Part shown: piece after piece, positions 1 through 64,000 of the stretch
Layout: each line of letters opens with the position of its first letter
Numbering within the stretch: the first letter of the stretch is position 1
Source of the DNA: Acidobacteriaceae bacterium
Lineage (GTDB): Bacteria > Acidobacteriota > Terriglobia > Terriglobales > Acidobacteriaceae
Direction of reading: 5' to 3'
DNA length: 64,000 bases
Assembly: GCA_003168355.1 (NCBI GenBank)
Contig: PMSQ01000071.1
Span: forward strand, 80,544-144,543
Position numbers and translations under genes: made by a program
Notes under the pieces: generated by a model
Told to the model about the DNA's origin: nothing
Database searches by the model: none
Seen by the model: the letters and a program-made list of their open reading frames with translations, nothing else

Positions 1-423
1 CAGAGGACCGATTCCGACGGGTCCAAGATCGCCAACTTCTTCGACGAACGCTCCTTGCCGATTCGCGTGCTCAGCGGCATGCGTTGACGCAGCGGTAAGG
101 TAGACCACGCGACGGGCTTCGCAGTGATCGCGGATCGAGTCGATCTCGCGCGCGGACAAGCGCGGGTTCACAGGTATCGACCAAGCGTCCAGACTGGCGA
201 TCGCCAACAGAACCGCCGCAAATGCCCGGCAATTCTCGCCCATAACCATGACCCGGTCACCCGGTCGCACACCGGAGCCGCGGAGCCAGGTCTGAGTTTC
301 TGAGACGGCACGCGCCAACTGCCGATAACTCCAGCTGCCGGTCCCATCAATCAGAGCAGTGTGCTCGGGCGAGCGTTCCACCCACGGCAGCATCACTTCG
401 CAAATGCGCACGGGAGCATTCAC
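1..423 (-). CDS. AMP-dependent synthetase/acyl-CoA ligase, N-terminal part (3' end outside window)
   Basis: Reading the minus strand from a GTG at 423 gives about 141 uninterrupted residues that run off the left edge. The sequence has the N-terminal pattern of the ANL (acyl-CoA synthetase) superfamily: a short start, then HTALIDGTGSWSYRQL, then GVRPGDRVMVMGENCRAF and an IPVNPRLS stretch. Family members activate a carboxylic acid as acyl-AMP and pass it to CoA or a carrier protein. The AMP-binding P-loop and catalytic motifs would lie beyond the window, so the substrate cannot be judged. An ATG at 393 is an alternative start. It follows metA with a 78-base gap on the same strand. With an acyl carrier protein at 4432-4689 it may supply an acyl group, but that is inference. 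Confidence 0.8.
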   Translation of the reverse strand, partial: MNAPVRICEVMLPWVERSPEHTALIDGTGSWSYRQLARAVSETQTWLRGSGVRPGDRVMVMGENCRAFAAVLLAIASLDAWSIPVNPRLSAREIDSIRDHCEARRVVYLTAASTHAAEHANRQGAFVEEVGDLGPVGIGPL

Positions 424-501
424 CGAGTTTCAAATGCCTCGTCTTTCATCACGGATGCTCTCTTAAGTGTAATCAGCGGCGGGATAACAGGGTGGCTTTC
501 T

Positions 502-1563
502 CTATCGCAGAACGCTTCCCCGCGAATTGCTGTAGGCGGATGCCGTGGTCGTAAATACCGAGGTTTTCGCCTGGCTGGCCAATAAGTACTGCAACCAGTT
601 TCGATACACGCATGCGGCCGTCGAGTGCCACCCGTTCTGCAGACTGCTGATGACGGCCTGTTCGGGGAAAAATGCCATGACTTCCACTCGCCGGTCGGCC
701 ATCGCACTCTTCTGAAACGCTTCGAGGAGACGGGTCGCAGAGGCGTCAAAGTATCTCAGCGGCATCGTAGGATAAGTCTCCCGTTCGCGATTCAGGAATC
801 GCTTGATATCTCTCCGATACTCTTTGAAGAGCGTGTGCACTCCATATTCCGGGTGCCCTTGGAAGTGCACAAATAAACTCTCGCGCTTCTTCTTAACAAA
901 CGCGTCGACACCCGCCTCCGCCGACTTGGTGAGGACCACATAACCGGCGGAAGTCAGTTCCTTTTCCCGCACTTCATTCCACCTCGAATGCGGGAAGAAG
1001 ACACGCTCGGGGATGCGGTTCAACAACTCGTGATTGCACGCTTTTCGGGACTCCACCACCCCGAACTGCTTGTCCGGCAAACGGTGACGCTCGATGCCAT
1101 CGCTATGGAGAACGCCGGCATGTGCCGCCAGGCAGGAAAGCACGGTGGAAGCCGTGTTACGTTCCGCCCAATCCAGCAATTCGGTCAAGACCGTCCAGTA
1201 AGGCTCATCCTTTAGGTTGGGCTGGCGCGGTTCTGTGCCTGTGATGATCACGCCATCAAATCGGTTCTGCCAGATCTCGTCGAAGCTGTGGTAGAAACTA
1301 TTCAAATGTTGCTCGCCGCGATCGCCTCGCGGAACTCCGGTCAACGAATAAAGTTTCAGATATATGGGAATGTGAGCCGATGCGTCGTCGAGGAGCTCAA
1401 AGAACTGCAGCTCGGTGTCTTCCAGCGCCGCGTCCGGCATATTATTAACGAGCGCGATGTTCAAGCCCTCGGTCCGCAGGGTGTTCGTGGAACCCACTGG
1501 GCGGCGTTTCCCTTCGAGAGCCCAACGCGGCGGTATTCGACCGCCTTCAATCATCAGTGGCAT
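502..1563 (-). CDS. metA: Homoserine O-acyltransferase, MetA family
   Basis: The 353-residue protein belongs to the MetA glutamine-amidotransferase-like family, which transfers an acyl group (succinyl or acetyl) from CoA to the hydroxyl of homoserine in methionine synthesis. Visible hallmarks are the nucleophile region with Cys144 (SCLAAHAGV) and the HPEY motif at 237-240, which carries the catalytic His and Glu. The ATG at 1563 was chosen because GGGGGAGG lies six bases upstream, inside the last codons of metY; an upstream extension to 1668 has no such site. The gene starts one base after the metY stop, so the two are surely cotranscribed. A partner MetY suggests the acyl group is acetyl, but MetA proteins of both specificities exist and I cannot read it from the sequence. 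Confidence 0.9.
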   Translation of the reverse strand: MPLMIEGGRIPPRWALEGKRRPVGSTNTLRTEGLNIALVNNMPDAALEDTELQFFELLDDASAHIPIYLKLYSLTGVPRGDRGEQHLNSFYHSFDEIWQNRFDGVIITGTEPRQPNLKDEPYWTVLTELLDWAERNTASTVLSCLAAHAGVLHSDGIERHRLPDKQFGVVESRKACNHELLNRIPERVFFPHSRWNEVREKELTSAGYVVLTKSAEAGVDAFVKKKRESLFVHFQGHPEYGVHTLFKEYRRDIKRFLNRERETYPTMPLRYFDASATRLLEAFQKSAMADRRVEVMAFFPEQAVISSLQNGWHSTAACVYRNWLQYLLASQAKTSVFTTTASAYSNSRGSVLR

Positions 1564-1564
1564 T

Positions 1565-2908
1565 TCACACCTCCCCCGCTGCCATGCGTGCCTTACCGGA
1601 CAAACCCTGCTCCTTTGCACTTTCCAGTGCCTGGCCCAGATCTTCGAGAATATCGTCGATATGCTCAATCCCTACGCTGAGGCGAATCATCTCCGGCGTG
1701 ACCCCCACCTTCGCCTGTTCTTCCGGCGTTAGCTGCCGGTGTGTAGTCGACGCGGGATGACACGATAACGATTTGGCGTCGCCCATGTTCACCATCCGCT
1801 TGAACAGGCGGAAAGCGTTGAAGCACTTCCTGCCTCCCTCGTAGCCGCCCTTCACGCCAAAGGTCAGCAGGGAACAGAAGTCGGAGCCCAAATATCGATG
1901 CGCCATTGGATAGAGTGGATTATCCGGAAATCCGACGTAGTTGACCCATTCGACCATGGGATGACCGCGCAGGAATTCCGCTACCTTGCGTGCGTTCTCC
2001 ACGTGGCGCTCCACACGGAGGGCAAGGGTCTGAATCCCTTGCAAAAATAAAAATCCGTTAAACGGAGAGAGCGTGGCGCCGGTGTTTCGTTGGCACACGG
2101 TTCGGCAGCGCGCAACAAACGCCGCTTCTCCGAAATGATCTACATAGACGACGCCGTGATAGGCGATCTCCGGCCGGTTCAACATGTAAAACTTGTCCGG
2201 ATACTTTCGCCACGGAAACTTGCCGCCATCCACGATCATTCCGCCGATGCTGGTCCCGCCCCCGCCAATAAACTTGGTCATCGAGTGCACCACCACGTCA
2301 GCGCCGTACTCGATGGGCCGCAACAGAATCGGCGTAGCCACGGTGTTATCGACCACCAGGGGCACGCCGTGCTTGTGCGCCACCCGTGCCAACCCCTCGA
2401 TATCCGCGACGTTTCCCGCCGGATTGCCAACGCTCTCGCAGTAAACTGCGCGGGTATTCTCGTCGATTAATTTCTCCACATCTTCGGGGCGATCACTCGC
2501 CGCAAAACGCGAACCGATTCCCCGCTTCGGAAAGATGTGCGCCAACAGCGTGTACGTGGCGCCATACAACTGAGGCAGAGAAACGATGTTATTCCCCGCC
2601 TCGGCGATGTTGATGAGGGAATATTCAATCGCAGCCATTCCAGAGCTGACGCTGAGCCCGTCGACTCCACCCTCCAGGGCGGCCACACGTTTTTCGAGCA
2701 CCGTGTTAGTGGGGTTGCCGATGCGGGTGTAGATGTTCCCCTGCACTTCCAGGTTGAACAGCGCGGCGCCGTGTTCCGCGCTGTCAAACTCGAACGCAAC
2801 CGTCTGATAGATCGGCACCGCCACGGCCTTGGTCGTGGGGTCGCCGTCGTAGCCTGCGTGAATTGCGATGGTCTCTCTCTTCAATCCAGTGCACCACACC
2901 AGAGACAA
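1565..2908 (-). CDS. metY: O-acetylhomoserine aminocarboxypropyltransferase (MetY-like, PLP enzyme)
   Basis: This Cys/Met-metabolism PLP enzyme makes homocysteine from O-acetylhomoserine and sulfide, in the cytoplasm. The family pattern is complete: YTRIGNPTN at residues 60-68, the SSGMAA turn near 88-93, and the PLP-binding lysine Lys212 in HSMTKFIGG. Its length of about 440 residues is normal for MetY and longer than MetB/MetC. No ATG begins the reading frame; candidates are TTG at 2908 or TTG at 2884. The latter gives an N-terminus (LKRETIAIHAGY) that matches the family best. The gene sits between a flavoprotein and metA on one strand, with metA translationally coupled to it. Confidence 0.9.
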   Translation of the reverse strand: MSLVWCTGLKRETIAIHAGYDGDPTTKAVAVPIYQTVAFEFDSAEHGAALFNLEVQGNIYTRIGNPTNTVLEKRVAALEGGVDGLSVSSGMAAIEYSLINIAEAGNNIVSLPQLYGATYTLLAHIFPKRGIGSRFAASDRPEDVEKLIDENTRAVYCESVGNPAGNVADIEGLARVAHKHGVPLVVDNTVATPILLRPIEYGADVVVHSMTKFIGGGGTSIGGMIVDGGKFPWRKYPDKFYMLNRPEIAYHGVVYVDHFGEAAFVARCRTVCQRNTGATLSPFNGFLFLQGIQTLALRVERHVENARKVAEFLRGHPMVEWVNYVGFPDNPLYPMAHRYLGSDFCSLLTFGVKGGYEGGRKCFNAFRLFKRMVNMGDAKSLSCHPASTTHRQLTPEEQAKVGVTPEMIRLSVGIEHIDDILEDLGQALESAKEQGLSGKARMAAGEV

Positions 2909-2960
2909 AAAAGGGCTACAGTCAAGGCCTGGAGGCCTCGTGCAAAACTCCAGGGTCTGT

Positions 2961-4199
2961 TTACTTCGAGGTCGTGAGGACGCCCGGCACAGGAACTGAC
3001 ACCGGCGCCCGGGAGAGCGACCGTACTAGAGCTCGCGTCACGTTGCGGGCAGCGAAGTCGGCGCCGAACGCGAACCGCATGACGGGCCCAAAGCTGTTTG
3101 CAGCGGCGACTCCGACAAAATAAAGGCCGGGTACGGAGGACTCGCAGGTCGAAGAAAGCACCGGCGTGCGCTCCACGGCTCTCAACGTCGAGCGGATATC
3201 TGCACTCAAGAACGTGAGGCGCTCAAGATCCACCTTGTAGCCGGTGGCAGCGATGATGTGATCGGCCTGAATGTCGCGCTCCGTGCCGTCTTGAGCGCGT
3301 AGGTGAATATGTACCTTGCTGTCCCGCACCTCGGCCCGCTCCGCTGTGTTTCCCAGCAGGAGGGGCACATCGTTCATTACTCTGTCTCTGACGAACCATC
3401 CGCCCGACGGTCCCAAGGTTCGCCGGACAATTTGCAGGCGAAGGCTTTCGGGTAAATAGAAGAAGGCTCCCGGCGCATTGGCATAGAAGCTGGAGCGCCA
3501 TCCCGGTCCAAGCCCCGTTTGCGGATGCTGCATTCGTGTCCACAACGAGCGCGCTTTCCCAGTGGGTTTACCGTGAAACTTCAATGCTGCTTGACGCGCA
3601 ACCAACCGCACCTTCGCCCCAGCCTCAGACAGTAAAGCCGCCCAGTCGGTCGCCGAAGAACCGCCGCCGATGACAACCACGTCGCGGCCTCGGAATGGTT
3701 CGACTTCGCGATTCCGGGCGCTGTGTGACAAGAAATCCGCCGGCAGCTTTGCCAAACTTTCCGGCACGTACTCAAAGTGTGTAATCCCAACCGCGAGCAC
3801 TACGTTCCGAGTCTTGATCTTCTCGCCGTCGTCCAGTCGCAGCAGGTATCCTTCCGAGGCGCGCTCGATGCTGGCGACCATCTTGTTTTCGAGCTCCGGC
3901 ACCATCCGCTCCTGGAAAGCCAGACCGTATTCCGTGAATGTGTCAAGCTGAACCGGGATTCCAGTGTGGCCATACTGAATTCCCCGTTCTGAGCAAAATG
4001 TTTCTAAGGTAAATTGATCGTCCGGATCGGAGATATTTGAGGCGAAGCCATCCGACTTGAGCTTCATACCCTTCGGCATGTGTGCTCGCCAACTATCCAT
4101 GGGACGCCCGAAGATGCGAAACGGTATTCCCCGGTTGCGGAAATGTGCAGCCAATGAAAGTCCGTATGGGCCAGCGCCAATGATTACTGTGTTTATCAT
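2961..4199 (-). CDS. FAD/NAD(P)-dependent oxidoreductase, flavin-monooxygenase-like
   Basis: The 412-residue protein has a dinucleotide-binding GAGPYG motif at residues 8-13 for FAD and a second Rossmann motif, VVVIGGGSSATDW, near the middle for NAD(P)H. An ATGYKVD motif follows near residue 325. This two-Rossmann layout is that of flavin-dependent monooxygenases and lysine/ornithine hydroxylase-like proteins. The substrate is unknown. It lies 52 bases upstream of metY on the same strand and is separated from the acyl carrier protein by 232 bases, so it may head the metY-metA unit rather than belong to the EPS operon. The ATG at 4199 is the natural start. Confidence 0.8.
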   Translation of the reverse strand: MINTVIIGAGPYGLSLAAHFRNRGIPFRIFGRPMDSWRAHMPKGMKLKSDGFASNISDPDDQFTLETFCSERGIQYGHTGIPVQLDTFTEYGLAFQERMVPELENKMVASIERASEGYLLRLDDGEKIKTRNVVLAVGITHFEYVPESLAKLPADFLSHSARNREVEPFRGRDVVVIGGGSSATDWAALLSEAGAKVRLVARQAALKFHGKPTGKARSLWTRMQHPQTGLGPGWRSSFYANAPGAFFYLPESLRLQIVRRTLGPSGGWFVRDRVMNDVPLLLGNTAERAEVRDSKVHIHLRAQDGTERDIQADHIIAATGYKVDLERLTFLSADIRSTLRAVERTPVLSSTCESSVPGLYFVGVAAANSFGPVMRFAFGADFAARNVTRALVRSLSRAPVSVPVPGVLTTSK

Positions 4200-4431
4200 G
4201 GGTATTGAGTAAAACCTCGCTTATTGATGCAAATCCACAGCGGCCATAGTTAAGGCTACCAGTGGTCTTTCGAGGGGGAGAAAAAAGAGGATAGAAACTT
4301 GAGCGATAATACCACGTCCTCCCACCTGCTGCACCAAGAATTAGAGTCCCCGTATCCTGCTTTGTCGTTCCATAACAAGTCTGTAATCAATAAGATAGAA
4401 CAAACCTGCTGCGTCCGGGAGGAGCCTGACG
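4200..4431. other. Intergenic gap between EPS operon end and flavoprotein gene
   Basis: These 232 bases lie between the acyl carrier protein and the flavoprotein gene, both on the minus strand. A weak GCGTC/GACGC hairpin follows the carrier protein stop but has no clear T tract. No convincing promoter hexamers and no SAM-riboswitch-like structure were found, although the downstream genes make methionine precursors. Confidence 0.4.
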
Positions 4432-4689
4432 CTAGGCCTTTTTGAGGAGCTTTCTCTCAATAAAGGCAACAGCGTTTTGTACCGAGCCGAGATTTTCCGG
4501 GTTCACTTCTTCATCCTCCACAGTGACCTCGAAGTGTTCTTGAAGGAAAACGACCAGCTCGACCACCCCGGTCGAATCCACCACATTCCCCAGCAGAAGT
4601 TCGTCGTCACGCAGTTTTTCCTTGCGGCCCAAAAGGAAGTTGTCCACAAGAAAAGTGCGAATTTCCAGCTCGATATCCTTGGTCTGCAT
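4432..4689 (-). CDS. Acyl carrier protein
   Basis: This small acidic protein (85 residues) is an acyl/peptidyl carrier protein. The phosphopantetheine attachment serine sits in the motif VVDSTGVVEL, and the rest follows the four-helix ACP pattern ending in FIERKLLKK. The usual leucine after the serine is a threonine, a variant seen in carrier proteins outside core fatty acid synthesis. ATG at 4689 gives a normal ACP length, with AGAGG about 11 bases upstream; a TTG at 4749 would add 20 residues without similarity to ACPs. It is the last gene of the EPS run. An FkbH-type protein (17599-19425), whose family often works on carrier-bound groups, lies in the same operon. Confidence 0.85.
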   Translation of the reverse strand: MQTKDIELEIRTFLVDNFLLGRKEKLRDDELLLGNVVDSTGVVELVVFLQEHFEVTVEDEEVNPENLGSVQNAVAFIERKLLKKA

Positions 4690-4857
4690 TGCTAAGTCAG
4701 CCTCTATCAGTCGGTCTGTGAATTGGCCACGGGCAAACTTGCTAGTCAATATGCTAACCGCGTCGTTGTCGAAGATTCCAGTCTTTTCGAACCCTACAAG
4801 GTGACCGAAGTTCTTTCAGCACCTTCCTCGATACGCCGGCCCTGCGGCCTGAATTGC

Positions 4858-5472
4858 TTATTTGCGGTCTCCTGGCGCAGTCAAGCTTTCTACTCCGAAA
4901 CTCTGCGGCTCCGTCACGGATCGACGATAGGAAACCAACTTCGTTCCATCTGCCCTGCTCTCGTCTGCTGAGGCTTCGGGATCCAGCTGGCATGGACCCC
5001 CTTTGAGGAACGCGCGAAGTGTGGCGATGAGGCGTGGCGATGCCTGGGTATCAATTCGAGCGGTCTCGCCCAGAGTGAGGGCCAGATCAAGCTTCTGCGG
5101 TAAGTCCTGCTCGTCGTTTGCCACGATGATTCTGCCTTGTGCGCCAAACCGCTCCGCGGTTGCGACCTGATGGTCGTTGCGGGTCTCGCGGAATTCCGCA
5201 AGCCGGGGCATTACGACAATGGGCTTTCCCAATTCGAGAGCGGAAATGATCGATCCCATGCCGGCGTGAGCCACCACGATGCTGGCCGTCCGCAGCACTT
5301 GGTTGAATTCCGAAGGATCCATGAAGTCCGTGAACTGGACATACTTGGGGCGGAACGCTCCGCCACCAATCTGGGCCAGAACGTCCGTTCGGGCGCGCGC
5401 CGCAGCCCATTCGTCGACCGCCCGGATCAGGCGGTCAAAGGGTTCTTGGGATCCTACCGTGGCAAAAATCAT
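4858..5472 (-). CDS. Glycosyltransferase family 28 C-terminal domain protein, PssE/Alg13-like
   Basis: About 204 residues. The N-terminus MIFATVGSQEPFDRL and the segment VVAHAGMGSIISALELGKP are characteristic of the nucleotide-sugar-binding half of split GT28-type transferases (PssE, EpsE, Alg13). It should work with the neighbouring PssD/Alg14-like membrane-anchor subunit to add a sugar to the lipid-linked EPS repeat unit on the inner face of the membrane. The ATG at 5472 overlaps the TGA of the upstream gene by four bases (ATGA), which fixes the start; an in-frame extension to 5523 would lie inside that gene. The C-terminal 50 residues are polar and not conserved. Confidence 0.88.
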   Translation of the reverse strand: MIFATVGSQEPFDRLIRAVDEWAAARARTDVLAQIGGGAFRPKYVQFTDFMDPSEFNQVLRTASIVVAHAGMGSIISALELGKPIVVMPRLAEFRETRNDHQVATAERFGAQGRIIVANDEQDLPQKLDLALTLGETARIDTQASPRLIATLRAFLKGGPCQLDPEASADESRADGTKLVSYRRSVTEPQSFGVESLTAPGDRK

Positions 5473-5945
5473 AAGACTGACCCCGCGTAGTGCGGCCCTT
5501 CGCTCCGGGCCAGATGGGGCCATTGCGTGAGCCAGAGGTCGGCGTACCGGCCGGCACGCGATCCCGACAGGGACACCTCCTCGACGTTGGCGATGCTATC
5601 GATCCAGATCGTTCTTGCCCCAAACCAGCGTCCGAGCATCAGTGCAAAAAATCCGGGTGCGGCGCCGGTCGAGATGACCACCGCCGGCCTTTCCTTGCAA
5701 ATGATCCAGGCCAGCCTTGTGGCCAGCATGATCAGTCCCAGCTTGTTCCAGCGAGTGGCATCGTTCACTTGATAAAACCTGTTTTCAGGAACCTCGGAGC
5801 GATACGATTTGAGCACGGTGACATAAACAACTTCTGAGTCCGCAAAGGCCGGAACGACGCGCCGTAATTGGACCCAGTGACCACCGCTGGAGGCTACCGC
5901 CAATACTTTGTCGGGATGGCGCGTTTCTTTGATTGGCAAAGTCAC
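5469..5945 (-). CDS. PssD/Alg14-like glycosyltransferase subunit
   Basis: The 158-residue protein has the opening VLAVASSGGHWVQLRRV and the segment VVISTGAAPGFFALMLGRWFG typical of the PssD/CpsF/Alg14 family, which binds the membrane acceptor and recruits the catalytic PssE/Alg13-like partner. The partner is the next gene and overlaps by ATGA. The start is GTG at 5945, overlapping the deacetylase stop as GTGA. Split GT pairs of this kind are common in bacterial EPS and capsule operons. Confidence 0.87.
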   Translation of the reverse strand: MTLPIKETRHPDKVLAVASSGGHWVQLRRVVPAFADSEVVYVTVLKSYRSEVPENRFYQVNDATRWNKLGLIMLATRLAWIICKERPAVVISTGAAPGFFALMLGRWFGARTIWIDSIANVEEVSLSGSRAGRYADLWLTQWPHLARSEGPHYAGSVL

Positions 5946-6640
5946 TGGCAGAGTTCCCTCAACGGCTTGACCTGGAAAGACTCGCGCTGAGCGACGTCCA
6001 AAAGCGTGGCGGTCAATTCGAGCACAAAGTCATTTCGTGGTTTTGTTCGGGCCACGTCGTGCATCAAAACAATGCCACCTCCCTCTTTTCGCAGCCGGTC
6101 TGCGACTTGGCTTGCGCTGGGCAGAGTGGCGTGGCTGTCTCCCGAATCGATGGTCCACCACCAGACCGGAGCTCCCCGGCGGCGGATCGACCAATAGGTG
6201 GGGAGGGTCATCTTGCCGTACGGCGGGCGGAACATTCCCTTCGGTTCAATCCACGCGGAAAGCCGCTCATATCCGGCATTGATGTCGGCGACCGCTTCCC
6301 AGGGCAGCGCCTTCCACGCGTTCAGGTGTCGGTCGGAATGACAGCCAACATCATGACCCTCCTGGACCACGCGGTCGACAATCTGCGGATGTTGCTGCGC
6401 GTGACAGCCAAGCATAAAGAAGCTGGCCCGGGCGCCGCGGCTCTGAAGCAGATTCAGCAGTTGCAGCGTGAGCTCGCTGCTCGGACCATCGTCATAGGTG
6501 AGACTGAGAATTCGGTTCTTGACCACTTCCCGTCGCACCCGGTTCATCCGATAACGCCGCCAGAACCAGGGCGAGAAATAAACCGCCGAGCCGGCCAGGC
6601 CGATTGTGGCCGCCAAGCTCGCACTCAGGGTCTGGCGCAT
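5942..6640 (-). CDS. Polysaccharide deacetylase (NodB/CE4 fold), membrane-anchored
   Basis: The protein (about 232 residues from ATG at 6640) carries the CE4 motif set: TYDDGP, the metal-binding His pair in CHSDRH, RPPYGK, an acidic DSGD and LMHDV near the end. CE4 enzymes remove N- or O-acetyl groups from sugars using a divalent metal. A hydrophobic N-terminal segment (ATIGLAGSAVYFSPWFW) suggests a membrane anchor with the catalytic domain outside the cytoplasm. It is the second deacetylase in the operon, the other being at 16823-17602. An in-frame extension to 6733 would overlap the upstream glycosyltransferase and was not used. Confidence 0.9.
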   Translation of the reverse strand: MRQTLSASLAATIGLAGSAVYFSPWFWRRYRMNRVRREVVKNRILSLTYDDGPSSELTLQLLNLLQSRGARASFFMLGCHAQQHPQIVDRVVQEGHDVGCHSDRHLNAWKALPWEAVADINAGYERLSAWIEPKGMFRPPYGKMTLPTYWSIRRRGAPVWWWTIDSGDSHATLPSASQVADRLRKEGGGIVLMHDVARTKPRNDFVLELTATLLDVAQRESFQVKPLRELCQ

Positions 6641-6680
6641 AGGGTTTGAGGTCTCAACAGCGATCGGGAAGTGTAGAAAA

Positions 6681-7529
6681 CTACGCGATGGCGCGAGACG
6701 TTTTATCCCGCTCCCAACCGGCGATCCCACCACGAAGCCGCTTTTGCGCGCGGTACTTCGCGATGCTTGTCACCAGACAATAGACCGCCAGCTTGAGCCA
6801 CAGCCGCGGACGCTTGAACAAACCACGGAGTGACTTATGGTTGCTCTCACCCCGATTCTTCCACATCCCGGGAAACCGCCTTGCCAGTTCGAACGATCCG
6901 TAGTGGGCGCGGGTCTTGGTGGCGATCAGGTCCCTGATGGTCCGGGGCGGAAACACGATCGAATGGGCCGAATGAAGCGTTTCGCGTTCCTCTTCCTGGA
7001 ACTGGATGCGGACATAACCATCGTCCGCCGTGAGTGCCGGGAACTCCAGAAAGCGCCCGCGTCCAGCCTCGGACAGGGCGTACACCCCGGAACCTCCGAT
7101 TCCTTCCTGGGCGGAAGGCAGAAGGGACCGGATCTCATAACAGGCGCGCACCAACCAGGAGCACTCCGCCAGATCGAAATTCGGCGTGGGAGCGACGGCC
7201 AGCACATCCCCCGGTTCCAGCCGGCGCGCCAGGCTTCGAATCGTCTCCACGGTAACGACCACGTCCGCATCCGCGTAGATGCGGGGGAAACCTTGGGCGG
7301 CTTCGTCGCCCAGGTTGAGAGCATGCGTCTTGCTTGCGACCTCGGTCTCGAGGACTCGCACCGGCGGCCGGAAGCGGCGTGCAACCGCAGCCGTATCGTC
7401 GATGCATCCGTTACACACGACGATCACGTTCAGTTCGTCCGGTTCGGCGCCGTTGGTCATCGCTTTCAAGGTCCGAGCGAGCACTGAACTTTCGTTGTGC
7501 GCGGGAATGATCACGGAAATCATGGTCAT
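6681..7529 (-). CDS. Glycosyltransferase family 2
   Basis: A 282-residue GT-A fold protein. It begins with ISVIIPAHNESSVLARTL, followed by NVIVVCNGCIDDTA and a DADVVV metal/nucleotide-binding motif, all typical of family 2 transferases that use nucleotide-sugars in the cytoplasm. The C-terminus ends with a short hydrophobic segment and basic tail. The ATG at 7529 overlaps the stop of the upstream acetyltransferase (ATGA). Donor and acceptor are not predictable. Confidence 0.88.
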   Translation of the reverse strand: MTMISVIIPAHNESSVLARTLKAMTNGAEPDELNVIVVCNGCIDDTAAVARRFRPPVRVLETEVASKTHALNLGDEAAQGFPRIYADADVVVTVETIRSLARRLEPGDVLAVAPTPNFDLAECSWLVRACYEIRSLLPSAQEGIGGSGVYALSEAGRGRFLEFPALTADDGYVRIQFQEEERETLHSAHSIVFPPRTIRDLIATKTRAHYGSFELARRFPGMWKNRGESNHKSLRGLFKRPRLWLKLAVYCLVTSIAKYRAQKRLRGGIAGWERDKTSRAIA

Positions 7530-8191
7530 TCAGCGGACCTGCTTTGCGCGACAGGTACGCTGGATCCCAGCACCCACCTTCCCTGGGAGGGATCGAACTG
7601 TTTCACAATCCGGGCCGGGTTGCCGCTCACGACCGAATACGGAGGGATGCTTCGCGTTACTACACAATTTACACCGACCACAGAATTTCGTCCGATCACA
7701 AGCTCGCCCTCGTTGCAGACAATGGCTGCTCCAAAACCGATCCAGCATCCTTCCTCGATCCGGATAGTTCCCCCCTTGGTCGTCCCTTGACACGCTATCG
7801 GAATGGACACATCTTCGAATGCGTGGTTATGGTCCATGACGAGCACGGACTGGCCGAAAATTACATCCCGCCCGATGTGAATTCGGTTTATCGCCAAGAT
7901 CGTACCGCTTTGTCCTATCCGGCATCCATCTTCGATTAATATCGTTGGGCCAAAGTCCTTCGGGACCATCGGGACGTCCACGCGGCAATCCCGCTCGATC
8001 AACACCGTGTTGCCGATGCTGATGTAGCGGGCGACGGTTCGACTGAGGTTGCACGAATAGTGGACCGAAAAGTGGTGGCCGACCGAAGCAAACGGGTAAG
8101 TCCAGGACAGCCACAGGCTATGAAGTTTCCTGACCGCATCCAGAAAAACCCTGACAGGATCTTCAAAGGACTTGAGATTGGATTTACTCAT
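7526..8191 (-). CDS. LbH (hexapeptide) acyltransferase, WcaF/maltose-acetyltransferase-like, paralog 3
   Basis: About 221 residues of left-handed beta-helix acetyltransferase. The marker segments are SVLVMDHNHAFEDV, IRIEEGCWIGFGAAIV and GRNSVVGVNCVVTRSI, ending in the family's SGNPARIVK. Such enzymes O-acetylate sugars with acetyl-CoA. ATG at 8191 is preceded by AGGA; a start at 8257 would add 22 residues without counterpart in its two neighbours. It is the third of three adjacent paralogs and overlaps the GT2 gene by ATGA. Confidence 0.87.
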   Translation of the reverse strand: MSKSNLKSFEDPVRVFLDAVRKLHSLWLSWTYPFASVGHHFSVHYSCNLSRTVARYISIGNTVLIERDCRVDVPMVPKDFGPTILIEDGCRIGQSGTILAINRIHIGRDVIFGQSVLVMDHNHAFEDVSIPIACQGTTKGGTIRIEEGCWIGFGAAIVCNEGELVIGRNSVVGVNCVVTRSIPPYSVVSGNPARIVKQFDPSQGRWVLGSSVPVAQSRSAE

Positions 8192-8266
8192 GGGTGATCC
8201 TGTCGCCCGGCTACAGCTTGCGTCTTCGGCTGTTCCAACTACGCTAAGTCTCGACATAGGTCTGGG

Positions 8267-8908
8267 TCAGCTCTTATCCGCTTCGGAAGGACAATAAACA
8301 ACTTGCCCGGGGTTGCCGGCGACAACGGAGTTCGCAGGTACGCTGCGGCTCACCACGGCATTCGCGCCGATTACGGAGTTTCTTCCGATCACCAGTTCGC
8401 CCTTGCCGCACACGATTGCTGCTCCGAAACCGATCCAGCAACCCTCTTCGATGCGAATCGTCCCGCCCGGCGTGATTCCCTGATCTTTGATGGGAACATT
8501 AACGTCTTCAAAGGCGTGATTGTGATCCATGACCAGAACGGACGGGGCGAAGATAACATTCCGCTCGAAATGAATCCGGTTTCTCGCCGAAATCATGCAG
8601 CGTCTTCCGACCTTGCAGCCGTCGTCGAACACGATCACCGGTTCATTATTGTCAGGCAGCACTGGGATGTTGACCCACACCTCACGATCCAGCAGAACCG
8701 AATCTCCGATCTTGACGTAAGGGGCAATCGGACGCCTCAGATCGCAAGAGTAATGAGCGCAAAATCTGCTGCCCACGGATGCGAATGGGTAGGTCCACAG
8801 CATCCACAGGCTGCGGATCTTGCTTGCCATGCGCGCCGTCAACCAGAACGGGTCTTCCAAAGGCTGGTGGGCCGGTTGGTTCTTGGCGTGGCTCATGGTC
8901 TCGGACAT
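8267..8908 (-). CDS. LbH (hexapeptide) acyltransferase, paralog 2
   Basis: A 213-residue hexapeptide acetyltransferase, closely similar to the product of 7526-8191: both have LWTYPFASVG-type N-termini, VLVMDHNHAFEDV and an identical GCWIGFGAAIV rung. It is likely to acetylate a different sugar or position of the EPS repeat unit. ATG at 8908 directly follows the TAG of paralog 1; a GTG three codons upstream is also possible. Confidence 0.87.
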   Translation of the reverse strand: MSETMSHAKNQPAHQPLEDPFWLTARMASKIRSLWMLWTYPFASVGSRFCAHYSCDLRRPIAPYVKIGDSVLLDREVWVNIPVLPDNNEPVIVFDDGCKVGRRCMISARNRIHFERNVIFAPSVLVMDHNHAFEDVNVPIKDQGITPGGTIRIEEGCWIGFGAAIVCGKGELVIGRNSVIGANAVVSRSVPANSVVAGNPGQVVYCPSEADKS

Positions 8909-8909
8909 G

Positions 8910-9551
8910 CTACCCACTCGCTCTCACCCATTTCCCCGTTTGTTGGTCATACGTCTTTATCAGTTTTGCCGGGTTACCGGCAATCACACTGAACGGGGGA
9001 AAACTTCGGTTCACCACCGAATTTGCGCCGACTATGCTGTTGCGTCCAAGGCTCAGATCTCCGGAGCCGCACGCGATCACTGCGCCAATGCCAAGCCAGC
9101 AGTTCCGCCCGATAAAAATCCGCCCTCCCGGCGCGAACCCCGGCGCATGAACCGGCTTTTCAAGGTTCGAGCATTCATGCTCGTGGTCCATGATCAGAAC
9201 TGAGGGCCCCAGCAACACATCCGCTTCCAGAACGATCTGATTCCGAGCCAGTATCGTGCAACGTCTTCCAATTGCGCATCCGTTCCCAATTACGACCTTC
9301 GGCTCGGGGCCGGGTGCGCCGGGCTCAACATCGATCCACACCCCCGAGGCCAGGTAAATGTCGTTGCCCAATCGAATCGCGGGCGACCTGGATCGCCGTA
9401 TATCGCAGGAGTAATCGACCGACACGCCGCGGCCGAACTCGGCAAAAGGATACGTATGCTGCAGCCAGATGCTGTTGAGCTTGGTTCCAATTCGCGAAAT
9501 TGCGGCAAACGAATCTTCGGCGACTGCACCCCTTTGCCGGTCTGCACTCAT
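8910..9551 (-). CDS. LbH (hexapeptide) acyltransferase, paralog 1
   Basis: The most divergent of the three adjacent hexapeptide acetyltransferases (213 residues). It keeps LQHTYPFAEFGRG near the start, VLIMDHEHECSN in the coil and GRNSIVGANSVVNRSF with NPAKLIK at the end. The catalytic His of this fold is expected in the DHEH segment, which aligns with DHNH of its neighbours. The start at 9551 lies four bases after the flippase stop. Confidence 0.86.
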   Translation of the reverse strand: MSADRQRGAVAEDSFAAISRIGTKLNSIWLQHTYPFAEFGRGVSVDYSCDIRRSRSPAIRLGNDIYLASGVWIDVEPGAPGPEPKVVIGNGCAIGRRCTILARNQIVLEADVLLGPSVLIMDHEHECSNLEKPVHAPGFAPGGRIFIGRNCWLGIGAVIACGSGDLSLGRNSIVGANSVVNRSFPPFSVIAGNPAKLIKTYDQQTGKWVRASG

Positions 9552-9555
9552 GTCT

Positions 9556-11157
9556 CTAGGTGACAATCTCGGCACAAGGCTGCTCGGCACGCAGCCGTCG
9601 CGGAATCAGAATGCTGATCAGAGCCTTCCCCTCAGCCCCGGTTATGGATTTGGTCAGCCGGAGTGCCGGCCATACCGCCAGCAGACATCCGAGAGAAACT
9701 TTTCCCAACTCCAGAATGGCGTGCCAGCGCGGATTTGGAGTAACCGGGAGCGGCAGTCGCATGGCGATTGCACCAGCCATCAGAACGACGGCACTCGCCA
9801 CCGTCAATCTCAAGGCATCAGGCAGCAGGGATCTGGGGTGAAAGGCGCGAAACGTCTTGGTAATCGCATACAGCATGAATACCATCCCGATGAATTCCGT
9901 GAAGGCCAATCCTGCCAGCACACCATAAAAGCCTCCATGGCGGGCAAACGCCACGATCGAGAGCAGGCAGCCGATGCGTAGAGCCTGCCGGATGTTGTCC
10001 AGAAGCGCGTTTCCTGAAACTCTGTACAGCACCAGTCCCAGAATGGAGAACGCCTGAAAAAAGCCCGCGGCGCACACCAGCCAGAGCGTGATTTGCAACG
10101 ACGGATCCGCTTGTCCCGTCCATGCAAACACCATGGTTGATCCGAAAATCGCAATGAAAGCTAGCGGGAAAAGACACAAGGCCAAAGTGATTTTGAACGA
10201 CTTGGCAATTAGCCTCTGCATTTTTTCCTGGGAGCCAGATGCATACACCATCGCGCCCCCGGAAAGAATGGGCCCCAGAAAGGCATCCGACAGCATCACA
10301 GCTGACATGACCAGCCTGGTGGCAAGCGCATAAATCCCCGCCGCATCGGCGCCAAATGTCCGGAGCACTGTTACCGGCAATATGGAGAGGTAAAGCACCT
10401 CCAGAACCGCCACCAGTTGATAGCTGCCCGCAAATCGAACCAGTTCGGGTATCGCGCTCTTGGTCACGAACCTTCTGCTTACACAGATCTGCGGCAGGAT
10501 CTTCTTCGAACTGACATAACAGGACAGCACGAATCCGACTTCGGAAGCCGCCATTACCGAAGCCATGGCAAACAGCCCATAGCCAAAATGCAGAAGAATG
10601 ACAATCGCTACCGCTTCGGCCACCGTGAAGAAGGTCGCGAGGTTTCTAGCCAGATCAATCCGGTGGCCGCCCATCAAGATCGCTTCGTAGACGGCGCCCA
10701 CATTGGATAGAACCATGATCAAGGCAAGAACCGTGGTGGACTTGGCCGCAGCGTGTAGAAACTCGGGCGGCACTCCGGCGGCTCGCGCCAGTGCAGCCGA
10801 GAACCAGGCCACCGGGATCAATACTGCAACCGACAGCCCAAGCATGGCGGCACAGCCCGTACTCAGAAGCTTATTCGCAGTTTCGAAATCGCCGTGGCCC
10901 GTCGCTTCCGCCACATATTTTTGGAAGGCCGACTTGATGCCCACGCTGCCGAAGCGCATGTAAGCCGCCGTGGTCATGATGATCGACCAGATTCCATAGC
11001 CGCCCAGGCCGAGATGGGCGATCACGATCGGAATGGTCACCAGCCGCGTTGAGACCTGCGCGACTCTGGCAATCACGCCGAATATGGTATTCCGCCCGAT
11101 CGTATGGGACAGACTGCGCACCGGAGCTGGACTCGCGGATGAAAATATTGCTTTCAT
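9556..11157 (-). CDS. Polysaccharide flippase, Wzx/MATE-like
   Basis: A 533-residue polytopic membrane protein with about 12-14 hydrophobic segments. It begins with GRNTIFGVIARVAQVSTRL, the pattern of Wzx-type lipid-linked oligosaccharide flippases. It should move the undecaprenyl-linked repeat unit across the inner membrane for polymerisation by the adjacent Wzy-like protein. The ATG at 11157 overlaps the polymerase stop (ATGA), which decides the start over an in-frame extension to 11313. Confidence 0.88.
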   Translation of the reverse strand: MKAIFSSASPAPVRSLSHTIGRNTIFGVIARVAQVSTRLVTIPIVIAHLGLGGYGIWSIIMTTAAYMRFGSVGIKSAFQKYVAEATGHGDFETANKLLSTGCAAMLGLSVAVLIPVAWFSAALARAAGVPPEFLHAAAKSTTVLALIMVLSNVGAVYEAILMGGHRIDLARNLATFFTVAEAVAIVILLHFGYGLFAMASVMAASEVGFVLSCYVSSKKILPQICVSRRFVTKSAIPELVRFAGSYQLVAVLEVLYLSILPVTVLRTFGADAAGIYALATRLVMSAVMLSDAFLGPILSGGAMVYASGSQEKMQRLIAKSFKITLALCLFPLAFIAIFGSTMVFAWTGQADPSLQITLWLVCAAGFFQAFSILGLVLYRVSGNALLDNIRQALRIGCLLSIVAFARHGGFYGVLAGLAFTEFIGMVFMLYAITKTFRAFHPRSLLPDALRLTVASAVVLMAGAIAMRLPLPVTPNPRWHAILELGKVSLGCLLAVWPALRLTKSITGAEGKALISILIPRRLRAEQPCAEIVT

Positions 11158-12572
11158 TGTGTGCTTAACTGGTGTACGCCCAAACTGGCCGGTTCTTCCG
11201 CAAGTTCTGAGATATCTGCCTGCTGCGGAGGAACTCTGAGGGGCTCTTGTTTTAACTCTTTTTTCGGGCGGGCAACCATAGCGGCGGGGATCATGGCCAG
11301 CAGCGCGTACCATGCCACCATGGTTTGATCGAAATAAGCAATGCCAAGGAACGCGACCACATTCGCAAACAATGCCGAACCCAACGCCCAGATGAAAAGT
11401 GCCGTCCTCTTATCCTTTCCGGCTGCGCGTCGCGCCGTTCCTAAATACTTGAACCCGTACACCAGGACCGCGAGGAACAGAAGGAACGGAAGAAACCCGG
11501 AATTTTCACACACGGCGACGTACTGATTGGCCGTATCCCACATGTCCCAGCCCCAAACGCTCGTGTCCTTTATTCCCAGCAACCACCAATCCCCAAAACG
11601 ACGAATACATTGATCCACCAGCATATAGCGGTGCCAGGAGGACGAACCGCCGGTGACATCTATTTTCTCGATCAGGCTCCAAACCGGCCCCTTCATCACC
11701 AAGTGGAGACAAGCCAGGGCGAAAACCGTCCCCCAGCGTACGGCGCGCATCCACCTGCGCGCTGGCCACAGGCAAAGAGCCAGCACACCCGCCGCGTACC
11801 CTAACACCGGGGTGCTCGAGTTCGAAGCCAGAGTGATCACGCTTGAGGAGAGGATTCCGATCACCGCCAGCGCGCGATACTTTCTGCCTCTCCACCACAA
11901 AGCGACGAACAGAGGCACTAAGACTGCGCCAAAGGTTCCGGCCGGAATGGATTGCGCAAAAGGGCCCTGGGCGCGGAAGCGCTCGCCACGCGCCACCAGA
12001 GATGCGTAATTGGCAACCCGCGCTCCTCCCAGCATGGCATAGGGATTGTGCCCGGTCGCAACTTCGTACGCCATCACTGCGGCTACAATCGCTGCAACAC
12101 AGGCGAGCGTTTGAATCGCACGCACAATGTCTTCTTCGTTCCGGATCAGGAATCGCAGCAGGAAGTACACCCCAAAAACCGTATAGAGATTCCCCAGTTG
12201 ATTGATGAGCTCCCCGGTCTCCTGGAACAGCAGGATTCCATTCACCGCGATGAATCCCGTCATCAAAATGATCGCCCAATCGATCTTGTTCATTCCCCCG
12301 CTGAACATTGGCCGCCCTGCGGATATCTTGTCCTTCAGAATTCGGATGATGCCGAAAACCACCAGAACCCGCAACATCGGGAAATGCGCCGGGCCGATTA
12401 GCAGAACCTGGTCCATGGGTATGAGCAGGGCGGCCGCGAGAAATGCGACAATCGCCTTGTTCCGCGGCCAAACGCAGATCAGCACGCCCGCCAGTAGAGC
12501 CACCAGCAGGACCGCCGGGTGGAGCACGGTTTGAGATACGCCCCCGCCAAATTTCAGGTGATCAGGACCCAT
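11154..12572 (-). CDS. O-antigen ligase/polymerase-like membrane protein (Wzy)
   Basis: A 472-residue protein with about a dozen hydrophobic helices and a long periplasmic loop holding a GERFRAQGPFAQSIPAG segment, the arrangement of the Wzy/WaaL family. With Wzx, Wzz and Wza in the same operon it is the likely polymerase of a Wzx/Wzy-dependent EPS pathway. The hydrophilic C-terminal tail of about 40 residues is rich in Pro and Glu. Wzy proteins are poorly conserved, so this is assigned from topology and context. Confidence 0.8.
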   Translation of the reverse strand: MGPDHLKFGGGVSQTVLHPAVLLVALLAGVLICVWPRNKAIVAFLAAALLIPMDQVLLIGPAHFPMLRVLVVFGIIRILKDKISAGRPMFSGGMNKIDWAIILMTGFIAVNGILLFQETGELINQLGNLYTVFGVYFLLRFLIRNEEDIVRAIQTLACVAAIVAAVMAYEVATGHNPYAMLGGARVANYASLVARGERFRAQGPFAQSIPAGTFGAVLVPLFVALWWRGRKYRALAVIGILSSSVITLASNSSTPVLGYAAGVLALCLWPARRWMRAVRWGTVFALACLHLVMKGPVWSLIEKIDVTGGSSSWHRYMLVDQCIRRFGDWWLLGIKDTSVWGWDMWDTANQYVAVCENSGFLPFLLFLAVLVYGFKYLGTARRAAGKDKRTALFIWALGSALFANVVAFLGIAYFDQTMVAWYALLAMIPAAMVARPKKELKQEPLRVPPQQADISELAEEPASLGVHQLSTQ

Positions 12573-12653
12573 GGGTTTCCCTGTGGCCGGCCCTTCGACT
12601 GAGGTAACAGAACCGCGCCCGACGGTGTGCCGCTTCCGAACTGAGGCTGTCGA

Positions 12654-13544
12654 TCAAGCGGTCTTTCGGATCCAAAAGCTTCCCGGCGCCGTTTCGCCGG
12701 GCCGGTAGGAAGAGAACGCCTGCCGAAGGGCCTCCGGATGCCTGTGATTCATGTAGCTGCCCGCCCAGAGGACTTCAAAGGAATGATTGAAGGCGAGCAG
12801 CGCCTGCAGGACATATTGTTCGTTCCAGAAGCGCAGCTCGTCCACCACCCAGGACCTCGGGTACGGAAAGGGTAGGAAAATGTCATGAAAGTGGACGATC
12901 GTCCCCTTCTTCAGCCGGGGCACAATTTCAAGAAACTCAAACTGAACGTCGCTGCCCTCCTTCAATACGTGACTGCTATCGATGAAGAGGATGTCACGGT
13001 CTCCCAGACTTTCAAACTCCGCGAGCGGGACAGACTGCACGGGAGCCTTGATCAGGCGCGTGAGTCCCGGGAATCCCCTCTCGAGTGCGGCACTGGGATG
13101 GGGCTCGATAGCGATGAGCTTCGCCGGCCCAGCGCTTCCGCAGCCATTCTTAAGCACGGCCATGGACGAGACCAGCGTCGAATTGCCCGAACCGATCTCT
13201 ATCACCGTATTGGGCTTGAAGTGCCGGACCATGCAGTAGAGGATCTCTGCATCGACCGAACCGAAAAGCTTGTTTGCCAGGGAGAATCCGTTCGGAGAAA
13301 TTGACGGGGAATTCTGGAATTGATCAAACTCCGGCTTGTACTTGCCGCAAAACTCCCGCAACAGGGCCAGTTGAGCCGCTTCCTTTATATCGATACCGAC
13401 CAAACCGGACGGGGACTTCCAAAAGTCTTCTGGAATATTTCGCGTGTCGGGAACCGGCTCATAGAAGTGATTCGGAACAACATGAAGCCCGATGTTCTGA
13501 AGCGCTCTAAAGGCGCCGACTCGACACCTGTGCAGCACGCTCAT
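12654..13544 (-). CDS. Class I SAM-dependent methyltransferase
   Basis: The 296-residue protein has the SAM-binding motif I VIEIGSGNSTLVSSMAV, followed by LIAIEPHPSA and an acidic motif DILFIDSSHVLKEGSD, matching the Methyltransferase_24 type. IVHFHDIFLPFPYP resembles cephalosporin-hydroxylase-like sugar methyltransferases. It probably O-methylates a sugar of the EPS or its precursor. The start at 13544 gives a normal N-terminus; 262 bases separate it from the beta-helix gene upstream. Confidence 0.83.
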   Translation of the reverse strand: MSVLHRCRVGAFRALQNIGLHVVPNHFYEPVPDTRNIPEDFWKSPSGLVGIDIKEAAQLALLREFCGKYKPEFDQFQNSPSISPNGFSLANKLFGSVDAEILYCMVRHFKPNTVIEIGSGNSTLVSSMAVLKNGCGSAGPAKLIAIEPHPSAALERGFPGLTRLIKAPVQSVPLAEFESLGDRDILFIDSSHVLKEGSDVQFEFLEIVPRLKKGTIVHFHDIFLPFPYPRSWVVDELRFWNEQYVLQALLAFNHSFEVLWAGSYMNHRHPEALRQAFSSYRPGETAPGSFWIRKTA

Positions 13545-13806
13545 TCGTGATCTCCAGATTCAGATTCTTGGCTGCCAGCGAACCGGCCCGCATCACTGTT
13601 CACGCGGCTGCGCGTGCCGTAAGGGAACGACGGTGGCGCCATTCATCCGTGCCGAACGCGCCAGGATAAATTGTCCGGAAGAAAAGCTGGATGTAAATCG
13701 CCGGCGCACCTGAAAGGTCTTTCCGCCAGGCGGTGAACTCAACATCAGTTACGAAAACTGCCAGCGGGATGCCGGTTTTTCTCGGGCCGTCCAAACCATA
13801 AATAAG

Positions 13807-15495
13807 CTACTGAACAACGGCCGCCAATCCTGTAGGAGCGCTGGGCGCCGATGCCCCGCTGAACTGGTATGCTCCGATATCCCATGCGGGCCCGCGCTGC
13901 ACCGTGGAAATTGCCGGATAATTGGCGATCTCGCCTCCGCTTCCATTTTGCTCGGTGGCTCCGTCGCTCGTTCCCCAGCAGAGTCCCGCACTGGTCGACG
14001 ACGAAAACGTGCTGCACGTGGAGGCTGAATTTACCGTGCCTGCTCCAATCGTTGAGCCTCCGGAAGTGGGCGCATAGTCGTTAGCCGGCAGGTAGCCTTG
14101 TCCGTTCGCCGCAGCTTCGGTCTGCAAAAGTTCGTTGCCATTATCTTTGAAGCCGCAGTTAGCCCCGGGACGGCAGGTGTAGAGTGCCGATAGCGTTCCG
14201 TATCCAATGAGGTGGTTGTTCTCAAAGTAGGCCGTGCCGTTCCACCCAAAAGTCGGTGCACTCGTGTTGAAGAATTGCAGCTGGCACCCGCCGCCCGTGT
14301 CGTCGCCCGTGTCGTTATCGAATGTGTTGTTATAGAAGTAGAGAGATTCCGTCCCGGTCGGAGACTGCGCCTGGAAGGTAATGCAGTTCTGGGGAGCGGT
14401 ATCGGTGGCATTGTACTTCATATTGTCGAAAAACACGTTGTTGAACAGGTACGCGCTGCCGCCCGCGCCGATCGTGAGAAAGAAATCCTCGGTCACATAA
14501 GTATGGCGAACCACGTTGTTGTAGAAGTAGATGGATGCGCCGGCAATGTTCTGATCGTTGTTCAGAACGTTCGAGTGAGGCGCGATGTGAGCCGGGGAAT
14601 AACTGGTGTAAAGATATTCCGCAAGGTTGTCGTGGTAGTAGACCGTGTTGTTGGTAACCGCCATGTTCGACATGTATCGGAACACATTGTCGTGGATGTC
14701 ATAGCCCTCGGAATAGATCCCCATCCCGCTTTGGCAGGGGTAGGTCGGCGCGAAGCCGGCCGAGCACGCCGCTGAATTTGCCGCCCCCGCCGAAGAATCC
14801 GAGCCATCGAACACATTGCCGGAAATCACGTTATTCGTCGTCAAGCCGCAGGAGCCGTTGGCGTTCCCGAGAACCATTTGGTTATCCGCGGAGGTCACCA
14901 CCGTCGTCCAGCCATGGAAATAATTGTTCGAGATGGTGACGTGGCAGGTTTCGTAGTTGTAGATCGCCGCCGAATAGCTGCCCGTTCCCGACCAGCACCG
15001 TCCCGGCCACTCGAAATTGTCCACGGTGACGTAGCTGACCTGATTCAGATTCAGGCCCATCGACGAAGACTGATCGTAGGTGCAACCGGCTACAAACCCG
15101 GTACTGAGCGGGTTGTCGCCGGAGATGACGGGACGTACCCATGAACCGCCGGCGGACCAGGTTTGATCCACGCCAACGTAGATTGGACTTCCGTTGGAAC
15201 CGCTCCAATTCCATGTCCAGCTGGAACCGATATACGGCGAAGCTGAACTGTTGCCATAGTGCCAGGTATCTCCGCCCCGGAAAATTATCGAATCGCCTGC
15301 CGCCGGCTTATAAGCGGCGCAAGTGGATGCGCACTTCGCCATGCCCGGCGCGTGCATCCAGGGCGTGGTTTTCGACGTCCCATTGTTGGTATCGCTTCCG
15401 TTCGCGGCAACGTAGTATGTGGCCGCCGAGGCCATTCCGCTAATCATGAAGTAGACGATCAATGAGAGGAGGGTGGGACGAGCAAAACCGCGCAT
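13807..15495 (-). CDS. Secreted parallel beta-helix protein
   Basis: The ATG at 15495 (GGGGA eight bases upstream) starts a signal peptide, LLSLIVYFMISGMASA, then ATYYVAANGSDTNNGTS, the usual opening of right-handed parallel beta-helix (pectate-lyase-like) secreted proteins. Asn-rich repeats such as NNYFHGW, NNVFFDNM and NNTFDND follow over about 560 residues. Proteins of this type in EPS operons are thought to cleave or epimerise the polysaccharide, but no catalytic set is evident. The C-terminus ASAPSAPTGLAAVVQ looks like the first strand of a fibronectin type III domain that then stops. The upstream extension to 15831 overlaps the next gene and was rejected. Confidence 0.8.
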   Translation of the reverse strand: MRGFARPTLLSLIVYFMISGMASAATYYVAANGSDTNNGTSKTTPWMHAPGMAKCASTCAAYKPAAGDSIIFRGGDTWHYGNSSASPYIGSSWTWNWSGSNGSPIYVGVDQTWSAGGSWVRPVISGDNPLSTGFVAGCTYDQSSSMGLNLNQVSYVTVDNFEWPGRCWSGTGSYSAAIYNYETCHVTISNNYFHGWTTVVTSADNQMVLGNANGSCGLTTNNVISGNVFDGSDSSAGAANSAACSAGFAPTYPCQSGMGIYSEGYDIHDNVFRYMSNMAVTNNTVYYHDNLAEYLYTSYSPAHIAPHSNVLNNDQNIAGASIYFYNNVVRHTYVTEDFFLTIGAGGSAYLFNNVFFDNMKYNATDTAPQNCITFQAQSPTGTESLYFYNNTFDNDTGDDTGGGCQLQFFNTSAPTFGWNGTAYFENNHLIGYGTLSALYTCRPGANCGFKDNGNELLQTEAAANGQGYLPANDYAPTSGGSTIGAGTVNSASTCSTFSSSTSAGLCWGTSDGATEQNGSGGEIANYPAISTVQRGPAWDIGAYQFSGASAPSAPTGLAAVVQ

Positions 15496-15608
15496 GAGGG
15501 ATCCCCTGTCAAGTTTGAATGCTAACCAGCCTTTTGACAGCCTATACCTGGGCAAATACCCGGCCAAGGACCCACAAGTGCATCGGCCAAAATCACGAGT
15601 ACATAGCA

Positions 15609-16820
15609 CTAGCTGGTTTGCCGCCCGGGGGCAGCCGCCGCGGGCTGTCCACCCCTTCGCAAACGGTCGCGCCATAGCCTCTTGAGGCGCGGAAGCAAAT
15701 TTGTCGAAACCAGAAGCTTTCTCGCCGCCCCGTCGACGGCCCGGGCCGTTGCTCTCATCCCCTTGAGCCCAATTCCTTTCAGGGTTGGAGCGAATATGTA
15801 GACGCTGGCTTCGAGCCAGCCGCGGCTGCACAGCGCAGCCTTGTATTCAGCGTCTCCAAGACCAAAATCCAGCTCCTTCACCACGTCATCGCCGGTACCG
15901 GTGCAGAAACCTTCGATCACGCGCATGATCAGAAACATGCCGGGAGAGAATTGCCGGAACTTGGGGTCATAGCCCAGGTATTCGCTGGCAAAACTCTTGT
16001 TATAGATCGTGCCGATCCAGAAGGCGACCGGGCAGTCATCGACATAGAGCAGATAGGCACGGAGCCAGCCCTTCCTGGCCGCCAGCCCCAGCCGCTCGCG
16101 CACCTCGGGGGTGGTGGCGAATCCCGCTCCCAGCCCTCGTTGATAGGTCTTCTTTGCGATCTCTTCCGCGTCGCGGAATAAGACATCGAACTCAGATTCG
16201 TGGCGGTAACATTCAATTCTCGCCTTTCCATCGGCGCGCGCGAGAAATTTTCGAATCCCTCTTCGAATTCCCTCCCGGCGCGTGCCGGACATGCGGCGAT
16301 AAATCTCGTCGATGCTGTCTGGCACTACCAGGATCTCATGCCCCTGGGAGGCAGGAAGCGTATCCCGGCACAGTCCTCGAGGAGCGGTCAAAGCGATGCG
16401 ATAGAGGTCGGACTCCAGCGGCACAAACTCCAGCAGGGCCACGTCGGCCTCGTCGCGTTTCAGGGAGTTCAACACCTCATCCACCAGGATTTGCGTGTTC
16501 TCCGGCGAAGCATTTCCATGAATGGCGCCGTACACAAAGGTGAGGCAGCGAGCCCAGGAGCCCACCCCTCGGATATACCCGACGTTGAAGGTCACCTTCT
16601 TCTTATCGAGCCTGCCCACCAGGATGGCCTCCGGCTTTCCTCCGCGATAGATGGCAACCACGTGCGGCCGCAGCATCTCGGGGTAGGCCTGCAGGATCAT
16701 CAGGTAAAAGTCAATGTCGGAGTCGCGGTGTCCGGGCCACCCCATCCACGGCTCGCGAAGAGCCTCAACCTCCGGCACGGAGCGCGCGACGCGAACCTCG
16801 ATGTTGTCTTGGTCAACCAT
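15609..16820 (-). CDS. GNAT-fold acetyltransferase, CelD/BcsL-like
   Basis: The 403-residue protein has the double GNAT layout of CelD/BcsL proteins found in cellulose and EPS operons: an N-terminal RVARSVPEVEALREPW segment and a C-terminal GWLRAYLLYVDDCPVAFWIG region followed by YLGYDPKFRQFSPG. The proposed role is acylation of the polysaccharide or its precursor. The start at 16820 lies two bases after the deacetylase stop. The basic C-terminal 40 residues are not conserved. Confidence 0.82.
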   Translation of the reverse strand: MVDQDNIEVRVARSVPEVEALREPWMGWPGHRDSDIDFYLMILQAYPEMLRPHVVAIYRGGKPEAILVGRLDKKKVTFNVGYIRGVGSWARCLTFVYGAIHGNASPENTQILVDEVLNSLKRDEADVALLEFVPLESDLYRIALTAPRGLCRDTLPASQGHEILVVPDSIDEIYRRMSGTRREGIRRGIRKFLARADGKARIECYRHESEFDVLFRDAEEIAKKTYQRGLGAGFATTPEVRERLGLAARKGWLRAYLLYVDDCPVAFWIGTIYNKSFASEYLGYDPKFRQFSPGMFLIMRVIEGFCTGTGDDVVKELDFGLGDAEYKAALCSRGWLEASVYIFAPTLKGIGLKGMRATARAVDGAARKLLVSTNLLPRLKRLWRDRLRRGGQPAAAAPGRQTS

Positions 16821-16822
16821 GA

Positions 16823-17602
16823 TCAGTAGGCACCCATTTTGATTGTCTGTCCTTCCCGTCCAACTCCGATTTCCGTCAACACCTCACGCACCGTCAGAAT
16901 CCGGCAGCCGCTGCCCACGGCGCAAGATACCGCGCCTTCGAACAGCGCAGGTGTGCAGCCATAAGGCGAAGGATTTTCACGCACGTCATGGGTGTAGAAA
17001 ATCAACCAGCTCTTCTGCTCGAAGTTTTCCCGGATCAACTCTCCCGTGCGTTTGAGCCCGTCGAGACCGCCGTACAGGTTGATCGCCCGCAGCAGGTTCA
17101 GGTCGATCTCCGGCCCGTTGAAACCGGGGAAGATGCTTCTCGCACTAGTCAGGCCGCGCCTCAAAGTTCGTTTGGCCTGGAGCGTGACATCGCCAAACGG
17201 GTACGCAAAATTCGCCGAGTCCGCGCCGGCCGCCTCCGCAATCGCCTGCCGGCCCTTTTCCACATCGCCCCGGAACGCGGCGCCGGAAACCGAGCGGCAG
17301 GAAATATGGCTGAAGGTGTGGCTGGCCAGTTCATGGCCCTTTTCGAGCAGTGACTCGATATCCTCGGAGCGGAACTGATCCCCGAGTTCATTCGAAGTGT
17401 TCCTCAGCCCCCAGGCCGCGTAATAGGTTCCTCGAACCCCGAACTTCTCGAGGATCGCCCCACCGGCGGAATAAGCCGTACGGGGAAAATCGTCAAAGCT
17501 GAACGACACGATGGGCCCGCGGTCTCCCAGGGGCGCCGTGCGCCGGTACAGCGAACCCAGCACCCGGCGGCGCACCGCACCCAGACCGGATCGGACGCTC
17601 AC
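16823..17602 (-). CDS. Polysaccharide deacetylase (CE4)
   Basis: The 259-residue protein has the CE4 fold: VSFSFDDFP (motif 1, with the catalytic-base and metal Asp pair), ASHTFSHISC (metal-binding His pair), FAYPFGD (motif 3) and FYTHDV (motif 5). It lacks a clear signal peptide, unlike the deacetylase at 5942-6640, so it may act on cytoplasmic lipid-linked intermediates. GTG at 17602 overlaps the fkbH stop as GTGA. Confidence 0.88.
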   Translation of the reverse strand: MSVRSGLGAVRRRVLGSLYRRTAPLGDRGPIVSFSFDDFPRTAYSAGGAILEKFGVRGTYYAAWGLRNTSNELGDQFRSEDIESLLEKGHELASHTFSHISCRSVSGAAFRGDVEKGRQAIAEAAGADSANFAYPFGDVTLQAKRTLRRGLTSARSIFPGFNGPEIDLNLLRAINLYGGLDGLKRTGELIRENFEQKSWLIFYTHDVRENPSPYGCTPALFEGAVSCAVGSGCRILTVREVLTEIGVGREGQTIKMGAY

Positions 17603-19425
17603 GCCGGCGTCACCGCCATCGCGTCCTGCAGCGTGACGTTGATCACGCTATCGTCGGGGACTTCTCTTTCTTTCGGAAACCGAAGAGATAACACTCCGTT
17701 CCGGTTTTCTGTTTCTTCCATGCCCAGATCGGCAAACACCTGTCCCGAGGGAGCGTTGCGCGGCGTCTTCCGGTAATCAGCGTAGAAATCTTTTCCCGTT
17801 TCGGCGATATACCTGCGGATCACACTGGCCAGAAAGGCGTGTTCCACGCGCTTCGATTGAACGCGGCAACTGAACATCAGATCGGTCATGCGGGGCTCGC
17901 GGCGATCCACGATGGAAAAGCCGATCACCCCGTAGCTCCCAAAACGGTCCTGGCAGCTCAGCACAAAAGTATCCAGGTCCGGGTTCGAAAGCAGATTCCT
18001 CAGCACCTCGCGGTCATAGCGGTTCCCGGAAAAGTTCATCTGGTTGGTGCGTTGGGTCAGCTCGTGCGCGCGCTCCAGATTCTCTTCGGTCATGGGACGG
18101 ACCGTCAGTTGAATCTGGCAGTTCCGGAGAAACGCCATGTAGTCGTGGTTAAAACTCTGTGCCACCGTCTGCCGGCTCGCCTCCACTTGATAGAGCTTGC
18201 GCCGTTCCCGGCTCTCGGCCGTGACCGGAACTTTGCATTCGTCTCTTTCCGGCAGGGTAAGGTACTGGTCCGCGTTCAGAACTTGTACCTCGGGGCAGGC
18301 CGCCTTGATTTCTCCCAGTTCAAATTCAGAATCGTCGAGGAACAGAAAGCTGTCCAGGCCAAGGTTCAACTGCTGGGCAATCGCTTGGATGCCCTGGCTC
18401 TTGGGCTTCCAGGAGATTTGCGGACACAGAAAGTACTGGTCCAACTGAAAGCGCTTAATCACCTGGAGCGCATCTTCGGGATTGTTCTTGCTGGCAATCG
18501 AGTGCAGGATTCCGCGCCGGTCAAGCTCCTCGATGACCGCGGCGACGCCGCTCTTCAGCCGCAGCCGCTCGGCGCCGTCCTCGACCAATATGCCGTCCCA
18601 CAGTGTGTTATCCAGATCCCATACCACGCATTTGATTTTTTTTCCGGGCTTCTCCGTCTCGCCTGCCGTCTTGCTTTCCGCCAACTCCGTCACAAAGTCC
18701 ATCAGGCCAAAGTACAGCGTCGTCTCCCCCGCCTCATCGTTAGGGATAAGATCGATGCCAAAGGGTTGCTGGACATCGATCAACGCGGTAATGGCCTCCA
18801 TCGGAACCCGGATGCGGTGAAATCCCGGGGTCAGAGTGATCAGCTGTTGGAACGGCATCGTGGAGTGCTCCTCGGCCGCTCGCATGGTCAGCGATAGCTG
18901 CACGTCGTGCGCTTCCGGGTTGTAGCATTCCAGCAGAAAGCACGTCGGCAATTCCCGCCCGTTGGTGGGCGGGCTCGCCATCCTCTTCTTGAAGCCGTAC
19001 CGCTTCGTCGTGAGCTCGATCTTTACCAGAGACGGCAAGGGAAACCGCTGCAGCCCGCTTCCGATGCGATAGTCCCTTTTTTCCAGCCTTCCGGCTTGGT
19101 CCGCGGTATGCAAGCGGACGTTGCCGGGAGTCCACAGCTTTCCCCAGCGCTTGAAGCGGATCTTCAACAGGTAAGAGTTCGCGGCGGAGGGAGAGTCGAT
19201 TCTCACCATTCCGTCGGCGAATCTGCGGCATCTTCCGTCCTGCCGCGGACTGTAAAGGTCGCAGCTGGTATAGCAGGTTGGCCACACGCATTCCGTGCAG
19301 TGCTCGCCCCAGGGCAGAACCGTTCGCGACACGATCCGTTCCCGGAGGTCTTCGAACGAACGCAGCACTTCGTCCGGAACCTGCGCCGGGCTCTCCAATG
19401 CGTGATTTGCTTCTGTCTCGTACAT
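17599..19425 (-). CDS. FkbH-like HAD-IIIC protein with N-terminal cysteine-rich region
   Basis: A 608-residue protein. Residues 1-75 hold a cysteine cluster (HCTECVWPTCYTSC then GRC at 64-66) that could bind a metal. Residues 267-280 are VVWDLDNTLWDGIL, the HAD-IIIC motif of FkbH proteins, followed by a C-terminal GNAT-like half. FkbH proteins load a glyceryl or similar group from a phosphorylated precursor onto a carrier protein; the operon also has an ACP (4432-4689). ATG at 19425 is used because the open frame further upstream, to 20187, lies antiparallel-free but in another frame of the GT2 gene and reads as Arg/Gly-rich noise. Stop overlaps the deacetylase start (GTGA). Confidence 0.85.
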   Translation of the reverse strand: MYETEANHALESPAQVPDEVLRSFEDLRERIVSRTVLPWGEHCTECVWPTCYTSCDLYSPRQDGRCRRFADGMVRIDSPSAANSYLLKIRFKRWGKLWTPGNVRLHTADQAGRLEKRDYRIGSGLQRFPLPSLVKIELTTKRYGFKKRMASPPTNGRELPTCFLLECYNPEAHDVQLSLTMRAAEEHSTMPFQQLITLTPGFHRIRVPMEAITALIDVQQPFGIDLIPNDEAGETTLYFGLMDFVTELAESKTAGETEKPGKKIKCVVWDLDNTLWDGILVEDGAERLRLKSGVAAVIEELDRRGILHSIASKNNPEDALQVIKRFQLDQYFLCPQISWKPKSQGIQAIAQQLNLGLDSFLFLDDSEFELGEIKAACPEVQVLNADQYLTLPERDECKVPVTAESRERRKLYQVEASRQTVAQSFNHDYMAFLRNCQIQLTVRPMTEENLERAHELTQRTNQMNFSGNRYDREVLRNLLSNPDLDTFVLSCQDRFGSYGVIGFSIVDRREPRMTDLMFSCRVQSKRVEHAFLASVIRRYIAETGKDFYADYRKTPRNAPSGQVFADLGMEETENRNGVLSLRFPKEREVPDDSVINVTLQDAMAVTPA

Positions 19426-19472
19426 GGTGTGGCGGCGGTCTAGAAGATGCCAGGGTTGTTGATCGAATCGGC

Positions 19473-20573
19473 TTACGCGACTCTTCCGCTGGTTTCGAAC
19501 TGCTTGAACTTTGCCGCGCCTACCCATTGCAGGCAGGCCAGACTTCGCTTGAACCGCGCGGCCGTGTCGGGCCGCTGCGATGGCGAGCACAGATAGATGA
19601 AAGCCGAGCCCAGCAGCCGGAGAGAATGATGGATGGCAAACGCAACCAGGAAGCCCAGTTGCGCCAGCCCGCTGTGATGCTTCCGCCAGTATTGCCAGGT
19701 GGCGCGATACAGCTCCAGATAGAAGCGCACCGGCGCATTGGCGGAGCTCGCTCCGCCGTAGTGAATCGCCCCGGCGTCGGCGAAGAAAACGACTTGCTCC
19801 TGGGCCTTCCGGAAGCGGTAGGACCAATCCACATCTTCCCCGTACATGAAAAACTGCGGATCGAGCAGCCCGACTCGTTCGACCGCGCTGCGGCGGACCA
19901 GGACAAACCAGCCATTCAGCACTTCCACGGTCGCTGTCGTCTGGTGATCGAAGTCGGACATCAACATTCCCCCAAAAAAGCGAGACCGCTTGAACAGGGA
20001 GTCGAGTCCGAAGGCTCTGCAAAAGTTGTTCCAGACGGTGGGGAAACGCATGGTGGAGCGCCTTACCTCTCCGGTCGGCGCCAGCATCTTCGGTCCCAGC
20101 ATGCCCACCCCGGGATGCTCCGACAGGTAGCGGACCATGGGCGCAATGCAATCGTCCAGAAACTTGACATCCGAGTTCACCAGGCAAATGTATTCCGCCG
20201 AGCTTTGCGCGATCCCGATGTTGTTGGCCTTGGCGAAGCCATAATTTTCTGGGTTACGAATCAGCTTGAATTCGGGAAACATTTCCGCCACCAGTTCCGG
20301 CGTTCCGTCGGTGGAAGCGTTGTCGACCACGATCACTTCCGAGCACACCGCCTCGCAATGCTCCCGCAAGGACCCGAGACACTCCATCACGTATTGTTTC
20401 GCGTTCCACACCACGATGACCACCGCGACTTGTGCCGGCGCAGTCTGCGGCCGCGGCCACAGCAGTGGACCTGGATTAGATTGGGCTACCATCTTTGATA
20501 TCTGATTGGACATCTGCTTTGACGTCGAAAAACTCAATCGTCGAAATTGCAGTTCACTCTGATCCCACCTCAC
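19473..20573 (-). CDS. Glycosyltransferase family 2, rhamnosyltransferase-like
   Basis: The 366-residue protein contains VAVVIVVWNAKQYVMECLGS, EVIVVDNASTDGT and ENYGFAKANNIGI, the pattern of WbbL-type GT2 rhamnosyl/mannosyltransferases, and later FMYGEDVDWSYR, which carries the catalytic acidic motif. It adds a sugar to the growing lipid-linked unit. GTG at 20573 overlaps the upstream stop as GTGA, like other joints in this operon; ATG at 20513 is the alternative. Confidence 0.9.
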   Translation of the reverse strand: MRWDQSELQFRRLSFSTSKQMSNQISKMVAQSNPGPLLWPRPQTAPAQVAVVIVVWNAKQYVMECLGSLREHCEAVCSEVIVVDNASTDGTPELVAEMFPEFKLIRNPENYGFAKANNIGIAQSSAEYICLVNSDVKFLDDCIAPMVRYLSEHPGVGMLGPKMLAPTGEVRRSTMRFPTVWNNFCRAFGLDSLFKRSRFFGGMLMSDFDHQTTATVEVLNGWFVLVRRSAVERVGLLDPQFFMYGEDVDWSYRFRKAQEQVVFFADAGAIHYGGASSANAPVRFYLELYRATWQYWRKHHSGLAQLGFLVAFAIHHSLRLLGSAFIYLCSPSQRPDTAARFKRSLACLQWVGAAKFKQFETSGRVA

Positions 20574-21655
20574 CCCACGTGCCGGTACAGGGCCCGGCCG
20601 GCCAACGAAAGGACGCCAGGCTGCATGTGCGAGAGCAGGTACTTTGCCACTCTGGATTTCCAGCTCGAGCCAGAGGTCTCAAACATGTGGCCAATACCGT
20701 CCGAAAGGCCGTACCTCGAATAGGTCAGGCTGGACTGCGTCGCTCCCCACCGCTTCTTAAAAGTGATGAGCCCAAGTTGCGCCGCTTCCGTCCGCCCGAA
20801 GTCGAAGAAATGCAATCCCGAGGCTTTCGCCTCCTGGATGGCTCGCCACAGCAGCAAATGGATGCTGCCCAGATGGTTGAATCGGGAGTCGCTGCCGCCG
20901 TACTTGTACACCAGAGTGTCCTTGTGGCGAATGGTGACCATCGCCGCCACCGGCCGCTCGCCCTGAAACGCCACCCTAATCTTGAGGGCATCCCCGAAGC
21001 CGTCGATCAGATGAACGAACCACTTCCGGGGCTGCGGCGGCCGATGGTGCCGCTGCCGCGTAAGGGTATGAAGCCGGTAGAAATAGTCCAGCAGTTCTTC
21101 CGTGGAGCCTTCGCGATATCGCAGACCCTCCCGCTCCGCCCGCAGAATTTTCCGCTGCGTCGAATTCTTGTGGCAGTTGCGGAACAGCGTATCGATGTCA
21201 GGCCCGAGATCGAGTTGATGAAAGCAGTAGGGTATGGCCGCGTGCGCCAGCTCGGTAACCATTCCGCGCCCTTGCAGAGGGCGCATTTCTATGTAACGCC
21301 ATCGTCCGGCGCGGGATTCCTGCTCCAGAGCAAGCGTGATGCTCGCCATATCCTCGGGGGTGTCCACCAGCGGCTCGCAGTGATCCGAGAAGGGCAGAGA
21401 AACCAATCGCCGCCCGGTCAGCCAGCTTTCCACCCGGCAAAACACCATGCCGTTCTCCAGGCTCTGGCCGGCCGCAGACGTGGTATAGGCAATCGGCTGG
21501 TATCCGTAGGTGCGGGAAAGCGCCGCCAGCCATGCCGAGGAGTGGAAGACAGAGGCGCGGGGATGTCTGCGCACAAATTCTTCCCAGCGAAGATCCTTCA
21601 GCGGTTCGATGCAATAACAGTGGGTCACACTCGCCTCGGCGGTCGTAGATGTCAC
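20570..21655 (-). CDS. FemAB/GNAT-family protein of EPS operon
   Basis: The 361-residue protein resembles the FemAB-like proteins associated with XrtA/PEP-CTERM EPS operons: HPRASVFHSSAWLAALSRTYGY at the start, LPFSDHCEPLVD, and a second GNAT half with AAMVTIRHKDTLVYKYGGSD and FDFGRTEAAQLGLITFKKRW. FemAB proteins transfer aminoacyl groups; the EPS versions are of unproven function. It starts at GTG 21655, about 106 bases after the sugar transferase. Confidence 0.83.
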   Translation of the reverse strand: MTSTTAEASVTHCYCIEPLKDLRWEEFVRRHPRASVFHSSAWLAALSRTYGYQPIAYTTSAAGQSLENGMVFCRVESWLTGRRLVSLPFSDHCEPLVDTPEDMASITLALEQESRAGRWRYIEMRPLQGRGMVTELAHAAIPYCFHQLDLGPDIDTLFRNCHKNSTQRKILRAEREGLRYREGSTEELLDYFYRLHTLTRQRHHRPPQPRKWFVHLIDGFGDALKIRVAFQGERPVAAMVTIRHKDTLVYKYGGSDSRFNHLGSIHLLLWRAIQEAKASGLHFFDFGRTEAAQLGLITFKKRWGATQSSLTYSRYGLSDGIGHMFETSGSSWKSRVAKYLLSHMQPGVLSLAGRALYRHVG

Positions 21656-21761
21656 ATCCGCCGGGCTCAGGCGTTCAAGTGCAGGGGTCGGTGTCAGGGT
21701 TTCCTCTCCTCAACTGCTAGTGGTGCTGCAAATATCAAACTCGCGGGGAACGGCTTGCCGG

Positions 21762-22970
21762 CTAAAAGGCATCATCGCTGAATAAGGCTCCAGGGGTTTG
21801 CGCCAGGATTTGCAGGTCCAGCCACAAAGACCAGGTCCGCACGTACTGCAGGTCCAGACGCACCATATCGTCAAAGCGCACCCGGCTGCGTCCCTTCACC
21901 TGCCACAGACCGGTGATGCCCGGCTTCACCTCGAGCACCCGGCGGCGATGCCAAAGGTCATATTCATGGCATTCATAAGCGATCGGCGGTCTCGGCCCGA
22001 CCAGCGACATATCCCCGCGCAATACATTAATAAATTGCGGGAGTTCGTCCAGGCTCGTCCGGCGTAGAAGCGATCCGATCTTCGTGATGCGAGGGTCGTT
22101 GGTCATCTTGTAAACCGACCGGCTTCCCCCCTCCGCCCGGCCATCGTGATCGCCTTTGATGACGCGCTTCATGAACTCCTGATGGATCTTGCGGTCATTG
22201 TTCGCATACATGGAACGGAACTTGAGGAAAGTGAAAGATTTGCCGAATTGGCCGAGGCGCTCCTGCCGGAAAAGAATCGGCCCCCGGGAACTGAGCCTGA
22301 CCAGCACCGCTACCGCCAGAAAAACTGGAGATAACAGAACCAGCGCGGCCGCGCTGCCCAGGATGTCCATGCCCCGCTTTACCATGCGGCCGAATTTCTG
22401 GGCTCGGTTGCGGTTGGCAAAGTCCGGATAGAGAGTCGGGTTGCCGTGGGTATTCTCCTGATCCCAGGTCTCCGGGAAAACGTGCATGGAAATGCTGACT
22501 TGGCTGAATTTATCGAGGCTCAGGTTGTTGCGCAGGGTCTCGCTGACCCGGCTCATCATGACGCCCACGATCGACTCCCGCTCCTCGGCGCTGATGTCGG
22601 TAAACATCACCCCTACGATCGAATGGTTCTTGTACCAGCCGGTCACATCGGTCTCCCGCGTGGCCAACGACAAGGCGGACAATATGTTCGACAGCACTTT
22701 TCCGGTTTTGTCGGAGGGCAGGCAGTCTCCGGCGTCGAGCAGCATGAGCAGGAAGGGCTGCCCCGAGCGCTCCGTCCGCTTTCTCTCGAGCCCAATCATG
22801 CGGTGAAAAGGCTCTTCACTCAACACGCCGAAGGTCGGACCCGGGATGGGCCGAACCTGCGGAGAAGTCACCGACGCATTCGATCGACTTAACTTCACAA
22901 CTTGTCTCCCTGCCGCTGCTCCGCCTTGGTCCGAGGAAGCAACGAACGAGTTAGCAATTAGTCTGGACAT
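21762..22970 (-). CDS. Priming polyprenyl-phosphate sugar transferase with degenerate N-terminal GGDEF-like domain
   Basis: A 402-residue fusion. Residues about 45-165 form a GGDEF-like domain in which the signature is lost (GWYKNHS stands where RYGGDEF would be), so it is not a cyclase. A transmembrane helix (GSAAALVLLSPVFLAVAVLV) and the bacterial sugar transferase domain follow, with LRRTSLDELPQFINVLRG and MSLVGPRPP. The domain transfers a sugar-1-phosphate to undecaprenyl phosphate and starts EPS repeat synthesis. ATG at 22970 was chosen; an extension to 23054 overlaps the aspartokinase gene. The N-terminal domain is nearly repeated as a stand-alone gene at 25866-26396. Confidence 0.9.
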   Translation of the reverse strand: MSRLIANSFVASSDQGGAAAGRQVVKLSRSNASVTSPQVRPIPGPTFGVLSEEPFHRMIGLERKRTERSGQPFLLMLLDAGDCLPSDKTGKVLSNILSALSLATRETDVTGWYKNHSIVGVMFTDISAEERESIVGVMMSRVSETLRNNLSLDKFSQVSISMHVFPETWDQENTHGNPTLYPDFANRNRAQKFGRMVKRGMDILGSAAALVLLSPVFLAVAVLVRLSSRGPILFRQERLGQFGKSFTFLKFRSMYANNDRKIHQEFMKRVIKGDHDGRAEGGSRSVYKMTNDPRITKIGSLLRRTSLDELPQFINVLRGDMSLVGPRPPIAYECHEYDLWHRRRVLEVKPGITGLWQVKGRSRVRFDDMVRLDLQYVRTWSLWLDLQILAQTPGALFSDDAF

Positions 22971-23011
22971 TCGGATAATGTGCGGGGGGAGGGACGAAAC
23001 CTTAGTGTTGT

Positions 23012-24637
23012 CTATTGTTCCTGATTGGGGCGGCCGGTCGCGACCGGCTCCCACGGTTGATAGTAGTTCTCATCCTCGTCGCTGGCGGCGCTACCGGCGG
23101 CGGTGGCCAGGTGCCGGGGGTTTCCCAGCCGGAATTCCTGATGGAGGCTGGCCAGCGTCGTTTTCACGTCCTGCTTCGCCACCACAAAAGAAAAGGTGCA
23201 CTCCGAAGAGCCTTGTGCGATCGCTATGATGTTCACGTTTTCCCGGTCCAGCGCTGCGAACGTACGGCCCACCACTCCGGGAACCGATCTCATGTTCTGA
23301 CCGACTACCGTAACCATGGCAACGGTTGGGTCGAGGGCGATATGTTTCGCGGGTTCATGCGCCAGATCGTGGGCAAATTCATGCCGCAACGCCTCCACCA
23401 TGCCCTTGCCGAGCGCCGAGGCAATGACCAGGCACAGGTCGTTTTGTGAAGAGGCTTGCGAAATCAGCAGCACATCGGCTCGCACCGCCGCCGTGGTGCG
23501 GAAGGTGCGGCCCAGTACATCCTGCACTCCGGCCAAGCCGGGCCCGCCGACCGTGATCAGGGCCACCTCGTTGAGGGCGGTCAGCGCCTTTACTCCGGCA
23601 GCGCTCGCCGGTCCGCTCGGCGTAATCTTCGTTCCCGGCCGTTCCGGAGCGAAGGTGTTGCGGATCCAAAGCGGAATGCCGCATTGCATTACGGCACGAA
23701 GGGTTTTCGGATGCAGCACCTTGGCGCCAAAGTAGGCGAGTTCTGCCGCCTCGCGATAGGAAATCTCCGGGATCGTTCGCCCCCCGGTCACCAGGCGCGG
23801 GTCGGCGGTCTGCAGGCCGTCGACATCGGTCCAGATGATGACTTCGTCCGCCGTCAAGGCCGCTCCCAGGATGGTCGCCGAATAATCCGAGCCCCCGCGC
23901 CCCAGAGTTGTGAGTATGCCGTCCGTCGTGGCTCCGATGAAACCGGTTACCACCGGGACGATGTCCAGCTCCAAAAGCGGGCGCAGACCACTATGGCAGC
24001 GCTCCCGCGTCAGATCCATAAACGGGTCGGCGGCTCCGTGGCAGGAGTCGGTGACGACAAGTTCCGTGGCTTCGATCGCTTCGCTGGCCACTCCGCACTC
24101 GGCAAGCGCCGCGGCCACGAGAGGGGCGGAAAGCCGCTCCCCCAGACTCGAGATGGCATCGCGGGTGCGCGGAGTCAACTCGCCGAGCAGCATCGTGCCC
24201 CGGCACAGCCGGTCGCCCTCTTGCAACAACTCCTCTACCTTCCGGTTGATCGAGCTCCGCTCCGCGCTCGAATGGATCAATGCGTCGGCGGCCGCGTCGT
24301 GCTGCCGGCGCAGCTCCGCCAGAATCGCCGCGACCCGCTGGTAATCGCCTGCCTCGGCCTGGCTGGCGGCCGCCACCAGCTGGTTGGTCACGCCGCTCAT
24401 CGCCGAGACCACCACCACCACGTGACTCTCACGCGCGGCGCTGCGGATAATTTCCACAACCTTTCCGATCGAGCCCGCATCGCCCACCGACGTCCCGCCA
24501 AACTTCATGATGCGAATGGGTTTCCTTAGATTGCGGCGCACCTCGCCGTTAACCGGCGCGGGAGCCGGCTGATGCTGCAGAAAGTGCCGGCTGTGCAAGC
24601 CGTTGCGCATGGGACGATTATTCATAGAAGTTGTCAT
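23012..24637 (-). CDS. Aspartate kinase
   Basis: The 541-residue protein phosphorylates the beta-carboxyl of aspartate, the first step toward lysine, threonine and methionine. The KFGGTSVGD kinase motif is at residues 45-53, TTLGRGGSDYSA is in the middle, and the C-terminal part has the paired ACT domains (VALITVGGPGLAGVQ and VAMVTVVGQNMRSVPG), the usual site of feedback control. It carries a 44-residue N-terminal extension not typical of the family; internal ATGs are alternatives. ATG at 24637 overlaps the ATP-grasp stop by ATGA. Its location inside an EPS operon is unusual. Confidence 0.92.
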   Translation of the reverse strand: MTTSMNNRPMRNGLHSRHFLQHQPAPAPVNGEVRRNLRKPIRIMKFGGTSVGDAGSIGKVVEIIRSAARESHVVVVVSAMSGVTNQLVAAASQAEAGDYQRVAAILAELRRQHDAAADALIHSSAERSSINRKVEELLQEGDRLCRGTMLLGELTPRTRDAISSLGERLSAPLVAAALAECGVASEAIEATELVVTDSCHGAADPFMDLTRERCHSGLRPLLELDIVPVVTGFIGATTDGILTTLGRGGSDYSATILGAALTADEVIIWTDVDGLQTADPRLVTGGRTIPEISYREAAELAYFGAKVLHPKTLRAVMQCGIPLWIRNTFAPERPGTKITPSGPASAAGVKALTALNEVALITVGGPGLAGVQDVLGRTFRTTAAVRADVLLISQASSQNDLCLVIASALGKGMVEALRHEFAHDLAHEPAKHIALDPTVAMVTVVGQNMRSVPGVVGRTFAALDRENVNIIAIAQGSSECTFSFVVAKQDVKTTLASLHQEFRLGNPRHLATAAGSAASDEDENYYQPWEPVATGRPNQEQ

Positions 24638-25869
24638 ACCCGTGGCACGCGGACCGGCGATAGACTTTGCGCCGGATCTTTTCTGGAGTGGCGGAGCGTC
24701 GGCTTCCAGCGTCTCCCCACGCAGGCCCGAATCAACGCCGGTTCTTCCCAGGGAACGTCGTGATAGCCCGAGGTCAGAAACGGGCTTGCGGGATCCCTCA
24801 TCCACTCTTGCGGGAACAGCGTAATCAGGTCGCTCTCCGTCACCTTGGGGGCTGCGTGCAAGGTTTCCCCGGACAGAGCGCAGTACAAAGCCGCGGGCAA
24901 GTCGCGTCCCGCGCCCAGCGCCAGGTGTCCAACCTGGGTCGCCCGAGGATTGATTTCGATCAGGTGCGCGTTTCCGGTGTCCGCCTCCAGCATGAAATCG
25001 AAGCCGTGCAGGCCGGAAAGATTCAACTGGCGCGCCATCTTTTCGGCGGCGTCGGCCATTTCAGCATTCTCGATCAAGCGCAATACGCTCGACGGTCCCG
25101 CCGCATCCCGCTTGTTGATCACTTCGAAATGAAGGCTGGCCAGGACATTACCCTGCCAGGCGGCGACCGCGCTGGTGGCTTCGCGCCCCGCCACAAATTC
25201 CTGGGCATTCACCACATGTCGCTGGCGCCGCAGCGCAGACCAGACCAGCGTCTTGTCCTGGTCGATCAGAGCCCGTTTGACCGCCCGAGCCAAAAGAGGA
25301 GGAGCTTGCAGAGCGCGAAAAGCCTGTTCGGCCTCTTCGAGCGTCCGGACGACGCGCACGCCGTCGCCACCGGAAGTGCCGTTCGCTTTCAGCACGGTCG
25401 GGAACCCGGTGTGGGCGGCCCATTTCCGGAGATCCTCGAGGTTTGCGAGGACCCCGGTTCGGGGAGCGCGGATACCGGCCTTGCAGGCCAGATTCATAAA
25501 GGCGGTTCTGGCATAGACCACAGGGAAACTTTCCGGAGCACCGAGCGAACGCTCGATCAGCGCGCAGGTCGAACGTCCGGCTTCCCCGCATCGCCGCTGC
25601 TCGTCGTAAAGCCGGTGCAGGTGTCCGGTGGCCAGATCGTCGCCCGGAAGGATGAATACCGGCTTCGTCGCCGCCACCGCATCCGCGAACGAGCGCAACG
25701 GCATCAGGCCCCGGTAGGGATGAGTTTGGCGCACCGCGCTCATCTGGCGCAGGGGATGTCGAGCCGGACAGACCGCGTCCACGGTGCATCCCGCACTGGC
25801 CAGAGCCATCGCCAGCCGGGCCGTCGGAAACCAGCGCGACGTCGTGGCAATCAGGACGGTTGGCTTCAC
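24634..25869 (-). CDS. ATP-grasp domain protein
   Basis: The 411-residue protein has the ATP-grasp layout: an N-terminal Rossmann-like domain (VLIATTSRWFPTARLAMAL), then FPTVLKANGTSGGDGVRVV (ATP-binding loop), and near the end LHGFDFMLEADTGNAHLIEINPRATQ with the Mg-binding Glu and Asn. ATP-grasp enzymes join a carboxylate to an amine or thiol through an acyl phosphate. GTG at 25869 overlaps the upstream stop (GTGA) and the stop overlaps the aspartokinase start, so all three are coupled. The substrate is unknown; an amino-acid decoration of the EPS is one possibility. Confidence 0.85.
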   Translation of the reverse strand: MKPTVLIATTSRWFPTARLAMALASAGCTVDAVCPARHPLRQMSAVRQTHPYRGLMPLRSFADAVAATKPVFILPGDDLATGHLHRLYDEQRRCGEAGRSTCALIERSLGAPESFPVVYARTAFMNLACKAGIRAPRTGVLANLEDLRKWAAHTGFPTVLKANGTSGGDGVRVVRTLEEAEQAFRALQAPPLLARAVKRALIDQDKTLVWSALRRQRHVVNAQEFVAGREATSAVAAWQGNVLASLHFEVINKRDAAGPSSVLRLIENAEMADAAEKMARQLNLSGLHGFDFMLEADTGNAHLIEINPRATQVGHLALGAGRDLPAALYCALSGETLHAAPKVTESDLITLFPQEWMRDPASPFLTSGYHDVPWEEPALIRACVGRRWKPTLRHSRKDPAQSLSPVRVPRV

Positions 25870-26396
25870 CGTTGTACCAGTCTCCCCTCTTCGTCACGCG
25901 TTGCCAGATCGGGATACAACGATGGAGTGCCGGGCATGGGCGCAGTTTGCTCCTCCCGGTCTTCGGGAAAGAGATGGAAGGAAATGCTCACCTGGTTGAA
26001 TTGCCGCGAACTCAGACGGCTGCGCAGGGCTTCGCTCACCCGCGTCATCACCGTGGTCACAATCGAACTTCGGTCCTCGACGGTGATTTCCGTGAACATC
26101 ACGCCCACCACGCAATCGTCTTTGTACCAGCCCGTCACATCCGTCTCCCGGGTGGTCGCGGCCAGGGCGGAGAGTATTTTCTTCAGAGCTTCTCCGTTTT
26201 TTTCGAAGGGAAAATGGTTTTCCATTTCGATCAGCATCAGCACGGACGGCTTGCGCGAGCGTTCGGCCCGCTTTCTTTCATGCCAGATCACACGCAGGAA
26301 GCCTTCCTCCCGCAAAGTACCGCAGCCTGCGGCCGACGCCGGTTCGGCCGGATGCGGACTCAGAGCTTTAGACAGATTGGAGCGCCGTACGTTCAT
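25866..26396 (-). CDS. Stand-alone degenerate GGDEF-like protein
   Basis: A 176-residue protein almost co-linear with the N-terminal domain of the sugar transferase at 21762-22970: both have HERKRAER/LERKRTER, LSALxxxTRETDVTGWYK, VGVMFT and SRxFNQVSISxHLFPE-type segments. It ends where that protein enters its membrane helix. The GGDEF signature is replaced by YKDDC. It probably binds a partner or regulates the priming transferase; no catalytic role can be supported. ATG at 26396 has GGAGG six bases upstream. Confidence 0.75.
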   Translation of the reverse strand: MNVRRSNLSKALSPHPAEPASAAGCGTLREEGFLRVIWHERKRAERSRKPSVLMLIEMENHFPFEKNGEALKKILSALAATTRETDVTGWYKDDCVVGVMFTEITVEDRSSIVTTVMTRVSEALRSRLSSRQFNQVSISFHLFPEDREEQTAPMPGTPSLYPDLATRDEEGRLVQR

Positions 26397-26518
26397 TGAT
26401 TCCCTCCGCCTGGTTTGCCTCTTCAAGAACAGGGCCAGTGAATTGGCAAACGGCTTTGTGTGTTTCGCGTGGGGGATAGGCAGAACCTGAAGGCGTTACC
26501 CGCCTTGCTTACGATCAC

Positions 26519-27424
26519 TTACTTCTTTGAGTGGGGGGACTCAGGGGATGATGCTGCCGGGCCGTATCGTTGATAGTAGTCGCTGTGCGCCGCATCGGTG
26601 GAACCATTCACCAATGCGCCCAGAAGCTTTCCGGGTTCCAGCGCCGCCAGCCCGCGCTGCAGTTGCTGTTTCTCGGTGATGCTTTTTCGCGTAACCAGCA
26701 GGACTCCGTCCGCCAGCCGCGCCCAAATGCTGGTGTCAGCCAGCGGCAATACAGGCGGTGAGTCGATGATGATCCAATCAAACCACGCTGTCAATTCCTC
26801 CATCAGGGGGGATAGATGGCCCGATTGCATCAGCTCCAGCGGATTTTCCGGTGCGCTTCCCGCCGGCAGGACCCACAGCCCCAGAGCCTCGAGCCGGTAG
26901 ACGTTCGGGCTCTGGCTTTCGCCCCGCAGCCGTTCACTGAGCCCCGGAACTCTGCCTAACCCGAATTTCTGGGCCACGGTCGGCCGCCGCAGATCGCCCT
27001 CGATCAGCAGGGTTTTATGTTGTTTTCTCCGGGCCAGGGTGCAGGCCAGGTTGGCCGCCACAGTGCTCTTGCCTTCCTGGGGAATGGTGCTGGTGATCAG
27101 GACCTTCTTCAGCGGACGGCTTTGCCGAAGTTGCCGCAACCGAACCGCCAGGAAGCGGAACTTCTCCGCCCCCAGGCTTTCCTCTTCCCCAACCGACACC
27201 AATCGGCTGTCCGGCCGTATCGAAACCGGCAAAGAGGGAAACTGGTCCAAAACCTCGGCGGAGCTGGGGGTGGCGATGTTTCCTGTGGCCGCGCTCCGCC
27301 TCTTCCGCTCCGCGATCTGGAGCAGTTCGGTTGCGACCGAGAACGTAGATGGTTCCGTGAGGGACGATTCGCCCCCCGAGCGCTCCGCTTCCGATCTTTG
27401 TAATGCATCAAATATATGGCTCAT
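26519..27424 (-). CDS. BY-kinase / CpsD-CapB-like exopolysaccharide tyrosine autokinase
   Basis: The 301-residue protein has the bacterial tyrosine kinase motif set: Walker A TSTIPQEGKST at 111-121, Walker A' LLIEGDLRRP at 139-148 and Walker B WIIIDSPP at 217-224. The C-terminal tail has clustered tyrosines (Tyr283, Tyr284, Tyr287), the usual autophosphorylation site. It acts with the Wzz-like protein two genes upstream to control EPS chain length and export. It overlaps the ExeA-like ATPase by ATGA. Confidence 0.92.
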   Translation of the reverse strand: MSHIFDALQRSEAERSGGESSLTEPSTFSVATELLQIAERKRRSAATGNIATPSSAEVLDQFPSLPVSIRPDSRLVSVGEEESLGAEKFRFLAVRLRQLRQSRPLKKVLITSTIPQEGKSTVAANLACTLARRKQHKTLLIEGDLRRPTVAQKFGLGRVPGLSERLRGESQSPNVYRLEALGLWVLPAGSAPENPLELMQSGHLSPLMEELTAWFDWIIIDSPPVLPLADTSIWARLADGVLLVTRKSITEKQQLQRGLAALEPGKLLGALVNGSTDAAHSDYYQRYGPAASSPESPHSKK

Positions 27425-28395
27425 TGTTTAGTCACCACCGGCAGACGGGCCGCCAGTTCCTCATCCCGTTCTCGTGATTGCGCGCTCTGCAGGTGCGCAT
27501 AGAGTTCGAGCAAAGTCTTGGCGGCTTTCCGGAAATCGAGTTCGTCGGGCGCTTTCTTCTTTCCCGCCGCCGGCGTGTGAACCCCGAGGCGGAAGTCTTT
27601 CGCGATCGTGTCGATAATTTCTGGAGCCACGCTGGCGGCCTGCCGGGCGTAGGCTGCAATCAAGGCGTTTTCGCAGATGGTATTGATCAGCCGGGGAATT
27701 CCCTGGGAGTGGCGGTGCACTGCCGCAACCGTCTCCTGCGGAAACAGCCCGGAGGCGCGGGGACTTCCCGCCAGCTGCAGCCTGCGCTCGATATAGCCCT
27801 TGGTTTCGTTCAAATCGAGCGATGCCAGGTGGGAACGCAGCGCGATCCGCTGCTTCAGTTGCCGCAACTCGACCGAGTCCAGTTTCTCATCCAGCTCGGG
27901 CTGCCCCACCAGAAGGATCTGCAACAGCTTCTCGTCGGCGGTCTCCAGGTTGGTCAGGAGCCGGATCTCTTCCAGAATGTCGGTCGAGAGGTGATGCGCT
28001 TCGTCGACCACCAGAACCGTGGTCAGTTTCTTCTCGCCGCGCGCCACCACGTAGCCTGCCAGCTGCAGCAGGAGTTCGCTTTTGTTCTTGCCCGCCGCGG
28101 GCAGTCCGAGGTCGCCGGCAATATACTGCAGAAACTCAAGCGGCGAGAGCCGCCCGTTGAATACGTAAGCGTACTTGACGTCGTCGCTTTGCTTCAGCAG
28201 TTGCAGCAGGCAGCGCAGCAGAAGCGTCTTGCCCGTCCCCACCTCTCCGGTTAAAACCACAAACCCTTTGTGCCGCCGGACGCCGTAATAAAGCGCGGCC
28301 AAAGCTTCGTTGTGCCGCTGGGTGGGAAACAAAAACGAAGGATCGGGAGTGATCTCAAACGGGTTGCGCTTCAAACTGTAAAAGGCCTTATACAT
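27421..28395 (-). CDS. XrtA/EPS-associated AAA ATPase, ExeA-like
   Basis: The 324-residue AAA ATPase starts with MYKAFYSLKRNPFEITPDPS, the conserved opening of ExeA/GspA-type ATPases found in exosortase-associated EPS operons. Walker A GEVGTGKT is at 50-57 and Walker B VLVVDEAH at 127-134, with a sensor-like GQPELDEKL segment. It is thought to couple ATP hydrolysis to assembly of the export machine at the inner membrane. It starts 11 bases after the Wzz stop. Confidence 0.92.
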   Translation of the reverse strand: MYKAFYSLKRNPFEITPDPSFLFPTQRHNEALAALYYGVRRHKGFVVLTGEVGTGKTLLLRCLLQLLKQSDDVKYAYVFNGRLSPLEFLQYIAGDLGLPAAGKNKSELLLQLAGYVVARGEKKLTTVLVVDEAHHLSTDILEEIRLLTNLETADEKLLQILLVGQPELDEKLDSVELRQLKQRIALRSHLASLDLNETKGYIERRLQLAGSPRASGLFPQETVAAVHRHSQGIPRLINTICENALIAAYARQAASVAPEIIDTIAKDFRLGVHTPAAGKKKAPDELDFRKAAKTLLELYAHLQSAQSRERDEELAARLPVVTKQ

Positions 28396-28406
28396 GGGTT
28401 ATTCCG

Positions 28407-30017
28407 CTAGCCGCGCCAGTAGCTGAGGGCTGACCCCAGCAGAATCGTAACCGATACCAAAGCCGCTGTCACCCATCCCAACCACAAGCGCCGGCGTTCC
28501 AACTGCTGGTCGGCCGGTGCCGCCAGGGCGGGGATTTCCGAGATGACCGGCACCGGCAGCAGCTTCTGCAGCTCCTTCTCGTCGTAAATCCGGTCGTCCA
28601 TCACTTCGAAGGCCGCGGCCACAACCCCGCCCAACGCCAGTCCGAAGCCCAGCCCGATCACGCAAAACTTCAGGCGGTTGGGGAAGTCGGGTTTTGCGGG
28701 CAGGCTGGGAGGATCGACGATGCGAAAACGCTCACCCTGCTGCAGCAGCTCCATGCTGGTGGCCATGGCCGACTCGTTCTTTTTCTTCAAAAGCTCGTCG
28801 TAGTTCGCCTTGGATTGATCGTAGCCCCGAGTCAAATCGGAGAGCTGCTGTTCGCGCACCGGCTCCTGATTCAGTCTTGCCTGGTAGTCCGTAACCTTGG
28901 CTTTCAACTCCCCGACGCTGCGCTCGCGGTTGGAAATCTCCACGCGGTTGGCCTGGATCTGACCCTGCAACTGCACCATCGGCGACGATGCGTCCCTCAT
29001 GTCCGCATCCGTGGGCGTATTCGCGGCACCGGGATCGGCCTGGGCGGCCGCGGCTTTGGCTTTCAGGCTGGCGGCGAGCTGGCTCCTCGTGGCTTCGGTT
29101 TCGGCGATCTGTTCCTTGAGCTTGCGCACGTCGGGGTGGCGGTCGGTGTAATGCGAGCTCAGATCGGCCAGTTGCGCCCGCAGCTTGTCGAGCTCTTCAT
29201 CGATCGCCGGCAATCCCAGGGCTGCGCCGCTGGCGGCTTTCGGCGTGCCTTGCAGCGAATGGTACTGATTCATCAAAGTTTCCAGGTAGACACGCTGCTG
29301 CTTCGCGGTATTCAGCGAATCTTCTTCGGTCTGCAACTGGGACTGCATGCCGGCCAGAATCTGCAGGTTGCTGCCGACCTGCGCGGGCAGCTCTCCGACG
29401 TGTTGTCCCTTGAACTGGCGAATCTTCTCTTCCTGGTCCGACAGGATCTTGCGCGCGGTCTCCAATTGGCCTTCGAGAAATTGGGTGGTGTCTTCCGACT
29501 GCTGCTGGCGCACTTCCAGGTTCTCGCTGATGAACAGGTTGGTGAGTTCGCTGGTCACCTGCTGGGCCACGCGAGGATCGTGCGATGAGTAGTAGACGTT
29601 AAAGGCGCTGACCCGGTTCTCCGGGTCGCGCACCAGTTCGATCTCGATCTCTTTGCGCATCCGCTCCACTTTGTCGTCGGGCGTAAGGTGGCCGTGAGAA
29701 TCCCCGTACAGGTTCAGCTGATCGATAATGTGCAGCAGACGGGTGCGGCTGAGAATCTGCTGGGTGATGCTGCGCAGGCGGTCCTGTAGATCGTCGTTCA
29801 CGTTGGGCGTGACGTAATCCTTCGGCATGGTGGGCTGTTCCACCAGAATCAATGTTCCGGATCGATAGCGTGACGGCAGAACCCAGCTCGCGCCCCAGAC
29901 TGCGAACCAGCCCAGCAGCAGAGGCACCAGAAACTGCATGTGACGGCGGCGCGCGATCCCCAGGTAATGCGGCAGATCGAAGCCGCCCGTTTTTTGTTCG
30001 TCGAAATCTTCAGGCAT
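28407..30017 (-). CDS. Polysaccharide chain-length determinant, Wzz/GumC-like
   Basis: A 536-residue inner-membrane protein. It has a first membrane helix (FLVPLLLGWFAVWGASWVLP near 30-50), a long periplasmic part predicted to be coiled coil (Leu/Glu/Gln-rich, about 150-430), then the Pro-rich DPPSLPAKPDFPNRL motif and helices near 465 and 510. This is the co-polymerase (PCP) layout, here without a fused kinase domain, consistent with the separate BY-kinase gene downstream. Confidence 0.92.
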   Translation of the reverse strand: MPEDFDEQKTGGFDLPHYLGIARRRHMQFLVPLLLGWFAVWGASWVLPSRYRSGTLILVEQPTMPKDYVTPNVNDDLQDRLRSITQQILSRTRLLHIIDQLNLYGDSHGHLTPDDKVERMRKEIEIELVRDPENRVSAFNVYYSSHDPRVAQQVTSELTNLFISENLEVRQQQSEDTTQFLEGQLETARKILSDQEEKIRQFKGQHVGELPAQVGSNLQILAGMQSQLQTEEDSLNTAKQQRVYLETLMNQYHSLQGTPKAASGAALGLPAIDEELDKLRAQLADLSSHYTDRHPDVRKLKEQIAETEATRSQLAASLKAKAAAAQADPGAANTPTDADMRDASSPMVQLQGQIQANRVEISNRERSVGELKAKVTDYQARLNQEPVREQQLSDLTRGYDQSKANYDELLKKKNESAMATSMELLQQGERFRIVDPPSLPAKPDFPNRLKFCVIGLGFGLALGGVVAAAFEVMDDRIYDEKELQKLLPVPVISEIPALAAPADQQLERRRLWLGWVTAALVSVTILLGSALSYWRG

Positions 30018-30044
30018 AATTTATCTTCTCGCGATTCTTCGCGA

Positions 30045-31421
30045 CTATCTTCCGAGCGGTCTGGCAAATTGATAAGAGACGGCAACCCACTCCCGATTCG
30101 TATCCGGATTCGCCGAAATAAAGCTGTAGGTCTGGTGCAGCCGCGTGTACCCGGCTTGCAGGTTCAGATGCTCGCCCACCTCGCGCTGCAGGGAAGCGCT
30201 TCCGGAAATGGAATGTCCGCCCAGGTCGGCAAGCGCGAGCACGCCGTTGTTCGCATACGTTCCCGCCAGCGCGGCCCTGAGGTTGCGTGTGAGCTGTTGC
30301 CGCACCGAGGCATTCGCGCTGTCGAGTTCGACCGCTCCGACCAGCCCGCCCCCGCCGCTGACACTGTGCAAATAGCTGACTGCCAGGCTGGTGTGCTGCG
30401 CCTGCCAGTTCAAGCTGGCGCCGCCGGCCGGCGACCAGGACTGCGAAGCCGGCACGGTCGTCGGGATCGCGCCGGTGAATTGCAGGCCCGCGCTGTAGTA
30501 CTGCGGACCGCCAAACAGTGAAAACGAGAACCTGGGCCCCGGATAGAATGAGTAAAAAAGGTAAACCCCGTCCGTCTGCGTCTGGTTCGTCCCTCCGGTT
30601 GGATAAGAGAGCAGTTGCTGATATTGATAGGTCACGCCGAGATAGTGCTGCCGGGAGAGGCGGTAGCTGTAAAAAGCCGATCCCCCTCGCGAAGCTGCAT
30701 CGTAAAGCCCCGGCACTTCGGTGGGGTTTGGGTAGTGCAGGTTGGTGAAGGTCCCGCTCGCTCCCACCATCGCGTTGGCGCTGAATTGATAGGTGATGCC
30801 CGCGTTGCCGGTATTGCTCAACCGGTCCGCCAGCGGCGCAATCACGGAATCGTTCACACCCTGCGCCGAACCCGAAACCGCTCCCGCGAAACCTTGATCC
30901 GGCTGATTGAAGACATCGGACGTTTTTTGGAAGGAATCGCGCAGGCTGACCGTCACATGCGGACTCAGCCGGTACTGCAAACTCAGCGACAGATTCTGGT
31001 CCGCCTCATTGTAGGCGCTGGTGCGCTGATAAAACGTGAAGCCCGGAGCGTAGCTCAAGACCGTGTGCAGCCGCGACGTGGTTTCGTCGAGCGCGATGGT
31101 GGGCCATACCGAATAACTCACGTCACTCACCGGAGTGAGGCTGGTCGCGCCCAGAACGTTGTCGGAGTAGGCGGTGGTGAAGGTAACGCCCCCGCGCAGA
31201 TAATTGGCCCGCTCCTCGGAGGCAAGCGACAAGGGATAGGCTTGTCCGCTCACCGGAGGCGGCGTCAGCATGCGGTCTTCGCCGGGGTCGCTGTTCGGCG
31301 AGATCGATAGCATTGGCCCGCTCACCGCCGGAACTGGAGCGGCGGGCTGCCGCTCCTGCGACCAAAGCGGAAGGCTGGCCAGCAGAACCAATCCCCACCC
31401 GACTGAAGCGAGGGTTCTCAT
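30045..31421 (-). CDS. Outer-membrane beta-barrel protein of EPS operon
   Basis: The 458-residue protein begins with a signal peptide (MRTLASVGWGLVLLASLPLWS) and then alternates amphipathic strands with aromatic ends (for example NYLRGGVTFTTAYSDNV, FSFSLFGGPQYYSAGL), ending in WVAVSYQFARPLGR. This fits the PEP-CTERM-system-associated outer-membrane proteins of exosortase operons. It lies between the Wza-like export gene and Wzz. Its role in export is inferred from context; homology at sequence level would be weak. Confidence 0.78.
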   Translation of the reverse strand: MRTLASVGWGLVLLASLPLWSQERQPAAPVPAVSGPMLSISPNSDPGEDRMLTPPPVSGQAYPLSLASEERANYLRGGVTFTTAYSDNVLGATSLTPVSDVSYSVWPTIALDETTSRLHTVLSYAPGFTFYQRTSAYNEADQNLSLSLQYRLSPHVTVSLRDSFQKTSDVFNQPDQGFAGAVSGSAQGVNDSVIAPLADRLSNTGNAGITYQFSANAMVGASGTFTNLHYPNPTEVPGLYDAASRGGSAFYSYRLSRQHYLGVTYQYQQLLSYPTGGTNQTQTDGVYLFYSFYPGPRFSFSLFGGPQYYSAGLQFTGAIPTTVPASQSWSPAGGASLNWQAQHTSLAVSYLHSVSGGGGLVGAVELDSANASVRQQLTRNLRAALAGTYANNGVLALADLGGHSISGSASLQREVGEHLNLQAGYTRLHQTYSFISANPDTNREWVAVSYQFARPLGR

Positions 31422-31443
31422 GATCGCGCTTACGGAATAGTGT

Positions 31444-32082
31444 TTACGGAACAATGATCGTATCGCCCGGCTGCAGTTTAATGTTCTGCGCCATATTCTT
31501 GCCTTGACTGACTTCCTTGTAATTAAACGGCAGGCGCGACTCTCCGCCGGCGCCCTGCCTCAGAACATAGACGGATTTCTTCTTGGCGAAATCGCGGAAG
31601 CCCCCGGCCAGCGCAATCGCATCCAGCACCGTCGGGGAATTGGCGATCCCGTAGGAGCCCGGCTTTACGACTTGGCCCAGGATGTTGAACTTCTGGCTGT
31701 TGACCGTCTGCACGATCACCGTAACTTCCGGCTCGGAGATGTAGTTCTTCAGCTTGACCGCGATATCTTTTTCGAGCTTCATGGGGGTGAGCCCGGCGGC
31801 CTGCACCTCCCCCACCAGCGGAAGCGAGATTTTTCCGTCCGATCGGACGGGAATCGAACGCGAGATATCCGGCTCTTTCCAGACATTTATGGTCAGCACG
31901 TCGTCGTTGCCGATCACGAAACTGTCGTCGTGCGGCTTCCCCGCCGAAGGGTCCGTATCGTGGCCCGCTGCGGTGGTTTGCCCGCCCAGGGAACCGGTAA
32001 ACAGGGAACCGGTGCAAAGGACGCAGACCAGCAGCCGCACAACCAGTCGTCCCCTCCACCCGCTGCATGCCCCTATGGTCAT
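31444..32082 (-). CDS. Polysaccharide export protein, Wza-like
   Basis: The 212-residue protein has a hydrophobic export signal (LVVRLLVCVLCTGSLFTGSL), the polysaccharide-export domain (FVIGNDDVLTINVWKEP, then VRSDGKISLPLVGEV) and one SLBB domain (FNILGQVVKPGSYGI). It forms or joins the outer-membrane export channel. ATG at 32082 is preceded by GGAG; an extension to 32229 overlaps the regulator gene. It is shorter than E. coli Wza and has a single SLBB domain. Confidence 0.9.
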   Translation of the reverse strand: MTIGACSGWRGRLVVRLLVCVLCTGSLFTGSLGGQTTAAGHDTDPSAGKPHDDSFVIGNDDVLTINVWKEPDISRSIPVRSDGKISLPLVGEVQAAGLTPMKLEKDIAVKLKNYISEPEVTVIVQTVNSQKFNILGQVVKPGSYGIANSPTVLDAIALAGGFRDFAKKKSVYVLRQGAGGESRLPFNYKEVSQGKNMAQNIKLQPGDTIIVP

Positions 32083-32140
32083 AGCTGCTCCTCGCCAGTT
32101 AACTCGCCGGTCAACTCCAGAGATATCCTGAGTGGTGCGC

Positions 32141-33787
32141 TTAACTTGCCTTCCCGTTGCCCTTGACGTCGTTGCCATACACCGAAAACTCGTCGACCGC
32201 GAGCGGCGAAAGGTAGGGCTCGGGCGCACGCATGTGGTACTGATCGATCTTGTACAATAACGTGCGATAGCTGACCCGGAGCAAGCGCGCGGCCGCCTTG
32301 CGATTCCAGCCGGTCCTCCGCAGCGCCGCCCCGATGGCGTTCTGCTCCGCTTCCGACTTGATGCCCTGAATCAGGGACTTCAGCGATTCCGGTTTGCCCG
32401 GTTTCTGCCCCGATTCGTTCTCTTCCCATGAAGCCGGCGCCATTCTGGTCACCCGCGACAAAGGACCGTGATCGGCAAGGTCCGCCGTGTCTAATCCCAT
32501 TTCACCGAGAGTCAGCTCTTGGCCGCCCGCAACCAGGTAGCGTTTCACGAACGCTTCCATTTCTTTCAGGTTTCCCGGCCAGGAATAATTCTGGCAGGCA
32601 TCCAGCATCGCGGAGGAGAATCCGCGGGGGGGAAGGTTGTAGTGCTTGGCCAGCTTGTGCATCAGATACCGCAGCAGAATTGCAATCTCGTCTTTCCGCT
32701 GGCGCAGCGATGGCACCTGCACGGTGAAGGCGCTTAAGCGGTAATACAGGTCTTCCCGCAGCTTCTTCTCGGCCAGGGCACGCTCCAGGTTGGCGCTGCT
32801 CGCTGCCAGGATCCTTACCTCGGCGGGAATTGACTCCCCGGCTGATCTTTGGAACTCACTGTTCTGCAAACCCTGGTTTTGCAAACCCTGATTCTGCAAA
32901 CCGTGATTCTGCAAAACCTGATTTTGCGAACCCTGATTCTGCAGCGCCTGCAGCAGCCGGGATTGCAGTGCCGCCGGCATAGCGGCGATTTCGTTCAGGT
33001 AAATCGTGCCTTTTTCGCCCGCTGCGAACCTGCCGAAAACGGTTCGGCGGCCGCCCGCGGCGTCGCCATCCCCAAACAGTTCGGCTTCCAGCAGGGACTC
33101 CGGCATCTCCGCACAATTCACCTTCAGCAGCTTGAAACCGGAGCGGACCGAGAGCTTGTGAATCAGACTGGCAACCGTGTATTTCCCGCTCCCTCCCTCT
33201 CCCAGAATGAGCACCGGAACATCGGTCTGCGCCAGCAGCGCCGCCTGCGCGCGCAACTTCTGCATGATCAGGCTGGCGCTGACGAAAAATACGTCCTCGC
33301 CCAGCGGCTCGACATTTTCGCTGACGATTTCCGCCTTGCCGTTTCCTGTGTGCCCGTTCCCCGCAGGTCCGTTTCCAGAAGCTCCATTTCCATTTGCGCC
33401 CGGTTCGAGATGAAGATGCCACCGGATTACAGATTCGAGTTGGTGCTCGTCGAACGGCCTGACCAGAATCTCTTCCGCTCCCAGGCGGGTTGCTTCCTTC
33501 TCTCGCGCGGCATCATCCCGGTGGCACAACACGACGACCGCAAGATTAGGGCGCAGCCGGCGCAGCCAGCGCAAGAGGTGAAGGCCGTCGGCTTCACCGC
33601 GAGGAAGATCCAGCACCAGCAGGTGGGGCGCGATTCCGGATTGCACCCGCTCCATGGCATCCCAACAACTGGCTGCCGTTTCCAGACGCCAGGAGTTCGA
33701 TTCTTCCATCGACCAAAGCTGACGAAGAACAGCCGGGTCCCGGCTCACCATCAGCAAGCGAATTGTTTCGTGCGTGTTTTCCGTCAA
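32141..33787 (-). CDS. NtrC-like AAA+ transcriptional regulator with degenerate motifs
   Basis: The 548-residue protein has a receiver-like domain (LLVLDLPRGEADG with a candidate phospho-Asp; the lysine of the usual KP pair is Arg in ILVRPF), a linker of GNG repeats, an AAA+ domain (Walker A GEGGSGKYT, second region REDLYYRLSAF) and a Fis-type HTH (NRKAAARLLRVSYRTLLYKI). Two key parts differ: the GAFTGA loop that contacts sigma-54 is absent after ELFG, and Walker B reads IYLNEI, with Asn for Asp. A 15-base repeat array sits inside the AAA+ domain. It probably regulates EPS genes, perhaps not as a classical sigma-54 activator. Confidence 0.85.
   Translation of the reverse strand: MTENTHETIRLLMVSRDPAVLRQLWSMEESNSWRLETAASCWDAMERVQSGIAPHLLVLDLPRGEADGLHLLRWLRRLRPNLAVVVLCHRDDAAREKEATRLGAEEILVRPFDEHQLESVIRWHLHLEPGANGNGASGNGPAGNGHTGNGKAEIVSENVEPLGEDVFFVSASLIMQKLRAQAALLAQTDVPVLILGEGGSGKYTVASLIHKLSVRSGFKLLKVNCAEMPESLLEAELFGDGDAAGGRRTVFGRFAAGEKGTIYLNEIAAMPAALQSRLLQALQNQGSQNQVLQNHGLQNQGLQNQGLQNSEFQRSAGESIPAEVRILAASSANLERALAEKKLREDLYYRLSAFTVQVPSLRQRKDEIAILLRYLMHKLAKHYNLPPRGFSSAMLDACQNYSWPGNLKEMEAFVKRYLVAGGQELTLGEMGLDTADLADHGPLSRVTRMAPASWEENESGQKPGKPESLKSLIQGIKSEAEQNAIGAALRRTGWNRKAAARLLRVSYRTLLYKIDQYHMRAPEPYLSPLAVDEFSVYGNDVKGNGKAS
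32864..32938 (-). repeat. Five tandem 15-base units inside regulator gene
   Basis: Five consecutive 15-base units (consensus on the plus strand CTGCAAACCCTGATT) encode Gln-Asn-Gln-Gly-Leu-type pentapeptides in the regulator at 32141-33787. Units differ by one to three bases and the frame is kept. A sixth, diverged unit may follow at 32939-32953. Confidence 0.9.
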
Positions 33788-33832
33788 GGGTAAGGGATCC
33801 TTCCAGGGGAAGAGATCGATTGCAGAACAACT

Positions 33833-34387
33833 TCAGACCGGTTCGACTTCGTATCCTTCCACCCGAACCGCCAGCGACCGCTGGATCGCATCCACGGAAA
33901 TGACCAGGGTGCGGTCGCCATTGCGTGAGACCAGTATGCCCTCCAGGCCATCCAGCGCTCCGCTCCGGATTCGCACCCGCTGCCCGATTTTGAGGAAGGG
34001 ATGAGAAGCCCAGGGCAGCTGTCCTCCCACCAGACTGCGAACCGCATCGATTTGCTCGTCCGGAATCGGCGCGCCCTCGCCCCGGGCGCCGACCAAACCG
34101 AATACTCCATCCACGCGGAGAACGCGCAGCCGTTCCGCCCGGTTGGGCGCGAACTTCGCAAACACGTAGCAATGGAAAAGCGGCATCTGTACCGACTTCT
34201 TGCGGTCACTCCAGCGGTGCACCTCCGTGATCACGGGCAGAAAGGTCGTCACGCCTCGCTCTTCCAGCCGCTGCACCACAATTTTTTCGTGCCGGGAGCG
34301 GGTCTGCAGCGCGTACCAGTTTTCAGCGTGCGCTTCGGCCAGTGGAGCCGGCTGCGGAATTGCCCAGGACAACGTGCTTACGGCCAT
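33833..34387 (-). CDS. NusG/RfaH/UpxY-family transcription elongation factor
   Basis: The 184-residue protein has the NGN domain (NWYALQTRSRHEKIVVQRLEE, then FLPVITEVHRWSDRKK and LFHCYVFAKF) and a C-terminal KOW domain (IGQRVRIRSGALDGLEGIL). Operon-specific NusG paralogs such as RfaH, UpxY and LoaP let polymerase read through long polysaccharide operons. Being the first gene of a 30 kb operon fits this role exactly. ATG at 34387 has GAGGG about eight bases upstream; an extension to 34486 exceeds the family length. Confidence 0.9.
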   Translation of the reverse strand: MAVSTLSWAIPQPAPLAEAHAENWYALQTRSRHEKIVVQRLEERGVTTFLPVITEVHRWSDRKKSVQMPLFHCYVFAKFAPNRAERLRVLRVDGVFGLVGARGEGAPIPDEQIDAVRSLVGGQLPWASHPFLKIGQRVRIRSGALDGLEGILVSRNGDRTLVISVDAIQRSLAVRVEGYEVEPV

Positions 34388-34621
34388 AGCTTCGCCCTCT
34401 AAGTCACGGTTCACAGTGACCCCAAAATCGATGAACAACCCTGTCGCTGTCGAGATCTCAGCGATGAGATCCAAGGGGGATACCACATTGGGCAGGAAAC
34501 TGGGGGGGAACGCGGTTTTCCTGCTTACTTCAATTTCAGATTTTCCTCAAATACACCGTCTTAAATTCATCAAAAAAGACTTCCGTTTCCGGGTCACCGT
34601 GCTCAATTTCCTGGGTACATG

Positions 34622-34638
34622 AAGCAGGTCAGATGCCA
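34622..34638 (-). promoter_or_regulatory. Candidate sigma-54 promoter of the EPS operon
   Basis: The minus strand reads TGGCATC-TGAC-CTGCT, with GG and GC exactly ten bases apart, as required for a -24/-12 promoter (consensus TGGCACG-N4-TTGCW). Three consensus bases differ. Transcription would start near 34610, leaving about 220 bases before the NusG-like gene. Confidence 0.5.
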
Positions 34639-35231
34639 AAATCGATGCGCCTATTTTATCTATACTTCTTCGATAGGGTTTGTAGAGCTTTTTGTACCCT
34701 GTCAGAAGGCGCTTCGCTGTCGGTCCTTCTCTGGCCTAACACCTCAAAGATTGTTGCCCTGAAACTAGCGGGCCGGGGGGAGAAACCGTGACCGGCTTGA
34801 AGCCAGCCTGCCCTGATGACAATGAGCTTACATCGGATTGCAGATCCTTGCAAGCGTCACAAAGTACCCAAAGGGATGTTACCTCCTAGCTAGCAAGAAC
34901 ATGCACTTGTGAGCCGATGTTTCCCAGTTCTCTGCCTCCCAATCCACCGCCAGTGTGGACTCAGCCCAAAAGTACCGAAGATCGCCACGTAAATTATTGG
35001 TTTCACTGCCTGTTAGCCCCAATCAGCGGGGTCGTGGACGGGGCCCGCGTGCCAACCGCAATGGCATACTCGACTCGGGGCTGGTTCGCGGACAAGTGTG
35101 CAAGAATTTGCACTTTATGTCCATGACTTGCGACATTGGCTGCAAGCGGATACTACTCATGGTCGGGTGGGAAGAAAGCAGGTAGGCAGGTAGGCTGCGA
35201 GTCGCCGCTAAGGGCCCGAAACGGCGAACGT

Positions 35232-35268
35232 TCAACGAAAACGGCGTGCCTGATTTCGGCACGCCGTT
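35232..35268 (-). terminator. Rho-independent terminator after the VPEGG protein gene
   Basis: Perfect 11-base arms AACGGCGTGCC (35240-35250) and GGCACGCCGTT (35258-35268) form a hairpin with a 7-base loop. On the minus strand it is followed by TTTTCGTT, 20 bases after the stop of the gene at 35288-35695. Confidence 0.8.
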
Positions 35269-35287
35269 CCGGTTCGAATCAGTCTGG

Positions 35288-35695
35288 TTAGTTGGTCTTG
35301 CTCAGAGCCGCTTGTCGCCGGAACCGGAAAGCGATAGCTCCGAGGCAACATAGGCCAGCCAGCAACCCGTACATCAGAGTCGTACCGCCCTCGGGCACCG
35401 ACGTGCAACCGCCGCTTCCGTTGTTGCCGCCTCCGCCCCAACCGTTGTCGTACGACCCTTGGTTGCTGCATCCGTTGCCGCCCCCTCCGTTGCCGCCGTG
35501 GTGGTCCCCGCCCCTGGGGTCGCCGCCGAAGCCGAACGTGTAGGCCAGAAAGCCGGATGGCGCGTTGTTCAGAAGGTTATATCCCGCGCCGGTCCCCTTC
35601 GTGTTCACCGTGCCTTGACCAAAAGCGCTGGGCGCAAAACACAAGAGCGCGGCAAAAGCCACCCACACTGAAAGCCTGGTAATCGATTTCATCAT
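35288..35695 (-). CDS. Small Gly-rich exported protein with VPEGG (PEP-CTERM-like) sorting signal
   Basis: The 135-residue protein has a signal peptide (LSVWVAFAALLCFAPSAFG), a Gly/Asn-rich low-complexity middle (about 55-96), and a tripartite C-terminus: VPEGG at 100-104, a hydrophobic stretch (LMYGLLAGLCCLGAIAF) and a basic tail (RFRRQ). That is the layout of exosortase substrates, with VPEGG in place of VPEPS. No exosortase is in the window, but the neighbouring operon is of the XrtA-associated kind. A sigma-54 promoter lies 130 bases upstream and a terminator follows. It is probably a surface or matrix protein cleaved and anchored with the EPS. Confidence 0.82.
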   Translation of the reverse strand: MMKSITRLSVWVAFAALLCFAPSAFGQGTVNTKGTGAGYNLLNNAPSGFLAYTFGFGGDPRGGDHHGGNGGGGNGCSNQGSYDNGWGGGGNNGSGGCTSVPEGGTTLMYGLLAGLCCLGAIAFRFRRQAALSKTN

Positions 35696-35826
35696 TTACT
35701 CTCCTAAGTTCGGATGAAACAGGATGGGGGAAGGGCTGGCGGCGGCTACAAAACCGCCTTCCTAACTCTAGCGCGAAGGTCAGAACTGTCAAGACTGATA
35801 ATTTCTGCGACCCGGTTGCAGACAAT

Positions 35827-35842
35827 TGCAACCGTCGAGCCA
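35827..35842 (-). promoter_or_regulatory. Near-consensus sigma-54 promoter of VPEGG protein gene
   Basis: The minus strand reads TGGCTCG-ACGG-TTGCA: it differs from the consensus TGGCACG-N4-TTGCA at one base, with exact GG/GC spacing of ten. Transcription would begin near 35815, giving a 120-base leader to the ATG at 35695, which has AGGAGAGTAA just upstream. Confidence 0.75.
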
Positions 35843-35960
35843 AGCTCGGGCATTTCACCAAACACAAAGATCCAGTCCGGCAAGCCTGTCGCGAGAAACC
35901 TGGAAACCGAAGATGCGCGCGGACGTGCCGTTGCCAATCCGATCACACCCTCCGGAACGA

Positions 35961-37601
35961 TTACGGAGGAGGAATCACCGCTTGAGTAATGTTCGAATAT
36001 CCGCTTTCGCCACTCGCATCTACCGACGTCGTCGCGTAGCAGTACGTCGTCCCGTCAGCCACTACGCTGTCGGTATATGCGGTGCTCGGACTGGGCGTTG
36101 AAGCGATGTTCGAATATGAACCGCATGAATTCGCTACGTAAATGGAGCGATAGATATTGTAGCTTGTGACGCCCGAGGAACTGCTGGCCTTCCACGTCAA
36201 GCTGACGCTATGGACGGGCGCTGCCGCGCCCGTGCCCGTCACGGTTGCGGCGCTTGGCGAGTTCGTAGCATTGCTGTGAAATGAAGCCGAGGCCGAAGCC
36301 CCTCCGGTGGCGCCAGGCGCAAACGTGACCGTAAAAGAAACTGGCTGGCTCACACTAACTGTGACCGGCAACGAGAGGCCGCTGATAGAAAATTCGGAAG
36401 GGTTGGTACCGCTCAAACTCACCGAGGATACCGATACGCTAGCACCGGCGGCGGTCAGCGTCCCGACTTGAGTTCCGCTGGTACCAACCGTGACGCTCCC
36501 GACGTTGACCGAGCTGGCGCTCAATGTGCCTTGACTTTGCGCGATCGCAGATCCGCTCAGCGTTGCACTCAGGGTTGGATCTGAAGCATTCGAAGCGATG
36601 GCGACACTTCCGCTGAAACTGCCCGAAGACTGCGGCGCAAAGGTTACGCTGAAAGACGCACTTTGCCCCGGCGTCAGAGTGATGTTCGTGCCTAAGCCGG
36701 AAACGCTGAAACCGGTGCCGCTAACCGAACCTTGAGAGATCGTCGCATTCGATCCCCCCGTATTGGTCACGGTCTCGGTTTGCATCTGACTCTGCCCGAC
36801 CTCGACGTCGCTAAACGTCAGGCTGGCGGGTATTGCCGTCAGAATTGCCGGCGTAACTGGTATCGTTCCAGTTCCAGAAACAGCAAGGTCCAGCGCAGCG
36901 CTCGATCCGCTGAGGGTGATCGATAGAACGCCATTGCTGGCCCCCGCCGCCGTAGGCGCGAAGACCACGCCAAATGTCGTGCTTTGGTTCGGAGCCAGCG
37001 TCAGCGGCAGGCTCAGCCCCGTATAGCTGAAACCCGCACCGCTAATGCTCGCCTGAGAAATTGTAAGATTGTCGCCCCCCGAGTTCTTCAAGGTTTCGGT
37101 CTGGCTCTGATTGGCGCCTACCAGTACACTGCCGAAGCTGAAGCTGGTCGGATTTCCGCCCAAGTCCCCTGCGGTGACGGCCGTTCCGGAGAGCGCGACA
37201 TTCAGCGGAGTGGTTGGGCCGTCGTTGGTGATGGCCAAATTCCCGCTTACGTTGCCGGCGGACCCGGGGGTGAACACGATGCTAAAGGTTGTGCTTTGTC
37301 CAGCCGCCAGCGTCATGGGTAGATTTAAGCCGGTAGTGCTGAAGCCGCTCCCCGTAACGGTGGCCTGTGTGATGGTGAGACTGGATCCGCTCGTATTGGT
37401 CAGCGAATCGGACTGGTTTTGACTCGTCCCCATCTGCACGTTCTCGAAGCTGATGCTGGCGGGGTCGGCGCTCAGGCCATTCAGCGAGTTCTCCGTGGTT
37501 TGTGAGGCAGGTTTGCTCGTGCTAATTCCTTGGCAGCCCAGCATGGTGGCTAGGGCGAGCACGACAGCAATCGCATTCCAACGAGTGGGGAAGTGGCCCA
37601 T
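35961..37601 (-). CDS. Choice-of-anchor-D lipoprotein with four ASPM/SPD-2/HYDIN-like repeats
   Basis: The 546-residue protein has a signal peptide with a possible lipobox ending at Cys23 (ATMLGC). Four roughly 105-residue Ig-like units follow, each with PxSxxFxxVxxGxxQ, a TxTNxGxxxLTI-like segment and SATFSVTFAP-type strands. A C-terminal fibronectin type III unit (VSLTWKASSSSGVTSYNIYR) closes it. It is an exported structural or adhesive protein common in Acidobacteriota; its partner is unknown. The stop lies about 265 bases upstream of the VPEGG gene on the same strand. Confidence 0.85.
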   Translation of the reverse strand: MGHFPTRWNAIAVVLALATMLGCQGISTSKPASQTTENSLNGLSADPASISFENVQMGTSQNQSDSLTNTSGSSLTITQATVTGSGFSTTGLNLPMTLAAGQSTTFSIVFTPGSAGNVSGNLAITNDGPTTPLNVALSGTAVTAGDLGGNPTSFSFGSVLVGANQSQTETLKNSGGDNLTISQASISGAGFSYTGLSLPLTLAPNQSTTFGVVFAPTAAGASNGVLSITLSGSSAALDLAVSGTGTIPVTPAILTAIPASLTFSDVEVGQSQMQTETVTNTGGSNATISQGSVSGTGFSVSGLGTNITLTPGQSASFSVTFAPQSSGSFSGSVAIASNASDPTLSATLSGSAIAQSQGTLSASSVNVGSVTVGTSGTQVGTLTAAGASVSVSSVSLSGTNPSEFSISGLSLPVTVSVSQPVSFTVTFAPGATGGASASASFHSNATNSPSAATVTGTGAAAPVHSVSLTWKASSSSGVTSYNIYRSIYVANSCGSYSNIASTPSPSTAYTDSVVADGTTYCYATTSVDASGESGYSNITQAVIPPP

Positions 37602-37891
37602 GTTTCTTGAATAATGTGTATTGAATAAGCTCTGTTCTTTCCGCTCCTACGGTCGAAAAACCAGTCTGCCCTTTGCCCGCCAACGGCGAAAGGTCTCGAA
37701 AGGACATGCTGAAAGCCGCCGGAGGACTATTGCTGGCGCGCGTACCGCAGGGCATGGATATGGCCCTCATGCTGGAAACTCAGGTTGGCAACTCCCCATC
37801 CTCGCCTATGCAAACAGGAATGACTGCGCCAGGGCAAACTAGGCTACCATGGCCGCGTTCACCGCACAATCACCCGGCGGAAAGGCCAATT
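37602..37891. other. Intergenic region upstream of the HYDIN-like lipoprotein
   Basis: These 290 bases separate the lipoprotein gene and the beta-mannosidase gene. I see no supported gene, no clear sigma-70 hexamers and no terminator hairpin with a T tract. Confidence 0.4.
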
Positions 37892-40543
37892 TTAATTGAA
37901 AGCCTCCGTGAGGGACGTGACTTTCAGAGCAGCTCTGAGCTGCTCCTGCTCTGCAGCAGACTTAAGACGAATCGTGACCTGCTCTCCGGGCAGCAAATCA
38001 AGGTAATTATCCGAGCTTTGAACGTCGAGATCTCCAAAAGATAGATACACGCCTCGGGCGAGCTTCGATGACTGCAAGGTAACCGTGTAGTCGTCGCCGG
38101 TTTTGCTAAGCGTCGTTTCAATTTTGGGCGCAACCGGCAATTCCAGGTCGTGCGTCGCGCCAAAGAATATAAGGTTACGCGACACTCTCTTTCCGGCCAC
38201 ATCCAGATCAAACACCAGAAAACTCTTGCGAAGATCGCCCTTCGCCGCCAGTGCCGCCTTATCGACGCTGAAATAAATCGCACTCGACTGCGCCGGAACC
38301 TGCACGTCCTTCGTCTCCTCCAGCAAAGAGTTCCCCGAGAAGTCGAGCAGTCGCATATGCATCGTCCCAGTAAGCGGTTGCAGCTTGTCCGACACGACGT
38401 ACACGTCCACCTTGTCATCGTGCAAAAACGGCGAGATCAGCACATCGTCATAGAATCGACGAGCATAATAATGGAGCGCCTTCCACCGCCCGTAGTAGTC
38501 GATGCTGGCCCACGAAGCCACCGGCCAGCAATCATTCAACTGCCAATAGATTGAGCCCATGGTCCGCGGCCGCTGCCTGCGCAAATGCTCGGCGCCGATC
38601 TTGATGATCTCCGCCTGTTGCACCTGGCTAAGATAAACAAAAGAAGCGAAATCCTTCGGCTCCCGGTACTCGCGCAGCATATAAGTCAGGATGCGTTCAT
38701 TCCCTCCCTTATTCTTTTGGTGGGCCTGCATAACGGTCGAACGAATATCAAAATCCCCGGGCTGGTTGGCAAAGGTGTGGATCGTCCGCATCTCCGGGAA
38801 AGATTGAAACCCATACTCCGACATGAAGCGCGGAAACTGCTTGGTATAGTCCTCCTTCGGCGCCTGCTGGTGCCACACTGCCCAGTAGTGCATATCGCCG
38901 TTGTGCTGATTGTCAGGAATCTCCTCAAAGTTCGCGCTAGGAGAGCTGGGCGTGTAAGGCGTCGGATCCCCATACTGCGCGACCGCACTCCGCAGAATAT
39001 CGGCGAACATGATCACGTAATCCTGCCAGACGCGATCGCGTGTATCGGGCGAGATAGACGCTTTGAATTCCTGCCGATCACCCCAATGCCACCAGCCCGT
39101 TTCCACCTCATTGTTCCCGCACCAGACGACGATGCTGGGATGATCCCGCAGTCGCTTGATCTGGTCGATGGCCTCTTGCCGAACATTTTCTTGAAAGGCC
39201 ACGTCGCCGGGAATCATATCCCCGCCGAACATGAATTCCTGCCATACCATAATCCCGAGCTCATCGCAGATATCGTAAAAATCATCGGACTCGTAATACC
39301 CTCCGCCCCATTCACGAACCATATTCATGTGCGCGTCGCGAGCCGCCTGCAGAATGTTGCGATGAATCTCCGGAGTCACACGGTTGGGAAAGCTGTCAAA
39401 CGGAATCACATCTGCGCCTTTGGCAAACACGGAAATCCCATTCACCACGAACTCAAAACTCTTCCCCCATTGATCGTCAACGCGGCGCAGCTCGATTGAA
39501 CGCAGTCCAGTCTTGGTTTCAGCGTGCGCCGCGGCATCACGCCCAACGCGGATCGCAGCAGAAAACCGGTAGCGGTTCTGCGCCCCATATCCCGCCGGAT
39601 ACCAAAGCTTCGGCGCGGCAATCCGGAGGGGAAACGAAACATGATTCATGCCCGCATTGAGCTGCAGAGCCTGCGTTCCGTCCGCAGTCTGCGGTCCAGA
39701 CATTTCAGCGTGAGCCAGTGCGAGAGTAGCCGTCGTGGGCCGGCTGGCGTCAATGTCAAGCTCCGCTGTAATGTTGGCCAGGTCAGCCGTGATGCTCTGC
39801 TGGTGGATGTGAAAATTCTCAATGCGCAAGGCGTCCCAGGTTTCTAGACGCACCGGCTGCCAAATGCCTTCTGTCATGTAGCGCGGTCCCCAATCCCAGC
39901 CGTAGTTATACGGAGCCTTGCGCGTGTAGGGAGCCGTCGCAATATTCTCTTCGTTTCCATAATTGTGGGTGGAGATCGAAGGCAAAATGTAAGGCAGCGA
40001 CTTGGCGTACGGAATCATCTTCTCGACCGCCGAATGGAAAACGATTCGAAGTGTATTCGGGCCGGGTTTCAGCGCAGTTTTCGCCGGGATCCTCCAGCGT
40101 CGAAACATGTTGTCCGCCTGAAGAATCGCTTGGTCGTTAAGGTATACGTCCGCAAACGTATCCAACCCTTCAAAAACCAAGTCGACATGGTCGTGCGCCA
40201 GCGCCGCCCCATCGACTTGAAACGTCGTTTGATACTCCCAGTCGGCCAAGCCGATCCACTGCAGGCGGAACTCATTATCCCGATCAAAAGGATCAGGGAT
40301 GAGATTGCTGTGCAGCAAGTCGGTTTGAACCACGCCGGGAACCTGTGCCGGATGCCATTCCTTAACACCAGACACATCTGTGTTGGCTACAGCTCGAAAT
40401 TGCCAGCCCGCGTCCAGGTTCCGTGAAGAAGGCTCCGCCGCTTCAAGCGGCAACACGACGAGTGAACAAAACAGCAGACACCCGAGAAAACACAATGTTG
40501 TAGCAACCAAGCTGCGAGGGACTCCACGCTGAATCACTTCCAT
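37892..40543 (-). CDS. Secreted GH2 beta-mannosidase
   Basis: The 883-residue protein hydrolyses beta-mannosides. It has a signal peptide (LVATTLCFLGCLLFCSLVVLPLEA region), an N-terminal sugar-binding sandwich domain (WEYQTTFQVD, FEGLDTFADVYLN), and the GH2 barrel: acid/base Glu in VVWCGNNEVE and nucleophile Glu in FMSEYGFQSFP. These match beta-mannosidases rather than beta-galactosidases. ATG at 40543 has AAGGAG seven bases upstream. With the LacI regulator and TonB receptor nearby it suggests mannan or glycan use at the cell surface. Confidence 0.93.
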   Translation of the reverse strand: MEVIQRGVPRSLVATTLCFLGCLLFCSLVVLPLEAAEPSSRNLDAGWQFRAVANTDVSGVKEWHPAQVPGVVQTDLLHSNLIPDPFDRDNEFRLQWIGLADWEYQTTFQVDGAALAHDHVDLVFEGLDTFADVYLNDQAILQADNMFRRWRIPAKTALKPGPNTLRIVFHSAVEKMIPYAKSLPYILPSISTHNYGNEENIATAPYTRKAPYNYGWDWGPRYMTEGIWQPVRLETWDALRIENFHIHQQSITADLANITAELDIDASRPTTATLALAHAEMSGPQTADGTQALQLNAGMNHVSFPLRIAAPKLWYPAGYGAQNRYRFSAAIRVGRDAAAHAETKTGLRSIELRRVDDQWGKSFEFVVNGISVFAKGADVIPFDSFPNRVTPEIHRNILQAARDAHMNMVREWGGGYYESDDFYDICDELGIMVWQEFMFGGDMIPGDVAFQENVRQEAIDQIKRLRDHPSIVVWCGNNEVETGWWHWGDRQEFKASISPDTRDRVWQDYVIMFADILRSAVAQYGDPTPYTPSSPSANFEEIPDNQHNGDMHYWAVWHQQAPKEDYTKQFPRFMSEYGFQSFPEMRTIHTFANQPGDFDIRSTVMQAHQKNKGGNERILTYMLREYREPKDFASFVYLSQVQQAEIIKIGAEHLRRQRPRTMGSIYWQLNDCWPVASWASIDYYGRWKALHYYARRFYDDVLISPFLHDDKVDVYVVSDKLQPLTGTMHMRLLDFSGNSLLEETKDVQVPAQSSAIYFSVDKAALAAKGDLRKSFLVFDLDVAGKRVSRNLIFFGATHDLELPVAPKIETTLSKTGDDYTVTLQSSKLARGVYLSFGDLDVQSSDNYLDLLPGEQVTIRLKSAAEQEQLRAALKVTSLTEAFN

Positions 40544-40923
40544 GTCAGTGCTCCTTATCAAGTGCTCCAATTTGATCTTGGGTGGCGCAGCGCTTCAGCG
40601 CTGCGGATCAAGCCCCTCCTTTGCGGATGTCATTCCGAAGCGCGCCGAAGGCGCGCGAGGAACCTGCTGTTCGCATGCACTGCCTACGCCCGCCGACAAG
40701 CCCACAAAACAAATGGCGGCTTTATAGCCGCTGAGACGACAATCCGGCGCAAGAACCACTTTTTCCGCAACTTCTTCACTCGTAGGGCGCGACGAACGGG
40801 AAGGGCACGAGTTTACTCGTGCCGTTAACTCGTCAAAAATGTATCCGCGCTTCAGCGCCTGAGGTAATCTTTTTTGCACTTTACGATTTTCTCCGCAGTC
40901 GTTCAGCCCCCGGCGCAAGCCCG
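40544..40923. other. Repeat-rich intergenic region
   Basis: This 380-base gap holds several palindromes and no gene: a REP copy at 40578-40605, a TCATTCCGA-type repeat with GCGCGCC/GGCGCGC arms around 40629-40660, and a perfect hairpin with arms GGCACGAGT and ACTCGTGCC at 40804-40823. Confidence 0.6.
40578..40605. repeat. REP-like palindromic repeat, copy 1
   Basis: A 28-base unit: TTGGGTGG followed by CGCAGCGCT-TC-AGCGCTGCG, a perfect 9-base inverted repeat with a 2-base spacer. The same unit recurs at 49213-49240 and, with one change, at 53577-53604, always in intergenic DNA and in the same orientation. Confidence 0.85.
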
Positions 40924-42006
40924 CTAATGCTGTGGTTCCTGCTTCCCAGCCGGTTGCGGCTGGTTCGCGCCTTGCAAGCTCTGGAACTCTTGCATCTCCC
41001 GCTGCGCCTCTGCCGTCTTACCTTGTTTACGATAGATTCCCGCCAGTCCAAAATGCGCCTGCGCCGCCAACGCGCTCTGCTTCTCAATGGAAAGGAGTTT
41101 GGTCCACGCTTTTTCGGCGGCGGCAGGGTCGCTCTCAAGAGAAGCCGCTTTCCCCAGGGAATAGAGCGTCTCCGGCATATCGGGCATCAGTCGGTCGGCG
41201 CGCAAAAGTTCCGCTCGCGCCTCATGCACTTTACCCTGTTCGAGCAGCGCCTCGCCCAGACGGTATGCGGCCTCGGCATTCCCCGGCTGCAGCTTTGCCT
41301 GCATCCGAAATTCTTCCTCCGCTTTTGGCCATTGGAACGCGCCGGCATAAACCTCACCCAGCGCAAGGTGAGCCTCAGGCAGACCCGGTCGCAGTCGCAA
41401 GGCTTCGCTGTACTCTTTTTCAGCATCCGGCATCCGCCGCAGCACGAAGTAGTTTTCCGCCATCGCCTGATGCGCCCGGGCCGAGTCCGGATAAGCCGCC
41501 AGCAAGGTGTCGATGGATTGCTTCGCGAGCAGACCGCTCGCCCGCCCAAGGTAATAAAGAACATCCGGATCGTTAGGGTGCGCGGACTGCGCCGCCTGTA
41601 GATTTGCAACCGCCTCCGCCAGTTGTCCGGTCTGAATTTCCGCAATTCCCAACGCGGTCTTGTCCGGCGCAAGTTGCAAGTGCGGAATCGCCTCCCCCGC
41701 ATACCCCTGGGCAAGCAGCGCGTACCCCAGCAACTGGTGAGCCGGAAGCGAATCCGCGTTCAGTTCCAGCGCATGTTTGAGCGGCGCGAATGCAGACCCG
41801 TAATCTCCATTCTCCATATAGGCTTGACCGAGGCTGATGAAGCCATCCGGCAACGAAGGGTCGATCTCGGTCACTTGCCTAAATTCCTTGATGGCAACGG
41901 CGAACTGGCGTTGTTTGTCCGCCGCGATTCCCGCTTGCATGTGCTCGGCGGCCTGTGGCGATGCAACCTGCCAGGCAAACCACAAGAATAGGAGGGCGCG
42001 CATCAC
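40924..42006 (-). CDS. TPR-repeat protein (exported)
   Basis: The 360-residue protein starts with a short hydrophobic export signal (ALLFLWFAWQVASPQAA) and consists of about eight tetratricopeptide repeats (for example AIKEFRQVTEIDPSLPDGF, AEKEYSEALRLRPGLPEAH). The C-terminus is Gln/Pro-rich. TPR proteins bind partner proteins; this gene overlaps the ASPIC/FG-GAP gene (TGATG), a pairing that suggests the two products act together. Start is GTG 42006 or ATG 42003. Confidence 0.87.
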   Translation of the reverse strand: MMRALLFLWFAWQVASPQAAEHMQAGIAADKQRQFAVAIKEFRQVTEIDPSLPDGFISLGQAYMENGDYGSAFAPLKHALELNADSLPAHQLLGYALLAQGYAGEAIPHLQLAPDKTALGIAEIQTGQLAEAVANLQAAQSAHPNDPDVLYYLGRASGLLAKQSIDTLLAAYPDSARAHQAMAENYFVLRRMPDAEKEYSEALRLRPGLPEAHLALGEVYAGAFQWPKAEEEFRMQAKLQPGNAEAAYRLGEALLEQGKVHEARAELLRADRLMPDMPETLYSLGKAASLESDPAAAEKAWTKLLSIEKQSALAAQAHFGLAGIYRKQGKTAEAQREMQEFQSLQGANQPQPAGKQEPQH

Positions 42007-43643
42007 GGCTTCTCCGGTTCCCGCACTTCTAGAAACTGGTCGGCGTGAACATCATTCAACATCTGGTGAATCCCCGAAGGCCAATCGATTTCCACCTTCG
42101 CCTTTTCCGCTATGCCGAGCCCGAAATGAAGCCGCTTGTCGCTCGAAGAAAGATAACTGCCGGCAGAGGTTGCGAATCGTGTCTGCCCATTGACTCGCAC
42201 CCGCGCGCCGAATCCGTCCCGGTTGCTGCGAGTGCCACGGAGGGTAATCACCAGCCAATGTGCCTTACCGCCGCGATTGAGGAACACTTGAGGATGTCCA
42301 CCGAGTGTGGTCATCACCACGTCCTGCCAGCCATCATTATTCAAATCGCCGAACGCGGCTCCACGCCCGGCCACGGGCGCGGTACTTCCGGAATCAACCC
42401 GCTCGAACCGCCCATTGTGATTCATCGCCAACAACGGCTGTTCGAGATAATGAAGCGAAGGGTCGATCTTCTCCACGTTGTCTAGTACATGTCCTTGAGC
42501 GACAAACAAATCTTTCCACCCATCGTTGTCGAAATCTTCCAACCCAACGCCCCAGCCGGAACTCCCACTCGAAAGCGCGCCCAGGCCGGTTTCGAGACTG
42601 CGATACGTGAACGAACCGTTGCCATCGTTGTGGTAGACGCCGTAAATCTCCCGCGGCAGCTCGGTCACAATAACATCCGGCCTCCCGTCGTTGTCATAGT
42701 CTTGAAAAACTACTCCCATGCCTGACAGCCGCCGTCCGTCCTCGGAAAGAGCGGTGCCGGCCTCGAGACCGACTTCCGTGAAGGTGCCGTTGCCGTTGTT
42801 GTGAAAGAGATACTGCTGCATCCCATCGTTGGCCACAAAAATGTCAGTGAATCCGTCGCCATCGTAGTCCGCGAATGCTACTCCCAACGCGCGTCCCTTC
42901 TTCGCCGCGATGCCGGAGCGCTCGCTCACGTCCGTAAAAGTCCCATCGCCGTTGTTGTGATAAAGAATGCTGGTGGTAGCGGGAAACTCTTCCGGCGGAC
43001 AGTAAGTATGGTAGTTCCCGCCGCAATCTTTGTTATGTTTGGTATCCCAGTCCATATAGCGGGTCACAAAAAGATCCAGCTTCCCGTCGTTATCGTAATC
43101 AAAGAATCCGGCTGACACCGACCACCCTCCCGCCGCCACCCCCGCTTTCGCCGTCACATCGGTAAACGTTCCGTCACCGTTATTGTGGTAAAGAATATTT
43201 TTTCCGTAATTAGTCACATAGAGATCCGGATAGCCGTCGTTGTCATAGTCTCCAACCGCCACGCCCATCCCATAGTTTCCGTCGCCCGCATTAGCCAGTC
43301 CGGCTTGTTGCGTCACGTCCGTGAAGCTCCCATCTTTGTTTTGCCGGTAGAGCCGATTCCAGTAAAGCGGATTGTGCCGGTCGAAATTCTCCGGCATTTG
43401 CATCGGGCTCGTGACCCGCCCCCCGTTTACGAAAAAAATGTCCAACAACCCATCGTTGTTGTAATCGAGGAGGGCCACTCCGCCGGGCATGGTTTCAATC
43501 AGATACTTCTGAGCAGTGGGAGAATTGCGCAGCGTGAAATCCAAGCCATGCGGCAGATTGACGTCGAAAACCGGCGCTGCCAGGGTCGCTGCCCACAGCA
43601 TCACGGTCAAGCCACAGGATATGCGCAGCGGAATGTTCAGCAA
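42003..43643 (-). CDS. CRTAC1/ASPIC-UnbV FG-GAP repeat protein (exported)
   Basis: The 546-residue protein has a signal peptide and at least six FG-GAP/VCBS repeats with calcium-binding DYDNDGYPDLYV-type loops and YHNNGDGTFTDV segments. It ends in an ASPIC/UnbV domain (RGTRSNRDGFGARVRV). These form an extracellular beta-propeller. TTG at 43643 has AAGGA seven bases upstream; no better start exists before the signal peptide. It is coupled to the downstream TPR gene. Confidence 0.88.
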   Translation of the reverse strand: MLNIPLRISCGLTVMLWAATLAAPVFDVNLPHGLDFTLRNSPTAQKYLIETMPGGVALLDYNNDGLLDIFFVNGGRVTSPMQMPENFDRHNPLYWNRLYRQNKDGSFTDVTQQAGLANAGDGNYGMGVAVGDYDNDGYPDLYVTNYGKNILYHNNGDGTFTDVTAKAGVAAGGWSVSAGFFDYDNDGKLDLFVTRYMDWDTKHNKDCGGNYHTYCPPEEFPATTSILYHNNGDGTFTDVSERSGIAAKKGRALGVAFADYDGDGFTDIFVANDGMQQYLFHNNGNGTFTEVGLEAGTALSEDGRRLSGMGVVFQDYDNDGRPDVIVTELPREIYGVYHNDGNGSFTYRSLETGLGALSSGSSGWGVGLEDFDNDGWKDLFVAQGHVLDNVEKIDPSLHYLEQPLLAMNHNGRFERVDSGSTAPVAGRGAAFGDLNNDGWQDVVMTTLGGHPQVFLNRGGKAHWLVITLRGTRSNRDGFGARVRVNGQTRFATSAGSYLSSSDKRLHFGLGIAEKAKVEIDWPSGIHQMLNDVHADQFLEVREPEKP

Positions 43644-43779
43644 CGTAGGTTCCTTCAGCCAGCCAGCTTAACGCGAGCGCCGTCCATCGCACCCTCGCTT
43701 TCAAAATGCTTATTCACTTTGTGCTCGTGTTGAACGTCAAACTCAACAAGGCGAACCCTTAGGATCTCCCCGGCAGCTC

Positions 43780-44790
43780 CTATGGCTGCCGCCGGGTCGA
43801 TTCCCGTTCCACGAGCTTGGGCGGTATTAGAATTCTTGTTGGTCGCATCGAACGCTTCGACGCGATTCTCTCAATAAGAAGTTCGGCGGCGCGCAGTCCC
43901 ATTTCGCGGGTTCCCTGATCCACCGTGGTGAGCGGAACCGCCAACATGTCGGAGAAGTGAACGTTGCCGGCTCCGACCACCGCAATATCATGGGGCAGCC
44001 TCAGACCTGCCTCCAGGATCGCCTTCATCGCGCCGATCGCAACCAGGTCGTTGTAGCAGAAAACTCCGTCCGGAATCGGACGCAATCCCAGTAACTGCCG
44101 CATACCCGCGTACCCACCCTCGTCTCGATATCCACTCGGCACCACATAACAGGAACGCGCAGGCAACCCGCGTTTCGCCAGCGCCTGACGATAGCCTTCC
44201 AGGCGTTCCGCAGCGATTCTTACTTCTGGACCGCGCAAGTGTCCAATGCGGCAGCAGCCTCTTGCGATAAGATGCTCCGTCGCCAACCGGCCGATGGCGT
44301 GGTTATCAACTCCCACAAACGAAGCCCGCAAACCCGCAACCTGGCGGTCGATCAAAACATAGGGTACGCTCCGCTCTCGAACCTGCTTGAATAAATCCAG
44401 ACGGCACGGCAGTTGCGAGGAAGCGATGATCAACCCATCCACCCGCCGCGACAGCAGTGACTCGGCCTCACTCGCTTCCAATTCAGGATCTTCCTCGAAA
44501 CATGAAATGATCACATGATAACCATGGGGCCGGACGGTTTGCGCCACCGCCCGGGCAATCTCCGCGAAGAAGGGATGCGTCATCGCCGGCAATAGCAAAC
44601 CAATGGTGTACGTGCGCTGCGTCACCAGGCTGCGCGCCACCCAGTTCGTCTGATAATTCAGTTGCTTGGCGCGCCGCAGCACTCGCTTGCGCGTGGCCTC
44701 GCTGATCCGCCCTTGGTTGCGCAGGACCTTCGACACCGTCACCACGGACACCTTCAGATCCCTCGCGATGTCCATCATGGTCGCCGACAT
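43780..44790 (-). CDS. LacI-family transcriptional regulator
   Basis: The 336-residue protein has the LacI helix-turn-helix (MMDIARDLKVSVVTVSKVL), hinge (LNYQTNWVARSL) and periplasmic-binding-like sensor domain (YTIGLLLPAMTHPFFAEI, VDGLIIASSQ, VLIDRQVAG). Such proteins repress or activate sugar genes in response to a small ligand. A matching operator lies 28 bases upstream, between this gene and the divergent TonB receptor. ATG at 44790 is favoured; GTG 44808 or ATG 44781 are possible. Confidence 0.92.
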   Translation of the reverse strand: MSATMMDIARDLKVSVVTVSKVLRNQGRISEATRKRVLRRAKQLNYQTNWVARSLVTQRTYTIGLLLPAMTHPFFAEIARAVAQTVRPHGYHVIISCFEEDPELEASEAESLLSRRVDGLIIASSQLPCRLDLFKQVRERSVPYVLIDRQVAGLRASFVGVDNHAIGRLATEHLIARGCCRIGHLRGPEVRIAAERLEGYRQALAKRGLPARSCYVVPSGYRDEGGYAGMRQLLGLRPIPDGVFCYNDLVAIGAMKAILEAGLRLPHDIAVVGAGNVHFSDMLAVPLTTVDQGTREMGLRAAELLIERIASKRSMRPTRILIPPKLVERESTRRQP

Positions 44791-44817
44791 GACGGCAAAG
44801 CATAACACCGTTCTTGG

Positions 44818-44829
44818 GTTAACGTTTAC
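44818..44829. promoter_or_regulatory. LacI-type operator
   Basis: GTTAACGTTTAC is a near-palindrome centred on CG (ten of twelve positions match its reverse complement), the usual form of LacI/PurR-family sites. It lies between the LacI-family gene and the TonB receptor, upstream of the latter's putative promoter. Confidence 0.6.
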
Positions 44830-44856
44830 TCATAAGCCAAAAGTACTATTTTTTTC

Positions 44857-44887
44857 TTGACAACGGTCACTCAGGTATTCAAGAATC
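44857..44887 (+). promoter_or_regulatory. Putative sigma-70-type promoter of the TonB receptor
   Basis: A perfect -35 TTGACA (44857-44862) is followed at 18 bases by AAGAAT, a fair -10. It lies 28 bases downstream of the LacI-type operator and about 50 bases before the receptor start. Confidence 0.45.
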
Positions 44888-44933
44888 CGGGCGCATCAAC
44901 AATTAGGAAATTTCTGCATTGGAAAGAGTCACT

Positions 44934-47900
44934 ATGCCAAGTCGCATACTGTGGGCGCTGCTTCTCTCGGTAGGCCTCCTTGTTTCTGCCTCCTCTTCTC
45001 TCTACGCTCAAAGTACATACGGCTCCATAACCGGCTCCGTCACCGATACTTCGGGAGCTGTCGTTACGGACGCCAAGGTGACCCTGACCAACCTGGGCAC
45101 CGCCGAGAAGCGCACCCAATCCAGTGGCAGCGACGGACTCTTCACCTTTGTGAACCTTTTCCCCGCCCAATACAGGATTGACGTGGAAAAACAAGGGTTC
45201 AAGCACTTCGTGCGCGCGGACCTTATGGTCCAAGTGCAGCAGGACACGCACATTGATGCCGCCCTGCAACCCGGTGAGGTCAGCCAGGTTGTCGAAGTGA
45301 CCGGCGAAACCCCGTTGCTCCAAGCTGAGACTTCCTCGCTTGGCCAGGTCGTGGAACAGCGCCAGGCCAACGAACTCCCCTTGAACGGGCGCAATATCTT
45401 CAACCTGATTACGTCTTCCCCCGCAGCCGTCGCTCAGGGCGGCTCCGGCGGAACGCCCGTGAGCCAGAACCCATTCAGCTGGGGCAACTACCAGGTCGGC
45501 GGTTCTTTCGGTAATCAGAGCGCCGAGTACCTGGATGGTCAACCCCTCAACATCGGCTACATCAACCTGCCGATCATTATTCCGACCCAGGACTCGGTCG
45601 GCGAATTCAAGGTTCAATACAATGACCTGGGCGCGGACTGGGGAAAGTTCTCCGGTGGCGTGGTCAATCTGAGCACCAAGTCCGGCAGCAACAAATTCCA
45701 TGGTTCCGGTTATGAGTACCTGCGCAACAAGGCGCTGAACTCCAACGAGTACTTCAACAAGGGATTAGAAATAGCGAATGCCCAGCCCAATACCCCGCCG
45801 CCCTATGTGCAGAACCAGTACGGGTTCACTTTCGGCGGACCGGTGATCAAAGATAAGACCTTCTTTTTTGTGAGCTGGGAGCAATTCCGTTTGCGAACCG
45901 GCTCGGTGCTTACCACCACGGTTCCCGTTACGGCGTCCAGCGCTTTCGCCACCGGCGGAATGCGGCAAGGCGACTTCTCCTCCTTGTGTACGGCAGGCTT
46001 CACCGCCGGTATCTGCGCCGACCCGACTCAGCAGATTTACGACCCATACACGGTAAACTTGACCACCGGCATTCGCCAACCCTACTTGAATAACCAGATC
46101 CCACAGGCAGAGTGGAGCCAGGCAACGACAAAAATGTGGGACACGTATTTTATTCCACCCAACCTATCCGGGAACGTCAACAATTTCACCAGCGCCAGCA
46201 GTTCCGGTGGCAACACCAACCAATTTGTAGCCCGCGGAGACCAGGTTATTTCCAGCAACACGCGCCTGTTCGCGCGCTTCAGTTATTTTGGCTTGCTTGA
46301 TTTACCCACCAATCCATTTGGTACGGGCCTTTGCAACGATCGTTGCGCCGAGGATTACCACACGAAGGCCCTGGCGATTGGTATCAACCATACCTTCACG
46401 CCTACCACCATCCTCGACGTTAATTTTGCAGGCAGTCGATTTATCTATGCCCGAGCTCCTATCCTGTCAGGTTTCGACCTCACCAGCCTTGGCTGGTCGG
46501 CAGCCTACAACAGTCCCGCCCCCGCCATCCGTACCCCTCCGACGCCGGCTTTCCCCTTCCCTGATGATGTCGGCAGGTCGCAGGGCAACAGCGCCATTGG
46601 AGATCACAACACCCAGTACAATATCTCACCGCAACTTACTATGATCCGCGGCAAGCATACGTTTCAAGTCGGTGGCCAGTACGAGTTGGGCCTGGATAAC
46701 TACTATCAAACCAACATCGCCAGTGGAGCTTTCGGCTTCGGCGGCGTCTGGACGTCGAGCACCGGCGGAAGCAATCTTGTGACTTGCACGAATTGCGCAT
46801 TCGCGGATTTCCTGCTGGGCCTTTCCGAGAATCAGGGAACTTTCGTCAACCAGACCGAGGGTGCGGCGCAGGTGCCAGCTCTCACCGCTGGCAAGCAAAC
46901 CTATCGTGCCTTGTACGTCAATGACACTTGGCACGCAAGAAGCAAGCTCACCTTGAACCTTGGGCTGCGCTACGAGCTTCCCGGTACATGGTCGGAGCGC
47001 TACAAGCGGCTGAGCTACTGGGATCCCGCCGCCACCAACGCCACGGTCGCGGGTTGCGGCGGCACAGGAACAACGTGTCCCGGCGATGCCGAGCTCGTGG
47101 GAACTGGCCCGAACTCGAGCGACAACAACCTTCCCTTGGATAAGAAGGCGTTCTCGCCGCGGCTCGGCTTCGCCTACAGCTTGAACGAGAAAACCGTAAT
47201 CCGCGGCGGCTACGGGGTGTTCTTCATTCCGAACTATGTGTCGTTCGGGCTGAATCCGGACAACGATGTGATCAACCTCGCAACCACGCCATTTGTCGCT
47301 ACCACCGACTCTTACATCACCCCCTTCAGCACGTTGAACGGAAACAACTGCGCCTTCACCGGCACTCCCAGCTTGGCCAACTTTAGTTGCGCGAGCAACG
47401 CCGGACCGTTTGGTGCGGGAGGCATCGGGCTGCCGCCGGGGCGGAGTGTGAGCGCTTCTATCACCGCCGCCGCGAACGGTTCACCCACCTTGGCGCCGTG
47501 GGCCGATCCAAAGTACGGATACGTCGAGCAGTACAACCTCGACATTCAGCGTCAGTTGCCCGCCGGGTTCTTTGCCGATGTGGCCTACGCCGGCTCCCAC
47601 GGCGTGCATCTGGAGCAATACAACACGGATATCAACCAGATACCCGACTCTTTCCTGTCCCAGACCACGGCCCTCACCACACCGATTACTAACCCTCTGG
47701 TTGGAAGTCCCTACTCTGGCCTGAACGGACTGACAATCCCCGCAGGCCAGCTTGATCGGCCCTATCCGGAGTACAACAACATCTCTCTTGCCGGATACGG
47801 CTGTTGCAGCAGCACGTACAACTCACTGCAGGCGACCGTAACCCGAAGATTCCAGGGCGGCGGCACGCTGCTGGCGGCCTACACTAACTCCAAGCTGCTC

Positions 47901-48599
47901 AGCAATACCGACACACTCACCAGTTGGTTGGAAGGTGGATCGTCGGGAACGGGAGGCGTTGGAGGGGTCCAGGACTGGAACAATCTGGCGGGAGAAAAAT
48001 CACTTTCTTCCCAGGATGTTTCGCAACGGCTGGTCATCAGCTACGTGCTTGATCTGCCTTTCGGCCACGGCAAAGCGTACCTTGCAGGAATGACCGGCAT
48101 TGCCGACAAGGTAGTTTCCGGTTGGGGCGTGGACGGTATCACCACCTTCCAGAGGGGCTTCCCGCTGAAGATCAGCTATTCCGGCTCCACGCCGGCAGAA
48201 GCAGCCAACCTGGGCATCGCAAACGTACGTCCCGATGTCGTTCCCGGATGTGACAAGAAATCGAACGGCGGCACCGTTGCTCAGTGGTTCAACACCAGTT
48301 GCTTCCTTACTCCGCCAGACTGGGGATTCGGCGACGAATCGCGGGTAGACTCAGTCCTTCGCGGTGACGGGGCCAAGAACTTTGACTTCGCCATCTTCAA
48401 GAGGACCACGATTGCCGAGAGAGTCGGCGTCGAGTTCCGGACAGAATTCTTCAACCTGTTCAACCATCCCCAGTTCGGGATTCCAGGAGAGGGATTCAAT
48501 GGCACCCCCACGGGTTCCGGGAACAACGGCTTCGGAGTGGTAAATAATACCTATGGCAATCCACGTCTGATTCAGTTCGCGATGAAAATCGAGTTCTAA
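44934..48599 (+). CDS. TonB-dependent receptor, Oar-like, with carboxypeptidase-regulatory-like domain
   Basis: The 1221-residue outer-membrane protein has a signal peptide (LWALLLSVGLLVSASSSLYA), an N-terminal Ig-like domain (GSITGSVTDTSGAVVTDAKV), a plug domain (around LNGRNIFNLI and EYLDGQPLN) and a long beta-barrel ending in Phe (FAMKIEF). Such receptors take up large substrates using TonB energy and are numerous in Acidobacteriota. ATG at 44934 (GGAAAGAG upstream) is preferred over TTG 44919. The divergent LacI gene and the beta-mannosidase nearby suggest a glycan substrate. Confidence 0.93.
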   Translation: MPSRILWALLLSVGLLVSASSSLYAQSTYGSITGSVTDTSGAVVTDAKVTLTNLGTAEKRTQSSGSDGLFTFVNLFPAQYRIDVEKQGFKHFVRADLMVQVQQDTHIDAALQPGEVSQVVEVTGETPLLQAETSSLGQVVEQRQANELPLNGRNIFNLITSSPAAVAQGGSGGTPVSQNPFSWGNYQVGGSFGNQSAEYLDGQPLNIGYINLPIIIPTQDSVGEFKVQYNDLGADWGKFSGGVVNLSTKSGSNKFHGSGYEYLRNKALNSNEYFNKGLEIANAQPNTPPPYVQNQYGFTFGGPVIKDKTFFFVSWEQFRLRTGSVLTTTVPVTASSAFATGGMRQGDFSSLCTAGFTAGICADPTQQIYDPYTVNLTTGIRQPYLNNQIPQAEWSQATTKMWDTYFIPPNLSGNVNNFTSASSSGGNTNQFVARGDQVISSNTRLFARFSYFGLLDLPTNPFGTGLCNDRCAEDYHTKALAIGINHTFTPTTILDVNFAGSRFIYARAPILSGFDLTSLGWSAAYNSPAPAIRTPPTPAFPFPDDVGRSQGNSAIGDHNTQYNISPQLTMIRGKHTFQVGGQYELGLDNYYQTNIASGAFGFGGVWTSSTGGSNLVTCTNCAFADFLLGLSENQGTFVNQTEGAAQVPALTAGKQTYRALYVNDTWHARSKLTLNLGLRYELPGTWSERYKRLSYWDPAATNATVAGCGGTGTTCPGDAELVGTGPNSSDNNLPLDKKAFSPRLGFAYSLNEKTVIRGGYGVFFIPNYVSFGLNPDNDVINLATTPFVATTDSYITPFSTLNGNNCAFTGTPSLANFSCASNAGPFGAGGIGLPPGRSVSASITAAANGSPTLAPWADPKYGYVEQYNLDIQRQLPAGFFADVAYAGSHGVHLEQYNTDINQIPDSFLSQTTALTTPITNPLVGSPYSGLNGLTIPAGQLDRPYPEYNNISLAGYGCCSSTYNSLQATVTRRFQGGGTLLAAYTNSKLLSNTDTLTSWLEGGSSGTGGVGGVQDWNNLAGEKSLSSQDVSQRLVISYVLDLPFGHGKAYLAGMTGIADKVVSGWGVDGITTFQRGFPLKISYSGSTPAEAANLGIANVRPDVVPGCDKKSNGGTVAQWFNTSCFLTPPDWGFGDESRVDSVLRGDGAKNFDFAIFKRTTIAERVGVEFRTEFFNLFNHPQFGIPGEGFNGTPTGSGNNGFGVVNNTYGNPRLIQFAMKIEF

Positions 48600-48615
48600 G
48601 TGGTCGCGCATTTAC

Positions 48616-48647
48616 CGGGCTGGGCATTTTGCCCAGCCCGTTTTTTT
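48616..48647 (+). terminator. Rho-independent terminator of the TonB receptor gene
   Basis: Perfect 10-base arms CGGGCTGGGC and GCCCAGCCCG with an ATTTT loop, followed by seven T residues, 17 bases after the stop codon. Confidence 0.95.
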
Positions 48648-48708
48648 GTGGCTCTCGCAGGCGCTATCTCACTACCGAGGCGAGGGAACCGTTGTATCCT
48701 TCCCACGT

Positions 48709-49128
48709 ATGAGAACACTCCAAACCCTCGACTACTCCGAAGCCAAACGCGCCCTCGATCTCGTCGTCGAAAAAGCTTTGCAGATGCAGAAGGCCGCCGC
48801 CGTCGCCGTCGCCGATTCGCACGGCGACCTTATTTGTTTTGCTCGCATGGACGGTGCTCCCGTCTCTTCCATCCGTATCGCCATGAATAAAGCCTGGACC
48901 GCCGCCCGCGAGCGCAAACCAACCAGGGAAATCGGAGAGAAAATCAAACACCCGGAAAAAGGCCACGACATTGCCTACTACGGCGATCCCAACTATGTCG
49001 GCTGGGGCGGCGGGATTCCAGTCAGGAAGAACGGCGAAGTCGTTGGAGCGGTCGCCGTCAGCGGCCTCTCCTCGACCGAAGACATCACCCTGGCCACACT
49101 CGGCGTCGAACTGCTAGCCAACTCTTAA
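48709..49128 (+). CDS. GlcG/HbpS-family protein
   Basis: The 139-residue protein has the GlcG/HbpS fold (formerly DUF336): LDYSEAKRALDLVVEKAL, then AVAVADSHGDLICFARMDGA and the C-terminal GGIPVRKNGEVVGAVAVSG. Members bind heme or small ligands, or act as accessory proteins; the function here is unknown. ATG at 48709 fits the family start; an extension to 48646 would cross the terminator T tract. Confidence 0.87.
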   Translation: MRTLQTLDYSEAKRALDLVVEKALQMQKAAAVAVADSHGDLICFARMDGAPVSSIRIAMNKAWTAARERKPTREIGEKIKHPEKGHDIAYYGDPNYVGWGGGIPVRKNGEVVGAVAVSGLSSTEDITLATLGVELLANS

Positions 49129-49183
49129 GTGCCGATCTAACAAACTTTGGAAAACTTGGGAATGCTGGCAGTACCATGGAAGA

Positions 49184-49240
49184 GCAGCACTTCAGCGCTG
49201 CGTAAAGTTGATTTGGGTGGCGCAGCGCTTCAGCGCTGCG
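49184..49240. repeat. REP-like palindromic repeats, two copies in tandem
   Basis: A truncated copy (49184-49202, GCAGCACTTCAGCGCTGCG) and a full 28-base copy (49213-49240), identical to 40578-40605, stand 10 bases apart in the 230-base gap before the zinc-ribbon gene. Confidence 0.85.
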
Positions 49241-49361
49241 AAAGGTGAACCCTCCCCCTAACTCCACCTCCAGCCCCGTGTTCGCATTTCGTAACACAAT
49301 TCACTTTCTAGCGCGACGCACAGCAATTGATGAAAAACTCAGTGGCAACTGAGGGGGATGA

Positions 49362-49526
49362 GTGGATCCGAACAACTGCTGCCCGCGCTGCGGCGGTACC
49401 GGATACATTGCCCAGCCGGTGGACATCAGCGGCAAGTCCGAGGGCATTGCATTTATCCGGATGAAGTGTCCGGCCTGCGTCGGCAGTGGTCGGAAAAACT
49501 CGATCCCACCTCCTACCGCGGGCTGA
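49362..49526 (+). CDS. Small four-cysteine zinc-ribbon protein (54 residues)
   Basis: A GTG at 49362, with GAGGGGG five bases upstream, opens a 54-codon frame. It contains two DnaJ-type cysteine motifs, CPRCGGTGY and CPACVGSGR, 25 residues apart, enough for one zinc site, and ends in a Pro-rich tail (PPPTAG). The overlapping longer frames on both strands are Arg/Pro-rich and without similarity. The spacing and glycine pattern make this a real gene, though its function is unknown; such proteins may bind RNA or act as small chaperone-like adaptors. Confidence 0.7.
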   Translation: MDPNNCCPRCGGTGYIAQPVDISGKSEGIAFIRMKCPACVGSGRKNSIPPPTAG

Positions 49527-49676
49527 CCGCACGGCCTGTGGTGCTTGCGAAAACGTACGAGCCCGGGGCGTCATGCTTCCCGCCCTGAAGTGACGGTCCG
49601 GGCCGGACGTTTCTCACGCGCACCAAATCACCCCTACGATGAATTGACTTTCATCCGCCGCCGCACCAGTCCTACT

Positions 49677-50990
49677 TCAAGCGATGCCGGCGGTCTTGCT
49701 GCGGACTCCGCGTCGGCGCGAAGACGCGGTTTCGACGCGATTGCGTCCTGCGGCCTTGGCACGGTAGAGAGCTTTGTCGGCTGCCTGGATAACTTCTTCC
49801 GCCGACGAATTCTCCTGCCTTGAACTAGCAACCCCAATGCTGGCCGTCACCGAAATCTCCGTCGGCGAGGTGGGACGCGAGAGTTGCCGGATGGCATGCC
49901 CGGTTTGGATCCGCCCAGCTTGGATCCGCGCTCGAGTGCCCATGTTTCCCGGTCCTGTCCTTCGGCGGTCTGGGCCGCGCGCCTCCTGCCGGCGCTCTTT
50001 GCCCCGGAGTCTGAGCGTGCCGGCTTCAATGTCGGCGCGCAGCTTTTCCAGAGGATCCAGCACGTCAACCGTCGTCTTGCCGGGAAACAGGATTGCAAAC
50101 TCTTCTCCCCCGCACCGGTAGGCTTTTCCTCCGCCCGACACTCTCGCCAGCTTTGAGGCAACCAGACGCAATACCTGATCTCCCGCATCATGACCGTAGG
50201 TGTCGTTGCATCGTTTGAAGTGATCGATGTCGACCATGGCAATGGAATACGGTGGATCGAGGCGAAGTAGGGCATCGTGGAACGCGCGGCGCGAAGGCAG
50301 CGTGGTTAGTTCGTCGTGATAGGCCAGCAGGTAGGAAGTCTCAACGATAGAAGCCGCCAGTAAGAAGGCGGCGGTGGCGAAGTAAGCCGCCGGGATTCGC
50401 CCCGCTCCTCCGAACCGCAGCGCCAGAAAGCAGCTCGCCAGCGCCCAGAGAAGGCCGTTCTCCACCGGCCTGTGAAATAGCAGAAAGCGTATGAGCAGCA
50501 CCACGGCTGCGCCTGCGAATGCCAGCACCGTGGCAAAAGGCAACGGAGCAGGCGCAGCAGCATGGTGCAACCCATGCGCGCCGCTCAGCGCATCCGGCCG
50601 GCAAAGCACGGCTACGATTACAGACTCGACAAACAGCAGCAAGGCTGGAGGCGCGCCGCTCGAAAAGGTGAATCCCTTTTCGTGCTCAAGTGAGAGAAGA
50701 ACAAAGTTGAAAGGCAGGAGCAGACCCACCGCCGCAAGGGCGATGCTTCCCGGTCCGCTGGTTGCGGCATGCCCGGAAGAAAAGTATGCGATCGCCTGCT
50801 GCCCGAGGAACAGAACCAGCACGGCGAAGAAGATGCGGCTGGAATGAAATCGCCAGGCCATCAGAAGGCCCGCGATCAATGCACCATAAAGCGCAAAAGT
50901 GACGAGCGCCGCGCTGGGGGTAACCAGGCCGGCGTGCAGCAACACCGCCGCCGCCAGAAGACAAATCCCGGGCGTCAGCAGGGACTTCAT
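49677..50990 (-). CDS. Membrane-bound diguanylate cyclase (GGDEF)
   Basis: The 437-residue protein has about six or seven membrane helices in its first 220 residues, then a GGDEF domain: DELTTLPSRRAF, MVDIDHFKRCNDTYGHDAGD and the active-site GGEEF at 294-298, and SIGVAS. It should make c-di-GMP. No RxxD inhibitory site precedes GGEEF. An Arg-rich insertion of about 50 residues, between LEKLRADIEA and SVTASIGVAS, is unusual. The gene is divergent from the propeller protein gene. Confidence 0.88.
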   Translation of the reverse strand: MKSLLTPGICLLAAAVLLHAGLVTPSAALVTFALYGALIAGLLMAWRFHSSRIFFAVLVLFLGQQAIAYFSSGHAATSGPGSIALAAVGLLLPFNFVLLSLEHEKGFTFSSGAPPALLLFVESVIVAVLCRPDALSGAHGLHHAAAPAPLPFATVLAFAGAAVVLLIRFLLFHRPVENGLLWALASCFLALRFGGAGRIPAAYFATAAFLLAASIVETSYLLAYHDELTTLPSRRAFHDALLRLDPPYSIAMVDIDHFKRCNDTYGHDAGDQVLRLVASKLARVSGGGKAYRCGGEEFAILFPGKTTVDVLDPLEKLRADIEAGTLRLRGKERRQEARGPDRRRTGPGNMGTRARIQAGRIQTGHAIRQLSRPTSPTEISVTASIGVASSRQENSSAEEVIQAADKALYRAKAAGRNRVETASSRRRGVRSKTAGIA

Positions 50991-51378
50991 CGATGTTGGG
51001 CTCCAGCAGTCAGTTGCGCGGGTCTCCGGCTGCAGATTCTCTTCTTCAGATTATCTCTGGACTGCGGGCTGAGAGGAATTGGCCGCGGGGGTTCGGCGAG
51101 CCTCTGGACCGGCCTCCACAACATGCAAATTATTTCATGCTGTCAGCAACAGCCAGATGGGGTATGATCACTGCCGTTTGCCGCGTACTGGTAAGCTTGC
51201 ACGGCAATTCTCGCCAGCACCCGCCACCCCCCAGCGAACGCTGGATTTGCAACGCAATCGCTTCATCTGAGTGAGAAGATTCTTGGTTTGGCGTCAATAT
51301 TCGCTCCGTTCACGACTGGCAGTCGCGAGGTATGAAACGCGCCAGCCGATCTCAGCACTATTCAATCGAGGAGTTCAA
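50991..51378. other. Divergent intergenic region
   Basis: These 388 bases separate the cyclase gene (minus) and the propeller gene (plus). A plus-strand promoter is predicted at 51140-51168, giving a leader of about 200 bases with no recognisable riboswitch. The rest shows nothing clear. Confidence 0.45.
51140..51168 (+). promoter_or_regulatory. Putative sigma-70-type promoter
   Basis: CTGTCA (51140-51145) and TATGAT (51163-51168) are 17 bases apart upstream of the secreted propeller protein gene. Confidence 0.45.
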
Positions 51379-53256
51379 ATGACCCGTAAGTCCCGGATAT
51401 TGGCAGCAGTGATCCTGGTTCTCAGCCTTCAGTTCATTCACGCAGTTGCACAGGATGCTCGCGGCACGCAGGAAGCTGCGCGGCCCGGCGCGGTTCAGCC
51501 CCTCGTCGTCGAGGCAATCCCAGCAGAGTTGGTCCTCAAATTTAATCCCGCCGCCGTCGGTATTGCAGCGTCTTCCGCGCAGAAGCTTACCGCCAGCTTC
51601 GAGGTCTCCGGCTATAGCGGCAGCTTCACCCCGACGGCAACCCTGCATTACGGCCATGATTACTCACTCGGCGCAATTAGTTGCAAAGTCAGCGGTAGCA
51701 CAGAGACTTGTAAGGTGACGGTTTCGTTTCTGCCCACTCTGCCTGGCGCTCGCAAAGACGCTCTGCTTCTGATGGACGGTGCCGCTACCCTCGCCACCGT
51801 GCTGCTCGGCGGCACCGGCCAGGCCCCGTTATCGCTCATACAGCCGGGCATCGTGACCAGCCCCGTGACCGACGCCGGCAGCTCCGATTACATATATCAA
51901 TCTGTAGTGGACGAGAACGGGACGGTGTACTTTGTCTCCGACGACAGCAATGCAGTTTTTAGCTACACCAAGGCGGGCGTTCTGACGCCGTTGCCAATCA
52001 CTGGGCTCAACTCCCCGCATGCCATCGCCATTGATGGCGCCGGAACCCTCTATATTGCCCAGAATGCCTTCGGCACAGAGATTGTGACCTACACCGCCGG
52101 CGGAGCGCAGGGCACGATCACCGTAGTTCCACCTGCGCCGCCATACGTTCCTTGCTCAAGTTTTGAATATCTATATTCCGTGGCCGTCGATCAGGCGGGA
52201 AATCTCTTTGTCCTGGAAATCGAGTGCGGTGAGATTTTTGAGCTCAAAGCGAATGGAACCTACGTGACGACCGCAATTAATCCTTCGATGATTCAACCTT
52301 CCGAGATTGCCGTCGACGCAAATGACAACCTCTTCATCGGCGGATACGACATTAATAGGCTAACCGCCGGCGGCGTCCAGACTCAGATCAATACCGTTGG
52401 CGCCCTCGATGGTGTTCCAGTCGACGCAGCCGATACTGTTTATGCCACCAGGTACACCGGCTTTGGTGGCGTGGTGGAGCTGCCGGCATCGGCTTACTCA
52501 ACTCCAATTACCTCCCTTGATTCCGCTGCTTCCCCCCTGGGTGATTCCGTAGCCTCCGACGGCACGGTTTACGTCGGCAACTATTACAACCTCGACAAAG
52601 TAGATCGCTCACAGGGCGCGATCGCATTCGGCGAGCAGAGTGTCGGCGTCGCTAGCGCCGCGGAGGACGTCGGGATCTACAACGGAGGCAATAAATCTCT
52701 CACCGTTTCCGCCATCGCCCACAGCGGCTCCGCCTTCGCGGTAAAGTCCGCCTCTGCGCACACCTGCACCCCAGGCAAGGTAATCGCCCCCGGTGCATAT
52801 TGCCAGGTTGCCGCCACCATGACCGCGCCGCACGCAGGCATTTTCTCGGGATCCATCACCTTCACCACCGATTCCCTGAACACCACCAGCACGGCGCAGA
52901 CGGTTGCGCTCTCCGGATTTGTCTACGGAGTCTACGCCACGCCCTCGCCGTCGTCGCTGACCTTCCCGTCACAGACCGCCGGCACCACCAGTGCTGCGGC
53001 CACCGTGACCCTTACCAATCACGGAGATCTCTATTCCGCCTTCTTCGGCACTCCTGTTTCCAGCAATCCTGTTTTCAACGTCGGGCTTGGCACCTGCACG
53101 GCCTCCGTCGCCGTGGGCGCAAGTTGCAAGCTCAGCGTCACCTTCAGTCCGGCCCTGGCGCAGCCTTACAGCGGCACCGTGACCGTTCCTGTCAGCAGCA
53201 GCGGCGGTGGCACCACCCCCTCGGTCACCTTCAGCGTTAGCGGAACCGGAGATTAA
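51379..53256 (+). CDS. Secreted NHL-type propeller protein with C-terminal choice-of-anchor-D repeats
   Basis: The 625-residue protein starts with a signal peptide (ILAAVILVLSLQFIHAVA). Residues about 150-400 contain repeats such as VAVDQAGNLFVLE, IAVDANDNLFIGG and IAIDGAGTLYIAQN, an NHL/SMP-30-like propeller. The C-terminal 230 residues hold two HYDIN-like Ig units (IAFGEQSVGVASA, LTFPSQTAGTTSA) with disulfide-type cysteines. ATG at 51379 has GAGGAG six bases upstream. It is an extracellular protein of unknown ligand. Confidence 0.85.
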   Translation: MTRKSRILAAVILVLSLQFIHAVAQDARGTQEAARPGAVQPLVVEAIPAELVLKFNPAAVGIAASSAQKLTASFEVSGYSGSFTPTATLHYGHDYSLGAISCKVSGSTETCKVTVSFLPTLPGARKDALLLMDGAATLATVLLGGTGQAPLSLIQPGIVTSPVTDAGSSDYIYQSVVDENGTVYFVSDDSNAVFSYTKAGVLTPLPITGLNSPHAIAIDGAGTLYIAQNAFGTEIVTYTAGGAQGTITVVPPAPPYVPCSSFEYLYSVAVDQAGNLFVLEIECGEIFELKANGTYVTTAINPSMIQPSEIAVDANDNLFIGGYDINRLTAGGVQTQINTVGALDGVPVDAADTVYATRYTGFGGVVELPASAYSTPITSLDSAASPLGDSVASDGTVYVGNYYNLDKVDRSQGAIAFGEQSVGVASAAEDVGIYNGGNKSLTVSAIAHSGSAFAVKSASAHTCTPGKVIAPGAYCQVAATMTAPHAGIFSGSITFTTDSLNTTSTAQTVALSGFVYGVYATPSPSSLTFPSQTAGTTSAAATVTLTNHGDLYSAFFGTPVSSNPVFNVGLGTCTASVAVGASCKLSVTFSPALAQPYSGTVTVPVSSSGGGTTPSVTFSVSGTGD

Positions 53257-53260
53257 GTCG

Positions 53261-53320
53261 AAGTGTGGAACAGCCGAGCTAAGGTGGGAACAGCCGAGCT
53301 AAGGTGGGAACAGTCGAGCG
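53261..53320. repeat. Three tandem 20-base units
   Basis: Units of the form AAGGTGGGAACAGCCGAGCT at 53261-53280, 53281-53300 and 53301-53320 differ by one to four bases. Two hairpins follow directly (GGACAGCCG/CGGCTGTCC at 53346-53367 and GGTCGAGC/GCTCGACC at 53368-53386). Confidence 0.85.
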
Positions 53321-53423
53321 AAGTGGAGGGTCGAGCTAAATGTGGGGACAGCCGCCCTCGGCTGTCCGGTCGAGCGCAGCTCGACCCTCTCTTCGCCGCG
53401 GTCGACAACGCGAGTCAGCCGTC

Positions 53424-53555
53424 GGTAGTGGTGCAGTTTGAAACTTTTCAACGATTGCACCGCTCAGGCGTCATCCCGAAGTCCCGCGTTTTCACCAGCG
53501 GGACGAGGGATCTCCCGTGCGCACACAGCCGCCCCTTTCAAACTGCACCACTACC
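53424..53555. mobile_element. MITE-like element with perfect 20-base terminal inverted repeats
   Basis: GGTAGTGGTGCAGTTTGAAA at 53424-53443 is the exact reverse complement of 53536-53555. The 132-base element encodes nothing and has no obvious target-site duplication. The size and termini fit a non-autonomous miniature element; a matching transposase is not in the window. Confidence 0.65.
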
Positions 53556-53576
53556 CTTTGAGTGTTGCTCTTGATT

Positions 53577-53604
53577 TTGGGTGGCGCAGCACTTCAGCGC
53601 TGCG
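53577..53604. repeat. REP-like palindromic repeat, copy 3
   Basis: Same 28-base unit as 40578-40605 with one base changed (CAGCACTTC for CAGCGCTTC), in the same orientation. Confidence 0.85.
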
Positions 53605-53749
53605 ATCACTGCCCTATTCCTAACTGCGGCTTTAGCCGCTGGGGTAAGCCCCGCTTTTCGCTCCGGCATCGAAAACTTGTCAAGAGGCAGAACCCACATC
53701 ATCGGGCTTAAGTTGCTGACAATATTGGCCAAATATTTCTGGAAAAATG

Positions 53750-53778
53750 TCACATTTACCCTCCAGATGTGATATAAT
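53750..53778 (+). promoter_or_regulatory. Extended -10 promoter with overlapping dyad
   Basis: TGATATAAT (53770-53778) is a perfect extended -10 element. A dyad, TCACAT (53750-53755) and ATGTGA (53767-53772), covers the -35 to -10 interval and could be an operator. Transcription would start near 53785 toward the nuclease gene. Confidence 0.6.
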
Positions 53779-53809
53779 AGTAATATAAGCTAAAACTTTA
53801 AGAAAACAA

Positions 53810-53840
53810 GGCGCGGCCCCTGGGCCGCGCCTTTTCTTTT
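53810..53840. terminator. Terminator hairpin between promoter and nuclease gene
   Basis: Perfect 10-base arms GGCGCGGCCC and GGGCCGCGCC with a 2-base loop, followed by TTTTCTTTT. It stands 25 bases after the predicted start site and 20 bases before the nuclease ATG; T-rich sequence also occurs on the other strand, so it may work in both directions. Confidence 0.8.
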
Positions 53841-53860
53841 GGCGAAATGAGGCGGCGGGA

Positions 53861-54319
53861 ATGCGTAAGTGCAAGGGTTTCAGGAACTTCAAAGAGCGCG
53901 GCGAGTGGGTGGAGCTGCAATTTATGGCGCGGGCCCTGCGCAAGCGATTCCGGGTGTCGAAGCCGTGGGGAGATTCGTCCGCGTACGACGTGGGTGTGGA
54001 ACACGGGCGGCGTTTTCTTCGCGTGCAGGTGAAGTCGACCAGCTACAGACTCGCCAACGGTTATCTCTGCGGATTCCGACCCAACCAGAGGCGGAAACGA
54101 TACGCCAGGCGAAAAGTCGATTTCTTCGCCGCCTACATCGTCCCGGAGGATGTGTGGTACATCCTCCCCGCATCCGTCGTCCTGAAAACCAAAAGCTCCG
54201 ACCTGATGCTATGTCCCGTGCAGCCCATGCGAAGGAATTGTTATCGATATGAAGCCTACCGCGAAGCCTGGAAGCTCCTACGCAGCGGGAAGAACCAATC
54301 CACCGTCTTGTCATCCTGA
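53861..54319 (+). CDS. PD-(D/E)XK endonuclease-like protein (group I intron endonuclease type)
   Basis: The 152-residue protein matches the PDDEXK_5 type: Glu18 in GEWVELQFMARAL, the PWGDSSAYDVGVEHG segment with Asp43, and LRVQVKST with Gln56 and Lys58. These are the catalytic positions of the fold. The family includes a group I intron homing enzyme, but no intron is visible. ATG 53861 follows GAGG at 11 bases. The last codons and TGA come from the terminal inverted repeat at 54308, so the C-terminus may be altered by that insertion. Confidence 0.8.
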   Translation: MRKCKGFRNFKERGEWVELQFMARALRKRFRVSKPWGDSSAYDVGVEHGRRFLRVQVKSTSYRLANGYLCGFRPNQRRKRYARRKVDFFAAYIVPEDVWYILPASVVLKTKSSDLMLCPVQPMRRNCYRYEAYREAWKLLRSGKNQSTVLSS

Positions 54320-54443
54320 GGCAGCGGAGTTCTCGGCTTCGCCGAGAACTCCCAACGAAGGACCTATGCAACTTGCCGGCGGTATCGATGCTGCCGGCGA
54401 AGTACAAAGCTCAGCCCGCAAACCCCGGACCTCAGGATGACAA
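54308..54443 (+). mobile_element. Terminal-inverted-repeat element, copy A
   Basis: The 136-base element begins TTGTCATCCTGAGG and ends with CTCAGGATGACAA, an inverted repeat of 13 bases. Inside are arms GGAGTTCTCGGC and GCCGAGAACTCC around TTC, then CCAACGAAGGACC. It lies between the two nuclease genes and contributes the stop codon of the first. Confidence 0.8.
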
Positions 54444-54454
54444 AAAGACCGAAG

Positions 54455-54787
54455 TCACGAGGCTTTCTGGGGCTCGTATTGATGGCCTTCATACCACTCC
54501 GCGCTCAAGTCCTTCCACTCAGGATTCACCGACACGACCAACGCAATTTTCCTGATTCGCAGCCAGCCTTTGATTTCCTTTTCGCGCTCGATCGCATTGC
54601 GTATGTCGTCAAAGCGTTCAAAATACGCCAGGCGGTCGAGCTTATACCTCGCGGCAAAGCTGGAGCCGATTCCGAGTTTGTGCTCGCGCACTCTACGCAT
54701 GAGACTGTTGGTAACGCCGGTGTAAAGGGTCTTCGAGCGGTTCGTCATAATGTAGACGAAGTACTTTTTCTGCGGTCGCGGTGGCAT
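54455..54787 (-). CDS. GIY-YIG nuclease-like protein
   Basis: The 110-residue protein is a single-domain GIY-YIG protein of the YhbQ/UPF0213 type. KKYFVYIMTNRSKTLYTGVT holds the two signature segments (YVYIM and YTG), with the catalytic-position Arg in LMRRVREHK and the Glu in ERFDDIRNAIEREKEIKGW. Small GIY-YIG proteins are very common and often of unknown function. It is flanked on both sides by copies of the inverted-repeat element. Confidence 0.9.
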   Translation of the reverse strand: MPPRPQKKYFVYIMTNRSKTLYTGVTNSLMRRVREHKLGIGSSFAARYKLDRLAYFERFDDIRNAIEREKEIKGWLRIRKIALVVSVNPEWKDLSAEWYEGHQYEPQKAS

Positions 54788-54855
54788 AGATGTCGAGTTT
54801 TAGAATGACAAGACCGGGGAGCCCGCGTCTGTGACGAATGAACATTGTTTTCCTC

Positions 54856-54982
54856 CTGTCATCCTGAGGCAGCGGAGTTCTCGGCTTCGCCGAGAACTCC
54901 CAACGAAGGACCTATGCAAGTTGCTGCCGGATTTGGTGCTGCCGGCAGAGTCAGCGCTGCCGGCGAGTACATAGAATGACAG
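54856..54982 (+). mobile_element. Terminal-inverted-repeat element, copy B
   Basis: The 127-base copy begins CTGTCATCCTGAGG and ends ATGACAG. Its central hairpin is identical to copy A, and CCAACGAAGGACCTATGCAA follows. Its right half has diverged, with repeated GCTGCCGG. Confidence 0.75.
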
Positions 54983-55002
54983 AGTGAATTGAACCGCTCT
55001 GG

Positions 55003-55656
55003 CTACGCGTACCGGAACGGCCGCTTTCCGTGGCTTCTCCAAAAGTAGACGAGGATAATCACACTCGCGATCGCTGCATACGCACACCAGAGCGAGGTGA
55101 AGGCGTAGCGCTTGAACTCCATTACAACCAGGAGAATCGCCAGGTTTGCGGCGCCGAAGATTACCATCATTCTGATCTTCGAAACAAACAGCGATCCGCA
55201 GGTTGCGATCACATACAACACCGCAACGGCCATATTGTTGGTCGCTTGGTTGATGTACACAATGCTGTTTCCCTTGACGTTGACCTGCAAGGGATAAGCT
55301 GTCAGCGCCCATAGTATGTAGAGCGTGGTTGCTGCGCCGAGCCCGAGGAACGGCAGCATGCGTTTGCGGCTCTTCGCGTCGGGCTCAAACAGCAGCACGC
55401 TGAGCGGCAGCAGAAAAGGGAGCAATCCTTGCGCATAGAGCATGAACGCCGCGCCCATGTTGTGCGCCACGGTGCGCGAGAGAATGCCATCGAGTCCCAG
55501 CCAGACGAATCCTTCGATGAACTGATGAATGGCGAAGAGCGTGGGCAGCGCCGCGAACAGCAATTCGCGGCGGTGTTTCACTTTCGTCAGCGTAACGACG
55601 CCAATGCCGCCGAGCACTCCACTGCCAACAAAGTTCGCCACCGCCGAAAAACACAT
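55003..55656 (-). CDS. DUF6629-like multi-pass membrane protein
   Basis: The 217-residue protein begins MCFSAVANFVGSGVLGGIGV and has about seven hydrophobic helices, with the segment FAIHQFIEGFVWLGLDG in helix two. This matches uncharacterised DUF6629-type membrane proteins. No function is known and neighbours give no hint beyond the repeat-rich setting. Confidence 0.8.
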   Translation of the reverse strand: MCFSAVANFVGSGVLGGIGVVTLTKVKHRRELLFAALPTLFAIHQFIEGFVWLGLDGILSRTVAHNMGAAFMLYAQGLLPFLLPLSVLLFEPDAKSRKRMLPFLGLGAATTLYILWALTAYPLQVNVKGNSIVYINQATNNMAVAVLYVIATCGSLFVSKIRMMVIFGAANLAILLVVMEFKRYAFTSLWCAYAAIASVIILVYFWRSHGKRPFRYA

Positions 55657-55701
55657 GCCACATTTTCTCCGTGCGCGAAGATTACACCTATCCCAATCCC
55701 C

Positions 55702-55863
55702 TTGTCATCCTGAGGCAGCGGAGTCCCTGGCGGAGCCAGGGACTCCCAACGAAGGACCTGTGCAACTTGCCGGCGGTGTCGGTGCTGCCGCCTATTGCAG
55801 AGGTCCCTTCGACAAGCTCAGGGCAAGCTTACGGCGGCAAAGAGCGCGAACCTCAAGGTGACA
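55702..55863 (+). mobile_element. Terminal-inverted-repeat element, copy C
   Basis: The 162-base copy begins TTGTCATCCTGAGG and ends CCTCAAGGTGACA. Its hairpin arms are GGAGTCCCTGGC and GCCAGGGACTCC: three base pairs differ from copies A and B, and all three are compensated. An extra CTTCGACAAGCTCAGGGCAAG segment lies in the right half. Confidence 0.78.
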
Positions 55864-55950
55864 GCCTTGCTCGAACGGCGCCGAACTTCTCCCCTTTTGA
55901 ACCCGCGCCCCTTTCCCGGAAACACTCACTTTCGTGCGAAACAGTTTCCG

Positions 55951-55978
55951 TTTCAACTGAGTCTTCTCTAACTAGAAT
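55951..55978 (+). promoter_or_regulatory. Weak putative promoter of the regulator-MotB fusion gene
   Basis: TTTCAA (55951-55956) and TAGAAT (55973-55978) are 16 bases apart; the ATG follows at 56002 with AAGG upstream. Confidence 0.35.
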
Positions 55979-56001
55979 CGCTCTGTGATTAAGGCCCACT
56001 T

Positions 56002-57333
56002 ATGAGGATTTTGATTGCGGAAGATGATACGGCTCTGGCCGGCTTTGTGCGCCAGGGTCTGCAAGGAGAGCACTACGCGGTGGATGTTGTGGAAGATGGC
56101 GAGCAGGCGCGAAACATGGGCAGCGAGTTCGACTACGATCTGGTAATTCTGGATCTGAATCTGCCGAAGCTCGATGGCGTGAGCGTGTTGCGCCATTTGC
56201 GGCTGAAGCGGCCGAGTCTGCCGGTGCTGGTGCTCACCCAACGCGGCCGCGTCGAAGACCGCGTGCAGTGTCTCGATACCGGCGCCGACGATTTTCTTCC
56301 GAAGCCATTTTCCTTCAGCGAACTCTCTGCCCGCATCCGCGCCCTGCTGCGGCGCAGCCATCTCCCGTCGGAGTCCGTGCTGGTGGTGGAAGATCTGAAA
56401 CTGGATCGCGTGGAACGCCGCGCCGAACGCGCCGGGCGGCGCATCGAGCTCACCACCAAAGAGTTTTCGCTCCTCGAATATCTGATGCGCAACGCCGGCC
56501 GCCAGGTCTCGCGCGCCATGATCATCGAACACGTCTGGAACCTAACCTTTGACACTACTACCAACGTGGTGGACGTTTATATCAACTACGCCTCCTCGCA
56601 GGTCGATCAGCGCAAGGTCGGCAGACTTGCCCTGGCCATCCAGGTTGCGTTCCAGGAGATGGGTGTCTTTCCCGCGTCAACCACGCAGATTCCGCTGGAT
56701 ATCAATGAGCCAATGCCTTTCAGCACGGTACAAGCCATTCAGAACGTGAAACACAACACTGAACTTGGATCCATCGCTTCCGCTCCAGAGGATTCTCTGG
56801 CTGCCGCTACCGATGACACAGATCTTGCCACCCTGCAACATGAATTGCAGCAGGCGCTCCACAATGAAATCGCTCTGCATGAGGTGGCCCTGCACCGAGA
56901 AAACGATGGCTTGGTAATCAGCCTCCGGGAATTTGGTTTCTTCGATAGCGGTTCGGCAACCATCAAACCCGGGGCTTTGCCGGCGCTTGATCGCATCGCG
57001 TCCATTCTGGCAATCCGCACCTGCCGGCTGCGGATCGAGGGCCACACCGACAACATCCCGATTCACACCGCCCAGATAGCGTCCAATTGGGAACTTTCCA
57101 CCGCTCGGGCCACGGAACTGGTTCGCGTTCTGATCATCGGCCACCGCTTCGCGCCGGAGAGGCTTTCGGCCGCCGGCTACGCGGAGTATCACCCCGTCGC
57201 AAGCAATCTCACCGCCCAAGGACGGGCGCAAAACCGCCGCGTAGACATTGTGATCCTGGGCGGGCAAGTTGCTGCGGTCGCCTCGTCCCTTGCGGGGGAC
57301 TCCGAGCCAAAGCCATCCCCGTCGCTGAGGTGA
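56002..57333 (+). CDS. Chimeric protein: OmpR-type response regulator fused to MotB/OmpA C-terminal domain
   Basis: Residues 1-115 are a complete receiver (acidic Glu7-Asp9, phospho-Asp51, Thr79, Lys101). Residues 125-196 are a winged-helix DNA-binding domain (IELTTKEFSLLEYLMRNAG, then TTNVVDVYINY). At that point, where the C-terminal wing should begin, the sequence becomes ASSQVDQRKVGRLALAIQVA, which resembles MotB just after its membrane helix. It continues to an OmpA/MotB peptidoglycan-binding domain at about 310-420 (FGFFDSGSA, IEGHTDNIPIH, GRAQNRRVDIVIL). The wing, the MotB membrane helix and any signal peptide are missing. cheB follows. Real fusion, in-frame deletion or assembly chimera cannot be told apart here. 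Confidence 0.85.
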   Translation: MRILIAEDDTALAGFVRQGLQGEHYAVDVVEDGEQARNMGSEFDYDLVILDLNLPKLDGVSVLRHLRLKRPSLPVLVLTQRGRVEDRVQCLDTGADDFLPKPFSFSELSARIRALLRRSHLPSESVLVVEDLKLDRVERRAERAGRRIELTTKEFSLLEYLMRNAGRQVSRAMIIEHVWNLTFDTTTNVVDVYINYASSQVDQRKVGRLALAIQVAFQEMGVFPASTTQIPLDINEPMPFSTVQAIQNVKHNTELGSIASAPEDSLAAATDDTDLATLQHELQQALHNEIALHEVALHRENDGLVISLREFGFFDSGSATIKPGALPALDRIASILAIRTCRLRIEGHTDNIPIHTAQIASNWELSTARATELVRVLIIGHRFAPERLSAAGYAEYHPVASNLTAQGRAQNRRVDIVILGGQVAAVASSLAGDSEPKPSPSLR

Positions 57334-57502
57334 GCGCCCAAGGTTTCGGCTGCTCGAGTCACTCTGGGCATTGAATCCCAAATTCGGTGCTCTTCGTTGC
57401 CCCGCCTCTGCTCCAGCTAAAGCACATCCGTCTCGTGCCGATGGACTTCATGGATCTTTCCATGGACGAGGTACACAGACCTTGTCCGGGCATACGCCGC
57501 AC

Positions 57503-58597
57503 GTGAACCCGAAACGCAACAAATCGCAGATACATGTGCTCATTGTGGATGACAGCGCCTTTATGCGTACGGCCCTCTCTCGCATGGTCGCTTCCGATCC
57601 TGATCTCTGGGTCGCTGGTACCGCGGCCAGCGGTCCCGAAGCCTTGCAGAAGGTGGTGTCCCTCGATCCCGACGTCGTTACCCTCGACGTAGAGATGCCG
57701 GGGATGGATGGGCTGGCGACCCTTCGCCGCATCATGGCTCAGTTTCCGCGTCCGGTCATTATGGTGAGTTCGGCCACGGTGAAGGAGGCGGAAATTACTC
57801 TCGATACCCTGGAAGCTGGGGCGTTTGACTATGTGCCTAAACAACTCTCCTCGGCCTCGCTGGATGTTCTTCACATCCGCGAAGATATAATCGCCAAGAT
57901 CAAGGCCGCTGCGGAAGGGCGGCGCAATTCGAAGGATCATCTCAGCCTTGAGCGCAAGCCGCCCCGCGCAGCGCATCTGCTTGCGCCGCAACTTCCGCAC
58001 GCCGCCCCGGCTATCGTTGCTCTCGGAGTCTCGACCGGAGGCCCCAAGGCCTTAGAGGACATTCTTCCCACTCTTCCAGCCGACCTCTCGGTTCCGATTC
58101 TGGTGGTGCAGCACATGCCGCCCGGCTTCACCGCTCCGTTTGCGAAGAGGCTGAACAACCTGAGCGCGGTTTCCATATGCGAGGCTTCAAACCAAGAGGT
58201 TATTCAGCCGGGGGTGGTTTACATTGCTCCCGCGGGGTCGCATATCACCGTAGATCGCACGACCAACTCTCGAACCGTGATCTGTCTTTCGGACAAACCG
58301 GATAATCAGCCCCACATACCTTCGGTTGACGTGATGATGCAATCCGTGGCCTCCGCCTTTGGCTCGCTCGCCATGGGAATTATCATGACCGGCATGGGAT
58401 CAGATGGAGCGCGAGGGATGGATGCCATTCATCGGGAGGGTGGTTTGACGGTGGGTCAGGACGAGGCGAGTTGCGCAGTCTACGGTATGCCTCGCGTCTG
58501 CGCGGAAATGGGCATCCTCGACCGGGTCGTGCCGCTATCGAAAATTCCGGATGAAATCCGGCAAGCCACGCGCTACCAGAAAACGAGCGTGGGTTAA
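57503..58597 (+). CDS. cheB: Chemotaxis protein-glutamate methylesterase CheB
   Basis: The 364-residue protein has a receiver with phospho-Asp62 (VTLDVEMPGMDG) and the methylesterase domain with the catalytic triad Ser177 (GVSTGGPKA), His204 (VVQHMPPGFT) and Asp301 (GMGSDGARGM). It removes methyl groups from chemoreceptor glutamates when phosphorylated. GTG at 57503 gives the natural N-terminus VNPKRNKSQIHVLIVDDSA; a TTG at 57371 would add 44 residues of no similarity. No other chemotaxis gene is in the window except the MotB part upstream. Confidence 0.93.
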   Translation: MNPKRNKSQIHVLIVDDSAFMRTALSRMVASDPDLWVAGTAASGPEALQKVVSLDPDVVTLDVEMPGMDGLATLRRIMAQFPRPVIMVSSATVKEAEITLDTLEAGAFDYVPKQLSSASLDVLHIREDIIAKIKAAAEGRRNSKDHLSLERKPPRAAHLLAPQLPHAAPAIVALGVSTGGPKALEDILPTLPADLSVPILVVQHMPPGFTAPFAKRLNNLSAVSICEASNQEVIQPGVVYIAPAGSHITVDRTTNSRTVICLSDKPDNQPHIPSVDVMMQSVASAFGSLAMGIIMTGMGSDGARGMDAIHREGGLTVGQDEASCAVYGMPRVCAEMGILDRVVPLSKIPDEIRQATRYQKTSVG

Positions 58598-59124
58598 GCC
58601 AACGCGCGGCAATCGAAGGGATCTGTGTCCAGGACTTGACGCACTCGCCGCAGGAGCACGGGAACAGAAAAAGGTTTGGCCAGATATTTCTTGCCATAAG
58701 AAGATAGCTGACACAATGCGAGCTGTTCCGCATAGCCGCTCATCAGTAGAACCCGGAGTTGAGGACACAAAGCCACAAGTTCATTCGCGAGTTCGTGGCC
58801 GCTGATACCTGGCATGACGAGATCAGCGAGAAGCAAGTCCACCTGTTCAGAACATCTGCGGTGAACCTCCAACGCCTGAGCTGCGCTGCCAGCGATGACG
58901 ACTTTGTATCCCGCCGACTCGAGGACTTCGCCGGTCGCCTTCCGTACAAACGCCTCATCTTCGGCCAGAAGAATGGTCTCTTTCCCGGCCCACTGCTGAG
59001 TGTCCGCAGACGCGGCGCCGATCATCGCTTCGACGGAGACCAGAGACGAGAGGCCAGGCATGTCCGCTGCTTTTTTCTGGTGACGTGTATCCTCGACCTG
59101 CGCAGGAGAATTCAAAGTTTTCAC
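58594..59124 (-). CDS. Response regulator (stand-alone receiver with N-terminal tail)
   Basis: The 176-residue protein has about 48 unstructured residues and then a receiver: ILLAEDEAFVRKATGEVL, phospho-Asp in DLLLADLVMPGISG, Ser in VLLMSGYAE and Lys in YLAKPFSVPVL. No output domain follows, so it acts through partners. GTG at 59124 overlaps its own AAGGAG; TTG at 59115, eight bases from it, is equally likely. It converges on cheB and the two genes overlap by four bases. Confidence 0.87.
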   Translation of the reverse strand: MKTLNSPAQVEDTRHQKKAADMPGLSSLVSVEAMIGAASADTQQWAGKETILLAEDEAFVRKATGEVLESAGYKVVIAGSAAQALEVHRRCSEQVDLLLADLVMPGISGHELANELVALCPQLRVLLMSGYAEQLALCQLSSYGKKYLAKPFSVPVLLRRVRQVLDTDPFDCRALA

Positions 59125-59350
59125 TCCTTAACTGCAAATCGTGCACAGCAGATTCGTTGCCATCCCCTTTTTTCAGAGCAATGAGATGTAAGCGAAAGAA
59201 CACCCGTCACTTAGCTGCGTTGGCTGCCTTCTCCAGGCGTGGTCTTTCTCGGGCACATCGTCCGTTCCGGGAGCTGCGCCGCCCAAGCGGTTCCAATGTG
59301 GGAGACCGGAACGTGCCGCAAATATTTCCCGCGAACCCTTGGCGGGTTCA

Positions 59351-61972
59351 TTATTTCGGACTGCTGAGGATGGTTCCCTTCGGATCGAGCAGGAGCTTGT
59401 GTGTTCCCGCCGGCGCGGATAAGCGAAACGAAGTTTCCGCCCCATCGGCAAACACTCGGCCTAGCAGCACAGGAGGCTTGCCGGCGACCACTGCATAGAG
59501 CGGGACGGACGTGACCAAATCTTCCGGCGCGTCCCGTTGCCGGATAACCCCGGTCACAACCGTGGTGTTCGGCTTCACTGCGAATTTGACGCCCTGCAAC
59601 TCCAGTTTAGGCAGAGAAGTGCCGTTCACCCAACCCTCCAGGAACCAGTCAAGCGAGGCTTTGCCTTCGTATCGCAGCGAAGGTGGAAGATCTTCCGCAA
59701 AAACCTCCAGCAGTTCACGAGTGCTGATGGTTTTTCCCTCGTACCGCTCGCGAAGTTTGCGCAGGGAACGCACGAAGGGCTCCTCGACTCCGCTACGGCT
59801 CGCGTCCTTTCGCTCAACCTCTGCCGAGTCCTGCAACATCGAACGCAGCATGTGGAACAACCACGTCCCACGTCCATAAGTGATGGCTTCGTAGCCTTCG
59901 GGAAAGTGCGAGGAAAGCAGTCGGCTTCCCAAGGTTACGGGACCGGCATCTTTCGGATGATTGTCGTTCTTGTCCTTCGTGACCAGGTCCTGTCGATATT
60001 TTTCCATGGTCTGGCGGAAACTCGCTGGGTTGTTGTCGCGTACCATCATCAGTGAACAATAATTAGCCAATCCCTCCGAAAACCACTGATCGCGATAGGT
60101 GCTCCATGTGATCAGGTCTCCCCACCATTGATGCGCGGCTTCATGCGCGGGAACCTGCTGGTCAAGCAATGTGCCCGAAGCATTCATGTGGAGTTCTTCG
60201 CGTTCCCCTCGGTTCAGGAAAGCGTAGGACGACAGGAAGATCAACCCCGGCCACCCTTGGCTTTCCCGCCCAGGCAGTTGGGTCAAAGCGAGTTTGCTAT
60301 AGGGGAACGGGCCGAATCGTTCGGCGTAGTAATGAATCGCCCGGGCTGTAAACTCCGCCACGGCCGTCGCGTTCCGCGCGGGTGATGGTGCGTGCGCAGC
60401 CATCAATGGCGCAGGCATTTTACGCAGTGACGGCTTCGGCTCGGGTTGAATCTCCTGCGTTAGTGCAGGCGTCGGGAAGTCTCGCTCCACGCCAAGCGTG
60501 GCGTAGGCTTCCACGCTGACATCCCCGGCTTGCGCCGAACCTCGAACATACTTGCCCAGGTCGAACCCAGCTACGGGGATGGGCCGTTCCGAGACCCAAC
60601 GCGTCACTTGTTCTTCGCCGGCGTTCGGCGGCGCACTCTGTGCGGAGGGTGTGGAGGATGTTGACGGGGGAACCGGCTTGCCTGTCGCCACCAGAGTCCA
60701 GCCCGGCGGATAGTGAAAAGTAAGATCGAAATCGGACATAACCAGCCCACGATTTGGATACCACATGCCGCGCGCACCTACGTAGAGCAGGCCATTGCCG
60801 GCTTCGGCCAGCACTTCTCCACCGTAGACGAAGCGCAGGCTGATGGTTTGTCCTTTCTTTGCAGGTTTGTGCAGAATCACGGCTACCTGGTCATTACCAC
60901 TGCGTGCCAGCTGCGTGCCCTCTACCGCTGGGTTCTGGACGAATTCCACGGCTCTCCCGTCCTGCTCCACGGTTTGAATCTTCAGAAAGCGCGACAATTC
61001 GAAGACCAGAAAACGCGATCTGTCGTGTACCACGTCGAGGTGCAGTTTCACTTCTGCGTCGAGCTGCTTGGGTGGTCTTACTCGTGCATCCACCACATAA
61101 TCGCGCACAAGGATTGAATCTTCACGAGGCTCTGATTCTGCTGGCAGCGTATGGGGGTTATGTCCTTCAGGCCGTGAGACCTGCCCCGCATCTGGGACTG
61201 AGAATGACGTCCAGACGTCGTAATATACGCCTCCGTTTTCAGTAGTCTTGGCTTGCCCGGCTTCAACTTGTTCTCCGGCGGTTGAGTCGAAGAGAATGTC
61301 GAAAACGCCGAGCTTGTTTCCCTGGAGCCTGGCATGCAACAGCCGATCCGCAGGATCCGTGGCTTTCGGGGCGGCAGAATCCTGGGAGATTATTCCCTGC
61401 GTGGGAAGCATTTCGCTGAAACTCGCCAGCAATCTCATGGCGTCCACCTGGGCCAGATTGCGCGCCGACTCGTCCCACCGGGCAGCAAACTCCCGTGCAT
61501 CTTCCGGCGCTCTGAGGCCAGGTTGCAACTCAGCGGCGGTATTGTCGTTGAAACGGAAGTAGGCGGTCGTGAAGCGCTCTTCCAGAATGGCCATCCCGGT
61601 GAACAAGCCCATCGACCTTCTTTCCACCTCGTTGGGAGGAACCAGCAGCACTTCTCCATCGCCCTCAAAGAATGCCCCGGTAATCTTGCCCAGCACATCC
61701 TGGGTAAAGGCAATGGTGCCATCCTCCAGCGTGATGTGGATCGAGGGCCGATCCAGTGAACCATCCCGCACCCGGAAGACTCGCGTAGAATCCAGCCCGG
61801 TATTACTTAGTTGCAGATAAAGCGATTCCGCCGGTCCCGATCGGCGTGCCGGTGCTGGAACTGCTGGCGACGGCGTTGCTTGGGCACCGCATGCCGCCGG
61901 AAATGCCAAAGGTGACAGGCAGAGCGCCAGCACGACGCTAAATCTGCGCAGTGCGATCAGTACTTTCGTCAC
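59351..61972 (-). CDS. M1-family zinc metallopeptidase (aminopeptidase-like), exported
   Basis: The 873-residue protein starts with a signal peptide (FSVVLALCLSPLAFPAACGA). The M1 zinc motif HEAAHQWWGD begins at residue 610, with the third ligand Glu633 in FSEGLANY, 18 residues after the HExxH. The usual GxMEN substrate motif is replaced by GWPGLIFLS. It is probably a periplasmic or surface peptidase. GTG at 61972 was chosen because longer starts (to 62107) would overlap the divergent gene. Confidence 0.88.
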   Translation of the reverse strand: MTKVLIALRRFSVVLALCLSPLAFPAACGAQATPSPAVPAPARRSGPAESLYLQLSNTGLDSTRVFRVRDGSLDRPSIHITLEDGTIAFTQDVLGKITGAFFEGDGEVLLVPPNEVERRSMGLFTGMAILEERFTTAYFRFNDNTAAELQPGLRAPEDAREFAARWDESARNLAQVDAMRLLASFSEMLPTQGIISQDSAAPKATDPADRLLHARLQGNKLGVFDILFDSTAGEQVEAGQAKTTENGGVYYDVWTSFSVPDAGQVSRPEGHNPHTLPAESEPREDSILVRDYVVDARVRPPKQLDAEVKLHLDVVHDRSRFLVFELSRFLKIQTVEQDGRAVEFVQNPAVEGTQLARSGNDQVAVILHKPAKKGQTISLRFVYGGEVLAEAGNGLLYVGARGMWYPNRGLVMSDFDLTFHYPPGWTLVATGKPVPPSTSSTPSAQSAPPNAGEEQVTRWVSERPIPVAGFDLGKYVRGSAQAGDVSVEAYATLGVERDFPTPALTQEIQPEPKPSLRKMPAPLMAAHAPSPARNATAVAEFTARAIHYYAERFGPFPYSKLALTQLPGRESQGWPGLIFLSSYAFLNRGEREELHMNASGTLLDQQVPAHEAAHQWWGDLITWSTYRDQWFSEGLANYCSLMMVRDNNPASFRQTMEKYRQDLVTKDKNDNHPKDAGPVTLGSRLLSSHFPEGYEAITYGRGTWLFHMLRSMLQDSAEVERKDASRSGVEEPFVRSLRKLRERYEGKTISTRELLEVFAEDLPPSLRYEGKASLDWFLEGWVNGTSLPKLELQGVKFAVKPNTTVVTGVIRQRDAPEDLVTSVPLYAVVAGKPPVLLGRVFADGAETSFRLSAPAGTHKLLLDPKGTILSSPK

Positions 61973-62009
61973 GTAAATGGGCGCGGCCACGTTGCTAGAA
62001 TGCGCTTGA

Positions 62010-63434
62010 ATGCGTTTCCGTGTCACTATCTTCGTAGCAATCTGTATGATGCTGGCTTTTACGGCGGCGTCGGCTGACACCATCCATTTAAAGAACGGCC
62101 GTACCATTCTTGCCGACTACGTCCGCGAAAATGGCAACCGCTATGAATACGACATCGGTGACGACAGCTATGCTATTCCCAAAAGTTCGGTAGACCGGAT
62201 CGAAGCCGGTGGTATGCCTGCCGTGTCATCTTCCAGCGCCAATAAGGGTGCCAGCGATCTTCCAGCTTTCACCCCGGCTGACAGTCTCGCGAACGAGGGT
62301 GATCTTCCCAAGACCATTGTGAAAGATGGCAAGGTTGACCCCGATGCTCTGGCGAAACTTGAAGGCAAGGGCAATGTGGAGTTGAGCGCCACGGCTGATT
62401 TCATTGCCGGAAAATTTGAGTTCGAACACGGCAACATCGCTCAAGCCCGCAGTTATTTCGACAGCGCCCTGCGCTTCCAGCCGGAGAATTCGACTGTCCT
62501 AATCTATTATGCCGCTCTGCTGGTGCGCACGGGGAACGCTTCGCAGGCGCTCACCTACGCTCAACGTGCCGTGAGCGCGGCGCCCCAGTCTCCCGATGCC
62601 TATACCGTGCTGGGCTATGCGCAGCAAGCTTCCGACCGCACAAAAGACGCCGTTGCCTCGTGGAAGCATTCCCTCGATCTACGGCCCGACCCAACCGTTC
62701 AGCAGTACCTGGCAAAAGCGCAGCGCGAACAGAACGTCGAGACCGATTTCGCCCAGCGCGAAAGCAATCATTTCGTTCTGCACTACGAGGGCAAGCAGAC
62801 TTCCGAAGTATTTCGTGGACAGATCATGGCCGCGCTCGAATCCGACTACGACGATCTGGCTCGCGACCTGGGCACGCCACCACGCGACAACATTCTGGTG
62901 ACGCTCTACACCGAGCAGGCTTTCTTTGACGTTACGCGCGCTCCTTCCTGGTCGGGCGCACTCAACGACGGCAAGCTCCGCATCCCCATCAGCGGTCTCA
63001 ACTCCATGACGCCCGAGTTGGCGCGGGTTCTGAAGCATGAACTGGCTCACTCTTTCATCAATCAGCTTTCCGGCGGCCGTTGTCCGCCCTGGCTGCACGA
63101 GGGCATTGCCCAGCTTCTTGAGCCCAAGTCCCTGGGTAGCGATGGACACCAGTTGGCTCAGTTATTCAAGTCGCAGCGTAACATCCCGCTGAACGTGCTG
63201 GAAGGCAGCTTCATGCGCTTCTCCGGCGTCGAAGCCTACCTGGCCTATGCGGAATCTCTGGCCGCGGTTTCCTACGTCAACGACTCTTACGGCATGGGCG
63301 ATATCCAGAGAATTCTGCAGCGCCTTAGCGAGGGCAGTTCCACCGAAGCCGCTTTGCGGGCAACCATTCACTCCGACTATGGGCAGCTCGAGTCTGAGGT
63401 CGGCAAGTATCTCAGCGACAAGTACGGCGAGTAG
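62010..63434 (+). CDS. TPR protein with gluzincin (peptidase MA-like) domain, exported
   Basis: The 474-residue protein has a signal peptide (IFVAICMMLAFTAASA), a short Tudor-like N-terminal region (IHLKNGRTILADYV), TPR repeats at about 130-230, and a peptidase MA-like domain with HELAH at 343-347 and the third zinc ligand Glu364 in WLHEGIAQLL. This is the DUF1570 type of membrane-associated zinc protease, mostly uncharacterised. The start is 37 bases from the divergent M1 peptidase. Confidence 0.88.
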   Translation: MRFRVTIFVAICMMLAFTAASADTIHLKNGRTILADYVRENGNRYEYDIGDDSYAIPKSSVDRIEAGGMPAVSSSSANKGASDLPAFTPADSLANEGDLPKTIVKDGKVDPDALAKLEGKGNVELSATADFIAGKFEFEHGNIAQARSYFDSALRFQPENSTVLIYYAALLVRTGNASQALTYAQRAVSAAPQSPDAYTVLGYAQQASDRTKDAVASWKHSLDLRPDPTVQQYLAKAQREQNVETDFAQRESNHFVLHYEGKQTSEVFRGQIMAALESDYDDLARDLGTPPRDNILVTLYTEQAFFDVTRAPSWSGALNDGKLRIPISGLNSMTPELARVLKHELAHSFINQLSGGRCPPWLHEGIAQLLEPKSLGSDGHQLAQLFKSQRNIPLNVLEGSFMRFSGVEAYLAYAESLAAVSYVNDSYGMGDIQRILQRLSEGSSTEAALRATIHSDYGQLESEVGKYLSDKYGE

Positions 63435-63491
63435 CCGGATTTGCCCGCCGCCAGCGCTTGTGCTAGTTTCGGTTCTAAGTCCTCGCGTCGA

Positions 63492-64000
63492 ATGTGCGCC
63501 CTATTTCATCCCCGTGAACATGAACCGCCGCCAGCCTTGGAGCCTGTGGCGAGCGAGTTTCCGAAGATTAACGGGGCGGAGATCGCCGCAACCACCTATG
63601 GACAGCGAGTCGCGGGAGATTTCTACGACTCCTTGCGAGTCAGCCCGGAAAGAATCTTGTTTGGCCTGCTCGATGTTGCGGGACGTCGCGAGAGCAATCA
63701 GCTCATCCTCTCGGCCGCGCAGAATATCTTTCGCACGCTCGGAACTGAACTGTTTTCGCGACCCGATATCAACGAGTCGGACGCCATGAGCGAACTCTGT
63801 CTTCGACTCAACCGTGGCGTGATGGAAGCGGCAGCGGGCATTCACTCCTGCCCGGCATTTCTCGGCTGTTATCACGAAAAATTCGGGACCCTCTGTTACA
63901 CCAATGCCGGACACACGCCAGCGCTCCTCCGCGATAGCACAGGCATCGCCGAACTCGGGTCTACCGGACTGCCGCTTGGCCTTTTCTCCCACGCCACCTG
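63492..64000 (+). CDS. SpoIIE-type PP2C phosphatase (C-terminal end outside window)
   Basis: From ATG 63492 the frame stays open to the right edge (169 residues). RVAGDFYDSLRVSPERILFGLLDVAGR is the opening of SpoIIE/RsbU phosphatases (metal Asp in GDFYD and DVAG), and FGTLCYTNAGHTPALL matches the later NAGHxP motif. Such enzymes dephosphorylate anti-sigma-antagonist-type proteins. The last metal motif lies beyond the edge. It follows the peptidase gene by 57 bases and may be cotranscribed. Confidence 0.87.
   Translation, partial: MCALFHPREHEPPPALEPVASEFPKINGAEIAATTYGQRVAGDFYDSLRVSPERILFGLLDVAGRRESNQLILSAAQNIFRTLGTELFSRPDINESDAMSELCLRLNRGVMEAAAGIHSCPAFLGCYHEKFGTLCYTNAGHTPALLRDSTGIAELGSTGLPLGLFSHAT

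Follow-up and report, generated by a model that had tools for sequence, protein, structure and literature searches.

The exopolysaccharide (EPS) operon described here encodes a degenerate GGDEF domain twice, once fused to the priming transferase and once as a separate protein, which raises the question of what such a domain does at the initiation of EPS synthesis and how its two forms are related. A preliminary description of the window (the whole 64,000-nucleotide stretch of DNA that was analysed) had listed the two open reading frames and given no strand; both are present, on the minus strand (Table 1). Plus-strand readings were rejected, as stops break the frame across the transferase gene and the frame across the smaller gene is unrelated. 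BLASTP comparison of the two minus-strand proteins gave 49% identity and 65% positives over 179 columns (E 8e-52), with residues 1-176 of the stand-alone protein aligned to residues 25-199 of the fused one. The nearly end-to-end alignment reported earlier is thus borne out, while its placement on the first 165 residues of the transferase is slightly off. The fused protein has a predicted membrane helix at residues 192-212 and the homology ends just before it; that the stand-alone protein stops where the transferase enters the membrane had been correctly noted, its end falling at the start of this helix. The stop of the stand-alone gene overlaps the start of the ATP-grasp gene by a few bases, and no third copy of the domain was found in the genome.

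Table 1 Genes of the EPS operon in the window, ordered by position
Feature	Position	Strand	Remarks
Fused priming transferase	21762..22970	(-)	402 aa; degenerate GGDEF about residues 48-169, monotopic phosphoglycosyl transferase (PGT) 198-397
Aspartate kinase (AspK), between the two copies	23012..24694	(-)	Start codon not fixed
ATP-grasp protein, between the two copies	24634..25869	(-)	
Stand-alone degenerate GGDEF protein	25866..26396	(-)	176 aa; ATG start; GGAGG ribosome site
CpsD-like polysaccharide tyrosine autokinase	26519..27424	(-)	TIGR01007 above cut-off; directly upstream of stand-alone gene
XrtA/PEP-CTERM-type ATPase	27421..28395	(-)	TIGR03015, E 1e-82, below cut-off
Polysaccharide chain-length protein	28407..30017	(-)	TIGR03007
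Outer-membrane protein of EPS operon	30045..31454	(-)	Weak TIGR03016
Polysaccharide export protein (Wza-like)	31444..32070	(-)	PF02563; start codon not fixed
Sigma-54 activator with receiver domain	32141..33787	(-)	First conserved gene of the operon

The Pfam GGDEF model (PF00990) does not call the domain (E 0.06; 13.5 bits against a gathering score of 23.8) and matches just 2 of its 86 members at E 0.01, and no sequence relative was found among solved structures. Its identity emerged from profile and structure comparison. A profile of the 86 relatives aligned to nine GGDEF domains of the same genome with 94.8% probability (hhalign, E 5e-8). The predicted structure matched GGDEF domains as well: the best Foldseek hit was 6khu (E 1.7e-7), which superposed by VIA-align over 115 residues with a Z of 14.0 and an rmsd of 2.2, and many GGDEF domains came next. 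Mean pLDDT was 72 for the stand-alone model and 84 for the fused one. Both lines of comparison, by profile and by predicted fold, identify the shared domain as a GGDEF fold, and support the original view of a degenerate GGDEF domain occurring both fused and free in an EPS operon.

We then asked which functional sites of the domain have been kept. In the profile alignment, a six-residue gap lies over the GTP-binding loop. The positions of the GGDEF signature read KDDCV in the stand-alone protein and vary freely among 112 relatives, in keeping with the earlier remark that neither protein carries the signature. With loop and signature gone, neither should be a cyclase, and an active diguanylate cyclase was rejected. 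By contrast with the lost active site, the inhibitory site (I-site) for c-di-GMP is retained, as R43, R83, D86 and R119 in the stand-alone protein and R65, R105 and D108 in the fused one; this had gone unnoticed in the preliminary description. R83xxD86 aligns on the RxxD motif, R119 on the arginine of the next helix, and R43 on the arginine fourteen residues before the metal-binding aspartate position. We take R83, D86 and R119 to be the equivalents of PleD R359, D362 and R390, and R43, by count, that of R313. Across 112 sequences (17 stand-alone and 95 fused), R43 is kept in all 112, R83 and D86 in 111 each, an arginine or lysine stands at the R119 position in 110, and RxxD is intact in 110; the stand-alone copies, which have several origins, keep the I-site in 16 cases out of 17. 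Only seven columns of the 86-row alignment are invariant, and three of these are I-site residues. The others (E40, R46, L53 and G89) are to our knowledge not I-site contacts, and W90 and Y91 are nearly invariant in the 112 sequences. As a control, canonical GGDEF domains of the family were inspected: 30 of 35 carry RxxD and all 35 the arginine, so the motif was inherited and the argument is one of retention rather than presence. In one genome (G639; L141 2117-3932) the I-site is altered in both proteins, to SDID in the fused one (first arginine lost) and to REIE in the stand-alone one (glutamate for aspartate).

Loss of the active site together with retention of the I-site points to c-di-GMP sensing, and suggests that the catalytically dead domain has been kept as a putative c-di-GMP receptor. 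It also offers a possible concrete mechanism for heterodimerisation: in WspR, c-di-GMP is bound by R242xxD245 and by R198 of a second GGDEF domain (PMC2270323). GGDEF domains dimerise, and the conserved residues outside the I-site contacts, with the tryptophan and tyrosine that follow G89, would also suit a pseudo-GGDEF module that dimerises without ligand, the stand-alone protein serving as a constitutive dominant-negative or stabiliser independent of c-di-GMP; this is the proposal of the preliminary description in its simplest form. We consider it rather unlikely, as the arginines of both the primary and the secondary I-site have been kept, along with the aspartate, while the rest of the nucleotide site has drifted.

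The other half of the fused protein is an intact monotopic PGT. It matches PF02397 with an E-value of 1.3e-66, its model resembles the PglC and WbaP folds, and D308 and E309, presumably the catalytic Asp-Glu pair from what is generally known of PglC, are conserved at 90% or more. The model has no membrane bundle before residue 192, where WbaP-type enzymes have four transmembrane helices and a DUF; instead, the N-terminal half is the GGDEF-like domain. Uridine nucleotides act on the WbaP DUF (PMC10942596) and UMP is the release product of all PGTs, so the domain might by analogy sense UMP, a UDP-sugar or another nucleotide in place of c-di-GMP. This is very unlikely for a domain that has a GGDEF-like fold and whose conserved positions correspond to the c-di-GMP contacts of WspR and PelD.

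Matches to models of XrtA/PEP-CTERM EPS systems were obtained for the kinase, the ATPase and the chain-length, export and FemAB proteins of the operon, several of them below the curated cut-off, and by these matches we assign the operon to that kind; two exosortase matches were found at other places in the genome. The genome also encodes canonical GGDEF and EAL proteins, which would be available to make and break c-di-GMP. One membrane GGDEF protein is encoded within the window itself (49677-50990, minus strand); its domain has an intact GGEEF motif, is interrupted by about 60 inserted residues and lacks RxxD before the motif, and the protein is a possible local source of c-di-GMP. The aspartate kinase and ATP-grasp genes (23012-25869) form part of the EPS operon and have genes for FemAB-like and FkbH-domain proteins nearby, an arrangement that may point to amino-acid decoration of the polysaccharide.

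The pair was next sought in other Acidobacteriota, and it recurs there, mostly in conserved synteny, an outcome in favour of the earlier proposal. The domain is carried by 96 of 300 genomes of the family, nearly always in the fused form, and the pair was found in about 16 sampled Acidobacteriota genomes from three families. Those within the family are G000, G176 (L004), G657 (L003), G661 (L005), G082, G298, G654, G022, G096, G154, G142 and G249, where the assignments of L003 and L005 were judged from lengths and spacing; those outside it are G468 (f2) and G413, G590 and G639 (f59). Frame-broken fused genes in G294, G241 and G048, which may be assembly errors, were left out of this count. The stand-alone copy is missing from most genomes that carry the fused gene, which indicates that the fused domain can work without it. 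In G468 (L140 2594-5446) a single fused gene is accompanied by two stand-alone copies, of which one lies on the opposite strand. In G082 (L035 5568-8195), AspK and the GGDEF-like PGT share one open frame of 876 residues with no stop between them, and may be one three-part protein there. No plasmid match was found, and spread by plasmids was rejected on this ground.

Gene order bears on what the free protein acts upon. Most paired loci have the kinase, then the stand-alone gene, ATP-grasp, AspK and the fused gene. In the ten unpaired or separately paired loci that were read, the tyrosine kinase gene is followed immediately by the fused gene, and the unpaired G662 reads kinase, fused gene, ATP-grasp, AspK. 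The copies of G142 and G249 either lie far from each other or belong to different contigs. A stand-alone gene placed directly after the kinase gene and overlapping the ATP-grasp start in the window could encode a c-di-GMP sensor whose target is not the fused PGT but the tyrosine kinase or ATP-grasp/AspK, or a protein that acts as a c-di-GMP sink; tyrosine kinases can activate PGTs, as CapAB does with CapM (PMC6441080). This is unlikely given that unpaired genomes have the kinase followed by the fused PGT with no free copy, and that the free and fused genes are neighbours in G298 and the f59 genomes, with neither ATP-grasp nor AspK between them.

To trace the free copy, we compared tree topologies. 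One clade (100/98) unites the fused partners from the syntenic pairs of the family, and a single origin of the syntenic stand-alone copies was not rejected (AU p 0.11 to 0.62). A clade uniting stand-alone copies with their fused partners was disfavoured (AU p 0.025), which speaks against a recent duplication of the partner itself as the source of the free copy. The free copy of G142 is sister to its own fused copy, which supports a separate origin there, and a separate origin is likely for the f59 copies too. From its position in the operon, the free copy is probably a former transferase minus its catalytic half. The stand-alone gene is under purifying selection: its dN/dS is about 0.06-0.27, and that of its domain 0.06-0.24, against 0.05-0.16 for the fused domain of the same organisms, and a pseudogene reading is disfavoured by these values. 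The gene does sit where the fused gene ancestrally stood, and a remnant is visible in G658 (L184 5675-6367), a 61%-complete metagenome-assembled genome with Ns in the contig, in which all that can be recognised between kinase and ATP-grasp is the C-terminal end. Even so, a functionless, decaying remnant of a former fused transferase is hardly credible as a general account of the free copy in view of a dN/dS so low and close to that of the fused domain, and of the I-site retention in the stand-alone copies.

We favour the model in which a c-di-GMP receptor domain controls the initiating PGT and the stand-alone protein acts in trans on the fused one, and put its probability at roughly 0.5. It builds on what was computed: the fold, the loss of the active site, the retention of I-site residues, selection, and the recurrence and synteny of the pair. 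In the fused protein the GGDEF domain takes the place of the regulatory N-terminal part of large PGTs, and it would bring the initiating PGT of an XrtA-type EPS operon under the allosteric control of c-di-GMP, probably by way of dimerisation. The free protein is this domain minus the catalytic half, sits in the slot that the fused transferase has in unpaired genomes, and would most likely act in trans on the fused protein, perhaps by I-site cross-linking, with c-di-GMP as the bridge from R83xxD86/R119 on one domain to R43 on its partner. Mixed dimers might then set the threshold or the extent of EPS initiation. Binding of c-di-GMP, heterodimerisation, the dimer mode, the partner and the sign of the effect, activation or inhibition, are elements that we infer. 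More tentatively still, the pair may be a split c-di-GMP switch, in which a PGT with an I-site-only GGDEF domain and a free paralogue derived from a transferase form c-di-GMP-bridged mixed dimers that time the start of lipid-linked sugar synthesis, and which would have evolved more than once in Acidobacteriota.

Post-translational control of Wzx/Wzy-type systems is incompletely understood, and control by c-di-GMP is well described for synthase-type systems (PMC12802240). If our model holds, c-di-GMP would be coupled directly to the step at which undecaprenyl phosphate is committed, in many Acidobacteriota, and the free paralogue would allow the idea that I-sites cross-link two GGDEF-like domains to be tested in vitro on a pair of small proteins. 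Degenerate GGDEF receptors and trans-regulated PGTs are each known; in the open-licence literature we found no description of their combination, of GGDEF-PGT fusions or of c-di-GMP-binding PGTs.

The closest precedents come from four systems. PelD, the receptor of Pel polysaccharide systems, has a degenerate GGDEF domain whose RxxD binds c-di-GMP, and biofilm formation depends on this binding (PMC7112168). The domain described here is likewise degenerate, with an intact RxxD and a second arginine, and lies inside an exopolysaccharide operon; however, PelD belongs to a synthase-type system, of which it is a membrane GAF-GGDEF subunit, whereas our domain occurs either joined to or apart from the initiating PGT of a Wzx/Wzy-like (XrtA-type) operon. 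BcsE, a regulator of cellulose secretion, has a degenerate GGDEF-like domain that lacks catalytic residues and binds c-di-GMP via an I-site motif (reviewed in PMC8461298), a likeness by description, but it belongs to the cellulose synthase complex and includes no PGT. WbaP shares with the fused protein the arrangement of large monotopic PGTs, a C-terminal PGT domain and an N-terminal cytosolic domain, and its N-terminal cytosolic part is implicated in dimerisation and nucleotide sensing (PMC10942596); it differs in its four-helix membrane bundle and its DUF, where our protein has a soluble GGDEF-like domain. Finally, in Myxococcus xanthus the free single-domain protein EpsW activates the initiating PGT EpsZ, probably through the PGT dimer (PMC12802240). 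A small free regulator acting on the initiating PGT of an EPS pathway is what we propose here, except that EpsW is a phosphorylated receiver unrelated to any EpsZ domain, whereas our free protein is homologous to the regulatory domain of the PGT. Taken together, these precedents make it most likely that c-di-GMP would operate by controlling a PGT dimer, with the free domain as a partner in mixed dimers.
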